A stretch of DNA of 64,000 nucleotides from a virus. The stretch is from the IMG/VR virus record IMGVR_UViG_3300017786_003484, positions 180,433-244,432 of that record, one strand, 5' to 3'. The translations under genes were made by a program, and so were the position numbers. The notes beneath the pieces were generated by a model. That model worked only from the letters and a program-made list of their open reading frames with translations, made no database searches and was not told where the DNA came from. Shown here piece after piece: positions 1 through 64,000 of this stretch (position 1 is its first letter; every line of letters starts with the position of its first letter).

Positions 1-46
1 AGAATTAAGAGAGAAGCCAACGAGCCAGACTATTGGCGAGGAGTAA
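1..46 (+). CDS. C-terminal end of an upstream gene (partial)
   Basis: Reading frame 2 is open from the window edge and stops at TAA 44-46, giving a 14-residue tail ending in Gly-Glu-Glu. The stop overlaps the next start as TAATG, the usual coupling in this genome. Function cannot be judged. Confidence 0.55.
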   Translation, partial: ELREKPTSQTIGEE

Positions 47-609
47 TGATATATTTAAATGAGACTATAGACCCTTCTAACTTTAATTTTAATACTACTC
101 CAATTTCAGATTGGACTATGCATTTTCCTAAGATGTTTGATGCTATACGAAATGCAGTCCCTTTTAAATTTATTGAAAAGATTGTTCTCTGGCAAAATGT
201 AAGAGAAATAGATCCTCATTTTGATCCAGACCATTGGGTACTTCCGTGGCCTGATAGTTTAAGAGTTATGTTGCATGACACTAATAAGAAGCCAACATTG
301 TACATGACTAAATGGCCTGAACGTGATGACAACTATAACCCTTCTCCAGTAACATCTATAAAAGGAGGAGACTTTGGAACTAATGCAAGTAATGTAGACA
401 ACAAAGATAAATTTTATGTAGAAGTTCCAGAAGAAACAAACACCTTTCTATTAAATAACGGTGCGTTCTTACATGGAGCAGATATGGGAACAGAAAAAAT
501 TATAATGGCTATCAAAGGAACACCGGATCACTTTACTTGGCTAAAAAGTTTAGAATCTAGTTACAACAAATATAAAAGGGATGACTATGACAGTTTCTTT
601 AAATCTTAG
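46..609 (+). CDS. 2OG-Fe(II) oxygenase-like protein
   Basis: The 187-residue protein looks like a small double-stranded beta-helix oxygenase, which would use Fe(II), 2-oxoglutarate and O2 to hydroxylate an unknown substrate. A candidate iron facial triad is H58-x-D60 (PHFD) and H143 (FLHGAD), with K151 or R73 as possible 2-oxoglutarate anchors. It is the first of three consecutive oxygenase-like genes and overlaps its neighbours at both ends (TAATG upstream, 23 bases downstream). The fold is inferred from motif order only; overall similarity to known families is weak. Confidence 0.5.
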   Translation: MIYLNETIDPSNFNFNTTPISDWTMHFPKMFDAIRNAVPFKFIEKIVLWQNVREIDPHFDPDHWVLPWPDSLRVMLHDTNKKPTLYMTKWPERDDNYNPSPVTSIKGGDFGTNASNVDNKDKFYVEVPEETNTFLLNNGAFLHGADMGTEKIIMAIKGTPDHFTWLKSLESSYNKYKRDDYDSFFKS

Positions 610-1519
610 AAGAAATACAAACGAACATAATGTATCAGGGTCTCTAAATCATAGAGCACCATTTCTAAAAAATCAGATGAAACCATCTAAAACTTTTAAT
701 GATTTAATTAAGTTTGAAATGACTGAAACAGATTGTATTAAGTTAAAAGAAGATACACTAGGTGCGGTTGAGAAGTTTGGTAATTGGGGATATAGATTAA
801 AAAACTATAAAGATGATGCTGGATATTTAGGAACAGGTTTAACCTATAATCCAAGGCACATTGATAGCACAAACGATTTCAAAGAACAAGATATACATCA
901 ACAAGTACAAGGAAACTATGACCCTGGTGCAAAAGGTCTTAATGGACAAAATCCTTATAGTAGGCTTACTGGCAAAGATTCTGTATTTGCTAAAGTAAAT
1001 ACCCATTATGACACCTTCTCGATGTGTTACCGTACTCCTGCTAGTAAACATGGCTATTTGGGCGACTTTTGTAATACTTTTAAAAGAAGCATGGTTAGAA
1101 GCAGTATAAGGGTTATTAACGCCGCCGCTACGGGTCATAATATGGGTAAAGATATTAATGACAAGAAAATGAGAGCAGGAGTAGCATGGCATACAGACGA
1201 ATCAATTTTTGAGAATTTAAGGATTAATATTCCTGTTGAAACTCATCCTATTTTTGTATTAGAACAAAAAGGATATCCACCTCAACATTTACAAGCAAAT
1301 TATGCTTACAGTTGGAACACATCATTATTACATAGAGCATATTGTACAGAGAGAACACAAAGTCCGTTATACAGAACACATATTATGTTAGGCTTTTCAT
1401 GTTGGTGGGATTTTAATGAAACAACAGAAACTTGGACACAAAATGAATTTTTTGGTAAAAAACATCCATGGGATATGTTACATGACGGAGAAGTTATACC
1501 AGGGTTAAAATTGGTATAA
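587..1519 (+). CDS. 2OG-Fe(II) oxygenase
   Basis: This 310-residue protein carries the HxD...H iron triad of 2-oxoglutarate dioxygenases: H202-T-D204 (AWHTDES) and distal H249 (LLHRAYC), with conserved-looking arginines after it. The substrate is unknown. The start at 587 is preferred over ATG 581 because the Shine-Dalgarno AAAGGG ends at 580, six bases before it. It overlaps the previous gene by 23 bases and is followed after 30 bases by a third oxygenase, so the three probably form one transcript. Confidence 0.65.
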   Translation: MTVSLNLRRNTNEHNVSGSLNHRAPFLKNQMKPSKTFNDLIKFEMTETDCIKLKEDTLGAVEKFGNWGYRLKNYKDDAGYLGTGLTYNPRHIDSTNDFKEQDIHQQVQGNYDPGAKGLNGQNPYSRLTGKDSVFAKVNTHYDTFSMCYRTPASKHGYLGDFCNTFKRSMVRSSIRVINAAATGHNMGKDINDKKMRAGVAWHTDESIFENLRINIPVETHPIFVLEQKGYPPQHLQANYAYSWNTSLLHRAYCTERTQSPLYRTHIMLGFSCWWDFNETTETWTQNEFFGKKHPWDMLHDGEVIPGLKLV

Positions 1520-1549
1520 CAGTTAGTAGAAAGGAAAATATATAGTAGT

Positions 1550-2299
1550 ATGAGTGTATTCAGTAGTCAAAATCCAAATGCCGTGCAGGGAGTTGGTGCT
1601 TCGCATAGTAAGCAAGGAATTAGAGTTAATGATCTAAAATTAGAGAACGTTGCCGCTGAGGTTGCATTGTCAGCAATAGGCAACTTTGAACCTCTGGACT
1701 ATAAGTTAGACATTCATGGGATTCATAGTGTTATTAATGAAAAATATGGAAATGATTGGGTTGACTATCTTCCTCGTACAGACAGACCTAATAATAGAAA
1801 AGCTATGTCTCTAACAACAATACCAGGATGGACGCATCAAAGTCCACCAAGTATACCAGAAGCTATAAAGCATATGAAAAGAGATGTAAAGGAGTTTGAA
1901 TTTTCAACTCCAACAGATTTGTATAAAGATTGCGATCGTGCATACCCAGGCAATACAAGTTTGAAATCATTCTTAGACGAATGGCAACCCCTAGGACGTA
2001 CCTTTATTGTTAATGCTGGCATTGGCGGATATTTTGTACCTCATAGAGACCATCCTGGAATGCCTCGACCAGCTCTACGCCTAATTGCATTTTTACAAAA
2101 TTGCGGTCCTATGGATTATGACTGGATGATGGACAACAGAAAGGTTGACATTGAACTTGGAAGAGTGTATTATGTTAATACTAGAATGACTCATAGAACT
2201 ATGAGTTGGGTTAATGACAGTTGGCATCTTATATTGAACGTTCCTTTTAATGCAAGTAATGTTTCAAAAGTACTAGAAAATTTACAACACCGTCATTAA
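1550..2299 (+). CDS. 2OG-Fe(II) oxygenase, aspartyl/asparaginyl hydroxylase-like
   Basis: The protein has 249 residues. H165-R-D167 (PHRDHPG) and H215 (MTHRTM) give the expected iron triad, and the stretch from 'RLIAFLQN' to 'HLILNVPF' resembles the cupin core of aspartyl/asparaginyl beta-hydroxylases. It probably hydroxylates a protein side chain or small molecule, but nothing here identifies the target. The ribosome site is poor: AAGGA lies about 13 bases upstream. It sits last in the run of three oxygenase-like genes. Confidence 0.65.
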   Translation: MSVFSSQNPNAVQGVGASHSKQGIRVNDLKLENVAAEVALSAIGNFEPLDYKLDIHGIHSVINEKYGNDWVDYLPRTDRPNNRKAMSLTTIPGWTHQSPPSIPEAIKHMKRDVKEFEFSTPTDLYKDCDRAYPGNTSLKSFLDEWQPLGRTFIVNAGIGGYFVPHRDHPGMPRPALRLIAFLQNCGPMDYDWMMDNRKVDIELGRVYYVNTRMTHRTMSWVNDSWHLILNVPFNASNVSKVLENLQHRH

Positions 2300-2318
2300 A
2301 ATAACATAGGAGAAATAA

Positions 2319-2951
2319 ATGCGATATTATAATATTGATCTTAGTGGCTATGGCGGTGAAGTAGTCTACGGAAAACTTACAAAAGAACAACACGATTTTT
2401 GGCACGATAAAGAAGAGAGTGATATTACAGCTCATGCTTTTTGGGATCCGTTTGATGAAGGTGATGAAAACTTAGTTCAAGACGAAGAAGATCCTAGGTG
2501 GTTAGGTTATTGGCATGACCTTGATGATATTGTACATCTAAATGGAGGCACAATGTCCGATGCTTGGATTACTGTTGAAGAAGTTTCAAGTGCAGACTAT
2601 GCCGCCTCAAGTATAAAAGAAATTGTTGATAGAGTTGATGTAGCAGAATTTATTAAAACTAATAAGAATGAGTTAACACAAGAAGCTATCGACTTAGATG
2701 ATTATGCAAACGAAGATGGACATAACTATATCTTTTATGGCATGAGTATTGAAAAAGGACAGTTCCATTTATCAACTATTGAGCTTCCTGATGATGAAGA
2801 ATTTGATCTTTCTAAGATTAATTTCTGTGCAACTGAGCTTGATAATGGTGATAACATTGTTGAAGTGTTGTCGTATGGAGATATTGATTTAGATAACGTA
2901 GGCGGTGATTCAACTGGAAAAGGTTATAGTACAACCATATTTGATTACTAA
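2319..2951 (+). CDS. Acidic hypothetical protein
   Basis: This 210-residue, very acidic protein is rich in Asp and Glu, with aromatic clusters near the N-terminus (WHDKEE, WDPFDEGDE). No family is recognised. A good Shine-Dalgarno (AGGAG) precedes the start. It lies between the oxygenases and the QueC-like gene and is probably co-transcribed with the former. The charge would suit a protein-binding or DNA-mimic role, but that is speculation. Confidence 0.7.
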   Translation: MRYYNIDLSGYGGEVVYGKLTKEQHDFWHDKEESDITAHAFWDPFDEGDENLVQDEEDPRWLGYWHDLDDIVHLNGGTMSDAWITVEEVSSADYAASSIKEIVDRVDVAEFIKTNKNELTQEAIDLDDYANEDGHNYIFYGMSIEKGQFHLSTIELPDDEEFDLSKINFCATELDNGDNIVEVLSYGDIDLDNVGGDSTGKGYSTTIFDY

Positions 2952-2957
2952 TAAATA
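2951..2957 (+). promoter_or_regulatory. Late-type promoter, leaderless (ATAAATA)
   Basis: ATAAATA lies exactly five bases before the ATG of the QueC-like gene, and no Shine-Dalgarno is present. In T4-type late promoters transcription starts about six bases after this box, so the start codon would be the first base of the mRNA. The same spacing recurs at 49566, 56888 (minus) and 62178 (minus). Confidence 0.5.
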
Positions 2958-2962
2958 ACGAT

Positions 2963-3589
2963 ATGAAACTTACAGTAGGTCCATCTGATTGTATTAGAGA
3001 AATAGAAGTCTTGTTACCAGATGTCTTAGATGTTGGGGTTATGTTAAGTGGAGGTGCTGACTCTGCTATACTACTTTACATGTTAATTGAAGAAAGACGA
3101 AATACAAATTCACAACATATAATTAGACCTTTTACTGTTGCTCGTCCTGATGGTGCTTGGAATTATGTTGCTCCTATAGTAGATTGGATTAGAACAAAAA
3201 CTGATATTCATATTGATGCTCCAATTAAAGTAGGCAATCCAGACTTACATCATAGTAAACAAGGACGTTCAGGAGCAGATGAAGCCTTTAGTAAATATGG
3301 AATTGAGCATATCTTCTATGGTAGTCAAGCACATCCTCCTGTAAAAATGCCAGGTGATTACCCATCAAGACCTAGTGCAGTTAACCTACCTCATACTACT
3401 TGTCCTTTTGCACTTGTTGATAAAAGACATACGTTACATTTATATGATAAACTTCAAGTATGGGATCTAATTAAACTAACTCATTCATGTACACATAGAA
3501 CCGAAGGCCGATGCGGAGAGTGTTATAATTGTACAGAACGTTCCTGGGCATTAGAAGAGCTTGGGTTCGCTGACCCTGGAGAAAAATAA
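2963..3589 (+). CDS. queC: QueC-like 7-cyano-7-deazaguanine synthase / PP-loop ATPase
   Basis: QueC converts 7-carboxy-7-deazaguanine to preQ0 using ATP and ammonia, for queuosine or for 7-deazaguanine DNA modification. The 208-residue protein has the PP-loop pyrophosphatase motif SGGADS at 29-34. Near the C-terminus it has Cys176, Cys184, Cys187 and Cys190 (CGECYNC), matching the zinc site of QueC in spacing. The middle of the protein is diverged, so a PP-loop enzyme acting on another substrate is possible. It ends in a TAATG overlap with a radical-SAM gene, which suggests joint function. A QueD-like gene lies at 21757. Confidence 0.65.
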   Translation: MKLTVGPSDCIREIEVLLPDVLDVGVMLSGGADSAILLYMLIEERRNTNSQHIIRPFTVARPDGAWNYVAPIVDWIRTKTDIHIDAPIKVGNPDLHHSKQGRSGADEAFSKYGIEHIFYGSQAHPPVKMPGDYPSRPSAVNLPHTTCPFALVDKRHTLHLYDKLQVWDLIKLTHSCTHRTEGRCGECYNCTERSWALEELGFADPGEK

Positions 3590-5163
3590 TGGCTCAGATA
3601 ATAATTTGTGCTGGCATATCAGTTATTCCATATATTAGACCTGTTGGAACATTTCAATTAGCAAATGTATTAAGACAAGCTGGATACACAGTTCAAGTTA
3701 TTGATCAATATCCATGGATTGCACATTTAGGTTTAGATGTTGTTAAGCAGTTATTAGATAAGTTTGTAGGACCCGAAACATTATGGATTGGGTATAGTAG
3801 CACTTGGTTTCGTAAGATTGAACAGATGGTTCCTGGCTCTCCAATGGCCTGGCACCTGCCAAGTAAGCCAGGAACAACTCCTGGTAATGAAGATTTAAGA
3901 ACTAATACATTATTATTTTCAGAAGAGGAAATACATGACTTACGAGCATTTGTACATAAGAAAAATCCTAATGTTAAATTTGTATTAGGAGGTGCTAGAT
4001 CTCCCAAAGGACGTATTGCTTTATTTTCTCCATTGGTTGACATTTATATAGAAGGTTATGCTGATAATACAGTAGTACGACTTAGTAAGTATTTAGAAGG
4101 AAAACTTCCTAGCCTAGATGCCAAGCCAGTTAGTTACGGAGGCAAAGAAATACCAGATGTATATATGATTAATGATGATGTTAAAGCAGAATCATTTGAT
4201 TATAATAACTTTAAATTTTCTTGGCATGATTCTGATTTAGTTAATTGGGGAGAAACCTTACCTATGGAAATTGCTCGAGGTTGTATTTTTAATTGTGCTT
4301 TTTGTTCATACCCATTAAACGGACGTAAGAAAATGGATTACTTAAAGGATCCGCTAATATTAAGAGAACAAATGATAGAAAACTATGAAAGATTTGGTAC
4401 AACAAACTATTTCTTTTTAGACGATACATTCAATGAAAGTGTAGACAAACTTGAGATATTAGCAGAACATACATTTTCTAACTTAGATTTTAGGCCACGG
4501 TTTGGAGCCTTTATGAGGGCAGACTTAATTGCACATAATCCTAGGCAGATACAACTATTAAAAGATATAGGTGTCAGCGGTGCATTCTTTGGCATTGAAA
4601 GTTTAAATTATGAAGCAAACAAATCTGTAGGTAAAGGTATTAAGAAGGATAAACTTTATGATTCCTTGTGTAGAATTAGAGAAGAATGGCCAGATGATGT
4701 TGTTACTGACTCTCAGTTTATTATGGGGTTGCCTAATGATAGCGAAGAAACAATTACAGAATGGGTTACAGAATTATTACATCCTGACTTTCCTTTAGAT
4801 GCGGCAAAGATTGAACCACTTGCATTAGATAAAGATCAAGTTAAGTCTACATGGGTAAGCAGTTTTGCCCGATTCCCTGACAGGTATGGATTTAGTTTTC
4901 CAGATGATACAAAACCTTGGCTTTGGGTAAACAATACAGGATTTTCCAGTGATGATGCACAAAAACTTAAAATGAAAATGGCCTCACAATGGAGAGTTAA
5001 AGATAAGCCTGCATGGGTAGGAGACTACGGATTAATGAATGTTGGTGTACCAGCAGATGTTATTGAGGATAGGAAAAAAGGTGCAAAATTTGATGGTAGG
5101 GACCGTGGTAGACGTATATCTTTTGTAAAGGAATATATTAAGAAGCTATTGGCTCTACCTTAA
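3589..5163 (+). CDS. Radical SAM enzyme with N-terminal Rossmann (B12-binding-like) domain
   Basis: This 524-residue protein has a Rossmann-like N-terminal region of about 180 residues (start 'IICAGISVIPY') of the kind that binds cobalamin in class B radical-SAM enzymes. The [4Fe-4S] motif follows as C232-x3-C236-x2-C239 (RGCIFNCAFC), then a TIM-barrel-like core with GIES and MGLP motifs. Reaction and substrate are unknown; relatives carry out methylations and methylthiolations. It is a clear paralogue of the protein at 53064. Its 3' end overlaps the minus-strand radical-SAM gene tail-to-tail by 26 bases. Confidence 0.75.
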   Translation: MAQIIICAGISVIPYIRPVGTFQLANVLRQAGYTVQVIDQYPWIAHLGLDVVKQLLDKFVGPETLWIGYSSTWFRKIEQMVPGSPMAWHLPSKPGTTPGNEDLRTNTLLFSEEEIHDLRAFVHKKNPNVKFVLGGARSPKGRIALFSPLVDIYIEGYADNTVVRLSKYLEGKLPSLDAKPVSYGGKEIPDVYMINDDVKAESFDYNNFKFSWHDSDLVNWGETLPMEIARGCIFNCAFCSYPLNGRKKMDYLKDPLILREQMIENYERFGTTNYFFLDDTFNESVDKLEILAEHTFSNLDFRPRFGAFMRADLIAHNPRQIQLLKDIGVSGAFFGIESLNYEANKSVGKGIKKDKLYDSLCRIREEWPDDVVTDSQFIMGLPNDSEETITEWVTELLHPDFPLDAAKIEPLALDKDQVKSTWVSSFARFPDRYGFSFPDDTKPWLWVNNTGFSSDDAQKLKMKMASQWRVKDKPAWVGDYGLMNVGVPADVIEDRKKGAKFDGRDRGRRISFVKEYIKKLLALP

Positions 5164-6100
5164 ATTTATCTAATTGCAAGTCGACAGCAGTCTTACAATA
5201 TCTTTTAGTACATATAATATTTTCCTGTAGTAAGTCAAATTTATCTATACGTCCTAACTTTTGTATACTACAAATACCAGCATATGCATTACCATCAAAG
5301 TTTACACGAATACCACTATTACCAGCAGTACAACTCCAGCCTTGCATTTGATGCTGATTGGTAGTTACAAGATCAAAAGGATTAACTAAATTGTAAGAAG
5401 TTTGATCATCGTTATAAGCAAATACTTTTCTATCTACTTCATCAAATCTTCTCATTATACCTGACCAGCCGCTTTTCTTTTCTCTAATATATTGCAACTG
5501 ACTTTCTTCGTATTCATAAGGCTTGCCATCATTTATACCGCCGGAATGATCTGTTAGTATCTTTCCATTTACTTGTTTCTTAAGTCTGTCTGTTAATGCG
5601 TCATATAAATGCTTAACCGTTTCCCATTGTATTGGATCACACATCATATTAAACGATACATCACAACCATTATCTAGTAAGTATTCTCCTAGTAAATTAA
5701 TACGATCCATCTTACTAAACCCTGGATGTAAGCTCATAGTCACCTTGTCCGGTAGGCTTTCTAATCCTTGCCACCATTTTAAAGCACGACTGCCATTACT
5801 TACAGTTTCCAATATACCGTGTGGTTTAAGTCTGTGTATAATTTCTCCATACATAGGATGCAATGTTGGCTCACCGCCTGATAAACATACCTGTAAAAAC
5901 CTATCACCTTTGTGTACATTTATTAGCCTGTCTAAGAAACCATCTATTTCTTCGTTAGTTGGGTAACCCATTTTACGTCCGTGATGATGATCACCTGAAT
6001 GTAGGTTAGTAGGACAATAAGCACATTCAAAATTGCAGAAATCAGTAATTGTCCAATACACATATAATGTAGGAGTAACCTTTCTTATTTCTCTAAGCAC
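5138..6100 (-). CDS. Radical SAM enzyme with C-terminal cysteine cluster
   Basis: This 320-residue protein carries C22-x3-C26-x2-C29 (CNFECAYC) and the GGEPTLHP motif typical of the radical-SAM core. The C-terminal third has further cysteines (GWSCTAG, GICSI, CTKRYC) that could hold an auxiliary Fe-S cluster as in SPASM/twitch enzymes. It is unlike the two larger radical-SAM proteins in the window. The start is GTG at 6100, overlapping the upstream oxygenase by eight bases. It is last in a three-gene minus-strand operon: aldo-keto reductase, oxygenase, radical SAM. Confidence 0.75.
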   Translation of the reverse strand: MLREIRKVTPTLYVYWTITDFCNFECAYCPTNLHSGDHHHGRKMGYPTNEEIDGFLDRLINVHKGDRFLQVCLSGGEPTLHPMYGEIIHRLKPHGILETVSNGSRALKWWQGLESLPDKVTMSLHPGFSKMDRINLLGEYLLDNGCDVSFNMMCDPIQWETVKHLYDALTDRLKKQVNGKILTDHSGGINDGKPYEYEESQLQYIREKKSGWSGIMRRFDEVDRKVFAYNDDQTSYNLVNPFDLVTTNQHQMQGWSCTAGNSGIRVNFDGNAYAGICSIQKLGRIDKFDLLQENIICTKRYCKTAVDLQLDKFKVEPIAS

Positions 6101-6932
6101 TTTTTTCTTTCCATGTTTTATTATGCTCTTCTAATTGTTCTGATAATATTTTTTGCTTAGGAGGCTGTACCATTTGAGGTGAGTCTTTTGTAGCCCAATC
6201 CCAATGTTTATCTGCATCAGTTAGTTTTTTACTTGTAAAGATACTTAATCCAATTTTACGTTTAACACCCCATCTAGGAAATGCAGTACTACAATGTAGC
6301 CTGTCTCTTGGAAATGTCATTGGTATCCCAGGTGTCCATTGAAAATGTTTATCTACTGATAGTCCTTCGAATGTACTTTGTGGTATATGTTTAGCATATT
6401 TTAATAGTATAGGATCAAAATAGCCATCTTCTTTTAATCCAATTACATCACTATAATCAGTAACATCAGTATTCCATTCTTTTCTATCAGTCTTCCAACC
6501 TTTGTTATCATTTTTCATTCTATCTTTGTTTACGTTTCCTTTTGCAAAGAAACCTGCATCTTTCTTCCATTGCTGATCCATTACTATAAATCTATTATTT
6601 TCTGGAAAATATTCTAATTCTAAATTACGTTCAATGAATAAAGGAAATACAAATGTTTGCAAAACCTGATCTGGGGATTCTCCTCTTCCTGTATCAGTAT
6701 GCACCATATACCCTGCTTCTGTTGAAAAATAGTTTCCACCGGTAACCACCCATTCTTCTCCTAGGTATTCGTTTATCATAGGACCTAGTAAATGCAAAGC
6801 ACTAGTCATTCCAAAAGCAAATTTTCTTCCAAATGCATGTTCGGTGGTGTGTACGTTATTTTCAAATTCATAAAGTAACTTATCAATTACACTTTGATCT
6901 ATTTCATTTAATGTGGTTACGGGAGTTCTCAT
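6093..6932 (-). CDS. 2OG-Fe(II) oxygenase
   Basis: This 279-residue protein has H78-T-D80 (MVHTDTG) and distal H213 (RLHCSTAF), followed by a basic segment (WGVKRKIG) able to anchor 2-oxoglutarate. 'FPRDRLHCS' and 'IGLSIFTSK' look like late strands of the double-stranded beta-helix. The substrate is unknown. It is translationally coupled to the genes on both sides (four-base overlap upstream, eight downstream), so it probably acts in sequence with the aldo-keto reductase and the radical-SAM protein. Confidence 0.7.
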   Translation of the reverse strand: MRTPVTTLNEIDQSVIDKLLYEFENNVHTTEHAFGRKFAFGMTSALHLLGPMINEYLGEEWVVTGGNYFSTEAGYMVHTDTGRGESPDQVLQTFVFPLFIERNLELEYFPENNRFIVMDQQWKKDAGFFAKGNVNKDRMKNDNKGWKTDRKEWNTDVTDYSDVIGLKEDGYFDPILLKYAKHIPQSTFEGLSVDKHFQWTPGIPMTFPRDRLHCSTAFPRWGVKRKIGLSIFTSKKLTDADKHWDWATKDSPQMVQPPKQKILSEQLEEHNKTWKEKSA

Positions 6933-7891
6933 CTTCTGTTTTCATAACTTCCTGGCTGAGCCATTTTAGGAACAGGAAATATCACGTCTACCTGTTCTTT
7001 TATACTATTAGTTATCTTCGGTACAAACTCTCCTGCTTTTAAATTATCTATTAGGTGAGGAATTTTATGGCTTCTTGGTATTGATACTGCCCACGGAAAC
7101 CTTAGATTAAAATATGCAATTAAGAATTGAGGAACCGTTGCTCCAATGCTTTCTGCTATAGGTTCTACTTGCTTCAATTCAGGCATATCCCAAAAGTCTC
7201 CTCTATAAGATTCTGTTGGATTCTGTTGCGGTCTTTGATATCCACTAGCTCTACCTCCACCAAATACACTATGTGGCATACCTGTTAGTTCTGCATCAAA
7301 TTTAGTGTTCCATGAAACAACTCTCTCATATCCATTAGCACCTTTTTCTGTGTAAAATTGATCCGGATATCTATGCTTAGGTCCGTAACGAAATTGTATA
7401 ACTTGCAGTCTTTGTTCTTTAGGATAGTTTTCAGCCTCTTCAAAAGTTCTCCATTCATGTATTGCTCTGCCTTTTAAATTACTACAACCTACACTCCTAA
7501 TTGTTCCTTCGGATTGACATTCAGCCATCCATTCTGCACATTTTTCTATACTAACACCTTCCATAAAAAAATGTAAAAGGTAAGAGTCGACATAGTCTGT
7601 TTGCAATCGATCTAATGATTTTTTAAGAGAATCTCTAAACGAATTCCTATCCATTGCATTGTTAGGTAGTACTTTTGATACTATTTCAAATTCGCTTCTT
7701 GGGATACTAGATCTAGTTATAGAATTGCCTAGCAAGGTTTCTACTCTACCATCTGAGTATTGTTCAGCAGTATCAAACATTCTATAGCCCAAGTTTAAAA
7801 CTTTATCCATTAAGCCTTCTTGTCTTACTGCCGCCTCAGGTGTCCATGCCCATCCGCTAGTTCCTAGTCCTATTCTGTTCTTAAAAAACAT
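6929..7891 (-). CDS. Aldo-keto reductase
   Basis: This 320-residue protein matches the NAD(P)H-dependent aldo-keto reductase family, which reduces carbonyl groups. The catalytic tetrad is visible with normal spacing: D40 and Y45 (FDTAEQY), K73 (SKVLP) and H107 (LLHFF). The N-terminal IGLGTSGWAW and 'SLDRLQTDYVDSYLL' are family signatures. A strong Shine-Dalgarno (AGGAG) precedes the ATG. It is the first gene of the minus-strand trio and an uncommon phage gene. The substrate is unknown, perhaps a sugar or an intermediate of the neighbouring enzymes. Confidence 0.8.
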   Translation of the reverse strand: MFFKNRIGLGTSGWAWTPEAAVRQEGLMDKVLNLGYRMFDTAEQYSDGRVETLLGNSITRSSIPRSEFEIVSKVLPNNAMDRNSFRDSLKKSLDRLQTDYVDSYLLHFFMEGVSIEKCAEWMAECQSEGTIRSVGCSNLKGRAIHEWRTFEEAENYPKEQRLQVIQFRYGPKHRYPDQFYTEKGANGYERVVSWNTKFDAELTGMPHSVFGGGRASGYQRPQQNPTESYRGDFWDMPELKQVEPIAESIGATVPQFLIAYFNLRFPWAVSIPRSHKIPHLIDNLKAGEFVPKITNSIKEQVDVIFPVPKMAQPGSYENRR

Positions 7892-7931
7892 GAAAAACTC
7901 CTCTTTTTTTCTATTATATGGTATTTAGTGG

Positions 7932-7960
7932 TTGACCTTTAGGCCCAATTGCCGTATAGT
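7932..7960 (+). promoter_or_regulatory. Early sigma70-type promoter
   Basis: TTGACC (7932-7937), a 17-base spacer and TATAGT (7955-7960) precede the gene at 7991. The leader AATAAGGAATTAGGAG that follows is shared with the promoters at 11280, 11969 (one base different), 55377 and 57040. Confidence 0.75.
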
Positions 7961-7990
7961 AAGTATATAATAAGGAATTAGGAGATATTA

Positions 7991-8242
7991 ATGTCAACAA
8001 CACTTAGAAACGTTCCAAATTTAAACACAGACATGAAGCTGAAGCAAACACGTTTTTGGGGTGGCGACAGAGGTTCTTGTTTACAGGTTACTCAAAGGCG
8101 TCCTCAGAGTTTAGGTCCTGTTTCACCTGTTGATAGCCTCTTTACTAGCCTTCAGCTTACCAGAGAGCAGGCCCGTGAGTTAGCAGTTGAGCTGACTTTA
8201 TTTGCAAACGAAGTTGAAATTGAAGACTTAGGAGCAGAGTAA
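7991..8242 (+). CDS. Small early protein, unknown
   Basis: This 83-residue protein follows an early promoter and a strong AGGAG site. It has a compact N-terminus with R/W/G-rich residues and an acidic helical C-terminus ('REQARELAVELTLFANEVEI'). No family is recognised. Such promoter-proximal tiny proteins are typical host-takeover candidates in T4-like phages, which is inference from position only. Confidence 0.7.
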   Translation: MSTTLRNVPNLNTDMKLKQTRFWGGDRGSCLQVTQRRPQSLGPVSPVDSLFTSLQLTREQARELAVELTLFANEVEIEDLGAE

Positions 8243-8243
8243 T

Positions 8244-8447
8244 ATGGATCGTTTAACTTGGACATTAAAAGGCTTAACAGGCAAAGGTAAGAATCGTATT
8301 CGTGAACATGGTAATGTTTGGGAAGTTCTTACTATCCAAGACATTGGTTTAATATCTGCAACACCTATGCCTCCCTTTCCTCCCATTAGATCAGTACAAA
8401 CTGGCGAATGGCGTTGGTTTGATGATATAAACTTTGAGGTTATATGA
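8244..8447 (+). CDS. Small early protein, unknown
   Basis: This 67-residue protein starts one base after the previous stop and so is translationally coupled to it. It has a basic N-terminal half (KGLTGKGKNRIREHG) and a proline-rich turn followed by W/F-rich residues. No domain is recognised. It is the second and last gene of the short operon from the 7932 promoter. Confidence 0.6.
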   Translation: MDRLTWTLKGLTGKGKNRIREHGNVWEVLTIQDIGLISATPMPPFPPIRSVQTGEWRWFDDINFEVI

Positions 8448-8649
8448 TCCATATAGCCCATTTTCTTCGATAGACCGTCAAAAATCCAACAAATATTCCG
8501 TACAAATTATTGTGACCGTCAAATTTTTGTCCGTGCTTAATTTAGGTCCCCTTATCACTAAATAGATGTAGCAAAGAACTATTAGGCCGAAAGAGAGTAA
8601 GCCTAAAGAGTTGCTTCACCAAAATTTGCTAGATATAAGGGAATGAATT
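8448..8649 (+). promoter_or_regulatory. Intergenic leader with late promoter and 5' hairpin
   Basis: The non-coding stretch contains a direct repeat GACCGTCAAA (8473-8482 and 8514-8523) and a CTAAATA late-type box at 8558-8564. A stem-loop spans 8571-8614, with inner arms TTAGGC/GCCTAA and outer GCAA/TTGC, beginning where transcription is expected to start. A purine-rich site (AGGGA) precedes the ATG at 8650. Confidence 0.5.
8558..8564 (+). promoter_or_regulatory. Late-type promoter (CTAAATA)
   Basis: This is the CTAAATA box, related to the T4 late TATAAATA. The predicted start at about 8570 coincides with the foot of a hairpin, as at 15353, 35883 and 51272. Confidence 0.5.
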
Positions 8650-9219
8650 ATGATTAGAATCACGGCGACTTTTTCATCAATTGTAATAATTTTTTTAGGT
8701 TGGGTATTATTTTCTGCCGTTGCGATTGCGGCTGACCCAATCGTGACTCAATCCACTACTACTTCAAAGGTTACAACTGAAGGTAACCAAAAAACTACAG
8801 TAAAATCTCCTCCTCCATCAGCTATATCTCCTGCAATAACGTCCTCGGGTTCAGACTTATGTACAGTTGGTATTTCTGGTGCAGTACAAACACAAATACT
8901 TGGTATTAGTGGAGGATCAACAGTTCGTGATATGAACTGTGAACGTTTAAAATTATCAAAAACATTATACGATATGGGTATGAAGGTTGCGGCAGTTTCA
9001 ACTTTATGCCAAGATTTTCGGATATTTACAGCAATGAAAATGGCTGGCACTCCTTGCCCATTTGAAGGTAAGATAGGAGATGCGGCTTCTAAACTTTGGG
9101 AAGAACACCCTGAGTTACATCCTAAGAATTTAACTGAAGGGAAAGATGATAACAATGACTTGGTTAAAGGCGCCGTTGGTGGTTTTGGTCTTGCTGGCTT
9201 GCTCTTACTCTTACTCTAA
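8650..9219 (+). CDS. Secreted or membrane protein, unknown
   Basis: This 189-residue protein has an N-terminal signal sequence (residues about 8-27, ending AIAAD), a Thr/Ser/Pro-rich linker, a cysteine-containing middle (DLC, NCERL, LCQD, TPCPF) and a short hydrophobic C-terminal tail (GGFGLAGLLLLLL). It would be exported and possibly membrane-anchored at both ends in the cell. It is first after a late-type promoter and overlaps the next secreted gene by 74 bases. No family is recognised. Confidence 0.7.
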   Translation: MIRITATFSSIVIIFLGWVLFSAVAIAADPIVTQSTTTSKVTTEGNQKTTVKSPPPSAISPAITSSGSDLCTVGISGAVQTQILGISGGSTVRDMNCERLKLSKTLYDMGMKVAAVSTLCQDFRIFTAMKMAGTPCPFEGKIGDAASKLWEEHPELHPKNLTEGKDDNNDLVKGAVGGFGLAGLLLLLL

Positions 9220-10717
9220 AGCAGACGATCCAGTCGCTATGACTGGGCCAGTAACTGAATATAATATAACTGATGACGGATGGGCTCATGTACCTCTAGA
9301 TTTTACATTTCCGTTTCAGAATGGCTTCTATACATCTGCATTTATGTTTTCAAATGGTGTTGTTGGATTTATTGATCCATCAGTTCAACGAACATATGGC
9401 TTATGTTGTGATGGACAGAATATGTTAGATCCAACTAATACGTCAAATTATATCTATAACAACATTCAAACTAGACCTGGGCTTAATTTTAGTATTTTTG
9501 GGTTACATACAGACTTAATAAAATATTCAGGTAAAGGCGGTAAGTTTTATACTCAAGGAGATGAAAGTGGTATGCGATTCTTCTGGGAAAATATTAGTGA
9601 ATTCGGCCAGCCTAACAATCTCAACACATTTGATGTTGGAATATATCCATCAGGAAATATTCATATACACCACGAAGAAATTAATATAACAAATCATGAT
9701 GTAACAGTTGGTATCTCCGGTAACTTCACAAGTGATGTTGCAAACTATACACATTACTTTTATAAAAGAAGAACCAACGGAGGAGTGTTTTGGAATGGAA
9801 TAGGAGAAAGTCCTATTATAGTACCACAAGGAGGAACATTATGTGAAGCATCACCTATATCGCATACGTTTTGTCCCGGATATGCAACTGCCTTTGCAGA
9901 AGCAGAATATAACAATAGCTGTCTAGCAAACCCACAGTTTGACTCCGGCTGTCCTGGATACCAAACTCCGGTTGAAGTGACTCCAATAGTCGAAACAACT
10001 CCAGTTGATCCAACAGTTATAGAAACACCAGGAGTTGATTCAACAGTAGCAGATGTTATAGCATCTCCAGAGCCAATTGTTATTGCTCCAATTATAGTCC
10101 CAGAAGTTATTATAGAGGCACCAGTAACAGTACAAACAGATACAACTACATCCACACAAGCAGAAGAAATAATTGTACCAGCAACACCAGAGGAAACAGT
10201 TATAGCTGAAGTAGAAGCAGAATTAGCCACAGTAGAAACAGACGACAACGAATCGTCTGACTCTTCAAGCTCGCCAGCGGATAATTCCGAAGAGTCAGAC
10301 GAGCAATCATCTTCAACTCAAGAAAATGATAGCTCAGAAGAAGTAGCAGTAGAAGAATCAACTTCTACTGAAACAGAACAACCAAAAAAGCTCACTAAAA
10401 AAGAACGTAAAGAAAAATCTAAAAGAGATAAGATGAAAAAAATTATAACTAATAAACTTAAAGAATTAGCAAATGATATGGCTAGTGCCGCAACAATAGA
10501 GCAACAACAAGCGGTGCAAGCACAAATTAATGCTTTAATAAATTATGTACCAGGATTTAATGCTTATGGGCAACTAAGTATTCCGGGAGTTTCATTTTAT
10601 ACACCTGAACCATTGTATGTTAACAGGCGTATACCTGAAAATAATCGTGGGCTACTAAACGGTCTTGCAAGTCAAATTCTTCATGAGAAGATGGTAGACA
10701 TGCAATATAAGAAATAG
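9146..10717 (+). CDS. Large exported protein with beta domain and acidic low-complexity region
   Basis: This 523-residue protein has a signal sequence (residues 6-26). The end 'VLLAC' could also be a lipobox, so a lipoprotein is possible. Residues about 35-200 resemble a nidogen-like or fibre-type beta domain (FTFPFQNGFYTSAFMFSNG). Residues about 275-400 are Pro/Val/Thr then Asp/Glu/Ser-rich low complexity, followed by a Lys-rich patch (KKLTKKERKEK) and a helical tail. It overlaps the preceding gene by 74 bases but has its own site (AAGGG, five bases before ATG). It may be a virion or envelope protein; function unknown. Confidence 0.65.
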   Translation: MITMTWLKAPLVVLVLLACSYSYSKADDPVAMTGPVTEYNITDDGWAHVPLDFTFPFQNGFYTSAFMFSNGVVGFIDPSVQRTYGLCCDGQNMLDPTNTSNYIYNNIQTRPGLNFSIFGLHTDLIKYSGKGGKFYTQGDESGMRFFWENISEFGQPNNLNTFDVGIYPSGNIHIHHEEINITNHDVTVGISGNFTSDVANYTHYFYKRRTNGGVFWNGIGESPIIVPQGGTLCEASPISHTFCPGYATAFAEAEYNNSCLANPQFDSGCPGYQTPVEVTPIVETTPVDPTVIETPGVDSTVADVIASPEPIVIAPIIVPEVIIEAPVTVQTDTTTSTQAEEIIVPATPEETVIAEVEAELATVETDDNESSDSSSSPADNSEESDEQSSSTQENDSSEEVAVEESTSTETEQPKKLTKKERKEKSKRDKMKKIITNKLKELANDMASAATIEQQQAVQAQINALINYVPGFNAYGQLSIPGVSFYTPEPLYVNRRIPENNRGLLNGLASQILHEKMVDMQYKK

Positions 10718-10730
10718 AAAGGGATTAGAT

Positions 10731-11237
10731 ATGAGCGAAGAAATAGATATAGCCGGAGTTAAAGTTAAAGCAGGCGGATCAATTGGTAAAATGTTTATGT
10801 ATGCCACAGCCGCTGGTGCAGTAATAGGTGCTCTTTATGGAGGATTTGAAGTATATAAAGATTATATGGATATGAAAGATAAAATTGCAAATTATACTGC
10901 TCCTGATTTATCCGGTTTAGATAAAAGAATTGAATTATTAAATAAAGCAGTTCGTAGTGCAGAAGATAGTGTAGAACTAGCTAAAGATTATACCAGAGAT
11001 ATTAAGAATGATCTAAAGCAAGATATTGATAGAATTGAACGTATTGTTGATAAGACTGAGCAACGAGTTAAAAAGTCTGAGGAAGATGTTAGAGAACTTA
11101 TAGATGTTGCAGATCAAAGGTTTGATACTAAAAGAGATCAACTTGCTACAGATACAGATCGTAAGCTCAGAAATCTACAATCAGAACTGAATAAGAAGCT
11201 ACAACGAGCTCTAGACAATCCACTTGCAAACAAATAA
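10731..11237 (+). CDS. Membrane-anchored coiled-coil protein
   Basis: This 168-residue protein has one membrane segment at about 20-38 (MYATAAGAVIGALYGG). From about 55 to 160 it is a long charged helix with heptad-like spacing, predicted to form a coiled coil. It is the third gene of the late transcript that starts near 8570 and is followed by a terminator-like hairpin. It might oligomerise at the inner membrane. No family is assigned. Confidence 0.65.
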   Translation: MSEEIDIAGVKVKAGGSIGKMFMYATAAGAVIGALYGGFEVYKDYMDMKDKIANYTAPDLSGLDKRIELLNKAVRSAEDSVELAKDYTRDIKNDLKQDIDRIERIVDKTEQRVKKSEEDVRELIDVADQRFDTKRDQLATDTDRKLRNLQSELNKKLQRALDNPLANK

Positions 11238-11265
11238 AGCAAAAAAGTAACTTTTTTTGCTTTTT
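11238..11265 (+). terminator. Terminator-like hairpin
   Basis: An A-rich arm (AGCAAAAAAGT) and a complementary T-rich arm (ACTTTTTTTGCT) are separated by one base and followed by TTTTC. It lies directly after the stop of the coiled-coil gene and before the next early promoter. Confidence 0.5.
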
Positions 11266-11279
11266 CTTGCATTATTCGG

Positions 11280-11308
11280 TTGACCTTAACCTATACCCGT
11301 GCTATATT
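11280..11308 (+). promoter_or_regulatory. Early sigma70-type promoter
   Basis: TTGACC (11280-11285), 17 bases, TATATT (11303-11308), followed by the shared leader ACAATAAGGAATTAGGAG. It drives the 11340 gene and probably tRNA-Arg. Confidence 0.75.
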
Positions 11309-11339
11309 GTATAGACAATAAGGAATTAGGAGAGCCACA

Positions 11340-11630
11340 ATGCAGTTACAAGAAGTTATTAATGCTATTAAAGTTTCAAGTTTTTCAAGTGAAGAATATA
11401 AGTCTGTTATAGATGCAGTTAATTTTGCTAGGTCACAAGCTGGTCAGCAAACTATTCGTCAGCTTCAAGTTGGTGATACTGTTACGTTTAACGGACGAAG
11501 AAATAAGTTAGTAACAGGTACGGTTGTTAAGATTAAAATTAAAAACGTTGTCGTTCTAGACAATGCAACTCAAACAAAATGGAATGTTCCTGCTTCGATG
11601 CTTAATTTAGTATCGTCAGCAGTCAAATAG
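11340..11630 (+). CDS. Small early protein with KOW/SH3-like C-terminus
   Basis: The 96-residue protein has a helical N-terminus and, from about 47 to 92, a small beta-barrel pattern ('VGDTVTFNGRRNKLVTGTV') that resembles KOW/Tudor-type modules binding nucleic acid or ribosomes. The barrel assignment is by eye. It follows an early promoter with a strong AGGAG site and precedes tRNA-Arg by only six bases. Confidence 0.65.
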   Translation: MQLQEVINAIKVSSFSSEEYKSVIDAVNFARSQAGQQTIRQLQVGDTVTFNGRRNKLVTGTVVKIKIKNVVVLDNATQTKWNVPASMLNLVSSAVK

Positions 11631-11636
11631 GTGCGA

Positions 11637-11713
11637 GGGCCTGTAGCTCAGCTGGATAGAGCGCCAGTCTACGAAACTGGAAGTCAGGGGTTCGAATCCC
11701 TTCAGGCCCACCA
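11637..11713 (+). tRNA. tRNA-Arg (ACG)
   Basis: A complete 77-base cloverleaf: acceptor arms GGGCCTG/CAGGCCC, D-loop CAGCTGGATAG, anticodon arm CCAGT-CTACGAA-ACTGG with anticodon ACG, T-loop TTCGAAT, and an encoded CCA end. The ACG anticodon reads CGN codons (after deamination of A34), which would supplement an AT-rich genome for arginine. Confidence 0.93.
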
Positions 11714-11968
11714 AAAAGACGTGGCGTTGATAGCGCCTAGTAGAGGCTAGCAGACTCTACGATGAGAAGGAGGTAACAACTCCAAAAAATATGCTCGATG
11801 GCAGTAGCCCGGCTAGGATCAAGTCGTTAGGTAGATAGATGAGGCTAGAGACCGGGTGAAAGCCCATATGGACTAGGGGTAGTACAGAGACTTAGGTGTG
11901 ATGTGCTATTTTGAAATTGAATCTGCCAGATCTTTCCTAAAAAAAGTAAAAAAAGATGCATTAAAAGG
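11714..11968 (+). ncRNA. Candidate structured RNA downstream of tRNA-Arg
   Basis: Across the 314 bases between tRNA-Arg and the next gene I see no credible ORF but several stems: GGCG/CGCC at the start, GTAGAG/CTCTAC (nine-base loop), GGAG/CTCC, and a longer-range CCCGG/CCGGG pairing enclosing CTAG repeats. The stretch is more GC-rich than its surroundings. It could be a phage non-coding RNA co-transcribed with the tRNA, or a decayed tRNA cluster. It matches no RNA family I can recall with confidence. Confidence 0.4.
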
Positions 11969-11997
11969 TTGACCTTTGGTCCTATTTGTCGTATAGT
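11969..11997 (+). promoter_or_regulatory. Early sigma70-type promoter with -35 dyad
   Basis: TTGACC (11969-11974), 17 bases, TATAGT (11992-11997). The -35 box sits in the dyad AAAGGT-TG-ACCTTT. The leader AATAAGGAACTAGGAG follows. It drives the 12028 operon. Confidence 0.75.
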
Positions 11998-12027
11998 ATA
12001 AACATAATAAGGAACTAGGAGAATACA

Positions 12028-12570
12028 ATGAATACATTAGTTAAACATATCGAAGCTCTTAACATTAAGACCCAGGAATGGGTAGATGCTGGTCCAGATC
12101 GTTGGGCAGGTATGTTGTCAACTGATGCCAAGCATTGGGCAGACTATGGTGTGTTTACACCTGCCCAATTGGACAGGTACTTAGATACACAGAGCTTGTA
12201 TGAGGTGATCTCTGATTGTGCTTCTAAGTCTTATGCTAGAGTTGAAATAGCAAGGCTTGAAACTGTTTCTGATGAGGAGTTTAAGAAGGAGCAAGACTAT
12301 TGGTTTGCTCAAAGCGAAATTGCATTCAATGAGGAGGTTGCCGCTAAAGCAGAAGCAGTAGCCAACTTTGAAGCCGAGGTTAATGTATGCCTCGAAGCTG
12401 GTGCTATTGATAGAGCAACTGCTCTACGTTGGATGACTGAAGGCGAAAGGTTCTATCATCCACACGATGTAGACCATTGGGTTTGGGATAAAGGTATTCT
12501 GTTTACACCTGAGGGTAAGGCAGTTTGTAAAGAACTAGAAGTTCTTATAGAATATGACGAGGTTGCATAA
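12028..12570 (+). CDS. Early protein, unknown
   Basis: This 180-residue, mostly helical acidic protein has several Trp residues (DAGPDRWAGM, HWADYG, HWVWDKG) and a Glu/Ala-rich helix around 85-125. No family is recognised. It is the first gene of an early operon with strong leader and ribosome site. The following two genes are spaced 19 and 11 bases apart. Confidence 0.7.
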   Translation: MNTLVKHIEALNIKTQEWVDAGPDRWAGMLSTDAKHWADYGVFTPAQLDRYLDTQSLYEVISDCASKSYARVEIARLETVSDEEFKKEQDYWFAQSEIAFNEEVAAKAEAVANFEAEVNVCLEAGAIDRATALRWMTEGERFYHPHDVDHWVWDKGILFTPEGKAVCKELEVLIEYDEVA

Positions 12571-12589
12571 CTAAAGGAGTTTAGAAGCA

Positions 12590-12832
12590 ATGGAACAAGT
12601 AGAAGTAATGCAAGATCATCCTTGCACATTTAATTATAATTTCCCTGTTGATGAATGGGGACGGATTGGAGGGCTTTATAGCCTTGCTGATGTTCCGGTA
12701 GTAGGACATAAGATTTTTAACCGTCAAGGTAAGATCCTAGCTCGAGATAAAGATCAAGGACTATACGAGGTTGAGGACAAAGAAAAAGGATGGACATTGG
12801 TTGTTCCAATGACTGAAGTAACAATTCTTTAA
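12590..12832 (+). CDS. Small early protein, unknown
   Basis: This 80-residue protein has a beta-rich pattern ('GHKIFNRQGKILARDKDQG', then 'GWTLVVPMTEV') that could be a small SH3-like barrel. It has an AAAGGAG ribosome site. It lies in the 12028 early operon. No family assigned. Confidence 0.65.
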   Translation: MEQVEVMQDHPCTFNYNFPVDEWGRIGGLYSLADVPVVGHKIFNRQGKILARDKDQGLYEVEDKEKGWTLVVPMTEVTIL

Positions 12833-12843
12833 AGGAGTTAACT

Positions 12844-13551
12844 ATGGGATCTTATTATAATCGATATCAGTCTCGTTCAAAAGGATATCAGTCTAGGAAC
12901 GGAGAGCCTATGATTGATATTATGACAGCATGGTCTTTAGTGGCTATGGCTGATCGTATTAATAAGCAGAAGTATGTTAAGCAAGACACAGATGATCAGA
13001 AAGCAAATCGTACTCTTATTGCACTAAGTTTAAAGCACGGTAAACCTGCAGTAACCAAAAAAGACGAAGAGTTTGGTGTTAAATTAGCAGATCATTTTGA
13101 ATACCTAGTTCTTAATTCTTTAATGGGAAAGCTCAATGAATTTGACAATAAAGTTCTTTCTATGATACAACAAACAGAAATAGGAGAACGTACTGGTTTT
13201 GCCTTGTTAGCATGTCTACCTGCTCGTTACCACAGAGAACTAACCAGAGAAGCTCTAAAAGAACAAGCAGACAAAATTGGTGTGCTGAGTAAGCACCAAG
13301 GTCAAGTCAATGAGAAGATTGAACGTACTGTTCGTCTACTTTCCAAGTACGAAGGTAAAACATTCGGAGGTAGTGTTGTTAAGGCAACTGATGGTGAAAA
13401 CTTGTACTTCTGGACTAGTAGCAGAGTAATTGAAGACTGGCCTGAGATTGGAATTGACTTTAAAGTTAAGGCTCGTGTCAAAGCACATAATTTTACAAGA
13501 GATGACGGTTGGCAAGAAACTCGGTTAACCAGGGTTCAGCCCTTATCATAA
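12844..13551 (+). CDS. Early protein, unknown, possible OB-like C-terminus
   Basis: The 235-residue protein has a basic, Tyr/Arg/Ser-rich N-terminus (GSYYNRYQSRSKGYQSR), a helical centre, and a C-terminal 60 residues with beta-strand spacing ('YFWTSSRVI', 'FKVKARVKAH', 'QETRLTRV') that could be an OB-type nucleic-acid-binding fold. A role in DNA or RNA binding is plausible but unproven. It has an AAAGGAG ribosome site. Confidence 0.65.
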   Translation: MGSYYNRYQSRSKGYQSRNGEPMIDIMTAWSLVAMADRINKQKYVKQDTDDQKANRTLIALSLKHGKPAVTKKDEEFGVKLADHFEYLVLNSLMGKLNEFDNKVLSMIQQTEIGERTGFALLACLPARYHRELTREALKEQADKIGVLSKHQGQVNEKIERTVRLLSKYEGKTFGGSVVKATDGENLYFWTSSRVIEDWPEIGIDFKVKARVKAHNFTRDDGWQETRLTRVQPLS

Positions 13552-13559
13552 CTATTAAT

Positions 13560-14132
13560 ATGAAAACAAATTTAAGTATTATCGGAGATATGTTCGAGTG
13601 GGAGGACGGCAATCCTAATAATGAGGATCGTACTGGACATTCAGTAATGTTGGTTGGAGAGAGACTAATACGTTCTGCTACTAAACAGGACATGGCTACT
13701 AAAATATTTGGTGTTATTGGTCCTAGTAATGATAATACTATGATTGTTGCCAATGCATGGGAACATGAATGGCATCATAAACATGCTAGAGATAAGTTTG
13801 GTCGCCAACTAATAGAAGAACAAACTTTAATGACATGGGTAAGAGATGGAAGACGTGAAACACATGAAGCTGATCGCTATCCAGAAGATTTAGTTATACC
13901 TGCTGATGTAGAATACTGGACACATATGCCAGGAAATCCAAAAAGATTAATGAGACCTGTACTATCAGAACGTTATCACGATGGTACACAAAGCTCAGGT
14001 GACTATGTGAGCAGACTCAAAAGAAACGAGTGGGCAGTCGTAGTTATATTAGGTGAAGTAGAAATACAAGAAGAGTCTCCTGCAAATACTTCTTGGGTGC
14101 ATATCCGAGATAATAGGTATTATATTAGGTAA
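13560..14132 (+). CDS. Peptidase G2 / intramolecular-chaperone-like domain protein
   Basis: This 190-residue protein resembles the Peptidase_G2 (IMC auto-proteolytic) domain found at the C-terminus of phage fibres: a 'GVIGPSNDNTMIVANAWEHEW' strand pattern, FGR, then 'RLKRNEWAVVVILGEVEIQEE' and a terminal Trp strand. Here it stands alone. Such domains help fold and trim trimeric fibres. The start at 13560 is the first ATG after the previous gene; no ribosome site is visible. It overlaps the next oxygenase gene as TAATG. Confidence 0.5.
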   Translation: MKTNLSIIGDMFEWEDGNPNNEDRTGHSVMLVGERLIRSATKQDMATKIFGVIGPSNDNTMIVANAWEHEWHHKHARDKFGRQLIEEQTLMTWVRDGRRETHEADRYPEDLVIPADVEYWTHMPGNPKRLMRPVLSERYHDGTQSSGDYVSRLKRNEWAVVVILGEVEIQEESPANTSWVHIRDNRYYIR

Positions 14133-14731
14133 TGTGGTTTTATAAGAATTGGAGGATTATAACGGAAATTCCTCAAACTATGTTAGACCCTATTATATGG
14201 CAATGCCTTCCAGCAAACTGGAATCACGAAAGCAATACAAGAACCGAACCTCCTTTAAAAGATGGCAAACTAATTGAGTTTGCATTTCCTATAAGAGATA
14301 GAGAAAAAGAACCAACAGAAGAACAGTATAAGATATTAGGTTCTTGTACAGAATTAACAGATTGGTTACTGTTCGAAGGCTATAAATGGATTCGAGGTGA
14401 GGTAGCAACTCTTATGCCAGGAGTCAAGTTAGGATGGCATGCAGACCCTCAATGGTTCCATGATCAATGCGTCCGTATACATGTTCCTATAATTACAAAT
14501 GAACATTGTGTGCAGTTATGGAAAGACGACAAAGAAGTAGAGTTTAACAAGCATATGCAGGTTGGCTATGCTTATGAACTAAACAATAGGGCTATACATA
14601 GTGCTTATAACGCGGGCAATGAACCACGTGTACACTTAGTATTAGATTGTATGGCAGAAGATGCTTGGAAACATGCATTAGAAAACAAGGTTAATGTTGT
14701 TGAAGTTATAGATGAGAATCCAAGTTACTAG
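14132..14731 (+). CDS. 2OG-Fe(II) oxygenase, asparaginyl hydroxylase-like
   Basis: This 199-residue protein has H103-A-D105 (GWHADPQ) and H156 (RAIHSAYN), followed by 'PRVHLVLDC', the classic layout of aspartyl/asparaginyl beta-hydroxylases. It is coupled by TAATG to the G2-like protein, which hints that it may act on that protein or another virion protein. Its last four bases overlap the convergent HNH gene. Confidence 0.7.
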   Translation: MWFYKNWRIITEIPQTMLDPIIWQCLPANWNHESNTRTEPPLKDGKLIEFAFPIRDREKEPTEEQYKILGSCTELTDWLLFEGYKWIRGEVATLMPGVKLGWHADPQWFHDQCVRIHVPIITNEHCVQLWKDDKEVEFNKHMQVGYAYELNNRAIHSAYNAGNEPRVHLVLDCMAEDAWKHALENKVNVVEVIDENPSY

Positions 14732-15288
14732 TCTTCTAACTTGGTATCCCAATACAAATAGTCCATCCACGTTTCATGTAAGTTATCTTTTAAGTTACCG
14801 AAACCATTACGATACAACTGCCAACGACTAGGTTCCACTGGTTCTTGTATAAGTTTCATAGTTATATCTTTTAAGAGGCTACCTCCCTTTGTTGTATTAC
14901 AAGGGCGACATGAAGCTACTACATTCTCCCAAGAAGTTTTGCCACCTAAGTGTTTTGGTTTAACATGATCAAAAGTTAGATTAACAGCAGTATGAGAAAT
15001 TCCACAATATTGACAAGTGAAATCATCTCTAAGAAATATATTGTACCTATTAAATTGTACATCTTGTGCTGGTTTTTGATAATCTTTTAATGCAATTACA
15101 ATAGGTAATTTCATCTCTACCTTTTCACTTCTAACCATAATATCATATTCTTCAACTACAATGACACGTTCTTTATATGTTGCTTTAATTACGTCTTGCC
15201 AGTTCATAATGGAAAGTGGGGTTGTTGATACAGGTTGGAAGTCAGCATTAAGAAGTAGGGCCGGGTGTGATGTTAGATGTTGTAGCAT
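14728..15288 (-). CDS. HNH endonuclease
   Basis: This 186-residue protein carries a full HNH motif in its middle: zinc pair CQYC, the catalytic DH of 'LTFDHVKPKHLGG', the N of WENVV and the second zinc pair CRPC followed by N-T-T-K. HNH enzymes cut DNA with a metal ion; phage examples act in homing, packaging or host DNA breakdown. A good Shine-Dalgarno (AAAGGAAA) precedes the ATG. It is alone on the minus strand and may be a mobile homing nuclease. Confidence 0.85.
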   Translation of the reverse strand: MLQHLTSHPALLLNADFQPVSTTPLSIMNWQDVIKATYKERVIVVEEYDIMVRSEKVEMKLPIVIALKDYQKPAQDVQFNRYNIFLRDDFTCQYCGISHTAVNLTFDHVKPKHLGGKTSWENVVASCRPCNTTKGGSLLKDITMKLIQEPVEPSRWQLYRNGFGNLKDNLHETWMDYLYWDTKLED

Positions 15289-15312
15289 CGGTTTCCTTTT
15301 CTGTATTAAATA

Positions 15313-15319
15313 TATTTAT
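15313..15319 (-). promoter_or_regulatory. Late-type promoter for the HNH gene (ATAAATA)
   Basis: The minus strand reads ATAAATA at 15319-15313, predicting a start near 15307 and a 19-base leader containing the AAAGG site of the HNH gene. A TTAAATA also occurs on the plus strand at 15306-15312, so the two boxes abut. Confidence 0.4.
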
Positions 15320-15352
15320 CTGTGATAAGAGTTGGCAGTAGGTCATAGTGTG

Positions 15353-15359
15353 CTAAATA
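15353..15359 (+). promoter_or_regulatory. Late-type promoter (CTAAATA)
   Basis: CTAAATA upstream of the 15441 gene. The predicted start near 15365 is the foot of a small hairpin GAACAT/ATGTTT (15366-15386). A second hairpin, GTATAC/GTATAC, lies at 15390-15407. Confidence 0.5.
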
Positions 15360-15440
15360 CACTTGGAACATTTACGAAACATGTTTACCGTATACTGACG
15401 AGTATACAATGATATTTTATAACTTTAGGAGATTTAAAAT

Positions 15441-15737
15441 ATGTTCATAGTCACAGCAACAACTGTCCGACATAACGGAGACCACGCCTGGCACTCCCGT
15501 ACATTAGAATTTAGACAATATTTTGATGCTACTTATTGTCAAACTGGCCAAGTGAAAGGAATGATGAGTACATCTTCCGTTGATGGAAAGACAAGAGTCA
15601 CAGAAACAAAATGGGTTGATCAAGATGCATATGATGTATTCTTGGCAGATGAGAAGTACATTGCTATTATTGCAGAACGTACAGCCTATAACGAAGAAAA
15701 TTCTCATGATTTTTCAGTTGAAAGAAGGGTAGAATAA
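15441..15737 (+). CDS. Small late protein, paralogue family member 1
   Basis: This 98-residue protein follows a CTAAATA promoter. Its C-terminal half ('RVTETKWVDQDAYDVFLADE', then an AYNEEN helix) shares a pattern with the proteins at 15739, 48205 and 62239: a beta strand, an acidic D-x-Y turn, and a helix ending in AYN-like residues. It is perhaps a small ferredoxin-fold protein. Late expression suggests a virion or assembly role. Confidence 0.65.
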   Translation: MFIVTATTVRHNGDHAWHSRTLEFRQYFDATYCQTGQVKGMMSTSSVDGKTRVTETKWVDQDAYDVFLADEKYIAIIAERTAYNEENSHDFSVERRVE

Positions 15738-15738
15738 A

Positions 15739-16047
15739 ATGGCACAAATGACAAGAAAAAACATTGAAGTAAGACCTAGTACAGATATTCCATTCTTTGC
15801 TCAACATTCTTTAGTCAACAAGGTAGCACTTGCTGAAGATAATTCAGTTAATGCAAAAAGCAGAGGCATCTTAGGTAAAGGTTACGAAGAATCAATGGAT
15901 GGTTTAACAAGAACTTCTATTACAATTTTCGCAACAGGAGCTGATAGAAGAAACTATCATGAAAGAGATTCTATCAAGGCTTTCCAAGACGCTCGCCAAG
16001 CATATAATGCAGAGCACGGAATTGCTTATTCTGAGGAAGACTTTTAA
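15739..16047 (+). CDS. Small late protein, paralogue family member 2
   Basis: This 102-residue protein starts one base after the previous gene's stop. Its C-terminus ('DARQAYNAEHGI', then EED) is strikingly like that of the protein at 62239 ('DARKAYNTEKGI', then DEKE). Function is unknown. It is followed by a good intrinsic terminator at 16073. Confidence 0.7.
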   Translation: MAQMTRKNIEVRPSTDIPFFAQHSLVNKVALAEDNSVNAKSRGILGKGYEESMDGLTRTSITIFATGADRRNYHERDSIKAFQDARQAYNAEHGIAYSEEDF

Positions 16048-16070
16048 TAACTATAAAAAATAATAATAAA

Positions 16071-16313
16071 CTAGAGGCGCTTTTTAGCGTCTCTTTTTTT
16101 GAGTTTGACAGTAAATGATCCACCGTCTAAATTCATGTTAACTTCTCTAATATGTTGATTGCTATTACACCACGATTCAAATTCTAATAACATTTGCCCT
16201 TTGCCTGTAATAACTTTAATAGACTTTCTATTATCATAATAAGCATTACTGATGGCATCTTTAAAAATATTCCAGCCTTCGTGTATTCTTATTCCATGTA
16301 AATCAACTACCAT
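16071..16313 (-). CDS. Smr-domain protein
   Basis: This 80-residue protein is essentially a lone Smr (small MutS-related) domain: the N-terminal DLHG motif (VDLHGIRIHE), an ITGKG motif near residue 45, and a C-terminal 'GGSFTVKLKKR' strand. Smr domains are nucleases acting on DNA or RNA, including stalled-ribosome mRNA cleavage in bacteria and eukaryotes. The protein lacks any extra domain. It overlaps the next upstream gene by 11 bases. Confidence 0.7.
   Translation of the reverse strand: MVVDLHGIRIHEGWNIFKDAISNAYYDNRKSIKVITGKGQMLLEFESWCNSNQHIREVNMNLDGGSFTVKLKKRDAKKRL
16073..16100 (+). terminator. Intrinsic terminator
   Basis: Stem AGAGGCGCT / AGCGTCTCT (one G-T pair), loop TTTT, followed by seven T residues. 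It ends the 15441-15739 transcript and overlaps the last codons of the convergent Smr-domain gene. Confidence 0.8.
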
Positions 16314-16545
16314 CGTCTTTGCGTCCTCCTGCTTCTATGTTATCTAAATTATTTTCAGGATCTTCACCTCTAGCATCCTCATCAATTCGTCTTCTCATTC
16401 CAGTATCTGTGAACATACTGGTTGCTATAAAAGTACAAGCGGCTAACATTGGTATTACATATACCATTTTTTCTGTGGAGTAGGCTACTAGGTAAGTTGG
16501 TATTATTACTATTAATGCTTTTACAAAGCCCTCACGAAGTGCCAT
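16303..16545 (-). CDS. Small membrane protein
   Basis: This 80-residue protein has two hydrophobic segments (about 7-20 and 27-42) and an acidic, charged C-terminal tail (DEDARGEDPENN). It is probably inserted in the inner membrane with the tail outside the bilayer. It overlaps both neighbouring minus-strand genes. No family is recognised. Confidence 0.6.
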   Translation of the reverse strand: MALREGFVKALIVIIPTYLVAYSTEKMVYVIPMLAACTFIATSMFTDTGMRRRIDEDARGEDPENNLDNIEAGGRKDDGS

Positions 16546-17803
16546 CTACAAATTTATCCAATCTATTCTGTATATATTCACGAGTTTGTTTTTCGTCTAT
16601 ATACATTGTCTCATATTTATTAGTAATACCAAACCTTGCATTGGGTCTTTGATTAGTTTCTACATTTGACACATTTTGCCTACTATAAAGTAAACCTACA
16701 TTTTCTATTTTTAACTTAAACATATAATAAGAATCATTGTTATCCAAATCATAAATGTAATCTCTGGCAACTTGCTTATATGTTGCGGCTGAACTTCCGA
16801 TCTTATCTCCGTTATTATTGTTACACATAGCCCATACTTGATAATCATCATTATGATACCAGTTAATAATTTTATTATCCGCAGTTTTTACATCAACTGT
16901 ATCATTAAAGTATACCATACCACGTTTTGCACAATTTGCATATTTTATATTAAAGATATACCACCAAAAGAAATCATGTAAACTGTTTATTTCAACTGGT
17001 GATGTCTTAGCATGTAAATCGAGTTTGTTATAGAACCTTTCTCCGAATCCTTCGGTAGGCAATTTAACACCGGTAAAAGGATAACCTTGTCTCTTTGGTA
17101 TTGAGAAATATAATATTAATAGGTCTTTAAAAGTACTATAAGGAACATCTGGATCAGTTACATATTTAATTTTATTTTCTATACTGGCAATACTATTACT
17201 ACTTAGACTATTTGTATACTGTTTCCATGTATAATATAATTGACTAGCAAAGGTAGTACCGAATAAACAATCTCCAGTATCTCCTGTAATAGGAAGGTAT
17301 CCTTCGTTAATTAAGTCATCATACTTGTTAAAATTTGCATCAATAATTTTAAACTTTCCTTGTATATATTCTTGCCAGAAGATAGGATTGTTTATAATAG
17401 CAGAAGACGTAGTGCATATTGCTATGTCTTTAAGATATTTTACTCCTATGTTTTTAATTAGTGAGCATAATATTAAAGTGGAATCAATACCACCTGAATA
17501 CATGACAGCATACTTGTTTCCTTTTCTTATACCATTGAGTATATCCATAGCACGATTATCAGTAATATCTTCAAACGTTTTGTTAAACTTTGGATCATAC
17601 TTAGGCATTTCTAATCCTGGCCAAACTTCTTCTTCCCAAGGAGTAGTCCATGTTGCTTCACATCGACTTGAAAGTCTATTTGGATTTAAACGTCTAGCTA
17701 TATCAATATAAAAACGGCCATCTTCATTAGTTCCGTGCCATGCATCAACCCAAAATTCATTTTGATAACCATTAAAAACAGTATTTGTTAAGATAGTTTT
17801 CAT
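16532..17803 (-). CDS. Asparagine-synthetase-like PP-loop ATPase
   Basis: This 423-residue protein has the PP-loop SGGIDS at 103-108 and the GDTGDCLFG motif of asparagine-synthetase-type amidotransferases, which activate a carboxyl group as an acyl-adenylate. The N-terminal glutaminase domain is missing, so ammonia or another nucleophile must be supplied otherwise. It shares its layout (WW...K...NC...) with the protein at 46130; they are paralogues. The ATG overlaps the upstream gene by four bases. Substrate unknown. Confidence 0.65.
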   Translation of the reverse strand: MKTILTNTVFNGYQNEFWVDAWHGTNEDGRFYIDIARRLNPNRLSSRCEATWTTPWEEEVWPGLEMPKYDPKFNKTFEDITDNRAMDILNGIRKGNKYAVMYSGGIDSTLILCSLIKNIGVKYLKDIAICTTSSAIINNPIFWQEYIQGKFKIIDANFNKYDDLINEGYLPITGDTGDCLFGTTFASQLYYTWKQYTNSLSSNSIASIENKIKYVTDPDVPYSTFKDLLILYFSIPKRQGYPFTGVKLPTEGFGERFYNKLDLHAKTSPVEINSLHDFFWWYIFNIKYANCAKRGMVYFNDTVDVKTADNKIINWYHNDDYQVWAMCNNNNGDKIGSSAATYKQVARDYIYDLDNNDSYYMFKLKIENVGLLYSRQNVSNVETNQRPNARFGITNKYETMYIDEKQTREYIQNRLDKFVDGTS

Positions 17804-18516
17804 ACTGAGAATCCTGTAACTCTACCACTAAAGCGATTTTGTTTTAATTCTTCGCTCTGCTCTTCGTCTATCATTTGATAAAATTGATTTCTATATAGCA
17901 CAACATCTGGAACTTTAGACCAAAATTCATTGATGAGTTTCATAGCATGATTTTTATTTCTTGCCTTATATAAGATTCTTAATATGGTCACCGAAATACC
18001 ATCTTCTACCTCGGTTTGGTCCACCGGTACAGATAAGCCGTTAGTGTCTATTCCACTTAGCTCTTCAATTATATGTTTAGACGGAAGTACATTAAAGATT
18101 AGATTAGTTATCCTAACAGCCTTAACACATTTTGCAATGAATATGGCTAATTCTTGTAAGTCATTTAATGCTTCTTTAGCAACTTCTTCTGTATAATCAT
18201 CTGGCCAACCTACATGTTCTACAGTACTATTAAGTCTTCTAAAAGATGGCCATTGCCTACTATAAAATATACTTGACGACGCATACATTAAATTTTTATC
18301 TTTAAGAGTATACTCTAAACAATTCTTTCCTCCAAAGCTAGGTTCGTTTTTAAGTGTTCCAACAACTAAAGAAAGTTTACTACTAAGAACCTGTGCAGTT
18401 TCAACAGCCGTATAAGGATCAAATTGATCAACAAATACTATTCGATCTAGCCCTGGAGCATACATCATATAGTTTCCGTAAAACGGTTCAAAGTTCTTTG
18501 TTTCATATGTAGCCAT
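17800..18516 (-). CDS. Hypothetical protein coupled to the PP-loop gene
   Basis: The 238-residue protein starts at ATG 18516. A TTG at 18570 would add 18 basic residues, but it lies in the divergent promoter and lacks a ribosome site. No domain is recognised; it has a mixed alpha/beta pattern with 'LSLVVGTLKN' and 'VSVTILRIL'-type strands. The four-base overlap with the PP-loop gene suggests they work together. Confidence 0.6.
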   Translation of the reverse strand: MATYETKNFEPFYGNYMMYAPGLDRIVFVDQFDPYTAVETAQVLSSKLSLVVGTLKNEPSFGGKNCLEYTLKDKNLMYASSSIFYSRQWPSFRRLNSTVEHVGWPDDYTEEVAKEALNDLQELAIFIAKCVKAVRITNLIFNVLPSKHIIEELSGIDTNGLSVPVDQTEVEDGISVTILRILYKARNKNHAMKLINEFWSKVPDVVLYRNQFYQMIDEEQSEELKQNRFSGRVTGFSV

Positions 18517-18563
18517 AACATTACTTACTGGCAAAAATAGTTTCTGTTTTACCAATTTTTTTC

Positions 18564-18592
18564 TTGACAACTTACTTTATCTGTGTTACAAT
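18564..18592 (+). promoter_or_regulatory. Sigma70-type promoter
   Basis: TTGACA (18564-18569), 17 bases, TACAAT (18587-18592), upstream of the 18620 gene, which has an AGGAG site. It starts the long early operon running through the nucleotide-metabolism genes. Confidence 0.75.
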
Positions 18593-18619
18593 AAATATGG
18601 ACATAAATGAGGAGATTAA

Positions 18620-18838
18620 ATGAGAGGTGCAATAAAGAAAGACTTACGAGTCTTTGTAAATGAGGTTTTAGAAGCTAATGTAGGTCTAAGCCGTCAGCAA
18701 CTAGTAGTCATAGCGGCTCATCTTGCTAGGAGTAAAGGAATGAAACCAGTTGATGCTTTACTTGCATTAAAAGGTAACGGTGAAGTTCCAAAAGAAGATA
18801 TCGATCAATTAATTGAACATATAAATGAAGGAAACTAA
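18620..18838 (+). CDS. Small early protein, unknown
   Basis: This 72-residue helical protein ('LSRQQLVVIAAHLARSKGMK') has a strong AGGAG site. It is the first gene after the 18564 promoter. No family recognised; the central helix-turn pattern could bind nucleic acid, but this is weak. Confidence 0.65.
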   Translation: MRGAIKKDLRVFVNEVLEANVGLSRQQLVVIAAHLARSKGMKPVDALLALKGNGEVPKEDIDQLIEHINEGN

Positions 18839-18839
18839 A

Positions 18840-19148
18840 ATGGATATAAATGCAATTCTCGACTTTGATAAAGATTCAACTCTAGAGTCTCGTACTCAGC
18901 ATATTTCTACTTTCTTTAAAGAGCATAAAAATGTTCTTGTAAAGTTTACTAAAGTAGACGGAAGTTTGCGAGAGATGCCTAGTACGTTGCATGAATCATT
19001 AATCCCTGATCTAAAAACTGATTGGGCACCAGATGAAAGTAAAAAGAAAACTAACCCAAATGTAATGTCTGTGTATTGCACTGATGCAGATGGTTGGCGC
19101 TCTTTTCGTTTAGAAAATGTAATTTCGGTGACTGGATATGATAGTTAA
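18840..19148 (+). CDS. Small SH3-like phage protein (DUF2693-like)
   Basis: The 102-residue protein has a pattern I associate with DUF2693-type phage proteins: 'VLVKFTKVDGSLREMPSTL', a charged insert, then VYCTDADGWRSFRLENV. The start at 18840 is preferred because AAGGA lies just upstream; an in-frame ATG at 18825 is inside the previous gene. Function is unknown. It overlaps the next gene by 11 bases. Confidence 0.65.
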   Translation: MDINAILDFDKDSTLESRTQHISTFFKEHKNVLVKFTKVDGSLREMPSTLHESLIPDLKTDWAPDESKKKTNPNVMSVYCTDADGWRSFRLENVISVTGYDS

Positions 19149-19470
19149 TCTAGAAATAGTTATAGTAGCAATAGTTATTGCATTAATTAGTTTTGTGATA
19201 TTATTCCTACGTTCATCGTGGCAAAATCATAAGGATGAACAGTTAGCAAAGGCTGTTCAGATGGTTCTTGATCATGCATTTGTGTTAATGGAAATTGAGG
19301 AAAATAATGGAAAGCTAATGGCTTACAGGACCATAACAAATGAGTTTATTGCCGAAGGTAATAACTTTGAAGAACTTAGCAAACATTTCCTAGAAAGATT
19401 TCCTAGTAAGACTGGATTATTTCCAGGACAGCCTGAGTTAAGGATTGAAGCAACAAAAAATGCAATTTAA
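19138..19470 (+). CDS. Membrane-anchored small protein
   Basis: This 110-residue protein begins with a membrane helix (residues about 3-23, 'LEIVIVAIVIALISFVILFL'), followed by a soluble acidic domain. It is a type I or N-in anchored inner-membrane protein of unknown function. It overlaps both neighbouring genes by about 11 bases. Confidence 0.65.
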   Translation: MIVNLEIVIVAIVIALISFVILFLRSSWQNHKDEQLAKAVQMVLDHAFVLMEIEENNGKLMAYRTITNEFIAEGNNFEELSKHFLERFPSKTGLFPGQPELRIEATKNAI

Positions 19471-20089
19471 GAAGATATGGAAAATCCGCGAAGATATTAG
19501 AAAACTGTTATCTTCTTACGAATCAGATAATAAAGATGTACGAGGGCTTTCGCGGACCCTCGGCCGTCTTCTTAATAAAAAGTATAAAACAAGATTTATG
19601 TGGGTACCTTCATCAGTACTATATAGAAATCATATTGTTGTTTCTGGTGACTATGCTCATTGGGAAGATTACGAAGAACCCTCACCTATTGAAATTAGAA
19701 TACACACTCATCCTGATATTCTTAACTATCCTTTTGGTAAGAAAGGTTACAAGTCATGGAATCAGTTTACAAAAGATCTAAGTGAGTGTATAATGCATGA
19801 ACATGTTCACATGGCTCAGTTTAGATTGCACAAGGATAAGAAAGTTAAATTGCAAGCAGAATGTCCTGACTATAGATATTATGCTGATAGTGACGAAGTT
19901 GATGCTTATGCATGGACGTTAGCAAGTGAAATAGCAGACAACGGAGGAATGGAATATATTTTAAACCCTAATATTGATAGTCCTTATATGCAATATAAGA
20001 AGTTTGTATTTCCAGTTAATTACAAGTTAAAGAAGAAATTATTAAGGAAGACATATTCGTTGTTTATGAAAAGTTTGGAGTATAAGTAA
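19460..20089 (+). CDS. Putative zinc metallopeptidase
   Basis: This 209-residue protein contains HEHVH (residues 113-117), the HExxH zinc-protease motif, followed by a helix and a later D-E-V-D segment that could provide the third ligand. The basic N-terminus is helical. A TTG at 19445 would add five residues; ATG 19460 is chosen. No export signal is seen, so it may act in the cytoplasm or be released at lysis. Confidence 0.55.
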   Translation: MQFKKIWKIREDIRKLLSSYESDNKDVRGLSRTLGRLLNKKYKTRFMWVPSSVLYRNHIVVSGDYAHWEDYEEPSPIEIRIHTHPDILNYPFGKKGYKSWNQFTKDLSECIMHEHVHMAQFRLHKDKKVKLQAECPDYRYYADSDEVDAYAWTLASEIADNGGMEYILNPNIDSPYMQYKKFVFPVNYKLKKKLLRKTYSLFMKSLEYK

Positions 20090-20112
20090 TATTAGATGTA
20101 TAAGGTAGTAAC

Positions 20113-20553
20113 ATGAAACCTAAAATGATTAAAGCACATATGAAGACGGCTGAAGTCTATGCAGAATTATCCACTGCAAGCCGTATGAAAGTAGGATGTA
20201 TTATTGTCAAAGACGATAGAATTATATCTATTGGATATAATGGTATGCCAAGTGGATGGGATAATACCTGCGAAGAACCTGTACTTTGGGATAGCGGTAA
20301 ACAACTTATTCAGCCTATATTAAAAACTAAGCCAGAAGTTCTACATGCAGAAGCAAATGCTATTGCTAAAGTAGCTCGCTCACCAGAAAGTAGTGAAGGA
20401 GCAACAATGTTTATTACATGCAGTCCATGCTTACATTGTGCCAAACTTATCTATCAATCCGGTATTTCTACGTTATATTATCGTGATAACTATCGTAGTG
20501 ATGAAGGTTTAAGGTTTCTTTCACAGACAGATATAGTGGTGAAGCAGTTATGA
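20113..20553 (+). CDS. Deoxycytidylate deaminase
   Basis: This 146-residue protein converts dCMP to dUMP, feeding dTTP synthesis during phage DNA replication. The zinc and catalytic residues are in place: H78-A-E80 (LHAEANAI) and C106-x2-C109 (PCLHC), with the substrate motif GYNGMP near residue 51. The length fits the T4 Cd family. It has no extended allosteric insert that I can see. It lies in the early operon and overlaps the next gene by four bases. Confidence 0.88.
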   Translation: MKPKMIKAHMKTAEVYAELSTASRMKVGCIIVKDDRIISIGYNGMPSGWDNTCEEPVLWDSGKQLIQPILKTKPEVLHAEANAIAKVARSPESSEGATMFITCSPCLHCAKLIYQSGISTLYYRDNYRSDEGLRFLSQTDIVVKQL

Positions 20554-20744
20554 CAGAGATACTATTTGCACTAACTTTAACAGTTTGTAATTTTTCTGGT
20601 TCTTGTTTATCGCAGGATGTTGATTTATACTATACAGAAAAAGAATGTAATAAAGCCTTAAGCCTATACAAAGAACTTCCAACAGACGGTGTATGGAAGT
20701 CAGTGGAATATAAATGTCATATTCCTGGTGCAAAGGCCACCTAG
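20550..20744 (+). CDS. Small exported protein, unknown
   Basis: This 64-residue protein has a hydrophobic N-terminus ('ILFALTLTVCNFSGSCLS') that looks like a signal peptide, and a short domain with two further cysteines able to form a disulphide. It starts inside the dCMP deaminase stop as ATGA. Function unknown. Confidence 0.6.
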   Translation: MTEILFALTLTVCNFSGSCLSQDVDLYYTEKECNKALSLYKELPTDGVWKSVEYKCHIPGAKAT

Positions 20745-20753
20745 GAGGAGAAG

Positions 20754-20945
20754 ATGAAAAAAACTAAAGATGACTATCAGGGTATCTTGCAAGGAATGAG
20801 GTTAATAGAAGATTTATTGATCCCTCAAGTTACACCTCGAGTACCTAGTCATATAAGAGAAAGAGCTCGCGAAGTAATTGCTGAGTTCCCTACAGAAGAG
20901 AACCTAAAGAATCTCTTAACAATTAAAAAACAAAAGTCGGAGTAG
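20754..20945 (+). CDS. Small early protein, unknown
   Basis: This 63-residue helical, basic protein has a strong AGGAGG-type site upstream. No family recognised. It is a typical filler gene of the early operon. Confidence 0.6.
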   Translation: MKKTKDDYQGILQGMRLIEDLLIPQVTPRVPSHIRERAREVIAEFPTEENLKNLLTIKKQKSE

Positions 20946-20948
20946 CAT

Positions 20949-21182
20949 ATGTTAGCGAAAACAACCAAATGGATATTACCTGTAGCGGTTAACAAAGACG
21001 GTGATACAATTATTGAATTTCCAGATGATTTATTAGATGTAGTTACCTGGAAAGAAGGTGATACACTAGACTGGACAGTAGATGGTAATGGACTATTAAC
21101 AATTAAAAGAATTGGAGAAATGGTAAAGTTATCAACACAGCCGGTAGAGGAACAACTTAATCTTAATCTTGAACAGGAGTAA
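20949..21182 (+). CDS. AbrB/MazE-like small DNA-binding protein
   Basis: This 77-residue protein shows the swapped-hairpin pattern 'DGDTIIEFPDDLLDVVTWKEG', then DGNGLLTIKRI, typical of AbrB/SpoVT/MazE-type domains that bind DNA as dimers. Phage versions may be regulators or antitoxin-like. No toxin partner is adjacent. Confidence 0.6.
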   Translation: MLAKTTKWILPVAVNKDGDTIIEFPDDLLDVVTWKEGDTLDWTVDGNGLLTIKRIGEMVKLSTQPVEEQLNLNLEQE

Positions 21183-21184
21183 AA

Positions 21185-21757
21185 ATGCTTTTTCCAAATA
21201 AGCCCGGCAATCAGGTAATGATTGACTTAGAAACATTAGGTACTAAACCTAATAGTGTTATGCTAACAATAGGCGCCTTAAGATTTAACCCTTGGGGTGA
21301 TGATAGCGAAAAACAATTAACAGAAATGGATACGTTTTACAGACGTGTCGAAGTAGAAAGTTATGAAGGATTAGATCATAACATTGACGATGCAACTTTA
21401 GAGTGGTGGGGGAATCAAAATGAAAAAGTTAGAGCAGAAGCCTTTGCAGAAGATGACAGACATCCTTTATCAGATGTACTCGCTGATTTATATAAATGGT
21501 GCGGAGGTCTTAATGCTATTTGGGCTAATGGTACTGGCTTTGATCTTAACATTGTAGAACATTTTAGTAGAGAACTAAAAAGAGGTGTTGCTTGGAATTA
21601 CTGGCAGGCAAGAGATGCAAGGACTTTATATGCCCTATGTCCTGGCCTAGAACGGCCTAAAGGAAATGCTTTACACCATGCTTTATGGGATTGTTGGTCT
21701 CAGGCAGTTGGTGTACAAAGGGTGTTTAAACAATTAGATATTAAGGAGTTTAAATAA
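21185..21757 (+). CDS. 3'-5' exonuclease (DexA / Rv2179c-like, RNase H fold)
   Basis: The 190-residue protein has ExoI-type motif MIDLETLG (D14, E16), 'LTIGALRFNPWG', the 'TLEWWGNQNEKVR' segment, a second carboxylate region 'ANGTGFDLNIVE', and C-terminal HHALWDCW. This is the layout of the DnaQ-like Rv2179c/T4 DexA family, which degrades single-stranded DNA or RNA from the 3' end. It probably acts in host DNA or RNA turnover. It is coupled by TAATG to the QueD-like gene. Confidence 0.75.
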   Translation: MLFPNKPGNQVMIDLETLGTKPNSVMLTIGALRFNPWGDDSEKQLTEMDTFYRRVEVESYEGLDHNIDDATLEWWGNQNEKVRAEAFAEDDRHPLSDVLADLYKWCGGLNAIWANGTGFDLNIVEHFSRELKRGVAWNYWQARDARTLYALCPGLERPKGNALHHALWDCWSQAVGVQRVFKQLDIKEFK

Positions 21758-22206
21758 TGTCTCACTATTCAACTAAAACATACGGACATAGCATCGGGCT
21801 ATCAGCGGTGTTCCGTCAACCACATGCAGATCATTCTCATTGTAGATTTTTACATGGTTATAGCTTAGGATTTAAGTTTAAGTTTGCATGTGATGAACTA
21901 GATAATAAGAATTGGGTAGTAGATTTTGGTGGACTAAAACCTTTAAAAAAATGGTTAGAAGATAATTTTGATCATAAGGTTGTGCTTGATGAAAATGATG
22001 ATAAACTACATTACTTTCACACATTAGAAGATGCTGGACTTGCAGAACTAACAATCATGGACGGTGTTGGAGCAGAGAAGTTTGCTGAACATGCATTTAA
22101 TTTTGCTGATAAACTTGTTAAAGAAATGACACAAGGTAGGTGTTGGTGTGTATCTGCTGAATGTATGGAGCATGGATCTAATTCTGCAATCTATGAAGTA
22201 AACTAA
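21757..22206 (+). CDS. queD: QueD-like 6-pyruvoyltetrahydropterin synthase family protein
   Basis: The 149-residue protein resembles 6-carboxytetrahydropterin synthase, the second step from GTP to preQ0. The metal region is 'HADHSHCRFLHGYSLGF' with Cys29 and His33. The usual HGH is HGY here, so zinc binding may be altered. 'VVDFGGLKPLKKWLEDNFDH' matches the conserved core. With the QueC-like gene at 2963 it suggests a deazaguanine pathway, though QueE is not seen in the window. Confidence 0.65.
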   Translation: MSHYSTKTYGHSIGLSAVFRQPHADHSHCRFLHGYSLGFKFKFACDELDNKNWVVDFGGLKPLKKWLEDNFDHKVVLDENDDKLHYFHTLEDAGLAELTIMDGVGAEKFAEHAFNFADKLVKEMTQGRCWCVSAECMEHGSNSAIYEVN

Positions 22207-22571
22207 TGAATCAAATTGCATTGTCAGAGTTTTATCAGTATTTTTCGCAATGCAATTGGAAACCAGACCTACACGAAAAAGTATGGTTGGTTAACTTATC
22301 TTGGGATTTAATATCTAATAAAGATAGTGAGCAAATGGGATTACCAGGAACAATAGCACATGATGTAAGTTTTAATGTATCATTTGGCTGGGGTGGCTGG
22401 GGATTTTATAATTTAAATAATTACAAGGAAAATACTGTTATTAGTAGTATTCCTGTGTTATTGTTACAAGATCAATTTGATGCTTTTATATTTAGATTAA
22501 AATACCCTGGAGCAGGTTGGATACCTACCATAAATACTGATACGGAGGAATATAATGTCAAATACTCTTAA
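22206..22571 (+). CDS. Hypothetical protein
   Basis: The 121-residue protein is Trp/Gly-rich in the middle (SFGWGGWGFYN). It starts at a TAATG overlap with the QueD-like gene and overlaps the next gene by 17 bases. No family is recognised. Confidence 0.6.
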   Translation: MNQIALSEFYQYFSQCNWKPDLHEKVWLVNLSWDLISNKDSEQMGLPGTIAHDVSFNVSFGWGGWGFYNLNNYKENTVISSIPVLLLQDQFDAFIFRLKYPGAGWIPTINTDTEEYNVKYS

Positions 22572-22773
22572 ACAATTTATAGGTAAAATCCTCGAAGGGG
22601 AAGAAGACGAAGCAAGCTCTACTAACCCTTTGATAGTTACGACCCGTCATGATATTGATCAGTTATCTAATCTTACTAAAATAAAATTATTAGAGTATGC
22701 TAAGAAGCGAGGCATTTCAATTAATTCACGTAAAAGAAAAAGTGAAATAATTGATATCCTAATGAGGAGTTAA
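22555..22773 (+). CDS. Small protein with Rho-N/SAP-like motif
   Basis: The C-terminal 35 residues ('LTKIKLLEYAKKRGISINSR', then KRKSEIIDIL) match the helix-extended-helix pattern of Rho N-terminal and SAP domains, which bind nucleic acid. The 72-residue protein has an acidic N-terminal half. It may be a small nucleic-acid-binding factor. Confidence 0.55.
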   Translation: MSNTLKQFIGKILEGEEDEASSTNPLIVTTRHDIDQLSNLTKIKLLEYAKKRGISINSRKRKSEIIDILMRS

Positions 22774-22774
22774 G

Positions 22775-23146
22775 ATGACTAAGTCAAAAACTGTTAAAGT
22801 AGATAGATACGATCCTAGTAAGCCTTTAGGTATTGTTACTATTTCAGCGAAAGCAAAAGAATATATGCAAAAAGTAACACCAGAAGGTCAATATGTATCA
22901 TTAGCAGTACAGGGCGGAGGTTGCTCTGGTTTTCAATATGTATGGGGTCTTTCATCTGATGAGAAACATAATGATTTTGAATGGTCTAATCCAATAGATA
23001 ATATATTGGTTGTTGACCCGTTAGCTGAGATGTACTTACTAGGTTCAGAGGTAGATTACATTGAAGAATTAGGCGGTAGTTTTCTAGCAGTTAAGAATCC
23101 AATGGCTACAAGCTCGTGTGGTTGCGGAGAAAGTTTTGGAGCATAG
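22775..23146 (+). CDS. IscA/ErpA-like A-type iron-sulfur carrier
   Basis: The 123-residue protein has the three invariant cysteines of A-type carriers: C50 (GGGCSGF) and C115-G-C117 (SSCGCGESF). Such proteins deliver Fe-S clusters to apo-enzymes. In this genome, clients could be the three radical-SAM proteins. Related genes occur in other T4-like marine phages. It is in the early operon, one base after the previous stop. Confidence 0.85.
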   Translation: MTKSKTVKVDRYDPSKPLGIVTISAKAKEYMQKVTPEGQYVSLAVQGGGCSGFQYVWGLSSDEKHNDFEWSNPIDNILVVDPLAEMYLLGSEVDYIEELGGSFLAVKNPMATSSCGCGESFGA

Positions 23147-23179
23147 TAGGTTAACAAGAATAAAAAGGTAGTATATAAT

Positions 23180-23428
23180 ATGGAAAAAGAAGTAAAAGAA
23201 TATAGTGAGATGAATCTTAAAGATTTAACTGACAGAAGTAATATGATTTCTAAAAAATATTCAGCGGCTTTTAGGGCTGGTGCTAGTCAGGAAATACTAA
23301 ATCAGATACAAGAACATTTAGATATGATTAAGACAGTAATATGGGAACAACAGTACACAGAAAACTTCAAAGCTACTCTCGAAGCAGAAGCCAGAGACGA
23401 GTCATCACATGACGATAGCATTGTCTGA
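23180..23428 (+). CDS. Small helical protein, unknown
   Basis: The 82-residue protein is mostly helical and acidic, with a weak ribosome site. It overlaps the next gene by 20 bases. No family recognised. Confidence 0.6.
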   Translation: MEKEVKEYSEMNLKDLTDRSNMISKKYSAAFRAGASQEILNQIQEHLDMIKTVIWEQQYTENFKATLEAEARDESSHDDSIV

Positions 23429-23909
23429 TATGCCAGATATTAATTTAAATACTGATGACCTTATGGAACTAATGTACCAAGAGAAGGCAACCACCTTAAC
23501 AACCCATAATACCAAACTCTTAGATGGTTATAACGAAGGATGTGATGCATTAGGAATTGAAAAGAAATTCAAGTCTTCTGACTATCCTTTGACAATAACA
23601 GAAGCATTAAGTAAATGGAATATGCCTGAGGAGTATCATAATATTGACTTAGAACAATACTTCGCAGAGAAGGTATATACAACTGAACAGATTAACAGAG
23701 TCATAACTGAATTAGATTTGTTTAGAAAGAATGAAATGGAAACTATGCTAAAGTTTATGATATATCTAGTAGATATTATGAAAGAGAAAAACATAGTTTG
23801 GGGAGTTGGCAGAGGAAGTTCAGTGAGCTGTTATCTACTTTTTTTGGTAGGACTTCACTCGGTTGATTCAATTAAATATAATTTAGATATGAAGGAGTTT
23901 TTTAAATAA
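23409..23909 (+). CDS. Fragment-like protein resembling DNA polymerase III alpha subunit
   Basis: The 166-residue protein ends in 'WGVGRGSSVSCYLLFLVGLH' followed by 'SVDSIKYNLDMKEFFK'. This closely follows the GRGS (residues 134-137) active-site segment of C-family DNA polymerase alpha subunits. The rest of the polymerase, including the catalytic Asp triad, is absent. Such standalone pieces recur in T4-like marine phages. It may be a clamp- or template-handling remnant, or a decoy. Alternative start ATG 23430. Ends in TAATG with the next gene. Confidence 0.6.
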   Translation: MTIALSDMPDINLNTDDLMELMYQEKATTLTTHNTKLLDGYNEGCDALGIEKKFKSSDYPLTITEALSKWNMPEEYHNIDLEQYFAEKVYTTEQINRVITELDLFRKNEMETMLKFMIYLVDIMKEKNIVWGVGRGSSVSCYLLFLVGLHSVDSIKYNLDMKEFFK

Positions 23910-24334
23910 TGGCAAGTAGCAGACACAAGACGCATAAAGGTCGAGAATTTAATATGGCGGCATTTGTTGACAGAAACGCAGAAACTAGAGCTATCGGTAA
24001 TGTTCCAATGAATGCAAGAGGAGATATTGTTGACAGTAAAGGCAATGTGAAAGTAACTGCTGGCCAAATTGCAAAAGGTTTAAGTCATGTAAATGATAAG
24101 AAATCTAAAACAGTTAGTATTAAAGAAGATAGTGCAAGTAAACCCAAGAAAAGTAAAAAGGTTCAAGCAGATACTGTAGTTGAAGAAGTAAACAATATTG
24201 GTGTTGTTGAAGAACCAGTAATTGAAGATAATAAATCTTCACTTTCGATTGTAAGTCGTACACCAGTTGACGATGAAACAGACGAAGTTGAATATAGCGA
24301 TGGTTCAATGGAAATTGTTCCAAAAGAAAGATAA
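23909..24334 (+). CDS. Hypothetical early protein, low-complexity C-terminus
   Basis: The 141-residue protein has a compact, conserved-looking N-terminus ('HKGREFNMAAFVDRNAETRA') and a Lys-then-Glu-rich disordered second half. I recall similar proteins in T4-like cyanophages, without known function. It is coupled to the polymerase-like gene. Confidence 0.65.
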   Translation: MASSRHKTHKGREFNMAAFVDRNAETRAIGNVPMNARGDIVDSKGNVKVTAGQIAKGLSHVNDKKSKTVSIKEDSASKPKKSKKVQADTVVEEVNNIGVVEEPVIEDNKSSLSIVSRTPVDDETDEVEYSDGSMEIVPKER

Positions 24335-24357
24335 TTTTAACAAAAGGTATTAAACAA

Positions 24358-24720
24358 ATGAGTATACGACCACTTCCCAATAGAGCCCTCGGTGTAATTC
24401 TTGGACTAGAAGAACATACAACAAAAGCAGGAATTATCATTGCAAGTGATGATGGTAAGGATAGAGGAATCCGAGCCCGTTGGATCTATATACATTCCGT
24501 AGGTAGTAAAGTTGACTGGTTAAAGCCAGGCCAATATGCATATGTTGAACACGGACGTTGGTCCCGTGCAATGAACTATGAAGGAATGAAACTAGTCAAT
24601 ATTGACTTAGAGGCTGTTCTTGGTGTACAAGACGAAGAACCAGATGATGATGTATTTGGTGAAAGCATTGACACCAAACCAGATTCAGTACCAGCAGAAG
24701 CATTTGGAGCTGGAAATTAA
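24358..24720 (+). CDS. GroES-like co-chaperonin (gp31-like)
   Basis: The 120-residue protein fits a GroES/gp31-type barrel: N-terminal 'RPLPNRALGVILGLEEHTTK' with 'AGIIIASDD' (the region of the mobile loop), 'VGSKVDWLKPGQYAYVEHG', and 'LVNIDLEAVLGVQ' at the end of the barrel. gp31 replaces host GroES so that GroEL can fold the phage capsid protein. Sequence identity is low, so this rests on pattern. The acidic C-terminal tail is extra. Confidence 0.55.
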   Translation: MSIRPLPNRALGVILGLEEHTTKAGIIIASDDGKDRGIRARWIYIHSVGSKVDWLKPGQYAYVEHGRWSRAMNYEGMKLVNIDLEAVLGVQDEEPDDDVFGESIDTKPDSVPAEAFGAGN

Positions 24721-24723
24721 AGG

Positions 24724-24752
24724 TTGACAAACCATCAAATATATAGTATAAT
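24724..24752 (+). promoter_or_regulatory. Sigma70-type early promoter
   Basis: TTGACA (24724-24729), 17 bases, TATAAT (24747-24752), right after the co-chaperonin stop. It drives the clamp-loader operon. Confidence 0.75.
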
Positions 24753-24794
24753 AAAGCTAATTTAAAACTACAAATCGTTTCTTGGGAGGTATTT

Positions 24795-25019
24795 ATGGAA
24801 ATGACAACTAACATGATTCAGGCGTTAAAACTTCGCTATGAATCAGCAATCGCTGAAGCAACTTGTAATATTGCAGTCTACTTAAAAAACCCAGCAGGTA
24901 TCGGAGAGCATCCGGATATTGTTGAGGCTGTTGATTCTCAAATTATGAAAATTGCTGAAGCTCAAGACAAACTTCATGTAATTGAAGAATACTATGAAGA
25001 AGAGGCAGACTCAGAATGA
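24795..25019 (+). CDS. Small early protein, unknown
   Basis: The 74-residue helical acidic protein follows the 24724 promoter and an AGG(A)GG-like site. It ends as ATGA overlapping a micro-ORF. No family assigned. Confidence 0.65.
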   Translation: MEMTTNMIQALKLRYESAIAEATCNIAVYLKNPAGIGEHPDIVEAVDSQIMKIAEAQDKLHVIEEYYEEEADSE

Positions 25020-25129
25020 AGTTGAGTGAATTTAAAACTAAATTTGGTGAAGGTACTGATTTTGATTTAGACTGGGGTAAGGTAGTTATTCTTATCCTTT
25101 GTGTTTACATTGCAATACAGGTGAGCTAA
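25016..25129 (+). CDS. 37-residue membrane microprotein
   Basis: This short gene overlaps the previous stop (ATGA) and the next start (TAATG). It encodes a charged N-terminus and one membrane helix ('VVILILCVYIAIQVS'). The perfect coupling on both sides supports it being translated. Function unknown. Confidence 0.5.
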   Translation: MKLSEFKTKFGEGTDFDLDWGKVVILILCVYIAIQVS

Positions 25130-26055
25130 TGAAAGAACTTTGGGTAGAAAAGTATAGACCTAAAACTGCAAGTGATTATGTTTGGATTGATAACGATCAA
25201 AAGCATATGGTTGAGACTTGGATTAATGACAAGTATATTCCTCATCTATTACTTGCAGGAGCGGCAGGTGCAGGTAAAACTACACTTGCCAAAGTTCTTG
25301 TTAATGAACTAGGAGTTGATCCAGCAGAATGTATGCAGATTAATGCTAGTAGAGATAACGGCGTTGACTTTCTTCGTAATAAGATTAATAACTTCTGTAG
25401 TACTATGCCAATGGGACCTTTTAAGGTTGTGTTACTTGATGAGGCAGACTATATTACTCCGCCAGCACAAGGCATCTTACGTGGTATGCTAGAACAATAT
25501 CACGAAGGTGTACGTTTTATTATGACATGTAATTATCCTAATAAGATCATTCCGGCATTGCATAGTAGACTGCAAACAATTACGTTTAAAACATTGGATC
25601 AAACAGAATATACTGCTAGACTTGCAACTATTCTAATGGCAGAGAATGTAGAACTTGACTTAGAAACTCTAGACTTGTTTGTTAAAGCAAACTATCCAGA
25701 CTTGAGGAAAGCAATTAATACGGTACAGATGAGAAGTACATCTGGTAAGCTGGAAGCACCTAAGGCGGATGATTCTACATCAGACTACAGACTAAGTATG
25801 GTAGAGCTATTTAAACAAGGTCGTATTCGAGATGCTAGGAATTTAATTATTAAGCAAATCTCGTTAGAAGAATACGAAGACATGTATCGATTTATGTACC
25901 GTAACTTAGACTTATGGGGAAGTAATGAGGATATTCAAGATCAGGCATTATTGTTAATTCGAAAGGGTCTGATTAATCATAGTTTGGTTGCTGATCCAGA
26001 GATTAACTTGTCAGCAACCTTTGTAGAACTTGAGAGGTTAAGCAGAGGTGGATAA
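25129..26055 (+). CDS. 44: Sliding-clamp loader ATPase subunit (gp44-like)
   Basis: The 308-residue AAA+ protein loads the sliding clamp onto primed DNA for the phage replisome. It begins 'LWVEKYRPKTASDYVW', the RFC-family signature, then Walker A GAAGAGKT (44-51), Walker B LLDEAD, sensor 1 TCN, and the arginine-finger region 'LHSRLQTITF'. The C-terminal helical collar follows. The true start is ATG 25129, in a TAATG overlap. The small subunit (gp62) is not apparent downstream. Confidence 0.9.
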   Translation: MKELWVEKYRPKTASDYVWIDNDQKHMVETWINDKYIPHLLLAGAAGAGKTTLAKVLVNELGVDPAECMQINASRDNGVDFLRNKINNFCSTMPMGPFKVVLLDEADYITPPAQGILRGMLEQYHEGVRFIMTCNYPNKIIPALHSRLQTITFKTLDQTEYTARLATILMAENVELDLETLDLFVKANYPDLRKAINTVQMRSTSGKLEAPKADDSTSDYRLSMVELFKQGRIRDARNLIIKQISLEEYEDMYRFMYRNLDLWGSNEDIQDQALLLIRKGLINHSLVADPEINLSATFVELERLSRGG

Positions 26056-26569
26056 AGTATTACTAGTAGATTGTGATGGTGTTTTAGTTGAATGGCATAA
26101 TCGCTTTCATGAAAGTTTTCCAAATAAAGAGCAGGATGATATGGACATCCATACATTTAATTCTAGTCCAACGTTTGGAGAATTGTATGCTTATAAGGAT
26201 AGTGTAGATGGTATTAAGAAGTTGAAAGAACTTGGATTTACTATTGTTGCTATTACATCTTCAGGTACTTCACCAATTACCAAAGCATTTAGGCGTAAAA
26301 ACTTAGACGACTTATTTGGTACTGATGCAATTAATGCTATTCATGTATGCGAATTGCACGGAGATAAAACTCCTTTACTATCTAGGTTTAAAGACAAGGG
26401 TTATATATGGATTGAAGATAGTCCACATAATGCAATACTGGCTAAGGATCTTGGCCTATCACCATTGCTTATAAACACACCAATGAATGCTGATAAAGAT
26501 GATATGGGTATTCAAAGAGTTGATAGCTGGAAAGAAATAGTTAGGATTGTAGATGGCCATTATTCGTGA
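26048..26569 (+). CDS. HAD-family phosphatase
   Basis: The 173-residue protein has the HAD nucleophile motif LLVDCDGVL (motif I DxD), motif II 'IVAITSSG' and motif IV 'WIEDSPHNA'. It is likely a small phosphatase for nucleotides or polynucleotide 3' ends. The start is GTG at 26048, overlapping the clamp-loader stop by eight bases. The substrate is not determinable. Confidence 0.75.
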   Translation: MDKVLLVDCDGVLVEWHNRFHESFPNKEQDDMDIHTFNSSPTFGELYAYKDSVDGIKKLKELGFTIVAITSSGTSPITKAFRRKNLDDLFGTDAINAIHVCELHGDKTPLLSRFKDKGYIWIEDSPHNAILAKDLGLSPLLINTPMNADKDDMGIQRVDSWKEIVRIVDGHYS

Positions 26570-27395
26570 TAACTCAAAGCATTACACATACCCACCCGAA
26601 CTAGATAAGTTTAGAAAGTTAATATTTTGCCCTTTAGATTTTCCAGAGCCACCTGAAGTTGACGAAGAACAACTTTTTAAATGGATTAAGATGAGAGCTG
26701 ACAAAGATGCTGGGAAACTTGCAGGAAGTGTATCTGGAGCAACAGGACCTATTGACTTAGACAGCGATAAGTTAAAGAGAACTGCTAGTTATAGTGGTAA
26801 AGGAACTTATCCGTGGAGACTGATACATGCTATGAGATCTGACTTTGATAATTTTGGATGGGAACATTGGCCTGAGTTTAGAGATATGCTACCTGAGTTA
26901 GCAGAGTATATTGAATCCTTTCCAGTACAAGACTTCTTTACTATTAGTTTTTTAAACCAAAAGCCAGGCATTGATGTAGGATTACACACAGATCCAGATA
27001 TATTCTTTGGATTGCGTTTTTATCTAGTTAACAAAAGTAAAGCAAGAATTTTCTTTCAGAAAGCAAAAGAGCCTACAACTGACAGACTTTTAAATATTAG
27101 AGAAGAAGTAACAATTGGTGGCAAGAATAGCGAACCAGTAATTAAAGAAGAAGTGGTTAACTATGAATGGAACGACATTTGCGATTCAGAAAAAATTATT
27201 GCAAAAAATCCAACCAACAGATATGCTTTTCATTTAACTGGTACACATGCCGCTCATGGAGTAGAGCAGGTTCCTGAAGATGATGATACAAGTAGGGTAA
27301 CTGCGTTTATGGTATGTAGAGTAAAGCCAAAAGAATATGCTGAACTATTAGAACGAAGTGTTGAAAAATATAAAGACTATGCAGTCTGGTGGTAA
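26553..27395 (+). CDS. 2OG-Fe(II) oxygenase
   Basis: The 280-residue protein has H145-T-D147 (GLHTDPD) and H235 (AAHGVEQ), followed by 'SRVTAFMVCRV', matching the 2OG oxygenase triad plus the anchoring Arg. It overlaps the HAD phosphatase by 17 bases and thus is part of the early clamp-loader operon. Substrate unknown. Confidence 0.7.
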   Translation: MAIIRDNSKHYTYPPELDKFRKLIFCPLDFPEPPEVDEEQLFKWIKMRADKDAGKLAGSVSGATGPIDLDSDKLKRTASYSGKGTYPWRLIHAMRSDFDNFGWEHWPEFRDMLPELAEYIESFPVQDFFTISFLNQKPGIDVGLHTDPDIFFGLRFYLVNKSKARIFFQKAKEPTTDRLLNIREEVTIGGKNSEPVIKEEVVNYEWNDICDSEKIIAKNPTNRYAFHLTGTHAAHGVEQVPEDDDTSRVTAFMVCRVKPKEYAELLERSVEKYKDYAVWW

Positions 27396-27397
27396 AC

Positions 27398-27502
27398 TTA
27401 GAATAGACGTAGTAACCGGCCAATAGCATAACAGGCACCAACAATACATATGCCATAAAAAGGCAATGTATAAAAAGTATCACACATTAAAAAACAAGTC
27501 AT
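27398..27502 (-). CDS. 34-residue membrane microprotein
   Basis: The gene is coupled by ATGA to the stop of the upstream oxygenase on the minus strand and ends two bases from the convergent oxygenase gene. It encodes a Cys-rich hydrophobic peptide ('FYGICIVGACYAIGRLL'). Translation is plausible from the coupling but unproven. Confidence 0.4.
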   Translation of the reverse strand: MTCFLMCDTFYTLPFYGICIVGACYAIGRLLRLF

Positions 27503-28275
27503 GGAAGAGCCAGTTCGCCTGTTCTATCTGCAATATATTTTGTACCATCTGCACCAACTAAATCGTTATGATATAAATGCCAATAAATATGTCTTCTAAG
27601 TCTTTTAGTAGAAACCCAATGTTGAACAGTATTAGTTCTAACTAAGTAGCAACCTTCCTGTGGTTGATTAAACGTAGTCATTTCTTCAGTTATGTGATTG
27701 CGAAACCACCATAAACTATTTTCATCGCCTTCTAAACAAATATGTACTCTCCACGGAGTATGTTGATCAACATGAGGAGTAAAGTTTTTAGCACCTACTC
27801 CTTGTAGGTTAGACATTCTTACTCTAAATCTATTTGGTATGGTAAAGTATTCTGAGATTGCTTTGCCTATATTATTAAGTTCAGAGTCTTGTTTAACACT
27901 TGAATGATGATGTACTAAGTCGCTTTCTTTAGCAATTTGTTCACCTTGTTCATCTAAAAAGTAAGCATCAACTTTTTCTCTAAATCGATAATCATGTATT
28001 CTTACATTCTCATTGGTGTTAACATCTATTCTACCTCTAGCATTATCAGTATTGCCAGGTATAACATGACCAGTATAGAAAGATTTTGCATCTAAACTAG
28101 TTCTTTCCTGTGTTGAAGTTACACATACATTATTCATAAATCTTCTAGGATCAGCTGAATTCACCCATCCTCCTCTATCTTTAGAATTTTCCAAGATAAA
28201 GTTTACTTCTTCTTTAAGTCTTTTATGATTATAAGGTATGTCTACCTTGTATATACAGTTACTTGCTAAAGGCAT
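27499..28275 (-). CDS. 2OG-Fe(II) oxygenase, asparaginyl hydroxylase-like
   Basis: The 258-residue protein carries H168-V-D170 (TPHVDQHTPWRVHICLEG) and H219 (VQHWVS), then 'RRHIYWHLYH'. The pattern resembles aspartyl/asparaginyl hydroxylases. It is the second gene of a minus-strand group after PhoH. Substrate unknown. Confidence 0.7.
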   Translation of the reverse strand: MPLASNCIYKVDIPYNHKRLKEEVNFILENSKDRGGWVNSADPRRFMNNVCVTSTQERTSLDAKSFYTGHVIPGNTDNARGRIDVNTNENVRIHDYRFREKVDAYFLDEQGEQIAKESDLVHHHSSVKQDSELNNIGKAISEYFTIPNRFRVRMSNLQGVGAKNFTPHVDQHTPWRVHICLEGDENSLWWFRNHITEEMTTFNQPQEGCYLVRTNTVQHWVSTKRLRRHIYWHLYHNDLVGADGTKYIADRTGELALP

Positions 28276-28322
28276 ACTATTACTTATTTTAGAAAGACCG
28301 CAAAGTTTTCCAATAGTTTATT

Positions 28323-29159
28323 CTAGATTGTGATGCAATCTGCCTCGTGATAGATTTCTAATACATCAAATACAGCTGGATGTCGTTCGACATGTATAGG
28401 CTCGAATACGACACTAGCAATTCTACTCGCTTGGTTGTTTGATTGGGAAATTAAAATCATTCTTTCGGTGAAATCCTTTAACCCATTCTGCTCATACCCA
28501 CGGTCATGCTGGTCTAAGTCACCCGTTATAATAAACTTAGAGTTATTACCGATACGAGTGAGTAACATTTTCATTTGTTGTGGGGTAGCATTTTGCATCT
28601 CATCAGCGATTACAACGGAGTCTTCAAACGTTCGACCTCGCATATATGCTAATGGTGCAACTTCAATGGTGCCTTCTTGAATCATCGCCTCAATTTGTTT
28701 GGCGTTCCAGTACTGTCGGAAAACATCAAATACTGGTCGTGTCCAGGGTGCCATTTTTGACATGAGATCACCAGGTAAGAATCCATGCTGTTCATCTACT
28801 GATACAGCAGGCCTGGTGATTATAATACGTTCAACCTCTCCGGCTTTAAATTGCTTTACAGCCCATAAAGTAGCCAACAAAGTTTTACCAGTACCCGCAG
28901 GTCCTAGTGCAAAGATAATGTCTTTCCCGCTGTTTTCCAGTTTAGCCAGATAGTCTTCCTGTCGAAGATTCCGGGGGATGATCTCTACTTTTTGATGTTT
29001 TTGAGATTGTACGTCTTTATGATTGAATTGGTTCGTCAAATCAATCAGTTCGCCGCTTTTTCTTTGAGAGCGACGTCCCTTTTTGGTGCTTTTATTGCTT
29101 TGCTTGCGATAATTGTGGTTATTATCGTTATACAAAGCCTTTTTTTGCTTGTTCCTCAT
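28323..29159 (-). CDS. phoH: PhoH-like ATPase
   Basis: The 278-residue protein has Walker A GPAGTGKT (86-93), Walker B 'VVIADEMQNA' and the 'KMLLTRIGNNSKFIITGDL' segment, all typical of PhoH. PhoH genes are common in marine phages; some members are linked to phosphate stress or to RNA/DNA helicase activity. The N-terminal 60 residues are basic and low complexity. Start ATG 29159 is chosen because AAGGAG lies five bases upstream; the frame stays open further 5'. Confidence 0.88.
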   Translation of the reverse strand: MRNKQKKALYNDNNHNYRKQSNKSTKKGRRSQRKSGELIDLTNQFNHKDVQSQKHQKVEIIPRNLRQEDYLAKLENSGKDIIFALGPAGTGKTLLATLWAVKQFKAGEVERIIITRPAVSVDEQHGFLPGDLMSKMAPWTRPVFDVFRQYWNAKQIEAMIQEGTIEVAPLAYMRGRTFEDSVVIADEMQNATPQQMKMLLTRIGNNSKFIITGDLDQHDRGYEQNGLKDFTERMILISQSNNQASRIASVVFEPIHVERHPAVFDVLEIYHEADCITI

Positions 29160-29275
29160 AGTGCTCCTTTTCAAACTTAGAGTTTTTGTTATAAGAATAC
29201 TTGCATGGTAGACTTTGCGGTCCACTTTTATTTACACCAGAAGCGTCAAACGGTTGCGGTTATGGACTCAAAGCC

Positions 29276-29282
29276 ATAAATA
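29276..29282 (+). promoter_or_regulatory. Late-type promoter (ATAAATA)
   Basis: ATAAATA lies eight bases before the ATG at 29291, which has no Shine-Dalgarno. The predicted transcript would be leaderless or have one to three leader bases. Confidence 0.4.
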
Positions 29283-29290
29283 ACAATACG

Positions 29291-29842
29291 ATGCCACATA
29301 TAAACAACATATACAAAAACATAGATTCTATTCATAATAGTCCTAATGTTATCGATACACTTATAGAAGTTGATAAGATACTTGATAGGTTAGACATTTA
29401 TGCATATGAGAATTGGTTTAACGGAGAAATAGTAGAAGGTCCTTTTGTTGAAAGACATTGGGTTGATGTTACTTTAATGTATCCGCAGAAGATGATGCCT
29501 AATCCAGATGCCGCTATGAGGTTAATTCAAAACGGCTGTAAAGTTAAGTATGGTAAAGATGTACTTGAAACATTTAAAAAAGTTGAAAGTGCTGATGACT
29601 TAATTGAAACTGAAGACGGACAACGTTTACCTAAAACAGTTAAACAGTCAGTTCATATAGTTAATATTAGAATCCCTAAGCAATTACTAGACGTTGTTGC
29701 AGATGTACAGGAGATTGATGATACTATGATGGATACTGTTGAACAAGCATACGAAGATGGTATGGGAGGTACAGACGGATTATCAAACAATGACCAAGGT
29801 ATGCAAGATGAACCTATTGCACCTGGAGGCGAAGATGCCTAA
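29291..29842 (+). CDS. Virion-type hypothetical protein
   Basis: The 183-residue protein has a beta-rich middle ('VERHWVDVTLMYPQKMMPNP', 'VHIVNIRIPK') and an acidic Gly-rich tail. It resembles proteins encoded in structural regions of T4-like marine phages, by memory only. It follows a late-type box. It overlaps the next gene by eight bases. Confidence 0.6.
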   Translation: MPHINNIYKNIDSIHNSPNVIDTLIEVDKILDRLDIYAYENWFNGEIVEGPFVERHWVDVTLMYPQKMMPNPDAAMRLIQNGCKVKYGKDVLETFKKVESADDLIETEDGQRLPKTVKQSVHIVNIRIPKQLLDVVADVQEIDDTMMDTVEQAYEDGMGGTDGLSNNDQGMQDEPIAPGGEDA

Positions 29843-30317
29843 GGCTTATACTTTAAGAGAAAACCTAAGACCAGGTGATTTAAAAGACTTAATTGATCCT
29901 TTGATTGCTATAGATAGGCATGTACCTAAACTAGGTACAAATGCAGATACTATTGTAATGGCAATTAAATGCGAAAGCAAGTTAAGTGCTCAAGATCTAG
30001 GAGAGTTCTTAGAGTGGAGCACCAACAATATTCTTGATGTTGAAGTAAGCGATGCAAGTGATAAACAAGGTAAGTTTATAGTTTATTGCGAAGTTACTAG
30101 GTTACCAGGAGTAACACAAAAACTATTTGATATTATCAAAGACTGCGAACATGTTACAGGTAAGTTAGAATGGAAGTTTCTTGGCATGGATGGATCAAGA
30201 CGTGACTTTACAATAGACAATCTTAACTTTTCTATAGTACAGGATCCTAAGATTTATGATCTTCCTGTTGATAGCAGAGCTTATTACCAACGTATGAAGA
30301 ACTTAACTAACTATTAG
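29835..30317 (+). CDS. Virion-type hypothetical protein
   Basis: The 160-residue protein is placed between the preceding virion-type gene and the spanins. 'LRPGDLKDLIDPLIAIDRHV' and 'FIVYCEVTRLPG' are conserved-looking segments. The start ATG 29835 has a GGAGG site. Likely a structural or assembly factor. Confidence 0.6.
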   Translation: MPKAYTLRENLRPGDLKDLIDPLIAIDRHVPKLGTNADTIVMAIKCESKLSAQDLGEFLEWSTNNILDVEVSDASDKQGKFIVYCEVTRLPGVTQKLFDIIKDCEHVTGKLEWKFLGMDGSRRDFTIDNLNFSIVQDPKIYDLPVDSRAYYQRMKNLTNY

Positions 30318-30328
30318 GAATTATTCAA

Positions 30329-30856
30329 ATGTGGGCAATGTGGATGTTAGACCTTTTACCAAATGGTTGGATTGATTTTATAATTGATTGTGCCATGTAT
30401 GGCGGAGCCGCATTAACTATTGCAGGTTTTGTTGTTGGTATCTTCCCTATAGTAGGAAAATACAAAACATTATTATTAGTAATTGGCATTGCCTTGCTTA
30501 CAACTGGTGTCTACTTTAAAGGTGGACATGCAGAAAGAAAGTTATGGCAAGCTCGTGTTGCTGAAATGGAAAAGAAGTATGAGAAGTCATTAGAAGAAGC
30601 AAGAAAACAAAACACTATAATTGATAAGAACATTACAAAAAAAGAAGATAATATAGATAAAGAAACAAAAGTCATAGTAAAGGAAGTTATAAAATATATA
30701 ACTCCAACTGTAGATGAGTCATGTAAAATACCGTTAGAAGCGGTAGAGCTGTTTAATAAAGCGGCCAAAGGATCAGGAGAGACAAGTGAAGATACGAGTG
30801 CCATTGATAAAATTAAAACCAAAACCAAACGTATACTTGGCGGCAATCCTAAGTAG
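30329..30856 (+). CDS. Inner-membrane spanin subunit (Rz-like)
   Basis: The 175-residue protein has two hydrophobic segments (about 27-45 and 48-66) and then a long periplasmic helical region rich in Glu and Lys (residues 70-125). A gene for an outer-membrane lipoprotein is embedded at its 3' end in another frame, the classic Rz/Rz1 layout. Spanins fuse inner and outer membranes in the last step of lysis. Two membrane segments instead of one is atypical. Confidence 0.65.
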   Translation: MWAMWMLDLLPNGWIDFIIDCAMYGGAALTIAGFVVGIFPIVGKYKTLLLVIGIALLTTGVYFKGGHAERKLWQARVAEMEKKYEKSLEEARKQNTIIDKNITKKEDNIDKETKVIVKEVIKYITPTVDESCKIPLEAVELFNKAAKGSGETSEDTSAIDKIKTKTKRILGGNPK

Positions 30857-31112
30857 TATCTTGTTAACAGGTTGCGGATCAACAACAGTGGTTCTTAAAC
30901 GTGACTTCCCTGAATTACCACCCACCTTAGTAGAAAAAGCAAAAGAAGATCTAGCACCATTGAGTGCAACAAATCCTAAACTAAGTACCTTAATGGAAAA
31001 TAGTATCAGTAACATGGGAGAATACCATAAGTTACTAGAAAGATATAAAGCATTCCAAGAATGGTACACAACACAGAAAAAGATATTTGATGAGGCAGAA
31101 AAAAACTATTAA
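30786..31112 (+). CDS. Outer-membrane spanin lipoprotein (Rz1-like)
   Basis: The 108-residue lipoprotein starts at GTG 30786, five bases after AGGAGA, inside the i-spanin gene (71-base overlap, +1 frame). The signal ends in the lipobox LLTGC (Cys30), followed by a mature helical domain. It would be lipidated, sent to the outer membrane, and bind the inner spanin. Confidence 0.7.
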   Translation: MKIRVPLIKLKPKPNVYLAAILSSILLTGCGSTTVVLKRDFPELPPTLVEKAKEDLAPLSATNPKLSTLMENSISNMGEYHKLLERYKAFQEWYTTQKKIFDEAEKNY

Positions 31113-31443
31113 GTTAGTTCTCATATTTTCACTACTACCCTTGTTGTCAGGTTGTGGGTCTGTTGCTGGAGCCCTGGGTGCTTCTCCTTTGACAACTCAA
31201 GTTCTAAATGCTATTGGCTGGACTACAACTGCTATTGATGTTCCTCGAGTAATTAATGACAAAAAGACAATTAACGAAGAAATACTAAGCGAACTAATTG
31301 ATAAAGATTGTAAGTTTAAACGAGTGTTAAAAGATAAAGCAATTTGCATAGAAAAAGTAAAAGAGAAGTATAAAGAAGACTTAGCCAAGCCTACCAAAGA
31401 TAGAGGCTCAGAGATACAATGGGATATTGAAGTCCATAAATAA
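31090..31443 (+). CDS. Second small lipoprotein
   Basis: The 117-residue protein begins with a basic signal and lipobox LLSGC (Cys22), then GSVAGALGAS and a charged helical domain. It overlaps the o-spanin gene by 23 bases. It could be a second lysis lipoprotein, or an envelope protein blocking superinfection. The start ATG 31090 follows a TTG at 31087. Confidence 0.6.
   Translation: MRQKKTIKLVLIFSLLPLLSGCGSVAGALGASPLTTQVLNAIGWTTTAIDVPRVINDKKTINEEILSELIDKDCKFKRVLKDKAICIEKVKEKYKEDLAKPTKDRGSEIQWDIEVHK
31436..31442 (+). promoter_or_regulatory. Late-type promoter (ATAAATA)
   Basis: ATAAATA overlaps the last codons of the lipoprotein gene and lies 29 bases before a small basic ORF that has an AAGGAG site. 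Confidence 0.4.
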
Positions 31444-31470
31444 ACCGAGCGGTTAATAAGGAGAGTTCTA

Positions 31471-31614
31471 ATGGCTAAAACAATAAATGCAAATACAAAT
31501 CATGTAAGCATACCAAAGAAGACAAGCATTGGTAGAGGAAAGTTATCTAAAGGTATGATGAATAAGTCTAAGCGAAGAACTTATAAAGCATACAGAGGAC
31601 AAGGTAAGGCCTAA
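31471..31614 (+). CDS. 47-residue basic protein
   Basis: This small gene encodes a Lys/Arg-rich peptide ('KGMMNKSKRRTYKAYRGQGK') likely to bind nucleic acid. An AAGGAGAG site precedes the ATG by suitable spacing. Below the usual ORF length cut-off but well supported by ribosome site and late box. Confidence 0.55.
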   Translation: MAKTINANTNHVSIPKKTSIGRGKLSKGMMNKSKRRTYKAYRGQGKA

Positions 31615-31645
31615 ACACTAAGGTCAAAATCAGTTAAGTAACAGT

Positions 31646-32467
31646 ATGCAGAGTCCTTATGACATACTAGGTGTTACCAGAAATACTACTGAAGATAATA
31701 TTAAGAAGGCATATCGAGAACTAGCTCATAAGCACCACCCGGATAAACCTGGTGGCAGTACTGAAAAGTTCAAACAAATAAATGCCGCTTATCATTCTAT
31801 TATCTCTGGTAAAGCAGATGACCCACCACCTTTTACAAGTAGCAATAGAGGCAACCCTTTTGAGGACTTTAATGATATTTTCAGGTCTCACTTTAAGAAC
31901 GGGTTTGATAATAGACAACAACAACCAGAGTCTGAATATAAGAATCCAGACTTTACTATACAAACTAATTGCACATTAGAAGAAGCACATAACGGATTTA
32001 AAAGACATTTAAGTTATGTATTGCCTGGCCGAATGGGAGGACAGACATTCCGAGATATACAATTTCCAAATGGTTCATACCATGGATTAAAATTACGTTT
32101 TAATAATGACGGACCTCGTATTATTGAAAATATAGCACCAGGAGATTTGTTTGTTGAACTAAAAGTTGATGACCATAAAATTTGGAAACCAAATTGGAAA
32201 GAGCAATCGTTAACTTCAAATGTAAAAGTTTCTTTAAAAGATGCAATGTTTGGAGCAACCAAACAGATTGAAGATATAGACGGAACTAAATTAGAGTACA
32301 TGGTACCAGCAGGATCACAGCATGGTTCTAAGTTAAGAATAAGAGAAAAAGGCTTACTTAGATTTAAAAAGCCGGTGAGAGGACATGCATTTATAGTGTT
32401 AAATATTAGCATACCAAAGTTAAAAGAAAGTCAATTGGAAGAGAAGATAGTTGACGTATTGAAGTAA
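31646..32467 (+). CDS. DnaJ-like (CbpA-type) co-chaperone
   Basis: The 273-residue J-protein has a J domain at residues 1-66 with the HPD motif at 31-33, a short Gly/Phe-containing linker (NPFEDFNDIFR), and two C-terminal substrate-binding barrels from about 95. The Cys-rich zinc finger is absent, so it is a type II (CbpA-like) protein. It would direct host DnaK to phage proteins. It leads into peptide deformylase and ClpA-like genes. Confidence 0.85.
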   Translation: MQSPYDILGVTRNTTEDNIKKAYRELAHKHHPDKPGGSTEKFKQINAAYHSIISGKADDPPPFTSSNRGNPFEDFNDIFRSHFKNGFDNRQQQPESEYKNPDFTIQTNCTLEEAHNGFKRHLSYVLPGRMGGQTFRDIQFPNGSYHGLKLRFNNDGPRIIENIAPGDLFVELKVDDHKIWKPNWKEQSLTSNVKVSLKDAMFGATKQIEDIDGTKLEYMVPAGSQHGSKLRIREKGLLRFKKPVRGHAFIVLNISIPKLKESQLEEKIVDVLK

Positions 32468-32485
32468 AGAAAGTATAATAAAAAA

Positions 32486-32986
32486 ATGAATGATACATTA
32501 GCATTAGTACCAGAAGATCACCCGATACTCACAACAGCCGTGCCTGTTGTTGATAATCCTAAATATGTTGAGATGCTGTCAAAAGGTATGTTTCAACTTA
32601 TGTGGCAATATGATGGTATTGGATTGGCGGCTACTCAGGTTGGTATGTTTTTAAGAATGTTTATAATGGGTCCTAAGCAAGGCCCACATTATGTTTGTAT
32701 TAATCCTGAAATAGTAGCAGTCTCGGAAGAATCTATTTTAGATATTGAAGGGTGTTTAACATTCCGTGATCTATGGTTAAATATTAGTAGACCCAAATGG
32801 GTAGATGCTAGGTATCAAACATTAGATGGATCTATTGTTGAAAAGAGATTTGAAGGTTTAATGGCTAGGTGTTATTTACATGAGCTTGATCATTTAAATG
32901 GCATAGTTTTTACAAGTATAGTTTCAAAGTTAAAACTAGAGATGGCAAAGAAGAAAAGAAAAAAAAGAATAGGAGAGACTAAATGA
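32486..32986 (+). CDS. def: Peptide deformylase
   Basis: The 166-residue protein removes formyl from nascent proteins. All three motifs are present: GIGLAATQ (44-51), EGCL with metal ligand C90, and HELDH (132-136). The length fits PDF, with a short basic C-terminal tail (KKKRKKR). Phage PDFs are known in marine phages. It overlaps the ClpA-like gene start by four bases (ATGA). Confidence 0.9.
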   Translation: MNDTLALVPEDHPILTTAVPVVDNPKYVEMLSKGMFQLMWQYDGIGLAATQVGMFLRMFIMGPKQGPHYVCINPEIVAVSEESILDIEGCLTFRDLWLNISRPKWVDARYQTLDGSIVEKRFEGLMARCYLHELDHLNGIVFTSIVSKLKLEMAKKKRKKRIGETK

Positions 32987-35196
32987 GCGAACAACCTGAT
33001 TCAAACAATCGTATTAACGAAGTAATTGCAAGGGCATTCCAAGAAGCAATATCAAGAGAGCATGAATATGTTACGTTAGAACATATACTACAAGTGATGC
33101 TTGATGAAGATGACATTAGAGATATACTTTCTGATTTACATGCCAATGTGATGTTATTAAAAGATGATGTATCAGACTGGTTAAGAGAACAAGAAGAAAT
33201 CCGTGTTGACGGAATGACAAAGCCTAGAAAAACTGCTTCTATTGAAAGAGCTTTTAATAGAGCCTACACTCAAGCAATTTTCACAGGTAGAGGACACATG
33301 GAGCCTTTAGATTTGCTTATCTCTATTACTGCTGAAAAATCAAGCTATGCAAACTATTTCTTAATGAAGCATGGTATTAGTAAAGATATGCTTCTTGCTT
33401 ATATTACTAGAATCAAAGACGGTAGAAGCAAAGAAAGTAAAGCACAGAAGAAAAGAGATAGTGAAAAGATATTAAAAAAGTTTACTACTAACTTAATTAA
33501 ATCTGCTAAAGAAGAACTTATTGATCCTCTAATAGGCAGAGAGCAAGAAGTATTCTATCTTGCCAAAACATTAAGTCGTAAAAAGAAAAACAATGTTATT
33601 ATGGTTGGTGATCCAGGCGTAGGTAAAACTGCTATTGTTGAAGGACTAGCCGTTGCTATTGAAAAGGATTTAGTACCAGAGATTCTAAAAGGCAAAACTA
33701 TCTATAGTTTAGATATGGGAAGGCTACTAGCAGGAACTAGATTCAGAGGAGACTTTGAAGAACGTATGCAACAGGTGCTTGAAGCATTAGAAGATAGACA
33801 AGATGCTATCTTGTTTATTGATGAAATACACATGATTATGGGTGCTGGTAGTGCTGGCGGTGGTAGCATGGATGTGGCAAATATGTTAAAGCCAGCCTTA
33901 GAAAAAGGCAAACTAAGATGTGTTGGTAGCACAACGTACGAAGAGTTTAGAGAGAATTTCGAATCTGACAGAGCATTACTAAGACGTTTTACTAAAGTAG
34001 ATATTGTAGAGCCAACTGCAGAAGAAACAAAGTTAATGTTAAGACAAGTTATTCCGTTGTACAGTAAGTATCACAACATAGGATGCAATGAAACAGTTAT
34101 TGATACAGCCGTAGATTTATCAATGAAGTTTATGTTAGATAAGAAACTTCCTGATAAAGCTATTGACATCTTAGATGCTGGTATGGCTAGAATAAAAGTA
34201 CAGGCTAATGATGAAAAAGAAATGACATTAGATCATATTAGACAAGAAATCTCAGACTTAACTCGTATACCAATTGAACAGTTAGGTGAACATAAAGATG
34301 TGGCTGTTAACGATTTAGAAAGTATCATGAGAACACAAGTTTTTGGACAAGACGAAGCTATTGATACTATAATGAATGCTGTTTATATTGCAAACTCAGG
34401 GCTTAAAGAAGTTGACAGACCAATGGGGAATTTTCTCTTTGTAGGACCAACAGGTACTGGTAAAACAGAATTATGTTTACAACTTGCAGAAGGAATGGGC
34501 ATGGAACTAGTTAGGTTTGATATGAGCGAGTATAAAGAAGCACATAAGATATCAGCTTTAATTGGATCACCTCCTGGTTACGTTGGTTATGCTGAAGGTA
34601 AAGCAGGATCAGGTAAACTTGTTAACGAATTAGAACGTGTACCTAATTGTGTATTGCTGTTTGATGAGATTGAAAAAGCCCATCCAGATGTTATTCAAGT
34701 ATTACTTGGCTTAATGGATAGTGGACTTATTACAGGATCAGATAACAAACAAGTATCAGGTCGTAATGCATTTGTTATTATGACTTCTAACCTTGGTGCT
34801 AGAGATTCTGAAAAATCTATGATTGGATTTGGAGATACCAAAAATGATTCAGCAACTGATACAGCAGTCAAAAACTTCTTTGCTCCAGAGTTTAGAAACA
34901 GACTTGATTCTGTTGTTAAGTTTAATAGATTAGATAAAACTATTGTTCGAAGGATTGCTGATAAGTTTATGACTCAGATCAGAATACAAATGAAAGAGAA
35001 TGGAAACAATCTAATTTATACTGACAAGGTTCTTGATTATATTGCTTCAGAAGGATTCAGTGATACAATGGGTGCCAGACCTATGAAGAGATTAATCGAT
35101 AAAGAAATTAAGTTAGACATTGCAAAATCAATTATTAAAACTAAGAAAAAAGATCATACAGTTGACGTTTTAAATGGAAGATTAATGGTAAAATAA
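32983..35196 (+). CDS. ClpA-like AAA+ unfoldase
   Basis: The 737-residue protein has a Clp N-domain (1-145) and two AAA+ modules with Walker A GDPGVGKT (209-216) and GPTGTGKT (488-495). The long ClpB middle coiled coil is lacking, so it resembles ClpA. The loop carrying IGF (614-616) is the ClpP-docking tripeptide, so it probably hands substrates to host ClpP. The arrangement deformylase-ClpA hints at N-end trimming followed by degradation, an inference. Confidence 0.85.
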   Translation: MSEQPDSNNRINEVIARAFQEAISREHEYVTLEHILQVMLDEDDIRDILSDLHANVMLLKDDVSDWLREQEEIRVDGMTKPRKTASIERAFNRAYTQAIFTGRGHMEPLDLLISITAEKSSYANYFLMKHGISKDMLLAYITRIKDGRSKESKAQKKRDSEKILKKFTTNLIKSAKEELIDPLIGREQEVFYLAKTLSRKKKNNVIMVGDPGVGKTAIVEGLAVAIEKDLVPEILKGKTIYSLDMGRLLAGTRFRGDFEERMQQVLEALEDRQDAILFIDEIHMIMGAGSAGGGSMDVANMLKPALEKGKLRCVGSTTYEEFRENFESDRALLRRFTKVDIVEPTAEETKLMLRQVIPLYSKYHNIGCNETVIDTAVDLSMKFMLDKKLPDKAIDILDAGMARIKVQANDEKEMTLDHIRQEISDLTRIPIEQLGEHKDVAVNDLESIMRTQVFGQDEAIDTIMNAVYIANSGLKEVDRPMGNFLFVGPTGTGKTELCLQLAEGMGMELVRFDMSEYKEAHKISALIGSPPGYVGYAEGKAGSGKLVNELERVPNCVLLFDEIEKAHPDVIQVLLGLMDSGLITGSDNKQVSGRNAFVIMTSNLGARDSEKSMIGFGDTKNDSATDTAVKNFFAPEFRNRLDSVVKFNRLDKTIVRRIADKFMTQIRIQMKENGNNLIYTDKVLDYIASEGFSDTMGARPMKRLIDKEIKLDIAKSIIKTKKKDHTVDVLNGRLMVK

Positions 35197-35850
35197 ATGT
35201 ATACTAAGAAGAAAACACAAAGACTTTTCTATAAAAAATGGCCATATAAGGTATTAATTAAAGTTGATCATGCGGAGAATATAAAAAGAGCTGATGGTCT
35301 TGAATTATTAACAGCATACTCTCCTCGTATGACAAAGGATAGAGAAGAGACATATCAATTTAAATCTAAGTTCAAAAGATGGTTTAAAAGACATATACCT
35401 AACGGCGGTATACGTTGCGAAAGAACTATAAGTTTGTTTTTGTATACACAGAAAGAAGTTGATTTTATTGTAGACACATGGAAGCATAACATTGAAGAAG
35501 TATATGCCCCTGAATCAGAAGAAGCAATGACATTACTCCAAGACAATGTATACGATATTGTTAGAGAACATGATTGGTATAGAAAGTATCCAGTAAGGGC
35601 TAGAATACTTTATACCAGAGAATTTGCATCTAATGGCAGACAAGCATTAGAGGAATCTTTAAAACAAATTGAACAAGATGACTGGCATTGTCAGGGTACG
35701 TTAATGAGTGCATTAGAAAGCGGTGGAAATTTACCGTATGCTTGTGGACAGCCTTACTATCTTTACTTAAAATCAAACGATGATGCTGTTATTCTACGTT
35801 TAACTTGTGGTGATTACATAGAAAGATTTGAAAGAATCCGTAAACCCTAA
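35197..35850 (+). CDS. Hypothetical protein downstream of ClpA-like ATPase
   Basis: The 217-residue protein starts directly after the ClpA-like stop. It has a basic N-terminal half (KSKFKRWFKRHIP), 'YPVRARILYTREFA' strands and a C-terminal 'YYLYLKSNDDAVILRLTCGD'. Known in T4-like phages as unassigned. No function. Confidence 0.65.
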   Translation: MYTKKKTQRLFYKKWPYKVLIKVDHAENIKRADGLELLTAYSPRMTKDREETYQFKSKFKRWFKRHIPNGGIRCERTISLFLYTQKEVDFIVDTWKHNIEEVYAPESEEAMTLLQDNVYDIVREHDWYRKYPVRARILYTREFASNGRQALEESLKQIEQDDWHCQGTLMSALESGGNLPYACGQPYYLYLKSNDDAVILRLTCGDYIERFERIRKP

Positions 35851-35882
35851 ATCTACATACTCAATTATAAGGCCCTACTTCG

Positions 35883-35889
35883 CTAAATA
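35883..35889 (+). promoter_or_regulatory. Late-type promoter (CTAAATA) with hairpin leader
   Basis: CTAAATA with a predicted start near 35895. The leader at once folds into a hairpin (35894-35926; arms AGATTA/TAATCT, inner TCCA/TGGA). AAGGAG lies eight bases before the ATG at 35946. It heads the fibre cluster. Confidence 0.55.
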
Positions 35890-35945
35890 CTGTGGAAGAT
35901 TATCCAGTATGGATATGTAATCTACCGGCATAAGGAGCATTAAAA

Positions 35946-36320
35946 ATGAGTATGAGAACCACAAATATGTTAGTTGGAAACGGTGACTTAGATCAAGTTG
36001 GCCTACCAGCAAGGGCAGATGGCTATTATGGTTATGCTGACGGTTTGCATACTGTGGCTTTTTACTTAAAATTATTCATAGGTAGAATACACATTGATGC
36101 AACAGTCGCAGACAATCCAACAGAAGATGATTGGTTTCCGATTGCATTAGGCCCAACATTAGATCATATTGATTTTGAAGATCAGGACGGAACAACAAAA
36201 ATTGAAACTTTTAATGTTATTGGTAATTTTGTTTTCCTAAGAGCTAGAATTGAGAGAGCTTTCTTAGGCAGAGATGTCTCAGAGTTAGGCAAAGTTGATA
36301 GAGTAGTATTAAGTTTATAA
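35946..36320 (+). CDS. Virion structural protein (T4-like, fibre-associated)
   Basis: The 124-residue beta-rich protein ('RADGYYGYADGLHTVAFYLK') resembles small structural proteins that precede tail-fibre genes in T4-like marine phages. It is the first gene after the late promoter. Detailed role unknown. Confidence 0.65.
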   Translation: MSMRTTNMLVGNGDLDQVGLPARADGYYGYADGLHTVAFYLKLFIGRIHIDATVADNPTEDDWFPIALGPTLDHIDFEDQDGTTKIETFNVIGNFVFLRARIERAFLGRDVSELGKVDRVVLSL

Positions 36321-36329
36321 GGAGAGACA

Positions 36330-38642
36330 ATGGGAATTAGAGCATATACAGGTGGACAACTTGGTAATTCAACCACAGCCGAGAACCAGTCACCAACTGG
36401 ATTAACAGTTGAAGAAGTGCAAGATGTTATTGGAATCGCTTTAAATAATGCCGTCCAAGGCGGAACAACAGTTTATGATGATGTTACTGGAACAATAGGA
36501 ATTACATTACCTGATGCAGAAGTAGCTACAAGCACATCTGCTGGTGCTATTATTCCTGGAACAGGTTTAGAGGTTGATGCAAATGGTATTGTAACTCCAA
36601 ACGTTGCAACTGCAACAACTGTTGGTGTTGTTAGAATTGGAACCGGTTTAGCGGTTGATGGTTTTGGAACTTTATCGGCAGTAGTTTCATCAGCAGGAGC
36701 AACAGCATTAAGCGGATTAACAGATGTTGATACTAATGGAGTAACAACAGGACAAATTTTAAAATATGATGGTACATCCTTTGTACCGGCTGACGATGCA
36801 GGTATTGCAGACTATAACAATTTAACTAACTTACCAACATTATTTGATGGAGACTATACTAGTTTATCAAACACACCAGCATTACCAACAGACATATCTG
36901 ATTTAACAGATGTAGGAAATTTAATTGGTAGTGGAGGCGGAGGAGCCGCAGGACCACAAGGACCTGCCGGAGCAGACGGAGCAGACGGAGCCGATGGAGC
37001 AGACGGAGCAACTGGTGCAACAGGACCAGCAGGAGCAGACGGAGCAACAGGACCAGCAGGAGCAGACGGAGCCGCAGGACCACAAGGTGTAGCAGGAGCA
37101 ACTGGTGCAACAGGACCCGCAGGTATAGATGGAACAACAATTACAACTGCAACTGTTGATGTAAATGATGACCTACTTATTACATTAAGTGACGGAACAG
37201 TTATTAATGCCGGTAACTCAACTGGAGCAACTGGTGCAACAGGAGCACAAGGTGCAACTGGAGCAACTGGACCACAAGGAGCACAAGGATTACAAGGACT
37301 AGGTGTAGCAAGTGCAACAGTAGATGCTAATGATGATTTAATCATTGTTTTAAGTGACGGAAGTCAATTAAATGCAGGTAATACTGCTGGACCACAGGGT
37401 ATACAAGGAATTCAAGGAAGTACTGGAGCAACAGGTGCTGTCGGACCTGCAGGTAATGGCGTAGCAACTGCAACTGTTGATGCAAATGATGATTTACAAA
37501 TAACACTAACTGATGGTAGTATAATTAATGCAGGTAATACTGCTGGACCACAAGGTATACAAGGAATTCAAGGTGCAACTGGTGCAACTGGTTCTGCAGG
37601 ACAAAATGGATTAACTGTTACCAATGCAGTCAAAGATGCAAATGACGATTTAATTATTACATTAAGTGATGCTTCAACAATTAATGCAGGAAATATTACT
37701 GGACCTGCTGGAGCACAAGGTATACAAGGTGTAGCAGGAGCAGATAGCACAGTAGTAGGACCTGCTGGAGCCGACGGAGCTGACGGAGCAGACGGAGCAA
37801 CTGGACCTGCCGGAGCAACTGGACCTGCCGGACCTGCTGGAGCAGATGGAGCAGATGGAGCAGATGGTTCTAATGGAATTGACCTAACAGCATTTTCAAT
37901 AACAACTGGTGCTTTAACAGCAAACGGCGGATTAGCATACGATAATACAACTGGTGTGTTTACTTTTAATCCGGTAACTGCTGGCGGTGCTTCTAATGTA
38001 ACATCTATAGGAACTTTGTCAGACGTTGATGTTACAGGATTAACTGATGGACAAGTATTAGCATTTGATAGTGGATCAAACACATGGGAACCAACTACAA
38101 TGTCAGGCGGTGGTGCAAGTACATTATCAGCATTAACAGATGTTAGCACAACTGCACCAGCAATAGGACAAGCGATTGCATGGGATGGATCAGAATGGGC
38201 ACCTACTACAATATCAGGAGGAGGCGGAGGCGCCGCGAGTGGAATATTTAGAGCCGAGGTTACTGTAAATTATGCAAGTAATGGTTCGTTATCATCAGTT
38301 TCAGTACTAAGTGGTGGAATATCTGCTACGGTAGTAGACTCAACTTCAACAGTATGTACAGTCGAGTTTGAATTTACTGGAAGTGTATGCAACCCATTAA
38401 GTATACAAGTTTATGGTTATCAGAGAGTAGCCAATCAATACGTTACAAGAGCATTAGCAAGTGACTTCTCAAACAGAAAGGTCGCCGCTGGAGGCTCATC
38501 AGGAAGTCCTACTGCATTCAACTCGTATAATCCGGCAACAAACAAGTTAACTTTAAGTTTAACAAAATCGTTAACTGGTGCAAGTGGCGGACTTGGACAA
38601 ACGACTGAGGCAATAGTTTCCTTCTTATTAAGTAACTCGTAA
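36330..38642 (+). CDS. Collagen-like tail fibre
   Basis: The 770-residue protein carries collagen-like Gly-X-Y blocks between about residues 206 and 505, interrupted by four beta modules of the type 'ATVDANDDLIITLSDGS' plus INAGN. The C-terminal part has 'LTDVSTTAPAIGQAIAWDG' units and a globular end. Such proteins form trimeric fibres for host binding. Prolines sit mainly in the X position (G-P-A, G-P-Q). A prolyl-hydroxylase-like gene lies at 43336. The minus strand shows long shadow frames caused by the repeat. Confidence 0.85.
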   Translation: MGIRAYTGGQLGNSTTAENQSPTGLTVEEVQDVIGIALNNAVQGGTTVYDDVTGTIGITLPDAEVATSTSAGAIIPGTGLEVDANGIVTPNVATATTVGVVRIGTGLAVDGFGTLSAVVSSAGATALSGLTDVDTNGVTTGQILKYDGTSFVPADDAGIADYNNLTNLPTLFDGDYTSLSNTPALPTDISDLTDVGNLIGSGGGGAAGPQGPAGADGADGADGADGATGATGPAGADGATGPAGADGAAGPQGVAGATGATGPAGIDGTTITTATVDVNDDLLITLSDGTVINAGNSTGATGATGAQGATGATGPQGAQGLQGLGVASATVDANDDLIIVLSDGSQLNAGNTAGPQGIQGIQGSTGATGAVGPAGNGVATATVDANDDLQITLTDGSIINAGNTAGPQGIQGIQGATGATGSAGQNGLTVTNAVKDANDDLIITLSDASTINAGNITGPAGAQGIQGVAGADSTVVGPAGADGADGADGATGPAGATGPAGPAGADGADGADGSNGIDLTAFSITTGALTANGGLAYDNTTGVFTFNPVTAGGASNVTSIGTLSDVDVTGLTDGQVLAFDSGSNTWEPTTMSGGGASTLSALTDVSTTAPAIGQAIAWDGSEWAPTTISGGGGGAASGIFRAEVTVNYASNGSLSSVSVLSGGISATVVDSTSTVCTVEFEFTGSVCNPLSIQVYGYQRVANQYVTRALASDFSNRKVAAGGSSGSPTAFNSYNPATNKLTLSLTKSLTGASGGLGQTTEAIVSFLLSNS
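36950..37880 (+). repeat. Collagen Gly-X-Y repeat DNA
   Basis: The DNA is a degenerate nine-base repeat built on GGA-GCA-GAC / GGA-CCT-GCA codons coding Gly-X-Y triplets, in several blocks separated by non-collagen modules. Such tracts can vary in length by slippage or recombination. Confidence 0.75.
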
Positions 38643-38657
38643 AGGAAATACAGATTT

Positions 38658-40643
38658 ATGGCAATTAATGCTTGGAAAACAACATTTATAGGTATTAACA
38701 AACCACCTAAAGTTTTAGATGGAAACGCAACTGCATTCACTCCTAAAGAATTCTGGGCTCATCAAAATGGACCAAACGATCCATATTGGATTGGTGGCTC
38801 AAACCCACAGTATTATCAATGGGAAGTTGATATAAATGTTAACTCTAGACAACACGGATCACACCTAACTAGAACTCCATTTTACTTTGACGCACAAGAT
38901 GTTGAAGTTGGCGACTTTGTCGCAGGCGCCCAAGACGGAAAAGTAGTACAGATAAAGAAGGTGCTTGTTAAAACAAATAGCTCAGTGAAAGTTTTAGTCG
39001 AAGATACATTACGTTATAATACGTTCAGAGATCCAACAGGATTTGGTTTATTTACAGCACCAGGACCTGTTGTTATATTTCAAATTAATGAACTAGGACA
39101 TCCTATGTTAGATCCAGTTCCAGGAACATGTTCAACTGACTTCTTTAGTAACGTTCAGTCTAGGTTCCAGTATATGAATCCATTAACAAATTATATTTTA
39201 GAACAAGCAGGTCATAATTTTGAACAAGGAGATGCTATATGTATCGAAGGAGGAGTGTTTGAATTAAGTGATGTTGATAACGTAGAACATTTTATTGGTA
39301 CAGTAGTGTTTCCAGGACCTGGACCTGATCAGTTTATTCTAAGACCAGCAAATGGAATTATTGATTTTGTACCCGGACTACCTGGTAATGTAGGAGAATA
39401 TATCTATCCTAGCATTGACGGTAGTGGTGACTTAACAACTGATGCATCAAGTGCTAGACCAATTTTTATGAAGATTGCAGATGCTATTGCAACAAGTTCT
39501 TATGGAGATGGAATTGACCCTAATGGTACAGACGGAGATATAATTGAGATTAACAAAACTCAGTTAACATTATTAAGTGGTCTTGGAACATATGACCTTG
39601 ACGATGCTGTTGGTATTATTAATAGTCAAACATCAGCACATAAAATAACAGCTTTGAAAACCAATGCACCAACTGAAGTGGCATCTAATACTGCTGGTAA
39701 CGGTAATGCATATGGTATTGTTGCTGGTTATGTTCCTATAGGTGTTACTATTAATGGAGTATCAGTTACTTTTACAACAGACACATCAGGTTCTCAGAAT
39801 TATGGTGCAGGTATTGCTGATGCAAATGATTTCGTTGAAGATATTAATGCGGCAAATATAACAAATATAACTGCTAGTTTAACAAATGGTAACGAAATTA
39901 AATTAACAAATAAAATAGGTGGAGCAATCACTATTGTAAACGTATCACCAGACGGAGGCGGTAATAACTGGGCAGGGGCAGGTTCATTATCTAGTTTAGA
40001 TTTAACAACTGCGGCTAATACAACAACCTTTGCTCTAGCATTAATTAGAGATGACGGCGGCCCAATGACGCTTAGAGATTTAAATGGATTGTTTCTAAAC
40101 CAAGCAGGAGTTATTTCAGGACAAACTGGAAGATTTGCATTAGGACTAAACATTGAACAAGGTATTAGAGCAAGTGCAACAAGTGTTGTTGCAGACATAA
40201 CTGCCAGAGATGCATTGTTGCCATTGGTAGGAGACCAGGCATATGTTATTGATGATGGTGACGGTGAATGGGGAATGTATCTTTATGATGGTTCAAACTG
40301 GAATAGATTTAATAACCAAAGAGCTGAAGACACAGATGCAAGAACATTAACATCAGGTTCATTAACATTACCTATTGCTGTTCAAGATATTGGTTCAATA
40401 AGTTCTGCTAGGAGAGTATTAAACGTTGCTGTTAAAGTAATAACAGAAATTGTTGGTGTCTGTACATTAAAAGTTACAGTAGGAACTGAAGAAGTGTTTG
40501 ATATAGTAAAACACGGAGGAACTGAAGTAGGAACATATGTTGCTGAAACAACTTACATAACAAGTAACTATGAAGATATTCAGATAACTGGTATGTCAGC
40601 GGCAACCTCAGGTGAAATTAAAGTGGAGGTAACTTACATATGA
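38658..40643 (+). CDS. Tail fibre / adsorption protein
   Basis: The 661-residue protein is part of the fibre cluster. Segments such as 'SVVADITARDALLPLVGDQA' and 'YVIDDGDGEWGMYLYDGSNW' are typical of phage fibres. The N-terminal 100 residues may attach to the baseplate or fibre base. It overlaps the next gene by four bases. Confidence 0.7.
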   Translation: MAINAWKTTFIGINKPPKVLDGNATAFTPKEFWAHQNGPNDPYWIGGSNPQYYQWEVDINVNSRQHGSHLTRTPFYFDAQDVEVGDFVAGAQDGKVVQIKKVLVKTNSSVKVLVEDTLRYNTFRDPTGFGLFTAPGPVVIFQINELGHPMLDPVPGTCSTDFFSNVQSRFQYMNPLTNYILEQAGHNFEQGDAICIEGGVFELSDVDNVEHFIGTVVFPGPGPDQFILRPANGIIDFVPGLPGNVGEYIYPSIDGSGDLTTDASSARPIFMKIADAIATSSYGDGIDPNGTDGDIIEINKTQLTLLSGLGTYDLDDAVGIINSQTSAHKITALKTNAPTEVASNTAGNGNAYGIVAGYVPIGVTINGVSVTFTTDTSGSQNYGAGIADANDFVEDINAANITNITASLTNGNEIKLTNKIGGAITIVNVSPDGGGNNWAGAGSLSSLDLTTAANTTTFALALIRDDGGPMTLRDLNGLFLNQAGVISGQTGRFALGLNIEQGIRASATSVVADITARDALLPLVGDQAYVIDDGDGEWGMYLYDGSNWNRFNNQRAEDTDARTLTSGSLTLPIAVQDIGSISSARRVLNVAVKVITEIVGVCTLKVTVGTEEVFDIVKHGGTEVGTYVAETTYITSNYEDIQITGMSAATSGEIKVEVTYI

Positions 40644-41026
40644 GCCAGAACTATTCAAATATCGCAGGAACAACTTCTAGCGAATTTAGACTTTCAAGTG
40701 GATCAACTGCTATGGTTAGATACCTAGTGTTAACAGGCGAAGGTGGCACAAATGCTACCAACAGAGAATCTCAGCCAATAGTATTAGGAGATCATGAATT
40801 TTACGATTTAAAGGTTTTAGCAAAAGATGGTACTGATATATACGCGAGCCAAATGAGAGGGCTCATTACAACAATAAATACAACTAGAATTGAAGATGTA
40901 TTCGCTGAAGACATTAGTGGAGCAGATATAACTGTAACTAATACTTCGGGTAATTTAAATATAGCTTTGGCAGGAGCCTCAACTATTGAATACACGATTT
41001 CAATAACACTAACAAGGATGGGTTAA
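40640..41026 (+). CDS. Virion-associated protein
   Basis: The 128-residue beta-rich protein lies between fibre genes, coupled by ATGA to the one upstream. 'YDLKVLAKDGTDIYASQMRG' and 'YTISITLTRMG' suggest a small beta sandwich. Role in fibre assembly likely from position. Confidence 0.6.
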   Translation: MSQNYSNIAGTTSSEFRLSSGSTAMVRYLVLTGEGGTNATNRESQPIVLGDHEFYDLKVLAKDGTDIYASQMRGLITTINTTRIEDVFAEDISGADITVTNTSGNLNIALAGASTIEYTISITLTRMG

Positions 41027-41029
41027 AAC

Positions 41030-41305
41030 ATGGCAATTTATACAGCAAAAGTTAAAATAACAGATTTAGCAGAACAGCTCTATAGTCTTGTAAGTGCAGA
41101 AGATGTTTTGCCTATAGTAGATATTACTGGAGACTCAAGTAAAAAGATTACTGTGGCTAACTTACAACTTTGGTTAGAAAGCAACGGGATTGCAACTGAT
41201 GCACAGATACAAGCAATACAAGCAGAACTAGTACAAATTCAAAATAACATTGACAATATCGAAGATGGTACAGGAAATATTCTTTTGGATGGTGGAACGT
41301 ATTAA
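41030..41305 (+). CDS. Small fibre-cluster protein
   Basis: The 91-residue protein begins 'YTAKVKITDLAEQLYSLVSA', a pattern common at the N-terminus of T4-like fibre proteins ('kisdLpe...'), and ends in a coiled-coil stretch. It may be a fibre adaptor. Confidence 0.6.
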   Translation: MAIYTAKVKITDLAEQLYSLVSAEDVLPIVDITGDSSKKITVANLQLWLESNGIATDAQIQAIQAELVQIQNNIDNIEDGTGNILLDGGTY

Positions 41306-41320
41306 TAAAAGGAAAAGACT

Positions 41321-43324
41321 ATGCCAGAAATTAAAGTAAGTGATTTACCAAATTATGAGACTCCGGATTCTAATGATTATGTTTTAGTATTAGAACGTAG
41401 TAATTCATTACCTACAACATTTAAAACATATAAAACTGAAGTTAGCTCTTTATTAACATCAGACGTAGTTAATGATGCTATTACTGCAGGAGTAATAGCA
41501 CACATAGGATCTCTCAACGATGTTATTGGACGCTTAACTTACAATGCAACTTATCAACAAATTGCTCTTGCCGCAGGCAATGAATTTATAGTTAACGATC
41601 CAAGAGTATATTCTGAAGATGAAAATGGTAATGCTATAACATATGCAGACGAATATAGTGTTGTGCCTAAAAAATATGTTGATGCACAAGATACTGCAGA
41701 TAAGACTTATTTAGAAGGCTTAATTAACAATATTTCAAACAACAGCTTTACAACAGCTGGCGGAACTTTAACTGGTGACTTAACATTATCAGCATCGCAG
41801 AATACAAGTAATGAAAGATCTGCGGCATCTGTAGGATATGTTAATACATATGTCCAATCACAAAGTTTTATTAGTGCCAACGGTGCAACTATTACTGGAA
41901 ACTTATTTGTACCAACTCCAACAAGTTCAACAATGGTTGCAAACAAAGCATATGTTGATGCAACAGTATCAACTGGAGTAACAGGTATTACATCAGACGG
42001 AATCCCCGAGGGGACCACTAATTTATATTTCACGGATGCTAGAGCTCAAGGAGCAATTAGTGTTGCTGGTGACTTAACTTATACAAATGGTGTTTTAAGT
42101 TATACTGGTTTAACAACTGCGGATCTTCCAACTACATTAAGTGAACTAACAAACGATATGGGATTTATCGGTACAGCCGGACTTGCTGATTATCCAACTC
42201 GCTCAGAGATCTCGGCAGTAGGATTTTCTAACAACTATGCTGATTTAATTAACAAACCAAACATTCCAGACATGTCAACTGTTATTGTTTCAACTGCTGG
42301 ACCAGCAGGTATTCCTTTAGCCAACGTAGTTTCAGCCGCAGGTATATCGGGTTCGTTTGATGATTTATCTAATAAGCCACTTGGTGTTTATGGATCAGTC
42401 GAAGGACTTCTTCAGTTCGTACAAACAATTAACTTACAAGGTGATGGATTAGAAAATATTGCAACTACAAACTTCCAAGGATTAGATGCTATACAAGTTA
42501 ATGTTAGACCTGGTACTGGAATTAATGTTTCAACAACAGTTTATGACAATACAGATCCGGCTAACCCAGTTTATGTAAGTGGCGGTGAAGTATCAGTAGA
42601 CGATACAGTAATTGCAACTAAAACATATGTTGATTCGCAGGTTGCATCATATGATAATACAGATGAAATAACAGAAGGAACAACTAATTTATACTATACA
42701 GATGCAAGAGTAGATACCAGACTTAGTTCTTCAGGAGCCGTTATAACTGCGGCACAGTATGCTGGAATCATAACAACTAACCCAGCAGATAATACTGATA
42801 CAACTGCTCACATTTTAGGGAACACAGGAGTAAGTGCAAATGGTGCGGCAACTGGTTGGTTCTATGGAGATATTATATCAGACCCTACCAACCCATCAGG
42901 TTCTGTTAGAGTATTAGATGTAGATAATGCCGTTATAAATGCTAGAATCTATGATACTAATGGTAATGTTCTTCTTGATAATACAAGCGGATCAGCTAGT
43001 TTTGGAGGCGATATTTTCTCAAGTGGTGCCAGTTCATTCTCAGGAACAGTTGATTTTACAGGTGCAACATTAACAGGTATTACAACAGCCGATCAATCAT
43101 TAGATACAACAGATGATGTAGAATTCAATCAAGTAACAACAAGTAACTTGGTGTTTGGAGGAACTGGACCTGTGTCGTTTGCGAGCGGAAATAACTTAGT
43201 GTTTACAGCCGCAGGAACGATAACATTCAATGGAGACGAGTATATAAGTATTAGTGCATTTAAAACATTGGTAGCTTCTGCAACTGACTTTGCTGACTTC
43301 CAAGCCAAAACTGCATTATTATAA
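41321..43324 (+). CDS. Long tail fibre protein
   Basis: The 667-residue protein has the N-terminal 'ISDLP'-type start ('EIKVSDLPNYETPDSNDYVL'), repeated 'GTTNLYFTDAR'/'GTTNLYYTDAR' units and 'SELTNDMGFI'-type units, all typical of trimeric phage fibres. The C-terminus is short, without an intramolecular chaperone. Confidence 0.8.
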   Translation: MPEIKVSDLPNYETPDSNDYVLVLERSNSLPTTFKTYKTEVSSLLTSDVVNDAITAGVIAHIGSLNDVIGRLTYNATYQQIALAAGNEFIVNDPRVYSEDENGNAITYADEYSVVPKKYVDAQDTADKTYLEGLINNISNNSFTTAGGTLTGDLTLSASQNTSNERSAASVGYVNTYVQSQSFISANGATITGNLFVPTPTSSTMVANKAYVDATVSTGVTGITSDGIPEGTTNLYFTDARAQGAISVAGDLTYTNGVLSYTGLTTADLPTTLSELTNDMGFIGTAGLADYPTRSEISAVGFSNNYADLINKPNIPDMSTVIVSTAGPAGIPLANVVSAAGISGSFDDLSNKPLGVYGSVEGLLQFVQTINLQGDGLENIATTNFQGLDAIQVNVRPGTGINVSTTVYDNTDPANPVYVSGGEVSVDDTVIATKTYVDSQVASYDNTDEITEGTTNLYYTDARVDTRLSSSGAVITAAQYAGIITTNPADNTDTTAHILGNTGVSANGAATGWFYGDIISDPTNPSGSVRVLDVDNAVINARIYDTNGNVLLDNTSGSASFGGDIFSSGASSFSGTVDFTGATLTGITTADQSLDTTDDVEFNQVTTSNLVFGGTGPVSFASGNNLVFTAAGTITFNGDEYISISAFKTLVASATDFADFQAKTALL

Positions 43325-43335
43325 CGGAGGTACGA

Positions 43336-44196
43336 ATGGATAAACAGGTTAGAGTATGGGACGATTTAATTGACGCAGATCTACATAAAGCGGTATACGA
43401 TTGGGGACAAAGTGTTTCTTGGTATGCTAAAGCATTATTAGATGTTAACGGAGATTACATTAGAGGTGTCCCAAACGATAGAGATTTTGATGGCTGGGCA
43501 ATTCAGGAATATAATCCAACACTTCATGGAAACGGCAATCCTAGACCAGATACTCCAGAAAAGTATAGAGCAGAATTAGTTAGTCTCTGGAGGCATATGA
43601 CTGGTTGGGACGACGCTTCATTGCAGGAACGCAATCCAATTATATGGCAACTGTTTGATACAATTAATCAAAAATTATTTGACGGACAAGCCTCAACAAA
43701 TGGATTTCCAGAGCACCATGTTTTATCTGGTCCAAGAGAATACTATGTAGATGGCAAAGATTTTTATGAAAAATATGATGCTCCACGTGAAGCTAATTGG
43801 ACTTCTATGTTAAATTGTAGGAATACAATGCCAGGTAACAAGCACAGAGGCATTGGACAACGAATGGGACAAATTCATAAAGATACAGACTCATCGAAAG
43901 AACCTTCTCCTAATCATTTTAGTTTACTTTTTATTAGTAACTTAAATTGGGAACCAGATTGGGGAGGAGAGTTAAAATATTTTGGTGACGAACAGACTGG
44001 TTCCACTCAATGGAAAAATGGATACGATATAGGTTGGCCAACAGATATTGTTGGAAATAAACCAGGAAGAATTATAATGTACTCACATGATAAGATTCAT
44101 ATGACAGAGGCTCCAAAGACAACATCTCCGGAGTTTACTCAAAAAATAGCATTTAGGATAACTTTACCAGACTCATGGCTGAACTCGAATACATAA
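43336..44196 (+). CDS. Prolyl-4-hydroxylase-like 2OG-Fe(II) oxygenase
   Basis: The 286-residue protein has H181-K-D183 (IHKDTD), the GGEL strand typical of prolyl 4-hydroxylases ('EPDWGGELKYFGDE'), distal H255 (KIHMTEAP), and 'QKIAFRITL' as the terminal strand with the anchoring Arg. Prolyl hydroxylases modify collagen in animals; here it sits in the cluster that encodes a collagen-like fibre. It overlaps the subtilase gene by 22 bases. Substrate unproven. Confidence 0.75.
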   Translation: MDKQVRVWDDLIDADLHKAVYDWGQSVSWYAKALLDVNGDYIRGVPNDRDFDGWAIQEYNPTLHGNGNPRPDTPEKYRAELVSLWRHMTGWDDASLQERNPIIWQLFDTINQKLFDGQASTNGFPEHHVLSGPREYYVDGKDFYEKYDAPREANWTSMLNCRNTMPGNKHRGIGQRMGQIHKDTDSSKEPSPNHFSLLFISNLNWEPDWGGELKYFGDEQTGSTQWKNGYDIGWPTDIVGNKPGRIIMYSHDKIHMTEAPKTTSPEFTQKIAFRITLPDSWLNSNT

Positions 44197-45716
44197 TTGT
44201 TGTAAAGGACTCAACTGTTTGGGAAACATCTTTGTGGGACGAACTTACCAAAGACGGTTTAGGTGACGACTTCATTCCTACTAGAGGTGTTACTGTTATA
44301 AATGACAGACCTTTCAATACTAAATTAGCACATTTTAGTCTTACTGCTGAAGAAGCCGCAGAGATTGCAAAAGACGATCGTATTGAATCAATTGAACTGA
44401 ATCCAGAGCTAAATGATGAAATTGAATTTGGATTCTCTGGTTTAAGAGGAGTAAGAACCTACAACAGAGAATTATTTAATACAGCAGATAACCATACTAA
44501 CTGGGGCCTTGCAAGATGTATATCTGAAACAAACCAATTTAATAATGCTACAGTTGAAGTAGCACAGCAATATCCTTTTAACCTTGACGGAACTGGAGTT
44601 GATTTAATAGTAGTTGATTCTGGTGTAGAAGAAAACCATCCAGAGTTTGCTGTTAATGCTGACGGTACAGGTGGAAGCAGGGTTGTTAATTTTGATTGGT
44701 CTACATTAAATGTTCCTGGTTGTCCTACTGGCCCTAGCATTGGTGGTTACTTAGGAGATAGTGACGGACACGGAACAAATTGTGCCAGTATAGCCGCTGG
44801 AAATACACAAGGCTGGGCATCAGGCGCCGCAATATATTCTTTAAGAATCTTTCAAGGAATAGATATTACTGATGGATCTACATTAGGAGAAATTAGCACA
44901 AATATTGTTTGGGATATTATTAAAGCATTCCATGATAAGAAGGTAAACGACGGCAATACAAGACCAACTATCTGCACAAACAGTTGGGGTTTTAGAACTG
45001 CTTATACTAATATAACTTCAATAACATATAGAGGAGTAACTACATCAGCTACAAGTAGAGATACTAGCAAAGGTATGATTAATTTCCAACACGGAGTAAT
45101 GATTAACTCTCAATCAGTATCAGTAGCCAATGCATCATCTACTGGTGTTATAATGGTAGGAGCCGCTGGTAATTATTTTCATAAATCAGATGTCAATGGA
45201 GGATTAGATTACGATAACTTTTATACATCAAGTACATTAGGTAACGTGTTTTATCATCAAGGTAGTTCGCCAACTAACGCAGACGAAATGATTTGCGTAG
45301 GAGCAACTGCTTCTAATGATAACTTTGATACAAAAGTTAATTTTAGCGAGACTGGACCGAGGGTTGACATTTATGCTCCAGGTGATGGTATTATGGGAGG
45401 ATATGCTAACAAGTCATATAATACTGCGGCAGTCCAGGATCCTAGAGATCCTCAATACTTCTTAAACAAAGTATCAGGAACTAGCCAAGCAACACCTCAA
45501 GTAGCAGGAGTGATGTGTTTATTAGCACAAGCAGATCCAACAATTACGAAGACACAAATGCTCGACTTACTTAATAAGTATGCATTAGTTGACATAATGG
45601 ATACTGGTGCAAACGATACGGATTATACAAACGTTACTGGCTTACAAGGTGGACCTAACGTATTCTTACAAAATCCATTTTCATCACCTAACAGAGGCGG
45701 CATTACAAGCACATAA
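44175..45716 (+). CDS. Subtilisin-like serine protease (S8)
   Basis: The 513-residue protein carries the catalytic triad D148 (VVDSGVEENHPEF), H199 (SDGHGTNCASIAAG) and S437 (SGTSQATPQVAG). The first 110 residues could be an inhibitor-type prodomain ('YIIVVKDSTVWETS'). No signal peptide is seen, so it is probably a virion protein that digests host surface proteins or processes fibres. It overlaps the hydroxylase gene. Confidence 0.88.
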   Translation: MAELEYIIVVKDSTVWETSLWDELTKDGLGDDFIPTRGVTVINDRPFNTKLAHFSLTAEEAAEIAKDDRIESIELNPELNDEIEFGFSGLRGVRTYNRELFNTADNHTNWGLARCISETNQFNNATVEVAQQYPFNLDGTGVDLIVVDSGVEENHPEFAVNADGTGGSRVVNFDWSTLNVPGCPTGPSIGGYLGDSDGHGTNCASIAAGNTQGWASGAAIYSLRIFQGIDITDGSTLGEISTNIVWDIIKAFHDKKVNDGNTRPTICTNSWGFRTAYTNITSITYRGVTTSATSRDTSKGMINFQHGVMINSQSVSVANASSTGVIMVGAAGNYFHKSDVNGGLDYDNFYTSSTLGNVFYHQGSSPTNADEMICVGATASNDNFDTKVNFSETGPRVDIYAPGDGIMGGYANKSYNTAAVQDPRDPQYFLNKVSGTSQATPQVAGVMCLLAQADPTITKTQMLDLLNKYALVDIMDTGANDTDYTNVTGLQGGPNVFLQNPFSSPNRGGITST

Positions 45717-45727
45717 GGAGAAATACT

Positions 45728-46111
45728 ATGACAGATATATTAGAACCTGAACACTATATTAGAATTTGCATCTCTAGGGAACTAACTAGCGAAGAAGTAA
45801 TACAGTTAGAAGATATTGTAAGTTTGCATCTAGAAGATATGATAGTTGGAACACAGGTACTATATCATATGAATGCATATGAAGATATGCATTGTTATGT
45901 TTTTGAAATTGACGAAGACTTAACCGTTGTTAACTTTGGTGTTAAACTAGGAGATAGAATTAGCCAAGACTTAGATAAATGGTTGCCTAAAGACGACCTA
46001 TGGGAAATGGAAACTAGTTTACCAGACATGGTTATACCAGTTGACGAAACTATGACTGAACAAGAGATTTTTGAAAGAGCAACCAAGACAGCAAAGACAT
46101 TATTGCATTAG
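45728..46111 (+). CDS. Hypothetical acidic protein
   Basis: The 127-residue acidic protein has alternating strands and helices ('RICISRELTSEEVIQLEDIV'). An AAGGAG site precedes it. No family recognised; position in the subtilase to PP-loop interval suggests a helper. Confidence 0.6.
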   Translation: MTDILEPEHYIRICISRELTSEEVIQLEDIVSLHLEDMIVGTQVLYHMNAYEDMHCYVFEIDEDLTVVNFGVKLGDRISQDLDKWLPKDDLWEMETSLPDMVIPVDETMTEQEIFERATKTAKTLLH

Positions 46112-46129
46112 AAGTACAGGAAAGAAGTA

Positions 46130-47458
46130 ATGACGTATTTAATGAAACAAATTCCTCAGACAGCCGAGGAAGCACAAAAGAAATGGATATTCCCTAAATT
46201 ACACTGGTACACTCCAATCGTTAGGAACGAATTTGTTCCTATATGTCAAGGTAGACCTTTTGATCGTACAGAAACAGTTGACTTAGGTTGGAAACAAAAA
46301 ATATTATCTCCTATCCCAGAGTTTGAATATACATCAAAGAGCTTTACAGAAGTTTGTGCCGATAGAGCCGTTGAGATTGCTAATATGGCCAAAGAGCAGG
46401 GAAAGAAAGTTATTGTTACATGCTCCGGCGGAATGGATAGCACTTCTGTTATAGCGGCCTTTTTGATGTATACAGACATTGATATTGAATTAACATACTC
46501 TGAATCAGCAATTCTTGAATGGCCAGAGTTCCATACCTATTGTACTAGCCAGCCTAGGATTACTAGACTAATTGATTTTACATACATGCCTTTTTTAATG
46601 GAAAAATTAATTGAGGCAGGCAACTATATTATTGTAGGAGGAGATCCAGGAGACTTGATATTTGGCTCTAAGATGTATAGAGAAGATCAAAAAATATGGC
46701 AACCAGATGGATCTGAAATAGTATACAATATGGATCACTGGGCACCTGTTTGGGAAGGAGTTCCTTCTCATCATAGAGACTTCTTACAACCTATAGTAGA
46801 TGCATGTCCAGTAGACTTAGAAAACAATTATGATTTAACTTGGTGGCTTGGATTTTGTATGAAGTTTCAACTTACAGAAACTAGATTATGGATGTGTAGT
46901 AGAAAGATGGCTCCGGTTATTAACTTCTTTTCCTCAGCCGGATGTCAGCAATGGTCTATGTCAAATAGCTATGCTGTGAAATGTCCTAATAATAATTGGG
47001 ACGACTTAAAACACGAAGCAAAGAAACATTTACATCTATGGTTCCCAGATGATAGTGTTTGGCAACAAGTAAAAAGAGATAGCCTTGGCGGTGTATGGAC
47101 TGAACCACTTAATAGAGTGTTCTATGCATGGATAAGAGATTTACATGAAGCTAAGATAGATGCTATCGATTCCTATCTAGTTAATAACATTCCTGAACTA
47201 AGAGAAAAGAATTACTCATTTAAACAAGATAGATTAGATATACTTGATGGATATGATCATGGTAGAAAAATGCTTGGTATTGGTCCTACTCCTGATCCAG
47301 ATTTTGATGTACCTGAAGGAGCAGATACAACCAAACGCATTAGAGGACAGATGTATCCGGTATCTACTATTGATGAGGACTTTAATTTTGTTAACTGGCC
47401 TAGACATAAGATTGCTACTCGTGTTTGGCAAAAACATGAACTCAATGAGTTTGCATAA
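46130..47458 (+). CDS. Asparagine-synthetase-like PP-loop ATPase
   Basis: The 442-residue protein has SGGMDS at 99-104 and 'GGDPGDLIFG', marking an asparagine-synthetase-type adenylating domain with no glutaminase domain. It shares architecture with the protein at 16532 (W-W then K then N-F-F...QW...N). It might amidate or otherwise modify a virion or small-molecule carboxylate. It closes the fibre cluster. Confidence 0.65.
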   Translation: MTYLMKQIPQTAEEAQKKWIFPKLHWYTPIVRNEFVPICQGRPFDRTETVDLGWKQKILSPIPEFEYTSKSFTEVCADRAVEIANMAKEQGKKVIVTCSGGMDSTSVIAAFLMYTDIDIELTYSESAILEWPEFHTYCTSQPRITRLIDFTYMPFLMEKLIEAGNYIIVGGDPGDLIFGSKMYREDQKIWQPDGSEIVYNMDHWAPVWEGVPSHHRDFLQPIVDACPVDLENNYDLTWWLGFCMKFQLTETRLWMCSRKMAPVINFFSSAGCQQWSMSNSYAVKCPNNNWDDLKHEAKKHLHLWFPDDSVWQQVKRDSLGGVWTEPLNRVFYAWIRDLHEAKIDAIDSYLVNNIPELREKNYSFKQDRLDILDGYDHGRKMLGIGPTPDPDFDVPEGADTTKRIRGQMYPVSTIDEDFNFVNWPRHKIATRVWQKHELNEFA

Positions 47459-47554
47459 TTAAGAGCATACATTTTCATACGTCTGTCATAAATTAAAGTG
47501 AACAGGTAAATGATTATTTGATTCACTAACAACATTTAAGAAAAAGAAAAGTCA

Positions 47555-47995
47555 ATGGACTGTCAGCGAGAATTATTATCTGACTTAGGTTACCAACCTC
47601 GTCAAGGTTGGAACGATTTCATACAAAAAGAATTTGAATTATGGTGGAAGTTTACAGGAGAAGAAACTCGTTTCGTCTTCAGAGCAGAACCTAAACATCA
47701 AAACTCAGCAGGAGTTCTACATGGCGGTGTACTAGCCGCTTACTTAGATCATTGCATGGGCGGAGCCTGCTATAATATTAGTAAAGGTAAGACTGGTTAT
47801 ACTTTACAGTTCTCAATTCAATATCTAAGAATATGCAAAACAAACCGATGGATATTTACTCATGTAACAAGACAAGGTGGCACTGGTGCTCATCTTCAAT
47901 TGAAAGCAACTGCTAGAGTAAATTCGGAAGAAGGAAATCTAATTGCAGAGGCCCAAGGTACATTTATGATTTCAAAGAATGATGCTAAAAAATAA
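47555..47995 (+). CDS. PaaI-like hotdog thioesterase
   Basis: The 146-residue protein has the hotdog signature 'GVLHGGVLAAYLDHCMGGAC' and 'YTLQFSIQYLRICK', typical of acyl-CoA thioesterases of the PaaI/YbgC class. In a phage it may act on acyl-CoA or acyl-ACP. It follows the PP-loop gene after 96 bases. Substrate unknown. Confidence 0.78.
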   Translation: MDCQRELLSDLGYQPRQGWNDFIQKEFELWWKFTGEETRFVFRAEPKHQNSAGVLHGGVLAAYLDHCMGGACYNISKGKTGYTLQFSIQYLRICKTNRWIFTHVTRQGGTGAHLQLKATARVNSEEGNLIAEAQGTFMISKNDAKK

Positions 47996-48006
47996 AGGGC
48001 AAGGAT

Positions 48007-48180
48007 ATGGAAAGTATTTTAATTTGGGTAGGAATTGCTGTAGTAACAGCAAGTATATTAGGCATTATAATAAGGCAGGCATTTATGCAAATAGATAAAG
48101 ATTTAGAATGGTTAGACTATAGTAACTTATGGTGTCCTCTAGATACTCCTGACTCGTCAAAGAAAAAGGGTAGAAATTAA
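48007..48180 (+). CDS. 57-residue membrane protein
   Basis: A small gene with one N-terminal membrane helix ('ILIWVGIAVVTASILGIIIR') and a cytoplasmic tail ending in basic residues. The last codons form the left arm of a bidirectional terminator. Confidence 0.5.
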   Translation: MESILIWVGIAVVTASILGIIIRQAFMQIDKDLEWLDYSNLWCPLDTPDSSKKKGRN

Positions 48181-48192
48181 TCTACCCTTTTT
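48163..48192. terminator. Bidirectional terminator
   Basis: A perfect stem AAAAAGGGTAGA/TCTACCCTTTTT with a six-base loop, U-tract on both strands. It separates the membrane gene (plus) from the 48205 gene (minus). Confidence 0.85.
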
Positions 48193-48204
48193 AATAAGTT
48201 AAAA

Positions 48205-48585
48205 TTAATCTGCGGCAGTTAATTTTTCCATATCTTTGTCTTCAACTTCAAATGTTTCAAACTTGTCGTTAACAATCATCTGTTGACCAGATATTTTTGA
48301 GCCTGCATTTCTAAAATTAAGAATAACTGGATCTGATTCAAATTCATCATAATCTGCTTTTGAATAGAATGTCATTGATGTTCTAATTTTTTTGATTGCT
48401 CCTGTTTCATCAACTTCAGAATCATTGTTAAAGCCAATAATTCTTTTAGTTTCTATGTATTTGCTGAAAACATAATCTTTATATTCTTGGTTGTCTTTGA
48501 GATGCATTGCACCGTCAAAACCGCCTGAAATTTTGCCACCTTTTGGGTCTGCAACTTCTCTTTCAATTCTAAAACGTTCTTCCAT
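48205..48585 (-). CDS. Small protein, paralogue family member 3
   Basis: The 126-residue protein has the D-Y-D strand-turn ('FYSKADYDEFESDPVILNF') shared loosely with the proteins at 15441, 15739 and 62239. AAGGAG precedes the ATG. Unknown function, probably late. Confidence 0.6.
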   Translation of the reverse strand: MEERFRIEREVADPKGGKISGGFDGAMHLKDNQEYKDYVFSKYIETKRIIGFNNDSEVDETGAIKKIRTSMTFYSKADYDEFESDPVILNFRNAGSKISGQQMIVNDKFETFEVEDKDMEKLTAAD

Positions 48586-49052
48586 TTAATAAGTCTCCTT
48601 AAGTAACTAATTTCTTAATACAGAAAATACCGGCCGGTATTACTATTTTAAGATTATTAAATATATTAGGGTTGGATATCCCTTACTTGCAAGTGTACGA
48701 CATCATTGCCGTTAACCCTAGTAACATATACTTATCCTAAACTGTAAAATATAATGTAAAATGGCTCAGTCATGCTAAAACAGCAATTCAGCCTTTACAC
48801 TTCGTACGGCTCAAAAGGGCTATCTATTTAATTGATTGTCATATATACAACTGTTAAAGACAAAGCGACCTCAGCTTTTAAAAAATGAGTGGCACCAGGA
48901 AAGACTGGAGCTCATCAAGGCTTTACAAAGTGATTGACGCCATGCAAAGACATGGGGTATTGCTATTCCTCAAGCATATAAATTAAGTCGTAGGTATTTT
49001 AGCAGACCGATTGCTCTGACTAATCCTATGAACAGGAAGACGAGATAATTTT
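48586..49052 (+). ncRNA. Gene-free region with late-type box and stems (candidate RNA)
   Basis: No convincing ORF in 467 bases; the best is 33 codons (48885-48986) with no ribosome site. A 16-base palindrome AATACCGGCCGGTATT lies at 48626-48641. TTAAATA (48657-48663) is followed at the predicted start by a long-range stem TAGGGTT (48667-48673) / AACCCTA (48714-48720). Further pairings CATG/CATG occur near 48940. It may be a structured leader of the 49053 gene or a separate RNA. Confidence 0.35.
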
Positions 49053-49232
49053 ATGTTACAAACATTATTTAAAACCTTGCATGAGAATATTTTTACAAAC
49101 AAAAATCACTCTATGCAAGGACAGGAAGAACTAATAAAATACTGCCGTGCAGAATACGGTAAAGAATGGAGATTTGCTTATGCTGAAATTTCCGATCATC
49201 AGAACAAAGACATAGGGAGAGTAATTAAATGA
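49053..49232 (+). CDS. Small protein, unknown
   Basis: 59 residues, with 'EELIKYCRAEYGKEWRFAYA', a helical motif seen in small T4-like phage proteins from memory. Ends in an ATGA overlap with the next gene. Ribosome site weak (AGGAAG). Confidence 0.5.
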   Translation: MLQTLFKTLHENIFTNKNHSMQGQEELIKYCRAEYGKEWRFAYAEISDHQNKDIGRVIK

Positions 49233-49447
49233 GTACAATGATTATGAAAAGTACTAACTTTGCATGTGATATATGTGAAAAGACTTGGAAAATAGTTAGG
49301 ATTGTTTACAGATCAGTAGCAGATGTAACAGTCAGCATGGGTTATGCAAGAGCTGCCAGTGTATTAGCACAACAAGGTTTGCACGACGAAGCAAAATATC
49401 TTATGTTAGGTGCAAAATATCATAGAGAAAACGCAAAGGAAGAATAG
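49229..49447 (+). CDS. Small protein, unknown
   Basis: 72 residues, with a CDIC pair near the N-terminus and a helical remainder ('MGYARAASVLAQQGLHDEAK'). Coupled to its neighbours by overlap (ATGA) and adjacency (next ATG immediately after). Confidence 0.6.
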   Translation: MSTMIMKSTNFACDICEKTWKIVRIVYRSVADVTVSMGYARAASVLAQQGLHDEAKYLMLGAKYHRENAKEE

Positions 49448-49561
49448 ATGTTGAATATGTTTAAAAGATTTATTACAAGAGCTGTAGAAGCAAAACAAAA
49501 ATCAGTTAATAGAGAAATTGAGAAGTTTTACCTAGACAAAAGGCACAGGTACATCAAATAA
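49448..49561 (+). CDS. 37-residue basic helical protein
   Basis: A short gene encoding a highly basic, amphipathic helix ('MFKRFITRAVEAKQKSVNRE'). It begins right after the preceding stop, supporting translational coupling. Function unknown. Confidence 0.45.
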   Translation: MLNMFKRFITRAVEAKQKSVNREIEKFYLDKRHRYIK

Positions 49562-49565
49562 TTAA

Positions 49566-49572
49566 CTAAATA
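49566..49572 (+). promoter_or_regulatory. Late-type promoter, leaderless (CTAAATA)
   Basis: CTAAATA is exactly five bases before the ATG at 49578, which has no Shine-Dalgarno. The transcript would start at or next to the start codon. Confidence 0.5.
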
Positions 49573-49577
49573 AGAGT

Positions 49578-51215
49578 ATGAAGATTACTGAACTTGATAC
49601 TCTAAAAGAAGCCGGTGGTTATGTTGCCCGAAATGCAAAAGAGGCCGCTGATCCAAGATTCTCAATGAGTATTGGAGGCGATGTAACCACCCATACTATG
49701 CGAGATATGATAGCAGACTTCTATCCTGTTAAGCCTCAAAAGGGTGATAAACAATCAGTCGTTAAAGAATCTAAAGTAGAGATGTGCTCAGACGCCTGTT
49801 GCGGACAACCTGTAACAGAATGTACTTGCGGTTCAGACTGCAAACATTGTGATTGTTATGAAAAAAACAACAAAGTAAATGCGAATCGTAACTACGGTAT
49901 GAGAAAAGCATCTGGACAAGGAGATAACCCAATGGTAGCAGAAAAAAGACCTGATCATGAAGTTGAAATGGCAAAAGCAGACGTACACAAACTTGCTGAA
50001 TATTCAGCTAAATTATCTAACTTGATTGATAATGTCAGCGAAGAAGAGGGTTTGCCTGGATGGATTCAAAAGAAAATTACATTAGCATCAGATTATATTG
50101 GTAGTGTTTATCATAAGTTAGATCATGAGATGGGTTCACCAATAACAGAATCAGACAAGCCTGGTTTTGATATGATTAATAAAATATTTGATAGCTTAAC
50201 TGATGAGGAAAAGGTTGATATACAGAGACAATTAACTGTAAAGGTTAGAGGCATTAGTGTTCCTCCAATTAATCCTGGACCATTTAAATTCAAACAAAGA
50301 AATCCTAATGATAAAGATATTGCTGACATGCCTTTATCACAATTACAGAACTTGTATAGTGATGTTAACGAAGGCGATAATAAAATGGGTCCTCAAGACA
50401 TTACACCAGGTGATCGTGTAGAATTTGAAGGTGAAAAGTTTGAAGTAGTGGATGTTGAACTTGATACGATTGTTGCTGATAATTTAGAAACAGGACTTAG
50501 GAATAGGCTTAAGACGGATAAAGTAACTAGAATATTTGGTGCGGATGCACAAACAGACCAAGATAAACAAGACATGGGAGATATGTTTAAGCGACTTGAT
50601 AAAGCAGGGTCTGGTTCATTAAAACATGTTGCAACAGAAGGCGACGGACGTAAGAAAGGTATCCACGGTAAAGGACACCCTATGAGAAAGAAACAACAGG
50701 CCGCAATACATGCAGGCGAATCAGCAAAAAAGCCTTTAAGTCGTTTCGCTACTGAAATTGGAATTCAAGAAATAGATTGCTGGGACGGTTACAAAAAAGA
50801 TGGAACTAAACCCGGCACAGGTAAGAATAAAGGAAAACGTGTTAATAATTGCGTTAAAGAAGAAGAAATTACTTTAAGCGAAGAGCAAAACTTTCATGAA
50901 GAGTTTGGCTACTTAGGATATGCTTTGGAAGAAGGTATGTTTGAAGCTGAATATCAAGGACGTAAAGTAAAACTTAATAAGCCAATGCGTGGTGATGTTA
51001 AGAAGTTTAAAGTATATGTTAAAGATCCAAAAACAGGTAATGTCAAGAAAGTTAACTTTGGTCATGGAGGCACTAGTGCTAAGAAAGCAGGACAAAAGAC
51101 TATGAAGATTAAAAAGTCTAATCCAGCAAGACGCAAGAGTTTTAGAGCTAGACACAACTGTGATAATCCAGGTCCAAAGACAAAAGCACGTTACTGGTCC
51201 TGTAGAGCCTGGTAA
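49578..51215 (+). CDS. Large late protein, virion-associated
   Basis: The 545-residue protein starts 'MKITELDTLKEAGGYVARNA', a start shared by large structural-region proteins of T4-like cyanophages. It has a Cys-rich patch (about 70-95, CSDACC...CTCGSDC), and a C-terminus with KSNPARRKSFRARH and 'RYWSCRAW' typical of phage structural proteins. It may be a scaffold or core component. Leaderless late transcript predicted. Confidence 0.6.
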   Translation: MKITELDTLKEAGGYVARNAKEAADPRFSMSIGGDVTTHTMRDMIADFYPVKPQKGDKQSVVKESKVEMCSDACCGQPVTECTCGSDCKHCDCYEKNNKVNANRNYGMRKASGQGDNPMVAEKRPDHEVEMAKADVHKLAEYSAKLSNLIDNVSEEEGLPGWIQKKITLASDYIGSVYHKLDHEMGSPITESDKPGFDMINKIFDSLTDEEKVDIQRQLTVKVRGISVPPINPGPFKFKQRNPNDKDIADMPLSQLQNLYSDVNEGDNKMGPQDITPGDRVEFEGEKFEVVDVELDTIVADNLETGLRNRLKTDKVTRIFGADAQTDQDKQDMGDMFKRLDKAGSGSLKHVATEGDGRKKGIHGKGHPMRKKQQAAIHAGESAKKPLSRFATEIGIQEIDCWDGYKKDGTKPGTGKNKGKRVNNCVKEEEITLSEEQNFHEEFGYLGYALEEGMFEAEYQGRKVKLNKPMRGDVKKFKVYVKDPKTGNVKKVNFGHGGTSAKKAGQKTMKIKKSNPARRKSFRARHNCDNPGPKTKARYWSCRAW

Positions 51216-51271
51216 CCTACATAAAATACTAATATAATCATTGTTTTGACTAACCAACCCTCTAAATTTGG

Positions 51272-51278
51272 CTAAATA
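51272..51278 (+). promoter_or_regulatory. Late-type promoter (CTAAATA) with hairpin leader
   Basis: CTAAATA with predicted start near 51284. A hairpin GCTTAGG/CCTAAAGC (51283-51305) begins there. AGAAGGAG precedes the ATG at 51328. Confidence 0.5.
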
Positions 51279-51327
51279 GTTTGCTTAGGAAATTTACCCT
51301 AAAGCATAACAGAAGGAGATTAATAAT

Positions 51328-51501
51328 ATGGTAAATCCAATTACTTGGATTAAAGATCGCATTATGGAACGTACATCTTGGGATGGAATGGCTCTTATTG
51401 CGGTTGGTATTATTGCTTTAATGTTTGCACCACTTGCAAAGTTCGCCGCTTATGGCGCAATCGCTTACGGTGTGTGGACACTTTGGAAAAAGGAGAAGTA
51501 A
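51328..51501 (+). CDS. 57-residue membrane protein
   Basis: The small protein has an amphipathic N-terminus and two hydrophobic stretches ('MALIAVGIIALMFAPLAKFA', then AYGAIAYGVW), ending KKEK. Similar small membrane proteins occur in T4-like cyanophages from memory. Could be a holin-like or envelope protein; no proof. Confidence 0.6.
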   Translation: MVNPITWIKDRIMERTSWDGMALIAVGIIALMFAPLAKFAAYGAIAYGVWTLWKKEK

Positions 51502-51504
51502 ATT

Positions 51505-51897
51505 ATGACTAACGAGATTTCAAAAACAGAGGTTGTAACTGAAGGACTTTCCAGTGTGAATGTACAGGAGATTGCAGACCTTGACAGAATTAAGAAACTT
51601 GCTGGACTGGCTAATCAAATTGAATTGTCAGCAGGCGTTGTAGTTTCTGAAGAGTCATTGAATCCAGAAACCTCTAGTACTGAAACTCAAGAAGTCACTG
51701 AGGTAAAGAAACCTCTAACTATTGAGGAGCAAATCGCTGAAGTTAAAACTAAGGTAGATGATTTAGAAGCTTCAATTGGACAATGGAACAGTACTGTAAT
51801 GGAAAGCGACGATGCTACAAAAGCAGAAACTGTTAATACATTAGGCCGTTTAGTTTCTAAATTCAGAGACGTCCTCGATCAACCACAAAAAGGTTAA
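51505..51897 (+). CDS. Late acidic protein with LxxLAGL motif
   Basis: The 130-residue acidic helical protein has 'IADLDRIKKLAGLANQIELS', a motif shared loosely with the 52853 protein ('LTKLKTLAGI'). It follows the membrane gene by three bases. Probably a virion core or assembly factor. Confidence 0.6.
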   Translation: MTNEISKTEVVTEGLSSVNVQEIADLDRIKKLAGLANQIELSAGVVVSEESLNPETSSTETQEVTEVKKPLTIEEQIAEVKTKVDDLEASIGQWNSTVMESDDATKAETVNTLGRLVSKFRDVLDQPQKG

Positions 51898-51905
51898 ATG
51901 AATTA

Positions 51906-51934
51906 TTGACTTATGATTGGGTATTGTGTATAAT
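51906..51934 (+). promoter_or_regulatory. Sigma70-type promoter inside an inverted repeat
   Basis: TTGACT (51906-51911), 17 bases, TATAAT (51929-51934). The spacer and -10 box form the left arm of an imperfect inverted repeat that spans about 51913-51961 (TGATTGGGTA ... TACCCAATCA). Confidence 0.6.
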
Positions 51935-51961
51935 ATAAAAACTATACAACAGTACCCAATC
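51913..51961. repeat. Long inverted repeat overlapping a promoter
   Basis: The arms TGATTGGGTATTGTGTATA and TATACAACAGTACCCAATCA pair with one bulge around a ten-base centre. It can act as terminator for the gene before, as an operator of the promoter, or both. Confidence 0.6.
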
Positions 51962-52109
51962 ATTTCTATACATATTAGGAAGAACATTATGAAAGAACAT
52001 TTTATTAACTAGAAAGTACCTATTAATTTAGAATACACACAAAGGAGATAGAAGTTCGGCCGTTTTAATGCTAAGATGCTAGGTCGACATAACGAGGAAA
52101 CTGCGAAAC
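51962..52109 (+). promoter_or_regulatory. Leader region with tiny ORFs
   Basis: Between the 51906 promoter and the lipoprotein gene there is a seven-codon ORF (ATG 51990) with AGGA upstream, and a second AAAGGAG without a normal gene after it. It could be a translated leader or gene remnant. Nothing more is visible. Confidence 0.3.
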
Positions 52110-52595
52110 ATGCATGGTATAACAACTATAAATCCAATAACACAGGGAGCATTGAGACTAGGTGCTATTATTGGTATTTTGTTTGTAATGTCTGGATGTG
52201 CCTCTTTCCAAGATAAGATAGATAACTTTTGGCTTGCTAGATGGGATCCAACTGAAGCCCGGTATGTCGCCGCACTAAAGGTCCAAGCACAAGACCTTTT
52301 TTACATTTGCGATACATCTAGATTTACTAAAGAAGAACGTGTAACTGCCATTGGTGAAGTAAATACAGAAGCAAACAGGTTCCTTGCCTATAGCGAAACT
52401 CTACCGGATGACAACCGACCTGTAATAAGAGTCGCAAAGAATATACAAGACTCAAGTAAGGAATTTTATAACAGGGCTTTGAAGCCCAAGATGAGTAAGC
52501 TCTATTGTGAAAACAAGGCATCGTTTATTATAAACATGGCTCACCAGGCACAAAGAGTAATACAAAAGAAACGATTACCTGGACAAACATTTTAG
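52110..52595 (+). CDS. Lipoprotein, unknown
   Basis: The 161-residue protein has a signal with lipobox VMSGC (Cys30), then a helical mature domain. It would be lipidated and exposed in the periplasm, perhaps affecting superinfection or lysis. A later TTG near residue 15 is an alternative start. No family recognised. Confidence 0.65.
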   Translation: MHGITTINPITQGALRLGAIIGILFVMSGCASFQDKIDNFWLARWDPTEARYVAALKVQAQDLFYICDTSRFTKEERVTAIGEVNTEANRFLAYSETLPDDNRPVIRVAKNIQDSSKEFYNRALKPKMSKLYCENKASFIINMAHQAQRVIQKKRLPGQTF

Positions 52596-52604
52596 GAATA
52601 ACAC

Positions 52605-52853
52605 ATGACTAGAGATGACTTAATTGGTATTATACATGAGATTGCACAAGAAAACCCACAATGGGGAGAAAACATTGCGGCCTTAGTAACAGGGTTTGAA
52701 AATGATGAAATATCATTTGATGAGCTTAAAGAATTAATTACTGATTATAAGAGACAGATAGAAAATGAAGAAGCTATATCAGAAGTAGAGTTAAGAGGAA
52801 AGGTTGAGGTTGCATTAGAGAGTCTAATGATACTAGCATCCGCCGCTCTATAA
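52605..52853 (+). CDS. Small acidic protein, unknown
   Basis: 82 residues, helical, rich in Glu ('ELKELITDYKRQIENEEAIS'). Weak ribosome site. Coupled by TAATG to the next gene. Confidence 0.6.
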   Translation: MTRDDLIGIIHEIAQENPQWGENIAALVTGFENDEISFDELKELITDYKRQIENEEAISEVELRGKVEVALESLMILASAAL

Positions 52854-53095
52854 TGAAAGTATACGATCTAGACAAAGAGCTAACTAAGTTAAAGACATTG
52901 GCTGGTATTATTGATACATCTGGTCGTAAGGATGATTCAAATCCTCAAAGTAGTCCACTAACTTATGGTGGAACAGAACGAGCTGAGTATATGAGAAAAC
53001 ATAAGATACAGCCAGGCACAGACGAATGGTTTAAGTTATGGTTTGCACGAGAGGCTCTTACTGGTGAAGACAGGTTCCCTAGAAATAAGAAATAA
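52853..53095 (+). CDS. Small protein with LKTLAGI motif
   Basis: 80 residues, starting 'VYDLDKELTKLKTLAGI', a short motif seen in T4-like phage virion-related proteins, with a basic C-terminus. It overlaps the radical-SAM gene start by 32 bases. Function unknown. Confidence 0.6.
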   Translation: MKVYDLDKELTKLKTLAGIIDTSGRKDDSNPQSSPLTYGGTERAEYMRKHKIQPGTDEWFKLWFAREALTGEDRFPRNKK

Positions 53096-54596
53096 TTATC
53101 ACGCAATAGTATTAGGTGGTATTCTAAGAGATTACGCAGGCCGACCTTTAGGCCCTTACAGATTAAGAACAGCCTGTAAAAACGAAGGTTTCAATTTAAA
53201 AGTAATAGATTATGCATGGATTATGACAGACTTTCGTTTGTTAAATCTACTTGGCAGGTTAATAACTAATGATACATTAGTATTTGGGATATCTAACGTA
53301 TGGTTATCTAACTCTGCAGAAGTAGCAAACAAAGAAAGTAAAGTAAACAGATGGATGACTCCGCTATTCTGGACTGAAGTAAAACGTAGATGGCCTTGGG
53401 TTGATATTGTTATAGGAGGTACTAAGCCTGCCTTAGTGCAAGGTGCTGAACTGCTAAAGCCGCACACTAAATGGTGGCTTACTGGTTTCTCAGATATATC
53501 TTTCCCTCAATTACTTAGGCATATACAAGACAATAAACAAGAAATTATACACAGGGTTGACTTAGACGGAGTTAAGGTAGTAGAAAGTGATATTCATTAC
53601 AAAGTTGAAAACATGGACGAGCTTGAGACAGAGTATGAACTTGAAGATAACTTTAAACAGTTTCAGCCATTACCATTAGAGGTAAGCAGAGGTTGTATTT
53701 TTAAATGCGCCTTTTGCTCTCATCCTTTCTTAGGAAAGAAAAGTTACGATTACATTAGGTCACCCGAGTCGTTAGCAAATGAATTAAAAAGAAACTACGA
53801 GCTATTTAAAACAACTAGATACTTCTTAACTGATGATACGTTTAACGATAGCATAGAGAAACTGCAAAGACTTGAAAGAGCAATAGAATTAAGCGGAATA
53901 CCTGAGTTTAGTTTTGTTGGTTACTTAAGAGCAGAACTAATTGCAACTAAGCCTGAGATGATCCCTTACCTAAAAAGACTTGGCTGTAAAGGAGGAACTG
54001 TTGGAATTGAAAGCATGAATAACTATGCTAGGAGAGTTATTGGCAAAGGAATGGATATAGAAAGAGTATTAGATGGATTAGCAGACTTAAAAGCAGAAAC
54101 AGGTTTAAAATTGCACACAGGCATGATTGTTGGGTTACCCGGAGATACTGCTGATGATGCTTTTAAATGGCATGAGCGGTTTGCTAACGATAGAATCTTT
54201 AGCGATTGGACATTTCAGCAACTAGGATTAATATTCAATGAAGAAGGTGAAGGACTAAGTTTATTTGAAAAGGATCCAGCTAAGTTTGGATATAGACTTT
54301 CAAATAGGTTTGATGCACAAGGACCTCGAAGCAGGGGTTGGATTAATGATGTAGGTTCAACAGAACACGATTGTAAAAAAGCGGCACAAGAGGTAATGTT
54401 ACTAGCAAGACATACCTGTACTGCTGGTGGATTTGGTGTTGGTGATGCTTGGTATCATGGACTTACTGATGAAGAAATAGAAACTTTAACTATTGACGAA
54501 TTACGGTTAGGAGAACGGGGAATTAAATCAGGTATTATTCGTGCAAAGGAGAGTGAGAACTCTATTTCTGGACTAACTAATAGACAACATCAGTAA
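53064..54596 (+). CDS. Radical SAM enzyme with N-terminal Rossmann domain, paralogue of 3589
   Basis: The 510-residue protein has C211-x3-C215-x2-C218 (RGCIFKCAFC), a preceding Rossmann-like domain, then GIESM and VGLPG motifs, the same layout as the protein at 3589. The two diverge most at the C-terminus, so substrates may differ. Start GTG 53064 has a GAGAGG site nine bases upstream; a TTG at 53043 is the only earlier option. It overlaps the preceding gene. Confidence 0.72.
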   Translation: MKTGSLEIRNNYHAIVLGGILRDYAGRPLGPYRLRTACKNEGFNLKVIDYAWIMTDFRLLNLLGRLITNDTLVFGISNVWLSNSAEVANKESKVNRWMTPLFWTEVKRRWPWVDIVIGGTKPALVQGAELLKPHTKWWLTGFSDISFPQLLRHIQDNKQEIIHRVDLDGVKVVESDIHYKVENMDELETEYELEDNFKQFQPLPLEVSRGCIFKCAFCSHPFLGKKSYDYIRSPESLANELKRNYELFKTTRYFLTDDTFNDSIEKLQRLERAIELSGIPEFSFVGYLRAELIATKPEMIPYLKRLGCKGGTVGIESMNNYARRVIGKGMDIERVLDGLADLKAETGLKLHTGMIVGLPGDTADDAFKWHERFANDRIFSDWTFQQLGLIFNEEGEGLSLFEKDPAKFGYRLSNRFDAQGPRSRGWINDVGSTEHDCKKAAQEVMLLARHTCTAGGFGVGDAWYHGLTDEEIETLTIDELRLGERGIKSGIIRAKESENSISGLTNRQHQ

Positions 54597-54640
54597 CGAT
54601 GTTGCCACTACATAAAATTAGCAGTCGAGAGGGAATCACT

Positions 54641-54925
54641 ATGTCTAAGAAGTATCAGCAATCAGGCGTCGACACCAGTCTTATCTCATCACTAAAATTT
54701 ATAATGGAATCATGGAAGTCTTGTTATCCTATGGATGCCCATACCAAATCTACATTCGAATGGATGACAAATTATATTAAATGTCTAGAAGCAGGTACAC
54801 CTACTAAATCCGTGCCAAATGTTCCACAAGAAGCAGATTTAAAAATAGCCCAAATAAAACAATTTACAGAAAATCACCTAGTCTCAGAACTAGGTGATTC
54901 TATGAAACAAGCCGTGTCGAACTAA
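54641..54925 (+). CDS. Small protein, unknown, with internal hairpin
   Basis: 94 residues. The start ATG 54641 has AGGGA upstream; an ATG at 54599 is less well placed. The coding DNA near the 3' end holds a perfect ten-base-pair hairpin (54872-54899). No family assigned. Confidence 0.55.
   Translation: MSKKYQQSGVDTSLISSLKFIMESWKSCYPMDAHTKSTFEWMTNYIKCLEAGTPTKSVPNVPQEADLKIAQIKQFTENHLVSELGDSMKQAVSN
54872..54899. repeat. Perfect hairpin inside coding sequence
   Basis: AATCACCTAG and CTAGGTGATT flank an eight-base loop. It is within the 54641 gene, so it may limit translation or protect the mRNA end. Confidence 0.6.
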
Positions 54926-55103
54926 GTTATAGGGGGTTAACTACCCCTTATAGCACCTCTCATGCTTCATCTGTACACATATACCTAAACATAACAATAT
55001 GGCACACTTTATGAAAATACACCTGTTTAGGACCAAAAAACAAGCTCTTACGGCACCGCTAGACGCAATAATTTCCACCAAAAAATAAAAGTTAAAAAAA
55101 AGG
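54926..55103. other. Intergenic region with GC-rich hairpin
   Basis: A hairpin TATAGGGG/CCCCTTATA (54928-54952, one bulge) follows the previous stop but has no T-run. The rest up to the 55104 promoter shows no gene. Confidence 0.4.
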
Positions 55104-55132
55104 TTGACCTTTGACTGTTTATAGTCTATTAT
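55104..55132 (+). promoter_or_regulatory. Early promoter with -35 dyad
   Basis: TTGACC (55104-55109), 17 bases, TATTAT (55127-55132). The -35 lies in AAAGGT-TG-ACCTTT. Drives the 55163 gene. Confidence 0.7.
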
Positions 55133-55162
55133 AAAAGAATAATTAGGACCAAGGGAGAACAT

Positions 55163-55372
55163 ATGTCTTTATCAAATAATCAATTCGCTCAAAAGTATAT
55201 TGCTCACAAATCAGTTTACAACAAGGACATTATGTCTTTAATACATTCTGAGATCGATCGTCTAGTTGATAAACTATTTAATAGCAAGTTAACAAAAAAA
55301 GAGCAAATTTATCTTAATAAAATTGCCTACAAAGCAAAATTAGTAAAAAATAATCCACAAATTATAAAATAA
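55163..55372 (+). CDS. Small early protein, unknown
   Basis: 69 residues, basic and helical ('KLTKKEQIYLNKIAYKAKLV'), with AAGGGAG upstream. First gene after its own early promoter and before another one. A takeover-type small protein by position. Confidence 0.65.
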   Translation: MSLSNNQFAQKYIAHKSVYNKDIMSLIHSEIDRLVDKLFNSKLTKKEQIYLNKIAYKAKLVKNNPQIIK

Positions 55373-55376
55373 AAGG

Positions 55377-55405
55377 TTGACCTTTTAAACAAAGTGTTGT
55401 ATATT
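55377..55405 (+). promoter_or_regulatory. Early promoter with -35 dyad
   Basis: TTGACC (55377-55382), 17 bases, TATATT (55400-55405), then the shared leader ACAATAAGGAATTAGGAG. Confidence 0.75.
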
Positions 55406-55434
55406 ATACAGACAATAAGGAATTAGGAGATTAC

Positions 55435-55650
55435 ATGAATATAACAAACCAAACTTACCGCCTTGCAACTGAAGACTTCATCTTACATCAGCCCGTTGAT
55501 GATTTTGTGTTTGAGGGTGCAGTAGGCTTCAATGCCTTAATTGACTTTATGTCATGCAATGAGGAATTTGAGCTTGAGGTAGCTATGGTTTATCTAGATA
55601 AGCAGGGTGGTATTGACTCAGCTTATCCTAAATTGCCAATGACTGTATAG
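55435..55650 (+). CDS. Small early protein, unknown
   Basis: 71 residues, acidic. AGGAG before the ATG. First gene of the short operon that leads into tRNA-Leu and tRNA-Met. No family. Confidence 0.65.
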   Translation: MNITNQTYRLATEDFILHQPVDDFVFEGAVGFNALIDFMSCNEEFELEVAMVYLDKQGGIDSAYPKLPMTV

Positions 55651-55660
55651 GGAGAGATAA

Positions 55661-55870
55661 ATGGGAATGTCAAGTTGGATTATGGACAGGGTAGACGAGT
55701 TCTACAAAATAGCTCAAACTAAAATAGGTGAGTGTGAATCCTGCAACGAGTTTATTTTTGCTATGAAAGGTCATGAACATATGTTACTTGGTTCAGAAGA
55801 ACTTGAGTATGTTCAAGAAGGTGGTTATCACGAGATGTGGAGCGATTTTTGGAGTGATTATCAACAGTAG
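55661..55870 (+). CDS. Small early protein with Cys pair
   Basis: 69 residues. A CESC pair near residue 25 and a Trp/Tyr-rich acidic tail (MWSDFWSDYQQ). Coupled loosely to the previous gene (GGGAGAG site). Unknown. Confidence 0.6.
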   Translation: MGMSSWIMDRVDEFYKIAQTKIGECESCNEFIFAMKGHEHMLLGSEELEYVQEGGYHEMWSDFWSDYQQ

Positions 55871-55893
55871 ATTTCTTTAGTTTAGTCAGTAAT

Positions 55894-55980
55894 GCGAGCA
55901 TGGCGGAATAGGTAGACGCAACGGACTTAAAATCCGTTATCAATTATGGTGTGTGGGTTCGAGTCCCTCTGCTCGCACCA
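55894..55980 (+). tRNA. tRNA-Leu (TAA)
   Basis: 87 bases with acceptor GCGAGCA/TGCTCGC, long variable arm typical of leucine tRNAs, anticodon loop CTTAAAA (anticodon TAA), T-loop TTCGAGT and encoded CCA. TTA is likely the favoured leucine codon of this AT-rich genome. Confidence 0.93.
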
Positions 55981-55982
55981 AC

Positions 55983-56057
55983 TGGCGTATAGTTCAATGG
56001 TAGAACCGACCGCTCATAACGGTCTTGTTGGGAGTTCGATTCTCTCTGCGCCAACCA
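55983..56057 (+). tRNA. tRNA-Met (CAT) (or Ile-CAT)
   Basis: 75 bases, acceptor TGGCGTA/TGCGCCA (one G-T), anticodon loop CTCATAA (CAT), T-loop TTCGATT, CCA encoded. The anticodon stem GACCG/CGGTC lacks the three G-C pairs of an initiator. It could be a lysidine-modified isoleucine tRNA, which sequence alone does not separate. Confidence 0.88.
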
Positions 56058-56063
56058 ACCTTT

Positions 56064-56882
56064 TTATATAAATTCAACTCTATCAAATATAAATGAGTCT
56101 TTATATCTGAGACTAAATTCTTTGAATTGGTCACTCTCAACATATCCAATAGGAAATTCATAAGGTATATTAGTCATATTATAAGATTTAATCCAATCTT
56201 TAAATTGTGTTGACTTGTATATCTTTTTTCTGTTATCATTTAAATCAATAAAGAATCCACCAAAAGAACCTAACCTTCCTGTACAATCATCTTGTGTAGG
56301 ATCATCATTTTCTATAAATGATTGAAGTACACATTTACCTAAGATAGATTGATCTAGTAAAACTAAATTTTGTCGATTCATATCTGGATATCCGTAATTC
56401 AACTGTTGATCTTCTTTAGAAAATTGCAACCAAGTAGAACGATTGCTTTGTCCTCGATTAACATTAAAATGTATATTAGTTGGAATATTTTCTTCATAAA
56501 ATATACTATTTTGGCCTGGTGTAGTATAACATTCTAATCTGTGTACTGATTCATTTATTTGATTGATCATTTCAAAGTCTAGTATTCTAAAATTAGAAGT
56601 AAAATATCTGTGAAGCATGTTGAGGGTTGTCTGATTAAAATCAAATCTGTCTGGAACATTTAAGTTCGAGTTAAGAATAGTTAGAGCTTGTAATATATTG
56701 TTCCAATGTTCTGTGATTTTGCTTTCGTCTGGTTCCTGCTTTTTGAAAGTTTCTATTATATCATATCTATAATAAGATCTATGCATTTTCTTAAAATGAT
56801 CAAACCATTTTTTAACTGCTGGTTTGTCAAATAGTTTTACTTCTATTTGTTTATTATTCTTAAATATCATCTTGAGTTTCAT
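56064..56882 (-). CDS. Hypothetical late protein, leaderless
   Basis: The 272-residue protein has no family I recognise. It has basic N-terminal residues and Asn/Phe-rich segments ('IPTNIHFNVNRGQSNRSTWL', 'LNYGYPDMNRQNLVLLDQSI'). ATG 56882 has no ribosome site, but the late box TTAAATA is exactly five bases upstream. It is convergent with the tRNA pair (seven bases apart). Confidence 0.6.
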   Translation of the reverse strand: MKLKMIFKNNKQIEVKLFDKPAVKKWFDHFKKMHRSYYRYDIIETFKKQEPDESKITEHWNNILQALTILNSNLNVPDRFDFNQTTLNMLHRYFTSNFRILDFEMINQINESVHRLECYTTPGQNSIFYEENIPTNIHFNVNRGQSNRSTWLQFSKEDQQLNYGYPDMNRQNLVLLDQSILGKCVLQSFIENDDPTQDDCTGRLGSFGGFFIDLNDNRKKIYKSTQFKDWIKSYNMTNIPYEFPIGYVESDQFKEFSLRYKDSFIFDRVEFI

Positions 56883-56887
56883 ATCAA

Positions 56888-56894
56888 TATTTAA
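56888..56894 (-). promoter_or_regulatory. Late-type promoter, leaderless (TTAAATA)
   Basis: Minus strand TTAAATA, five bases before the ATG at 56882. A plus-strand TTAAATA lies 25 bases away at 56919, pointing the other way. Confidence 0.5.
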
Positions 56895-56918
56895 CGTTTT
56901 TAAATGAAAGAGCAACAG

Positions 56919-56925
56919 TTAAATA
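56919..56925 (+). promoter_or_regulatory. Late-type promoter for a candidate sRNA (TTAAATA)
   Basis: TTAAATA on the plus strand. Transcription from about 56931 would run to the strong terminator at 57018, with no ORF between. Confidence 0.4.
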
Positions 56926-56930
56926 GTTGG

Positions 56931-57018
56931 ATGGTAAATAAAAGCATACACAAGTAATTCGCAAGTTGGGAGAAGGCGCCAACACGTTCGTCTAGTTTAA
57001 AACTAGGCGGTTTTTTTT
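56931..57018 (+). ncRNA. Candidate small RNA ending in an intrinsic terminator
   Basis: An 88-base stretch without an ORF, with hairpin GTTGG/CCAAC (about 56965-56982) followed by terminator stem and U-run. It has a late-type box at its 5' side. This is the layout of a small regulatory RNA, but it could also be a read-through terminator for the tRNA transcript. Confidence 0.4.
56989..57018 (+). terminator. Intrinsic terminator
   Basis: Stem CGTCTAGTTT/AAAACTAGGCG (one G-T, tight turn) followed by eight T residues. Confidence 0.85.
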
Positions 57019-57039
57019 GACTTTTTTTCCAGAAAAAGG

Positions 57040-57068
57040 TTGACCTTTGGACCAACCCATGCTATATT
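57040..57068 (+). promoter_or_regulatory. Early promoter with -35 dyad
   Basis: TTGACC (57040-57045), 17 bases, TATATT (57063-57068), in AAAGGT-TG-ACCTTT, with leader ACAATAAGGAATTAGGAG. Drives the operon that contains the tRNA-Trp-bearing gene. Confidence 0.75.
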
Positions 57069-57101
57069 ATAAAGACAATAAGGAATTAGGAGAAATACTA
57101 A

Positions 57102-57350
57102 ATGATTAATCCAATTGCAAAAACCGAATATGAAGATGGTGTTATTTGTGCCCAGTTAGAAATACACGAAGGTTTGGATGCAGACTGTATTGAGTTGATC
57201 GAAGACTACATCAATGATGCAGATAAGAAGATGACTAACGGATACAAGAATGCCGCTGGTACTATCTTGAACGATCATTTAGATTTTAATAAAGGATATT
57301 TTGAGACACTTGTTCCTCACTATATCAAATCAAAAGGGGAGAATGTATAA
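57102..57350 (+). CDS. Small early protein, unknown
   Basis: 82 residues, acidic. First gene after the 57040 promoter with AGGAG. The next gene starts on the base after its stop. No family. Confidence 0.65.
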   Translation: MINPIAKTEYEDGVICAQLEIHEGLDADCIELIEDYINDADKKMTNGYKNAAGTILNDHLDFNKGYFETLVPHYIKSKGENV

Positions 57351-57530
57351 ATGATACCTAAAGCACCAAATGTTAAATTTGAAGTCTTCTTAGTTAATTT
57401 TGGCTATGTATGCGGAGCAACTGATACCTTAGAGAAAGCTATCAAGCTGGCTAAGAAAACAGGTTTTCAGTGTAACATTTTCAAATCAAATGATCCATTT
57501 ACTCCGATTAAATGGGTTTCTCCTGTATGA
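57351..57530 (+). CDS. 59-residue early protein
   Basis: A small beta-alpha protein ('FEVFLVNFGYVCGATDTLEK') with a hydrophobic core. Starts on the base after the previous stop; GGGGAG lies upstream. Ends as ATGA in the next gene. Confidence 0.55.
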   Translation: MIPKAPNVKFEVFLVNFGYVCGATDTLEKAIKLAKKTGFQCNIFKSNDPFTPIKWVSPV

Positions 57531-57628
57531 AGCTCTATCCGTTGAAAGATATTTGTTTGGCTACAGTAATTGTTATTGTAGTCGTATTTGGTCAAGACAT
57601 CATCACCTACTTAGGGAGATTTGTATGA
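57527..57628 (+). CDS. 33-residue membrane microprotein
   Basis: A short gene coupled at both ends by ATGA overlaps. It encodes a single membrane helix ('ICLATVIVIVVVFGQDIITY'). The coupling chain supports translation. Confidence 0.5.
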   Translation: MKLYPLKDICLATVIVIVVVFGQDIITYLGRFV

Positions 57629-58029
57629 CAATGCATTTAGTTGGTCCTTATATGACCACAACAGTTTATAGTCGTAAGAAAAGTAAGCCTAAGAAGAAAA
57701 CACAGGCTCAACTTCAGTCTGAGGCTAAACACGAAAAGTATCTGCGAAAGATGGGTGTTCATCCTGATCAAAGGAAAGAAGTACAAAATAAGTTTAATAA
57801 AGGGGATAAGTGTTACGGTAGCACGGCTGGCTCCAACCCAGTAAGAGAGGGTTCAATTCCTTCATCCTCTGCCAATTCTTTGTTCTATGATAAAAGTATG
57901 GCTAAGCCTGCACCTAAAGTTTATACAGGTACAGAGATTGTTGGAATTGCTGTCATGCATAAATCTAATGCCGTTCCTATTAGAGGAAAGAAACAAGCTG
58001 AAGAAATAGCTAGAATGCGGAGAGGCTAA
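57625..58029 (+). CDS. Conserved phage protein with an embedded tRNA-Trp gene
   Basis: The 134-codon frame begins with AGGGAG and ATG 57625 and stays open through a complete tRNA-Trp (codons about 59-84). The N-terminus ('HLVGPYMTTTVYSRKKSKPK') and C-terminus ('YTGTEIVGIAVMHKSNAVP') resemble the two ends of one known T4-like phage protein, from memory, with a variable linker between. RNase P cutting of the tRNA would split the mRNA; ATG 57898 could then start a 43-residue C-terminal protein. Function unknown. Confidence 0.6.
   Translation: MTMHLVGPYMTTTVYSRKKSKPKKKTQAQLQSEAKHEKYLRKMGVHPDQRKEVQNKFNKGDKCYGSTAGSNPVREGSIPSSSANSLFYDKSMAKPAPKVYTGTEIVGIAVMHKSNAVPIRGKKQAEEIARMRRG
57801..57874 (+). 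tRNA. tRNA-Trp (CCA) inside a protein gene
   Basis: A complete 74-base tRNA: acceptor AGGGGAT/ATCCTCT (one G-T), D arm GTGT/GCAC, anticodon arm GCTGG-CTCCAAC-CCAGT (anticodon CCA), T arm GAGGG-TTCAATT-CCTTC, discriminator G (as in bacterial tRNA-Trp) and encoded CCA. The surrounding reading frame is uninterrupted. Confidence 0.88.
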
Positions 58030-58670
58030 TGAAGGCTGAAATTCTAGCAAAGAATATTGCAAACGGAAGTGGCGGCCACGGGCTTAAACAAAAGATACTT
58101 GAACAAATCTTTTCTCAGCACGAAGACAAACTTGATGACTTATGTTATACTTTTCAAAAAGTAATTTCACTAAGTGGATCTGATTATTTTAGTACACAAG
58201 ATATCTCTATTGGTGAGCCTCTATCAAGTGACTTTACAGAATGGCATCACATTGATGCCAAGCACGATGCATCTTGGGGATTCAGTAAAAAAGATGCTGG
58301 GTGTTACATATACGGATATTTTCCTTTAAGTAAACCCAAAGGTCCTGCAGACTTTCTTGGCAATGAAGTTATTTACATAGGTGAAAGCAGAGCGGTAAGT
58401 AGAAACTGTATGTTAGGTAGACGCACAGACTTTAAAGGCACTATTCGAAATGAACGCCTTAGCCCTTATGGCTGTGGTACTGCATTTAAAAATAACTATA
58501 AAATTGAGGATCTTGATAATTGTTACCAAGCATATCTTCCAATGCATAGTAGTCTGGTTAAGTCATATGAAATGAGATTGTTGTCAGAGTATTATAAGAA
58601 ATATAAGAAGGTACCTTTATGTAATCCAGCTAATGATTTACATAGAGTTAAATTGTTAACAGATGTATAG
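58029..58670 (+). CDS. Putative GIY-YIG-type nuclease
   Basis: The 213-residue protein has 'AGCYIYGYFPL' and, later, 'EVIYIGESRAVSRNCMLGRR', a GIY...YIG-like pair with an Arg-rich follow-up. This suggests a GIY-YIG nuclease. Spacing between the motifs is longer than usual, so confidence is moderate. It begins in a TAATG overlap with the tRNA-bearing gene. Confidence 0.5.
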   Translation: MKAEILAKNIANGSGGHGLKQKILEQIFSQHEDKLDDLCYTFQKVISLSGSDYFSTQDISIGEPLSSDFTEWHHIDAKHDASWGFSKKDAGCYIYGYFPLSKPKGPADFLGNEVIYIGESRAVSRNCMLGRRTDFKGTIRNERLSPYGCGTAFKNNYKIEDLDNCYQAYLPMHSSLVKSYEMRLLSEYYKKYKKVPLCNPANDLHRVKLLTDV

Positions 58671-59160
58671 AGTAACCGCTTACTTTAAGAATCATAAAGT
58701 CACACAAAAATTTTATGACCTATATGATGCAATTGATTGGAGAGATGTTGCAGATGCACATTATCCCAATAAAGTCACATTTGAAAAGGAGAGTTCTGTG
58801 AGAGAATTTATTTACAACAGTTGGAATGGTGTTATGAATGCTGATGTTAGTCCACTAAAGCACATTAAAGATTTACAGGTTAGGCATATGGTTTTGCAAA
58901 TACTGGCTTGGATGTGGTGTATTACATTTGCTATGATAGTTGGTAGTTGGACCGTGTTTGGTATTAGTGCAGTAAGTCACCTTTTACTACTAGCGGCTAT
59001 TGCAATTACTGTAGGAACATTTGAAACCGCAAAACGTAAACCTGATGCTTTTACTTTTGTTAAAGGATATCATAGCGGAGGACGAAGCAGAGGTGCAGTT
59101 TGGGTAGATGGTAAAAAGATTAATCTTCCTAAAGGTGATCCGGGTGGTGAACACGAGTAA
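58663..59160 (+). CDS. Membrane protein, unknown
   Basis: The 165-residue protein has two membrane segments at about 70-88 and 92-120 ('MVLQILAWMWCITFAMIVGS', 'VSHLLLLAAIAITVG') and a cytoplasmic N-terminal domain. Known in T4-like phages as an unassigned membrane protein. Overlaps both neighbours. Confidence 0.6.
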   Translation: MYRVTAYFKNHKVTQKFYDLYDAIDWRDVADAHYPNKVTFEKESSVREFIYNSWNGVMNADVSPLKHIKDLQVRHMVLQILAWMWCITFAMIVGSWTVFGISAVSHLLLLAAIAITVGTFETAKRKPDAFTFVKGYHSGGRSRGAVWVDGKKINLPKGDPGGEHE

Positions 59161-59408
59161 TGAAAACAATAATCCATATCAATAAGAATCTTAAACAATC
59201 AGATGATAAGCATGGATTAGATAGACCTGTTTGTCGTGTGGAAGTAAAAGGTGAAACTTGGTATGGATCAGCAGTTGATATTGAAGGGCCTAGTAAAATG
59301 GTTTATAGGCCAAACAATCCAAGAGCATGTGGTGCTAAGTTATGGATTGAAACAGAAGCAGAAGTTATTATTCACGATAAAGTAAAGTATAGTGAAATAA
59401 ATAGATAA
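59160..59408 (+). CDS. Small protein, unknown
   Basis: 82 residues, beta-rich ('RVEVKGETWYGSAVDIEGPS'), ATG overlapping the prior stop. No family assigned. Confidence 0.6.
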   Translation: MKTIIHINKNLKQSDDKHGLDRPVCRVEVKGETWYGSAVDIEGPSKMVYRPNNPRACGAKLWIETEAEVIIHDKVKYSEINR

Positions 59409-59409
59409 G

Positions 59410-59577
59410 ATGAATACTATATGGCACTACTGGTGCAAGGCTATTGGACAAAAAGCATTTGATGAAGATAAGAAAGCTGATCGAGTAGCAATTATTAGAA
59501 CGATATGGATCCTGCTCCATATTGTAACTTGTATAGCAATCATAGCAGGAAACGGACGAATGTTCGGAATTTGGTAA
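59410..59577 (+). CDS. 55-residue membrane protein
   Basis: A small gene for a protein with an aromatic N-terminus (NTIWHYWCKAIG) and one membrane helix ('TIWILLHIVTCIAIIAG'). Closely similar small proteins are known to me from T4-like cyanophages. Unknown role. Confidence 0.6.
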   Translation: MNTIWHYWCKAIGQKAFDEDKKADRVAIIRTIWILLHIVTCIAIIAGNGRMFGIW

Positions 59578-59589
59578 AGGAGATCCAAA

Positions 59590-60012
59590 ATGAAGAAAGC
59601 AATACTTTTTACAACTAGTGTATTTGTAACTTTCGCAGTGACAGCTCAAGCAGATGTTAGTGCCAAGATTACAGATTACTATAAAGATGTTATAAACACT
59701 CAGCCATATCAAGTTGAAGTTTGTAGCAATGTACATGTTCCAGGTGATAGATCCGGAGATATGCTAAGAGGAGCTATCATTGGCGGTATTATTGGAAATA
59801 ATGTAACTAAAAACTTGCCAGACGGTGGTACCGCAGGTGCTATTATTGGTGGACTGTTTGGCCACTCTAACTCTAATGCAACTGGCGGAACACAAAGACA
59901 ATGCCGTACTGAAACTCATTACAATGATTCTCATGAAAGAGTTTATGACTATTCGGTTATGACTTTTTATTATGATGGCAAACGTCAGAGAGTTAGATTT
60001 AGAAAAAACTAA
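59590..60012 (+). CDS. Exported glycine-zipper protein
   Basis: The 140-residue protein has a signal peptide (1-21) and a glycine-zipper hairpin ('LRGAIIGGIIGNNVTKNLP', then GTAGAIIGGLFG) of the kind that inserts in membranes. It probably sits in the outer membrane or periplasm. AAAGGAG lies upstream. A role in envelope disturbance is possible. Confidence 0.7.
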   Translation: MKKAILFTTSVFVTFAVTAQADVSAKITDYYKDVINTQPYQVEVCSNVHVPGDRSGDMLRGAIIGGIIGNNVTKNLPDGGTAGAIIGGLFGHSNSNATGGTQRQCRTETHYNDSHERVYDYSVMTFYYDGKRQRVRFRKN

Positions 60013-60039
60013 TTAGGTTTACAAGTCTTAAATCTAATA

Positions 60040-60046
60040 ATAAATA
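60040..60046 (+). promoter_or_regulatory. Late-type promoter (ATAAATA)
   Basis: ATAAATA in front of the TauD-like gene, predicting a 20-base leader containing AGGAGAG. Confidence 0.5.
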
Positions 60047-60071
60047 TTTCTAAGTAACCCAGGAGAGTTTT

Positions 60072-61142
60072 ATGCGGAAGTTAGAAAAAGAAACCTACTT
60101 GAACCCAAGATGGGGTTCAATGTTTGAAGGAATGTCCTATAACGAAATAATGGACTTGGGATTTTCCTTTTGGCATGCTAAGTTAGTTGAAAGACAATTC
60201 TTTTGCTGGCGTGGTTTAGATTCTAAAATGACTGATGAGCAACTATGGGACTTAGGTACATTGGTTGGTAAGCCTTGGGATACAGAGGGTTATAAAGTTG
60301 GAGCAGATATCTCAGGCTTTAAATTTGATGGAACTACTGACAAAGAAAATGAAGCAGTGGTTGACTCTTCTACAGGACAAGATATTATTGAGGATATGAA
60401 AACCTCAAAGGATAAGCCAGTTAGTTATTTCTTTTCTGGTAATACTATATTTGGTGACAAATATATGGCTTATCATTCAGACCTCCCTCACACATTAGCA
60501 ACTGGACACGAACCTTATCCTGCTAGAGCTTTATTGATGGTTAATATGCCTGAGGATAGTTCAGGTGATACACAATGGCTTGATATGGAAGGTGCTTGGG
60601 AACAAATGACTGATGAAGAAAAGGCTCCTTATCAAGGGCTATTCATTAAACAACAACATATGTATCATCCAGGAAGAAAGTATAGCACATTTCCTTTTCT
60701 CAAACAGAATCCGTGGAATGGTAAATGGTCACCAAGATTAAACTGTATTGCAGGAAATAGAAAAGCAAAGGCTTGGATAGCACCGGGCGGAGTAATTAAA
60801 AAAGGAGTAGGATCTTTAGGTATCAAAGAAGCAAGGCAACTTGTTTTTGATTTATACGATATACTAGAAACTAAAGAACATGCCTTGTATACACATCAAT
60901 GGCAGAATGGTGATATTCTCCTCTACACCAATTGGCCTTCAGTTCATGCTAGAGCCGGAGTTAATATTAACCAAGACAGCGGTGAAAAGAGAGAATTAAA
61001 AAGAATTACTATTGATACACCGTTTCCAGATGATTATATGGTTGACAGAGGTAGTGATTATTTTCCTGCTAGAGTTAAGAATCCTAAATACAGTGAGTTC
61101 CCTCAAATTGAAGAGCCATTTCCAGGCTTCTTTAAAAAGTAA
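60072..61142 (+). CDS. TauD/TfdA-like 2OG-Fe(II) oxygenase
   Basis: The 356-residue protein has H135-x-D137 (YHSDLPH), the TauD-family segment 'ALLMVNMPEDSSGDTQWLDM' and H292 (WPSVHARAG). The C-terminus ('KRITIDTPFPDDYM') supplies the anchoring Arg. Family members hydroxylate small molecules such as sulfonates and amino acids. It has its own late-type box and overlaps the next minus-strand gene by 11 bases. Confidence 0.8.
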   Translation: MRKLEKETYLNPRWGSMFEGMSYNEIMDLGFSFWHAKLVERQFFCWRGLDSKMTDEQLWDLGTLVGKPWDTEGYKVGADISGFKFDGTTDKENEAVVDSSTGQDIIEDMKTSKDKPVSYFFSGNTIFGDKYMAYHSDLPHTLATGHEPYPARALLMVNMPEDSSGDTQWLDMEGAWEQMTDEEKAPYQGLFIKQQHMYHPGRKYSTFPFLKQNPWNGKWSPRLNCIAGNRKAKAWIAPGGVIKKGVGSLGIKEARQLVFDLYDILETKEHALYTHQWQNGDILLYTNWPSVHARAGVNINQDSGEKRELKRITIDTPFPDDYMVDRGSDYFPARVKNPKYSEFPQIEEPFPGFFKK

Positions 61143-62172
61143 GATTATCTATAATATTCCATTGTTTTTGCACATAACGTTTAAAGACCTCTCGGTTAGC
61201 TAAAAGAGCTGGATACATCTTTTTATACATATCTTGCTTTTCTTTTCTAGTCATTTGCCTTACCCAATCTAATATTCTTGCTATATTAATTGGTATCATA
61301 TTATAATCTTCAATTGAATTAATTCCCAGTCTAATTGGCCAATAATCCAAAAAGGTCTCAAAGCCTTGTTCTTTTAAATGTTCATAAATGGCAGGGTTTC
61401 CATTTATAATAAATGGACGCAGTCCTAAGATTGGTTTAAAGATCTTTTCTGAAAGAAATGGATAGTCTTCACGATAATATTGATCAGTTTCGCTGACTAT
61501 ATTAATTAAATGATTTCTCCATATATCTCCATCTCCTAAAGAAAAGATATCATTAGGAATTGAATTGGCTCCGCTTGACTCTTGTAAAGATATTCCAGGA
61601 GGATTTTCATTTAAATGAAATAACCAACCTTTTTCTTTTGCTCTATTACCATACCCAGTATCTTCATATCCGAGTGTAACGATACCATGCTGATTTAATC
61701 TTAACAAATAGAGTTGACTAACCAGTTCAACTCTATGCCTAGTTGGCTTTCTATTATACGAAATAAAATCATATTTGAAATCTGGGTTTAAAAACATTTC
61801 TTGTTCAGTTGGTTTGATAAAATTATCTTCTACATTGATTGCCCAAAAAGAATAACGATTTCTTTTATCTGTAGCATGATTGCCAATGATATACACATTT
61901 GGCCTTATTGATAACTGATGTAGTGCATCATCAATTCCATTATTCACATAAGGAGGATCAAAGTCTGTCATTAAAAATATATTGGCATCTACGTCATTAA
62001 TGATTTCTTCTGCAATATGATATTTTCCAAACGTTAAATTATAAACATAATTCTTTTTATAAGGAAACTCTTCATCTATTTGTAACCTTATTCTATTCCA
62101 TATCTTCTGCCAGACTATACCACTTCGATTGGTAGGAAACAGCGGATCGGTCATTAACACAGGTAAGCTCAT
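61132..62172 (-). CDS. Glycosyltransferase-like protein
   Basis: The 346-residue protein has the C-terminal segment 'SEKIFKPILGLRPFIINGNP' followed by 'YEHLKEQGFETF', a signature I associate with exostosin/fucosyltransferase-like glycosyltransferases of marine phages and giant viruses. A nucleotide-sugar donor is likely. It could decorate virion proteins or the cell surface. It lacks a ribosome site; the late box TTAAATA is exactly five bases upstream of the ATG. Confidence 0.55.
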   Translation of the reverse strand: MSLPVLMTDPLFPTNRSGIVWQKIWNRIRLQIDEEFPYKKNYVYNLTFGKYHIAEEIINDVDANIFLMTDFDPPYVNNGIDDALHQLSIRPNVYIIGNHATDKRNRYSFWAINVEDNFIKPTEQEMFLNPDFKYDFISYNRKPTRHRVELVSQLYLLRLNQHGIVTLGYEDTGYGNRAKEKGWLFHLNENPPGISLQESSGANSIPNDIFSLGDGDIWRNHLINIVSETDQYYREDYPFLSEKIFKPILGLRPFIINGNPAIYEHLKEQGFETFLDYWPIRLGINSIEDYNMIPINIARILDWVRQMTRKEKQDMYKKMYPALLANREVFKRYVQKQWNIIDNLTF

Positions 62173-62177
62173 AGTAA

Positions 62178-62184
62178 TATTTAA
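62178..62184 (-). promoter_or_regulatory. Late-type promoter, leaderless (TTAAATA)
   Basis: Minus strand TTAAATA, five bases before the ATG at 62172. Confidence 0.5.
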
Positions 62185-62186
62185 CC

Positions 62187-62215
62187 CAAAAAGAAACCCG
62201 GCACTAGACCGGGTT
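62187..62215 (-). terminator. Intrinsic terminator (minus strand)
   Basis: Stem AACCCGG/CCGGGTT around CACTAGA, followed on the minus strand by TTTCTTTTT. It ends the 62239 gene. Confidence 0.75.
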
Positions 62216-62238
62216 CCTCAAATCTCTGCATCTAATGA

Positions 62239-62556
62239 TTACAGATTAAACTTAGGCATATCGATAATGATTTCTTTTTCATCAATACCTTTTTCAGTAT
62301 TGTATGCTTTACGAGCATCATTAATTGCTTTCATTCCTGCATCAGCAACATATGCATCATATAGTTCTACTCTAGGAAAGAACTTGATATAATAGAGTCT
62401 TAGTCCATTGTGGAAGTGTCTACGAGCAGTGATCGATCTATGCTCTTTTTTAGAAGCGGCACTTACTGCGGCTTTCTGTTCATCTGTGGTTTTATACCAT
62501 TCGATGTCTTTTGATGTTTTCTTATACCTACGGATAAGCATTTTAGCTCCAGCCAT
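62239..62556 (-). CDS. Small late protein, paralogue family member 4
   Basis: The 105-residue basic protein ends with 'INDARKAYNTEKGIDEKE', matching the protein at 15739. It has its own CTAAATA promoter (62621) with structured leader, AAGGAG site and terminator. Probably a virion component; function unknown. Confidence 0.7.
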   Translation of the reverse strand: MAGAKMLIRRYKKTSKDIEWYKTTDEQKAAVSAASKKEHRSITARRHFHNGLRLYYIKFFPRVELYDAYVADAGMKAINDARKAYNTEKGIDEKEIIIDMPKFNL

Positions 62557-62620
62557 AATATATTCTCCTTTTTATGTTTCGTCTTGCTTGACGACATAAG
62601 AGCAATCTTGCCCTCAATTC

Positions 62621-62627
62621 TATTTAG
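62621..62627 (-). promoter_or_regulatory. Late-type promoter with hairpin leader (CTAAATA, minus)
   Basis: Minus strand CTAAATA; the predicted start near 62615 is the foot of a hairpin AGGGC/GCTCT, followed by a perfect TCGTC/GACGA stem. Confidence 0.5.
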
Positions 62628-62638
62628 CCAAAAAAAGG

Positions 62639-62667
62639 TTGACAAATGGGCTTAACCCTGTTATGCT
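62639..62667 (+). promoter_or_regulatory. Sigma70-type promoter (distal of tandem pair)
   Basis: TTGACA (62639-62644), 17 bases, TATGCT (62662-62667), 84 bases upstream of the second promoter. Confidence 0.55.
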
Positions 62668-62722
62668 GTAAATAAAGGCTGTTTTCCAGGCAAAATTTCC
62701 GGTGAATAAGAGCAAAAAAAGG

Positions 62723-62751
62723 TTGACCTTAACCACCGAATCGTGTACTAT
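62723..62751 (+). promoter_or_regulatory. Sigma70-type promoter, leaderless (proximal)
   Basis: TTGACC (62723-62728), 17 bases, TACTAT (62746-62751). The ATG at 62758 lies seven bases after the -10 box, so the transcript would begin at the start codon. Confidence 0.65.
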
Positions 62752-62757
62752 AATAAT

Positions 62758-63078
62758 ATGAGCAATGCAAAACGCAAGAAACGTACTGATCGCAACCATG
62801 TTATCTATGAGCTAGAATGCATAGAAACAGGCGAAACGTACATCGGAGTCACGGTACAAGACGGCAATCCAGAGTCGAGTGTTCGTGGTCGTTTTAACAG
62901 GCACATTAGCAGAGCCCGTAAAGAAGGTAAGGACTGGCTACTATGTGAAGCTCTTCGTAAATACGGTAGAGAAGGATTTGAACGTAAAGTCCTCGAAGTA
63001 ATCAGAGGCAAGGCACCAGCTCATGAAAGAGAACGTGAGTTAACTAAACAACAGAAACCGGAGTTGAACACATTATGA
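62758..63078 (+). CDS. GIY-YIG endonuclease
   Basis: The 106-residue protein is a single GIY-YIG domain: VIY (15-17), YIG (28-30), then catalytic Arg in 'RFNRHISRARKEG' and an E-R-E-R-E segment near the end. Such proteins cut DNA, often as homing (Seg-type) enzymes. It has two promoters and no leader from the near one. Basic N-terminus. Confidence 0.8.
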   Translation: MSNAKRKKRTDRNHVIYELECIETGETYIGVTVQDGNPESSVRGRFNRHISRARKEGKDWLLCEALRKYGREGFERKVLEVIRGKAPAHERERELTKQQKPELNTL

Positions 63079-63260
63079 TCGCAATAGCAAACGATAACGT
63101 GATACAGGCCCGTGAATTTTGGAATGCAAAGGTTAACAAGATTATCCAGAACTTTGAGTATGGTCGAATCACCATGGAAAGTCTGGTTGATGAATTGGCT
63201 CTAATGGGCTATGAAAAAGAGCAGGTATGGGCTCTTATTGCAGAAGATGAGGATTATTAA
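63075..63260 (+). CDS. Small early protein, unknown
   Basis: 61 residues, helical and acidic ('ITMESLVDELALMGYEKEQV'), ATG overlapping the GIY-YIG stop. No family. Confidence 0.6.
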   Translation: MIAIANDNVIQAREFWNAKVNKIIQNFEYGRITMESLVDELALMGYEKEQVWALIAEDEDY

Positions 63261-63261
63261 A

Positions 63262-63483
63262 ATGATTGAAGCAGTACCCACTCTCTCGCTAGACGAACAA
63301 ACAGACATTGACAGCCTGTTGACCAGCTTAGAAGACTTGGTTGAATCTCTGAACATTCTGCCTGAACACAAGGATAATATTCTAAATGGTATTGGTGCAT
63401 TAGAAAATGATATCTATGACACAGAACTTGTAGATTTAGAGCAGGATAGCACACCAATCGCAGAAATAAAGTTTGTGCTATAA
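63262..63483 (+). CDS. Small early acidic protein, unknown
   Basis: 73 residues, strongly acidic. ATG 63262 follows the previous stop by one base; earlier in-frame starts lie within the previous gene. Ends in TAATG. Confidence 0.6.
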   Translation: MIEAVPTLSLDEQTDIDSLLTSLEDLVESLNILPEHKDNILNGIGALENDIYDTELVDLEQDSTPIAEIKFVL

Positions 63484-63752
63484 TGACTGAACCGGTGGAT
63501 AAAAAAGAGGACCAGGTGGCAGTAGATACACACCAACCCGGTACCACCCCTCTAACGAGGGTGGTACGCAAAATTTTTAATGCGTTTAAACGTGGACCAT
63601 TAGACCATACTGTCTCAGATAAATCCATGGCAAATGAATACGTCAATTCACCGTTGGGAATTCCTATACCGTTTCGCAAGGCTAGGAACAATAGTGAACC
63701 GCAAGAGAAAGGTTCACACAAATATAATATGAAAAGGATGATGAAAGAATGA
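63483..63752 (+). CDS. Small early basic protein, unknown
   Basis: 89 residues with Arg/Lys-rich middle ('VVRKIFNAFKRGPLDHT'), coupled by overlap at both ends (TAATG, ATGA). No family. Confidence 0.6.
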   Translation: MTEPVDKKEDQVAVDTHQPGTTPLTRVVRKIFNAFKRGPLDHTVSDKSMANEYVNSPLGIPIPFRKARNNSEPQEKGSHKYNMKRMMKE

Positions 63753-63907
63753 AAAATCAAATTGGAATAACGTTGGCTGGAATCGGCGTGCTAGTCTATC
63801 TATTAAGTGCCTCAGCAACTAATGTGATGGAAATGTATTACAATCATAAAGCCGAGACTGCATACGATGAACAGTTTAATGATCAACCATTGAACAAACT
63901 GAAATAG
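63749..63907 (+). CDS. 52-residue membrane protein
   Basis: A small gene starting in the previous stop (ATGA) with one membrane helix ('IGITLAGIGVLVYLLSASA') and an acidic tail. Translation is supported by coupling. Confidence 0.5.
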   Translation: MKNQIGITLAGIGVLVYLLSASATNVMEMYYNHKAETAYDEQFNDQPLNKLK

Positions 63908-63997
63908 AATTAACCAAGAATCTCGCCCTGTTTCGAGCTCACAAATTCGCTCTCGACATGGCTCATTCCGTTTTAGGACCAGCATGAGGAGGAAAAT

Positions 63998-64000
63998 ATG
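63998..64000 (+). CDS. Start of next gene (cut by window end)
   Basis: An ATG at the last three bases is preceded by AGGAGG with six-base spacing, so a new gene clearly begins here. Nothing of its protein is visible. The 90 bases before it hold no other gene. Confidence 0.5.

Follow-up and report, generated by a model that had tools for sequence, protein, structure and literature searches.

Complete tRNA genes were found inside the open reading frame of a phage protein gene, between two conserved parts of the protein. Comparison across relatives shows that the tRNA and protein layers are both under selection at one sequence, as judged from four features: the frame is kept, the flanks change in a coding manner, the tRNAs retain pairing, CCA end and isotype, and tRNA-free relatives have unrelated linkers. 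Taken as a whole, the findings are very likely best explained by a dual-coding gene, in which the linker DNA is one or more tRNA genes, a single transcript would have alternative fates, and the tRNAs would have arrived by capture and exchange.

A tRNA-Trp gene inside an open reading frame

The window analysed here is a 64,000-nt stretch of the 244-kb T4-like virus record IMGVR_UViG_3300017786_003484, a record that holds a T4-type major capsid gene. The tRNA-bearing gene occupies 57625–58029 on the + strand, as do the other features described in this section. It encodes 134 aa and has a Shine-Dalgarno-like AGGGAGA (57613–57619) 5 nt before its ATG. Its frame is open through a complete tRNA-Trp at 57801–57874, with the anticodon CCA at 57833–57835 and an encoded CCA end at 57872–57874, which doubles as the code for a linker that the model predicts to be disordered. 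This nesting, reported in the first-pass annotation, was borne out by ARAGORN, by Rfam (51.1 bits, E 5e-8) and by the 134-codon open frame. The tRNA is preceded by a conserved N-terminal part (57625–57800; MTMHLVGPYMTTT.., a basic stretch and two predicted helices) and followed by a conserved C-terminal part (57875–58026; YTG..GIA..HKSN.VP..MRR, a predicted strand-strand-helix), both recognized from alignments, the model and the coding substitution pattern. The two ends had been proposed to come from one phage protein, and indeed residues 1–133 match the full PHROG 27048 profile (positions 1–127 of 127, E 4e-18), with full-length matches to many IMG/VR relatives. A search for function gave no Pfam match for the window protein and no PDB relative better than E 0.2. 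Peptides predicted from the ORF include CYGSTAGSNPVR, which spans tRNA-coded residues, and EGSIPSSSANSLFYDK.

The gene lies in an apparent operon. According to the ORF list, ORFs of 82 aa (57102–57350) and 59 aa (57351–57530) lie upstream, the stop of a short ORF (57512–57628) overlaps the start of the tRNA-bearing ORF (ATGA), which makes translational coupling possible, and the ATG of the downstream ORF (58029–58670) overlaps its stop (TAATG).

Recurrence in related phages

Scans of IMG/VR gave hundreds of relatives, and the N and C parts were located in each fetched locus by profile search. A C part was present at 337 loci (designated L below; one contig may give several), and at 325 of these the N and C parts share a single open frame. 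The remaining 12 comprise five truncated at contig ends, four with a divergent or displaced N part, and three (L016, L134 and L251) that are the same contig, 3300019828_000205; this contig has a frameshift in an N-terminal lysine run, 5' of the tRNAs and near the contig end, while in its tRNAs and C part it agrees with L006.

After identical genes were dropped, 223 distinct genes remained. Complete tRNAs, one to three per gene, lie at the same place inside the ORF in 86 of them, and the other 137 are tRNA-free. Seven types are embedded: Arg(TCT), Pro(TGG), Met(CAT), Ala(TGC), Thr(TGT), Trp(CCA) and a long-armed tRNA called Ile(TAT). They occur in 16 arrangements, from single to triple (Arg+Met+Pro in L147), and use all three frame registers; no internal stop is present in any of the 86 genes. 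A sample of the embedded tRNAs, the triple included, was independently confirmed by Rfam. The view of a tRNA in the linker with the frame preserved therefore stands, but the single insertion envisaged in the first-pass annotation does not, since the tRNAs are recurrent, exchangeable, of seven types and up to three per gene.

Every tRNA-bearing member comes from a metagenome. No cultured carrier of an embedded tRNA was found among 50,697 phage records, and bacterial genomes gave one MAG contig with a relative (L149), which is tRNA-free. The family that shows the arrangement consists of large, mostly uncultured phages. Metagenome assemblies might raise the suspicion of mis-assembly, or of a tRNA that merely happens to be open in one frame. 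Such an artefact or coincidence is refuted by recurrence over dozens of contigs and many samples, with differing tRNAs and frames and complete openness, and its probability is practically nil.

Openness of the frame beyond chance

The in-frame openness of the embedded tRNAs exceeds chance. A set of 100 distinct free-standing tRNAs, drawn from the same viruses and their relatives, gave open frames for 30%, 37% and 9% at offsets 0, 1 and 2. By contrast, none of the 71 distinct embedded tRNAs has a stop in the frame it uses, while the other two frames are open in only 1/71 and 24/71. When matched for isotype and offset, free tRNAs were open in only one of nine cases for Arg(TCT) and none of five for Met (offset 0), with a weaker contrast for Ala (3/4), Pro (3/5) and Trp (3/4). 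The chance of all being open is ~4e-11 when 18 roughly counted classes are treated as independent; relatedness among the members leaves the count of independent captures uncertain.

Stops are often present in tRNA genes, for example a TAG in the D loop. In the embedded tRNA-Arg, one extra D-loop base shifts this TAG out of frame. The same form is found in one free-standing relative, which suggests that it could have been selected from variants already present instead of arising anew. Offsets, tRNA lengths (74–96 nt) and spacers (mostly 4–7 nt in tandems) co-vary, and the frame is always restored.

The protein layer

Substitution rates by codon position were obtained from 26 disjoint pairs of related tRNA-bearing genes. 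At positions 1, 2 and 3 they were.099,.052 and.241 before the tRNA and.083,.056 and.288 after it, the third position changing ~5 times as fast as the second in both flanks. This coding-type substitution indicates that the sequence is translated on both sides of the tRNA. Within the tRNA the rates were flat (.077,.088 and.071).

How the C part comes to be translated was examined through its possible start codons. In 16 of the 86 genes no Met is found from the last tRNA to the conserved YTG motif; there the C part depends on read-through. Because the C part lacks its own start, ribosomes are expected to translate straight across the tRNA. An ATG does lie shortly 3' of the tRNA in the window gene and in 66 of 81 tRNA-bearing relatives examined, and in the window this codon (57898–57900, + strand) had been proposed as a restart. 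The proposal finds no support: the ATG is not conserved and has no Shine-Dalgarno, and a Shine-Dalgarno-like sequence accompanies just 3 of the 66 internal ATGs compared with 28 of 81 N-terminal starts. As a general mechanism, internal restart was rejected on account of the missing Shine-Dalgarno and the non-conserved Met. The frequent internal ATGs would nevertheless suit a gene whose two protein parts are made separately, the tRNA being cut from every transcript and the open frame across it having no function. Such a gene would not need the frame, yet every distinct gene is open, with spacers and tRNA lengths compensating, and tRNA-free relatives encode one continuous protein. Together with the scarcity of Shine-Dalgarno sequences and the 16 genes lacking a Met, this renders separate synthesis of the two parts highly improbable.

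AlphaFold2 placed a predicted disordered linker (pLDDT ~49–58) between N-terminal helices and a C-terminal strand-strand-helix, with low global confidence (pTM 0.29). The median protein length is 122 aa with one tRNA versus 127 aa without, and the linkers of tRNA-free relatives are of unrelated sequence and about the same length. A single tRNA thus adds no length to the protein but stands in for the linker; calling it an insertion gave its position correctly but wrongly implied added length.

The tRNA layer

Standard pairs make up 98.7% of the pairs in embedded tRNAs versus 96.9% in free ones. All 71 distinct embedded tRNAs encode CCA, compensatory pair changes were found in every embedded isotype, and for 70 of the 71 the nearest free-standing tRNA has the same anticodon. 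The Ile(TAT) tRNA of L260, for instance, shares 96% identity with a free-standing counterpart in the virus of L001. The tRNA sequence changes ~3–4 times more slowly than the third positions of the flanks. In the records checked, which are incomplete, the embedded isotype usually has no free duplicate, the exception being Met in the L005 record.

The tRNA called Ile(TAT) is embedded in L004 (3258–3349), L211 and L260 and free-standing in L082–L085, L292 and L365. It has a long variable arm (class II) and a conserved CAGATTA-like loop, and a UAU anticodon is odd in a long-armed tRNA.

Some embedded tRNAs have decayed. In L143 a tRNA-Pro has fallen below ARAGORN calling while the ORF is intact; L026, L027 and L030 retain a 30-nt end of tRNA-Pro in frame, and L186 a 28-nt end of tRNA-Arg. 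With the ORF still open in these cases, the tRNA can evidently go while the frame stays. The L143 remnant is also the only tRNA-like sequence among the 137 tRNA-free genes, so that, as expected if the first-pass reading was right, tRNA-free relatives do not otherwise have similar sequence at this place. The embedded Thr(TGT) of L009–L011 resembles the tRNA-Arg of its neighbours except for an altered anticodon and several broken pairs, and the ORF is intact; this tRNA is possibly decaying or re-purposed.

These observations bear on whether the tRNA sequences are only captured relics that serve as linker-coding DNA and give no working tRNA. Decayed copies in open ORFs (L143, L186 and L026) and the altered Arg-like tRNAs of L009–L011 would fit such a reading, as would the score of the window's embedded tRNA, at 51 bits the lowest of the four tRNAs in the window. 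A relic, however, would drift like the third positions of the flanks rather than several-fold more slowly, and the high pairing, the universal CCA, the compensatory changes, the flat codon-position pattern and the retention of isotype all argue against it. We consider the relic reading distinctly improbable.

A tree of the flanks, built on 84 columns and poorly resolved, implies 9 changes in tRNA presence and 40 in the exact tRNA set, although only 2 of the changes in presence are required by its strongly supported branches. That tRNAs are exchanged at one site is clear from the different isotypes that stand there in different relatives.

Proposed fates of the transcript

If the gene is dual-coding, each transcript would give rise to either protein or tRNA. 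RNase P and 3' processing are the established route of tRNA maturation; here they would free the tRNA and destroy that copy of the mRNA, while other copies would be translated end to end. The freed tRNAs would act as ordinary phage tRNAs, supplementing those of the host, and tmRNA could rescue the non-stop fragments. Cleavage anywhere at the tRNA would also part the downstream ORF (58029–58670) from the operon leader. As to origin, the unstructured linker may have been a permissive site at which tRNA genes from the phage pool were captured and exchanged by recombination, and the need for the C-terminal part of the protein would eliminate all captures but those in frame and free of stops.

Protein and tRNA probably share one transcript: a consensus scan of the + strand between 56900 and the tRNA found a single promoter-like site, which lies upstream of the operon at 57040–57068 (TTGACC, 17 nt, TATATT). 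This site is weak, as the region yielded two sites where 3.7 would be expected by chance. A separate tRNA promoter was rejected, the scan, which covered the sigma-70-like type, having found no such site between 57100 and 57801; a phage promoter of another kind inside the N-terminal part could make the tRNA separately. A group I or II intron carrying or flanking the tRNA was likewise rejected, the Rfam matches in the window being the four tRNAs only.

The cloverleaf might instead mark the mRNA for cleavage or binding and act as a processing switch for the protein or the downstream gene, with no role in tRNA supply. Cloverleaves are a known kind of RNase P substrate, the operon setting has start and stop codons overlapping on both sides of the gene, and in 43 of 81 tRNA-bearing relatives the stop is overlapped by the following ATG. 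A pure signal would not need seven isotypes, intact anticodons and an identity matching that of free tRNAs, nor two or three tRNAs in a row. Most of the family does without the element (137/223), and the usual lack of a free duplicate of the embedded isotype speaks for tRNA supply, so that a purely regulatory role appears improbable. Dual coding might also be elaborated into an exchangeable tRNA cassette, swapped, stacked or lost under a frame filter, combined with an RNase P switch that ties the amount of protein to the output of tRNA; this combination is conceivable but somewhat doubtful.

A permuted alpha-type tmRNA is encoded by the window's virus (G000:C1:115897-116367). Above the cut-off, such tmRNAs were present in 19 of 30 records, many of them fragmentary; other loci are L051:3394-3726, L032:1884-2216, L033:24-390 and L005:1-385, and in L032, L051 and L055 the tmRNA is directly downstream of the family gene. 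A tmRNA that is a specific partner of embedded tRNAs was rejected as a candidate, and no specific link is claimed, since tRNA-free relatives encode tmRNA too. The alpha type of the phage tmRNA hints at alphaproteobacterial hosts.

Relation to known nested tRNA genes

The embedded tRNAs are complete, lie on the sense strand and keep the frame beyond chance, as is characteristic of a nested tRNA gene in a protein ORF. Such nesting is already known from selC in selB and from animal mitochondria. The closest precedent comes from Alphaproteobacteria, where the tRNA-Sec gene (selC) lies within the selB ORF; its description presents it as the first bacterial case of a tRNA gene nested in a protein ORF (Mukai 2021, PMC8124441). 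The phage locus resembles selB/selC in having a complete same-strand tRNA in an open protein frame, kept across relatives, in its decayed in-frame remnants and in a stop that overlaps the next start. The same competition model, in which tRNA processing leaves a non-stop mRNA, was proposed for selB/selC, likewise as an untested model (PMC8124441). In that system, however, there is one isotype (Sec) and one host gene of matching role, SelB binding tRNA-Sec, and the tRNA part is a dispensable C-terminal extension (PMC8124441). Here the host gene is a phage gene (PHROG 27048), the position is an internal linker between two conserved parts, and there are seven exchangeable isotypes, three frame registers and up to three tandem tRNAs. 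As isotype, host gene and position all differ, the phage locus does not belong to the selB/selC family.

A tRNA-Pro nested in octocoral mitochondrial mutS (PMC11353228) and a tRNA-Lys nested in isopod mitochondrial cox1 (as cited in PMC8124441) are, as far as these accounts describe them, similar in that a tRNA-like gene lies within a protein-coding region. They differ in being single cases from compact organelle genomes with one isotype each, and the portions of the accounts consulted report no exchange of tRNAs at one site. No earlier report of tRNAs inside phage ORFs, or of internal-linker, interchangeable-isotype or tandem tRNAs in one ORF, was found in the openly accessible journal literature. 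Within that scope, what is new is a nested tRNA that is phage-borne, placed in an internal linker, interchangeable in isotype and often tandem. Homologues with the same conserved C-terminal motif occur in Delftia phage PhiW-14 (gp114), Acidovorax phage ACP17, phage C48C1 and Synechococcus phage BUCT-ZZ01, but their N-terminal part differs and there is no tRNA in the gene.

Because a protein frame and a tRNA fold occupy the same bases for at least seven tRNA types and in many sequences, the rules of sharing become measurable, and the locus offers a simple test of how one RNA is divided between translation and tRNA maturation. It would also give phages a route to pick up and keep tRNA genes without intergenic space. 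Genes of this kind would be missed by any annotation pipeline that discards an ORF for overlapping a tRNA, or a tRNA for lying inside an ORF.

Neighbouring genes

SegB is a GIY-YIG homing endonuclease of the T-even phage tRNA region (PMC13096335) and offers a possible route of tRNA capture and spread. The T-even tRNAs, unlike the embedded tRNAs here, are not described in that paper as lying inside a protein frame. Pfam searches near L007 and L004 gave NUMOD3 or SegE-like ORFs, the SegE match being just below the cut-off. By analogy, the GIY-YIG-type ORFs near some loci recall SegB mobility, as a lead only.

Several other neighbours were recorded. The window ORF at 58029–58670 has a GIY-YIG-like motif by eye (YIYGY ... 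VIYIGES), with no Pfam match, and a TauD-family dioxygenase (Pfam E 2.5e-15) lies at 60072–61142; in L122, further 2OG-oxygenase-like ORFs close to the family gene were noted by eye. Just upstream of the family gene in the phage contig of L007, an ORF at 48–1781 has CHASE2 and adenylate/guanylate cyclase domains (Pfam), and an ORF in the same position in the phage contig of L136 (45–998) is similar to it by eye.
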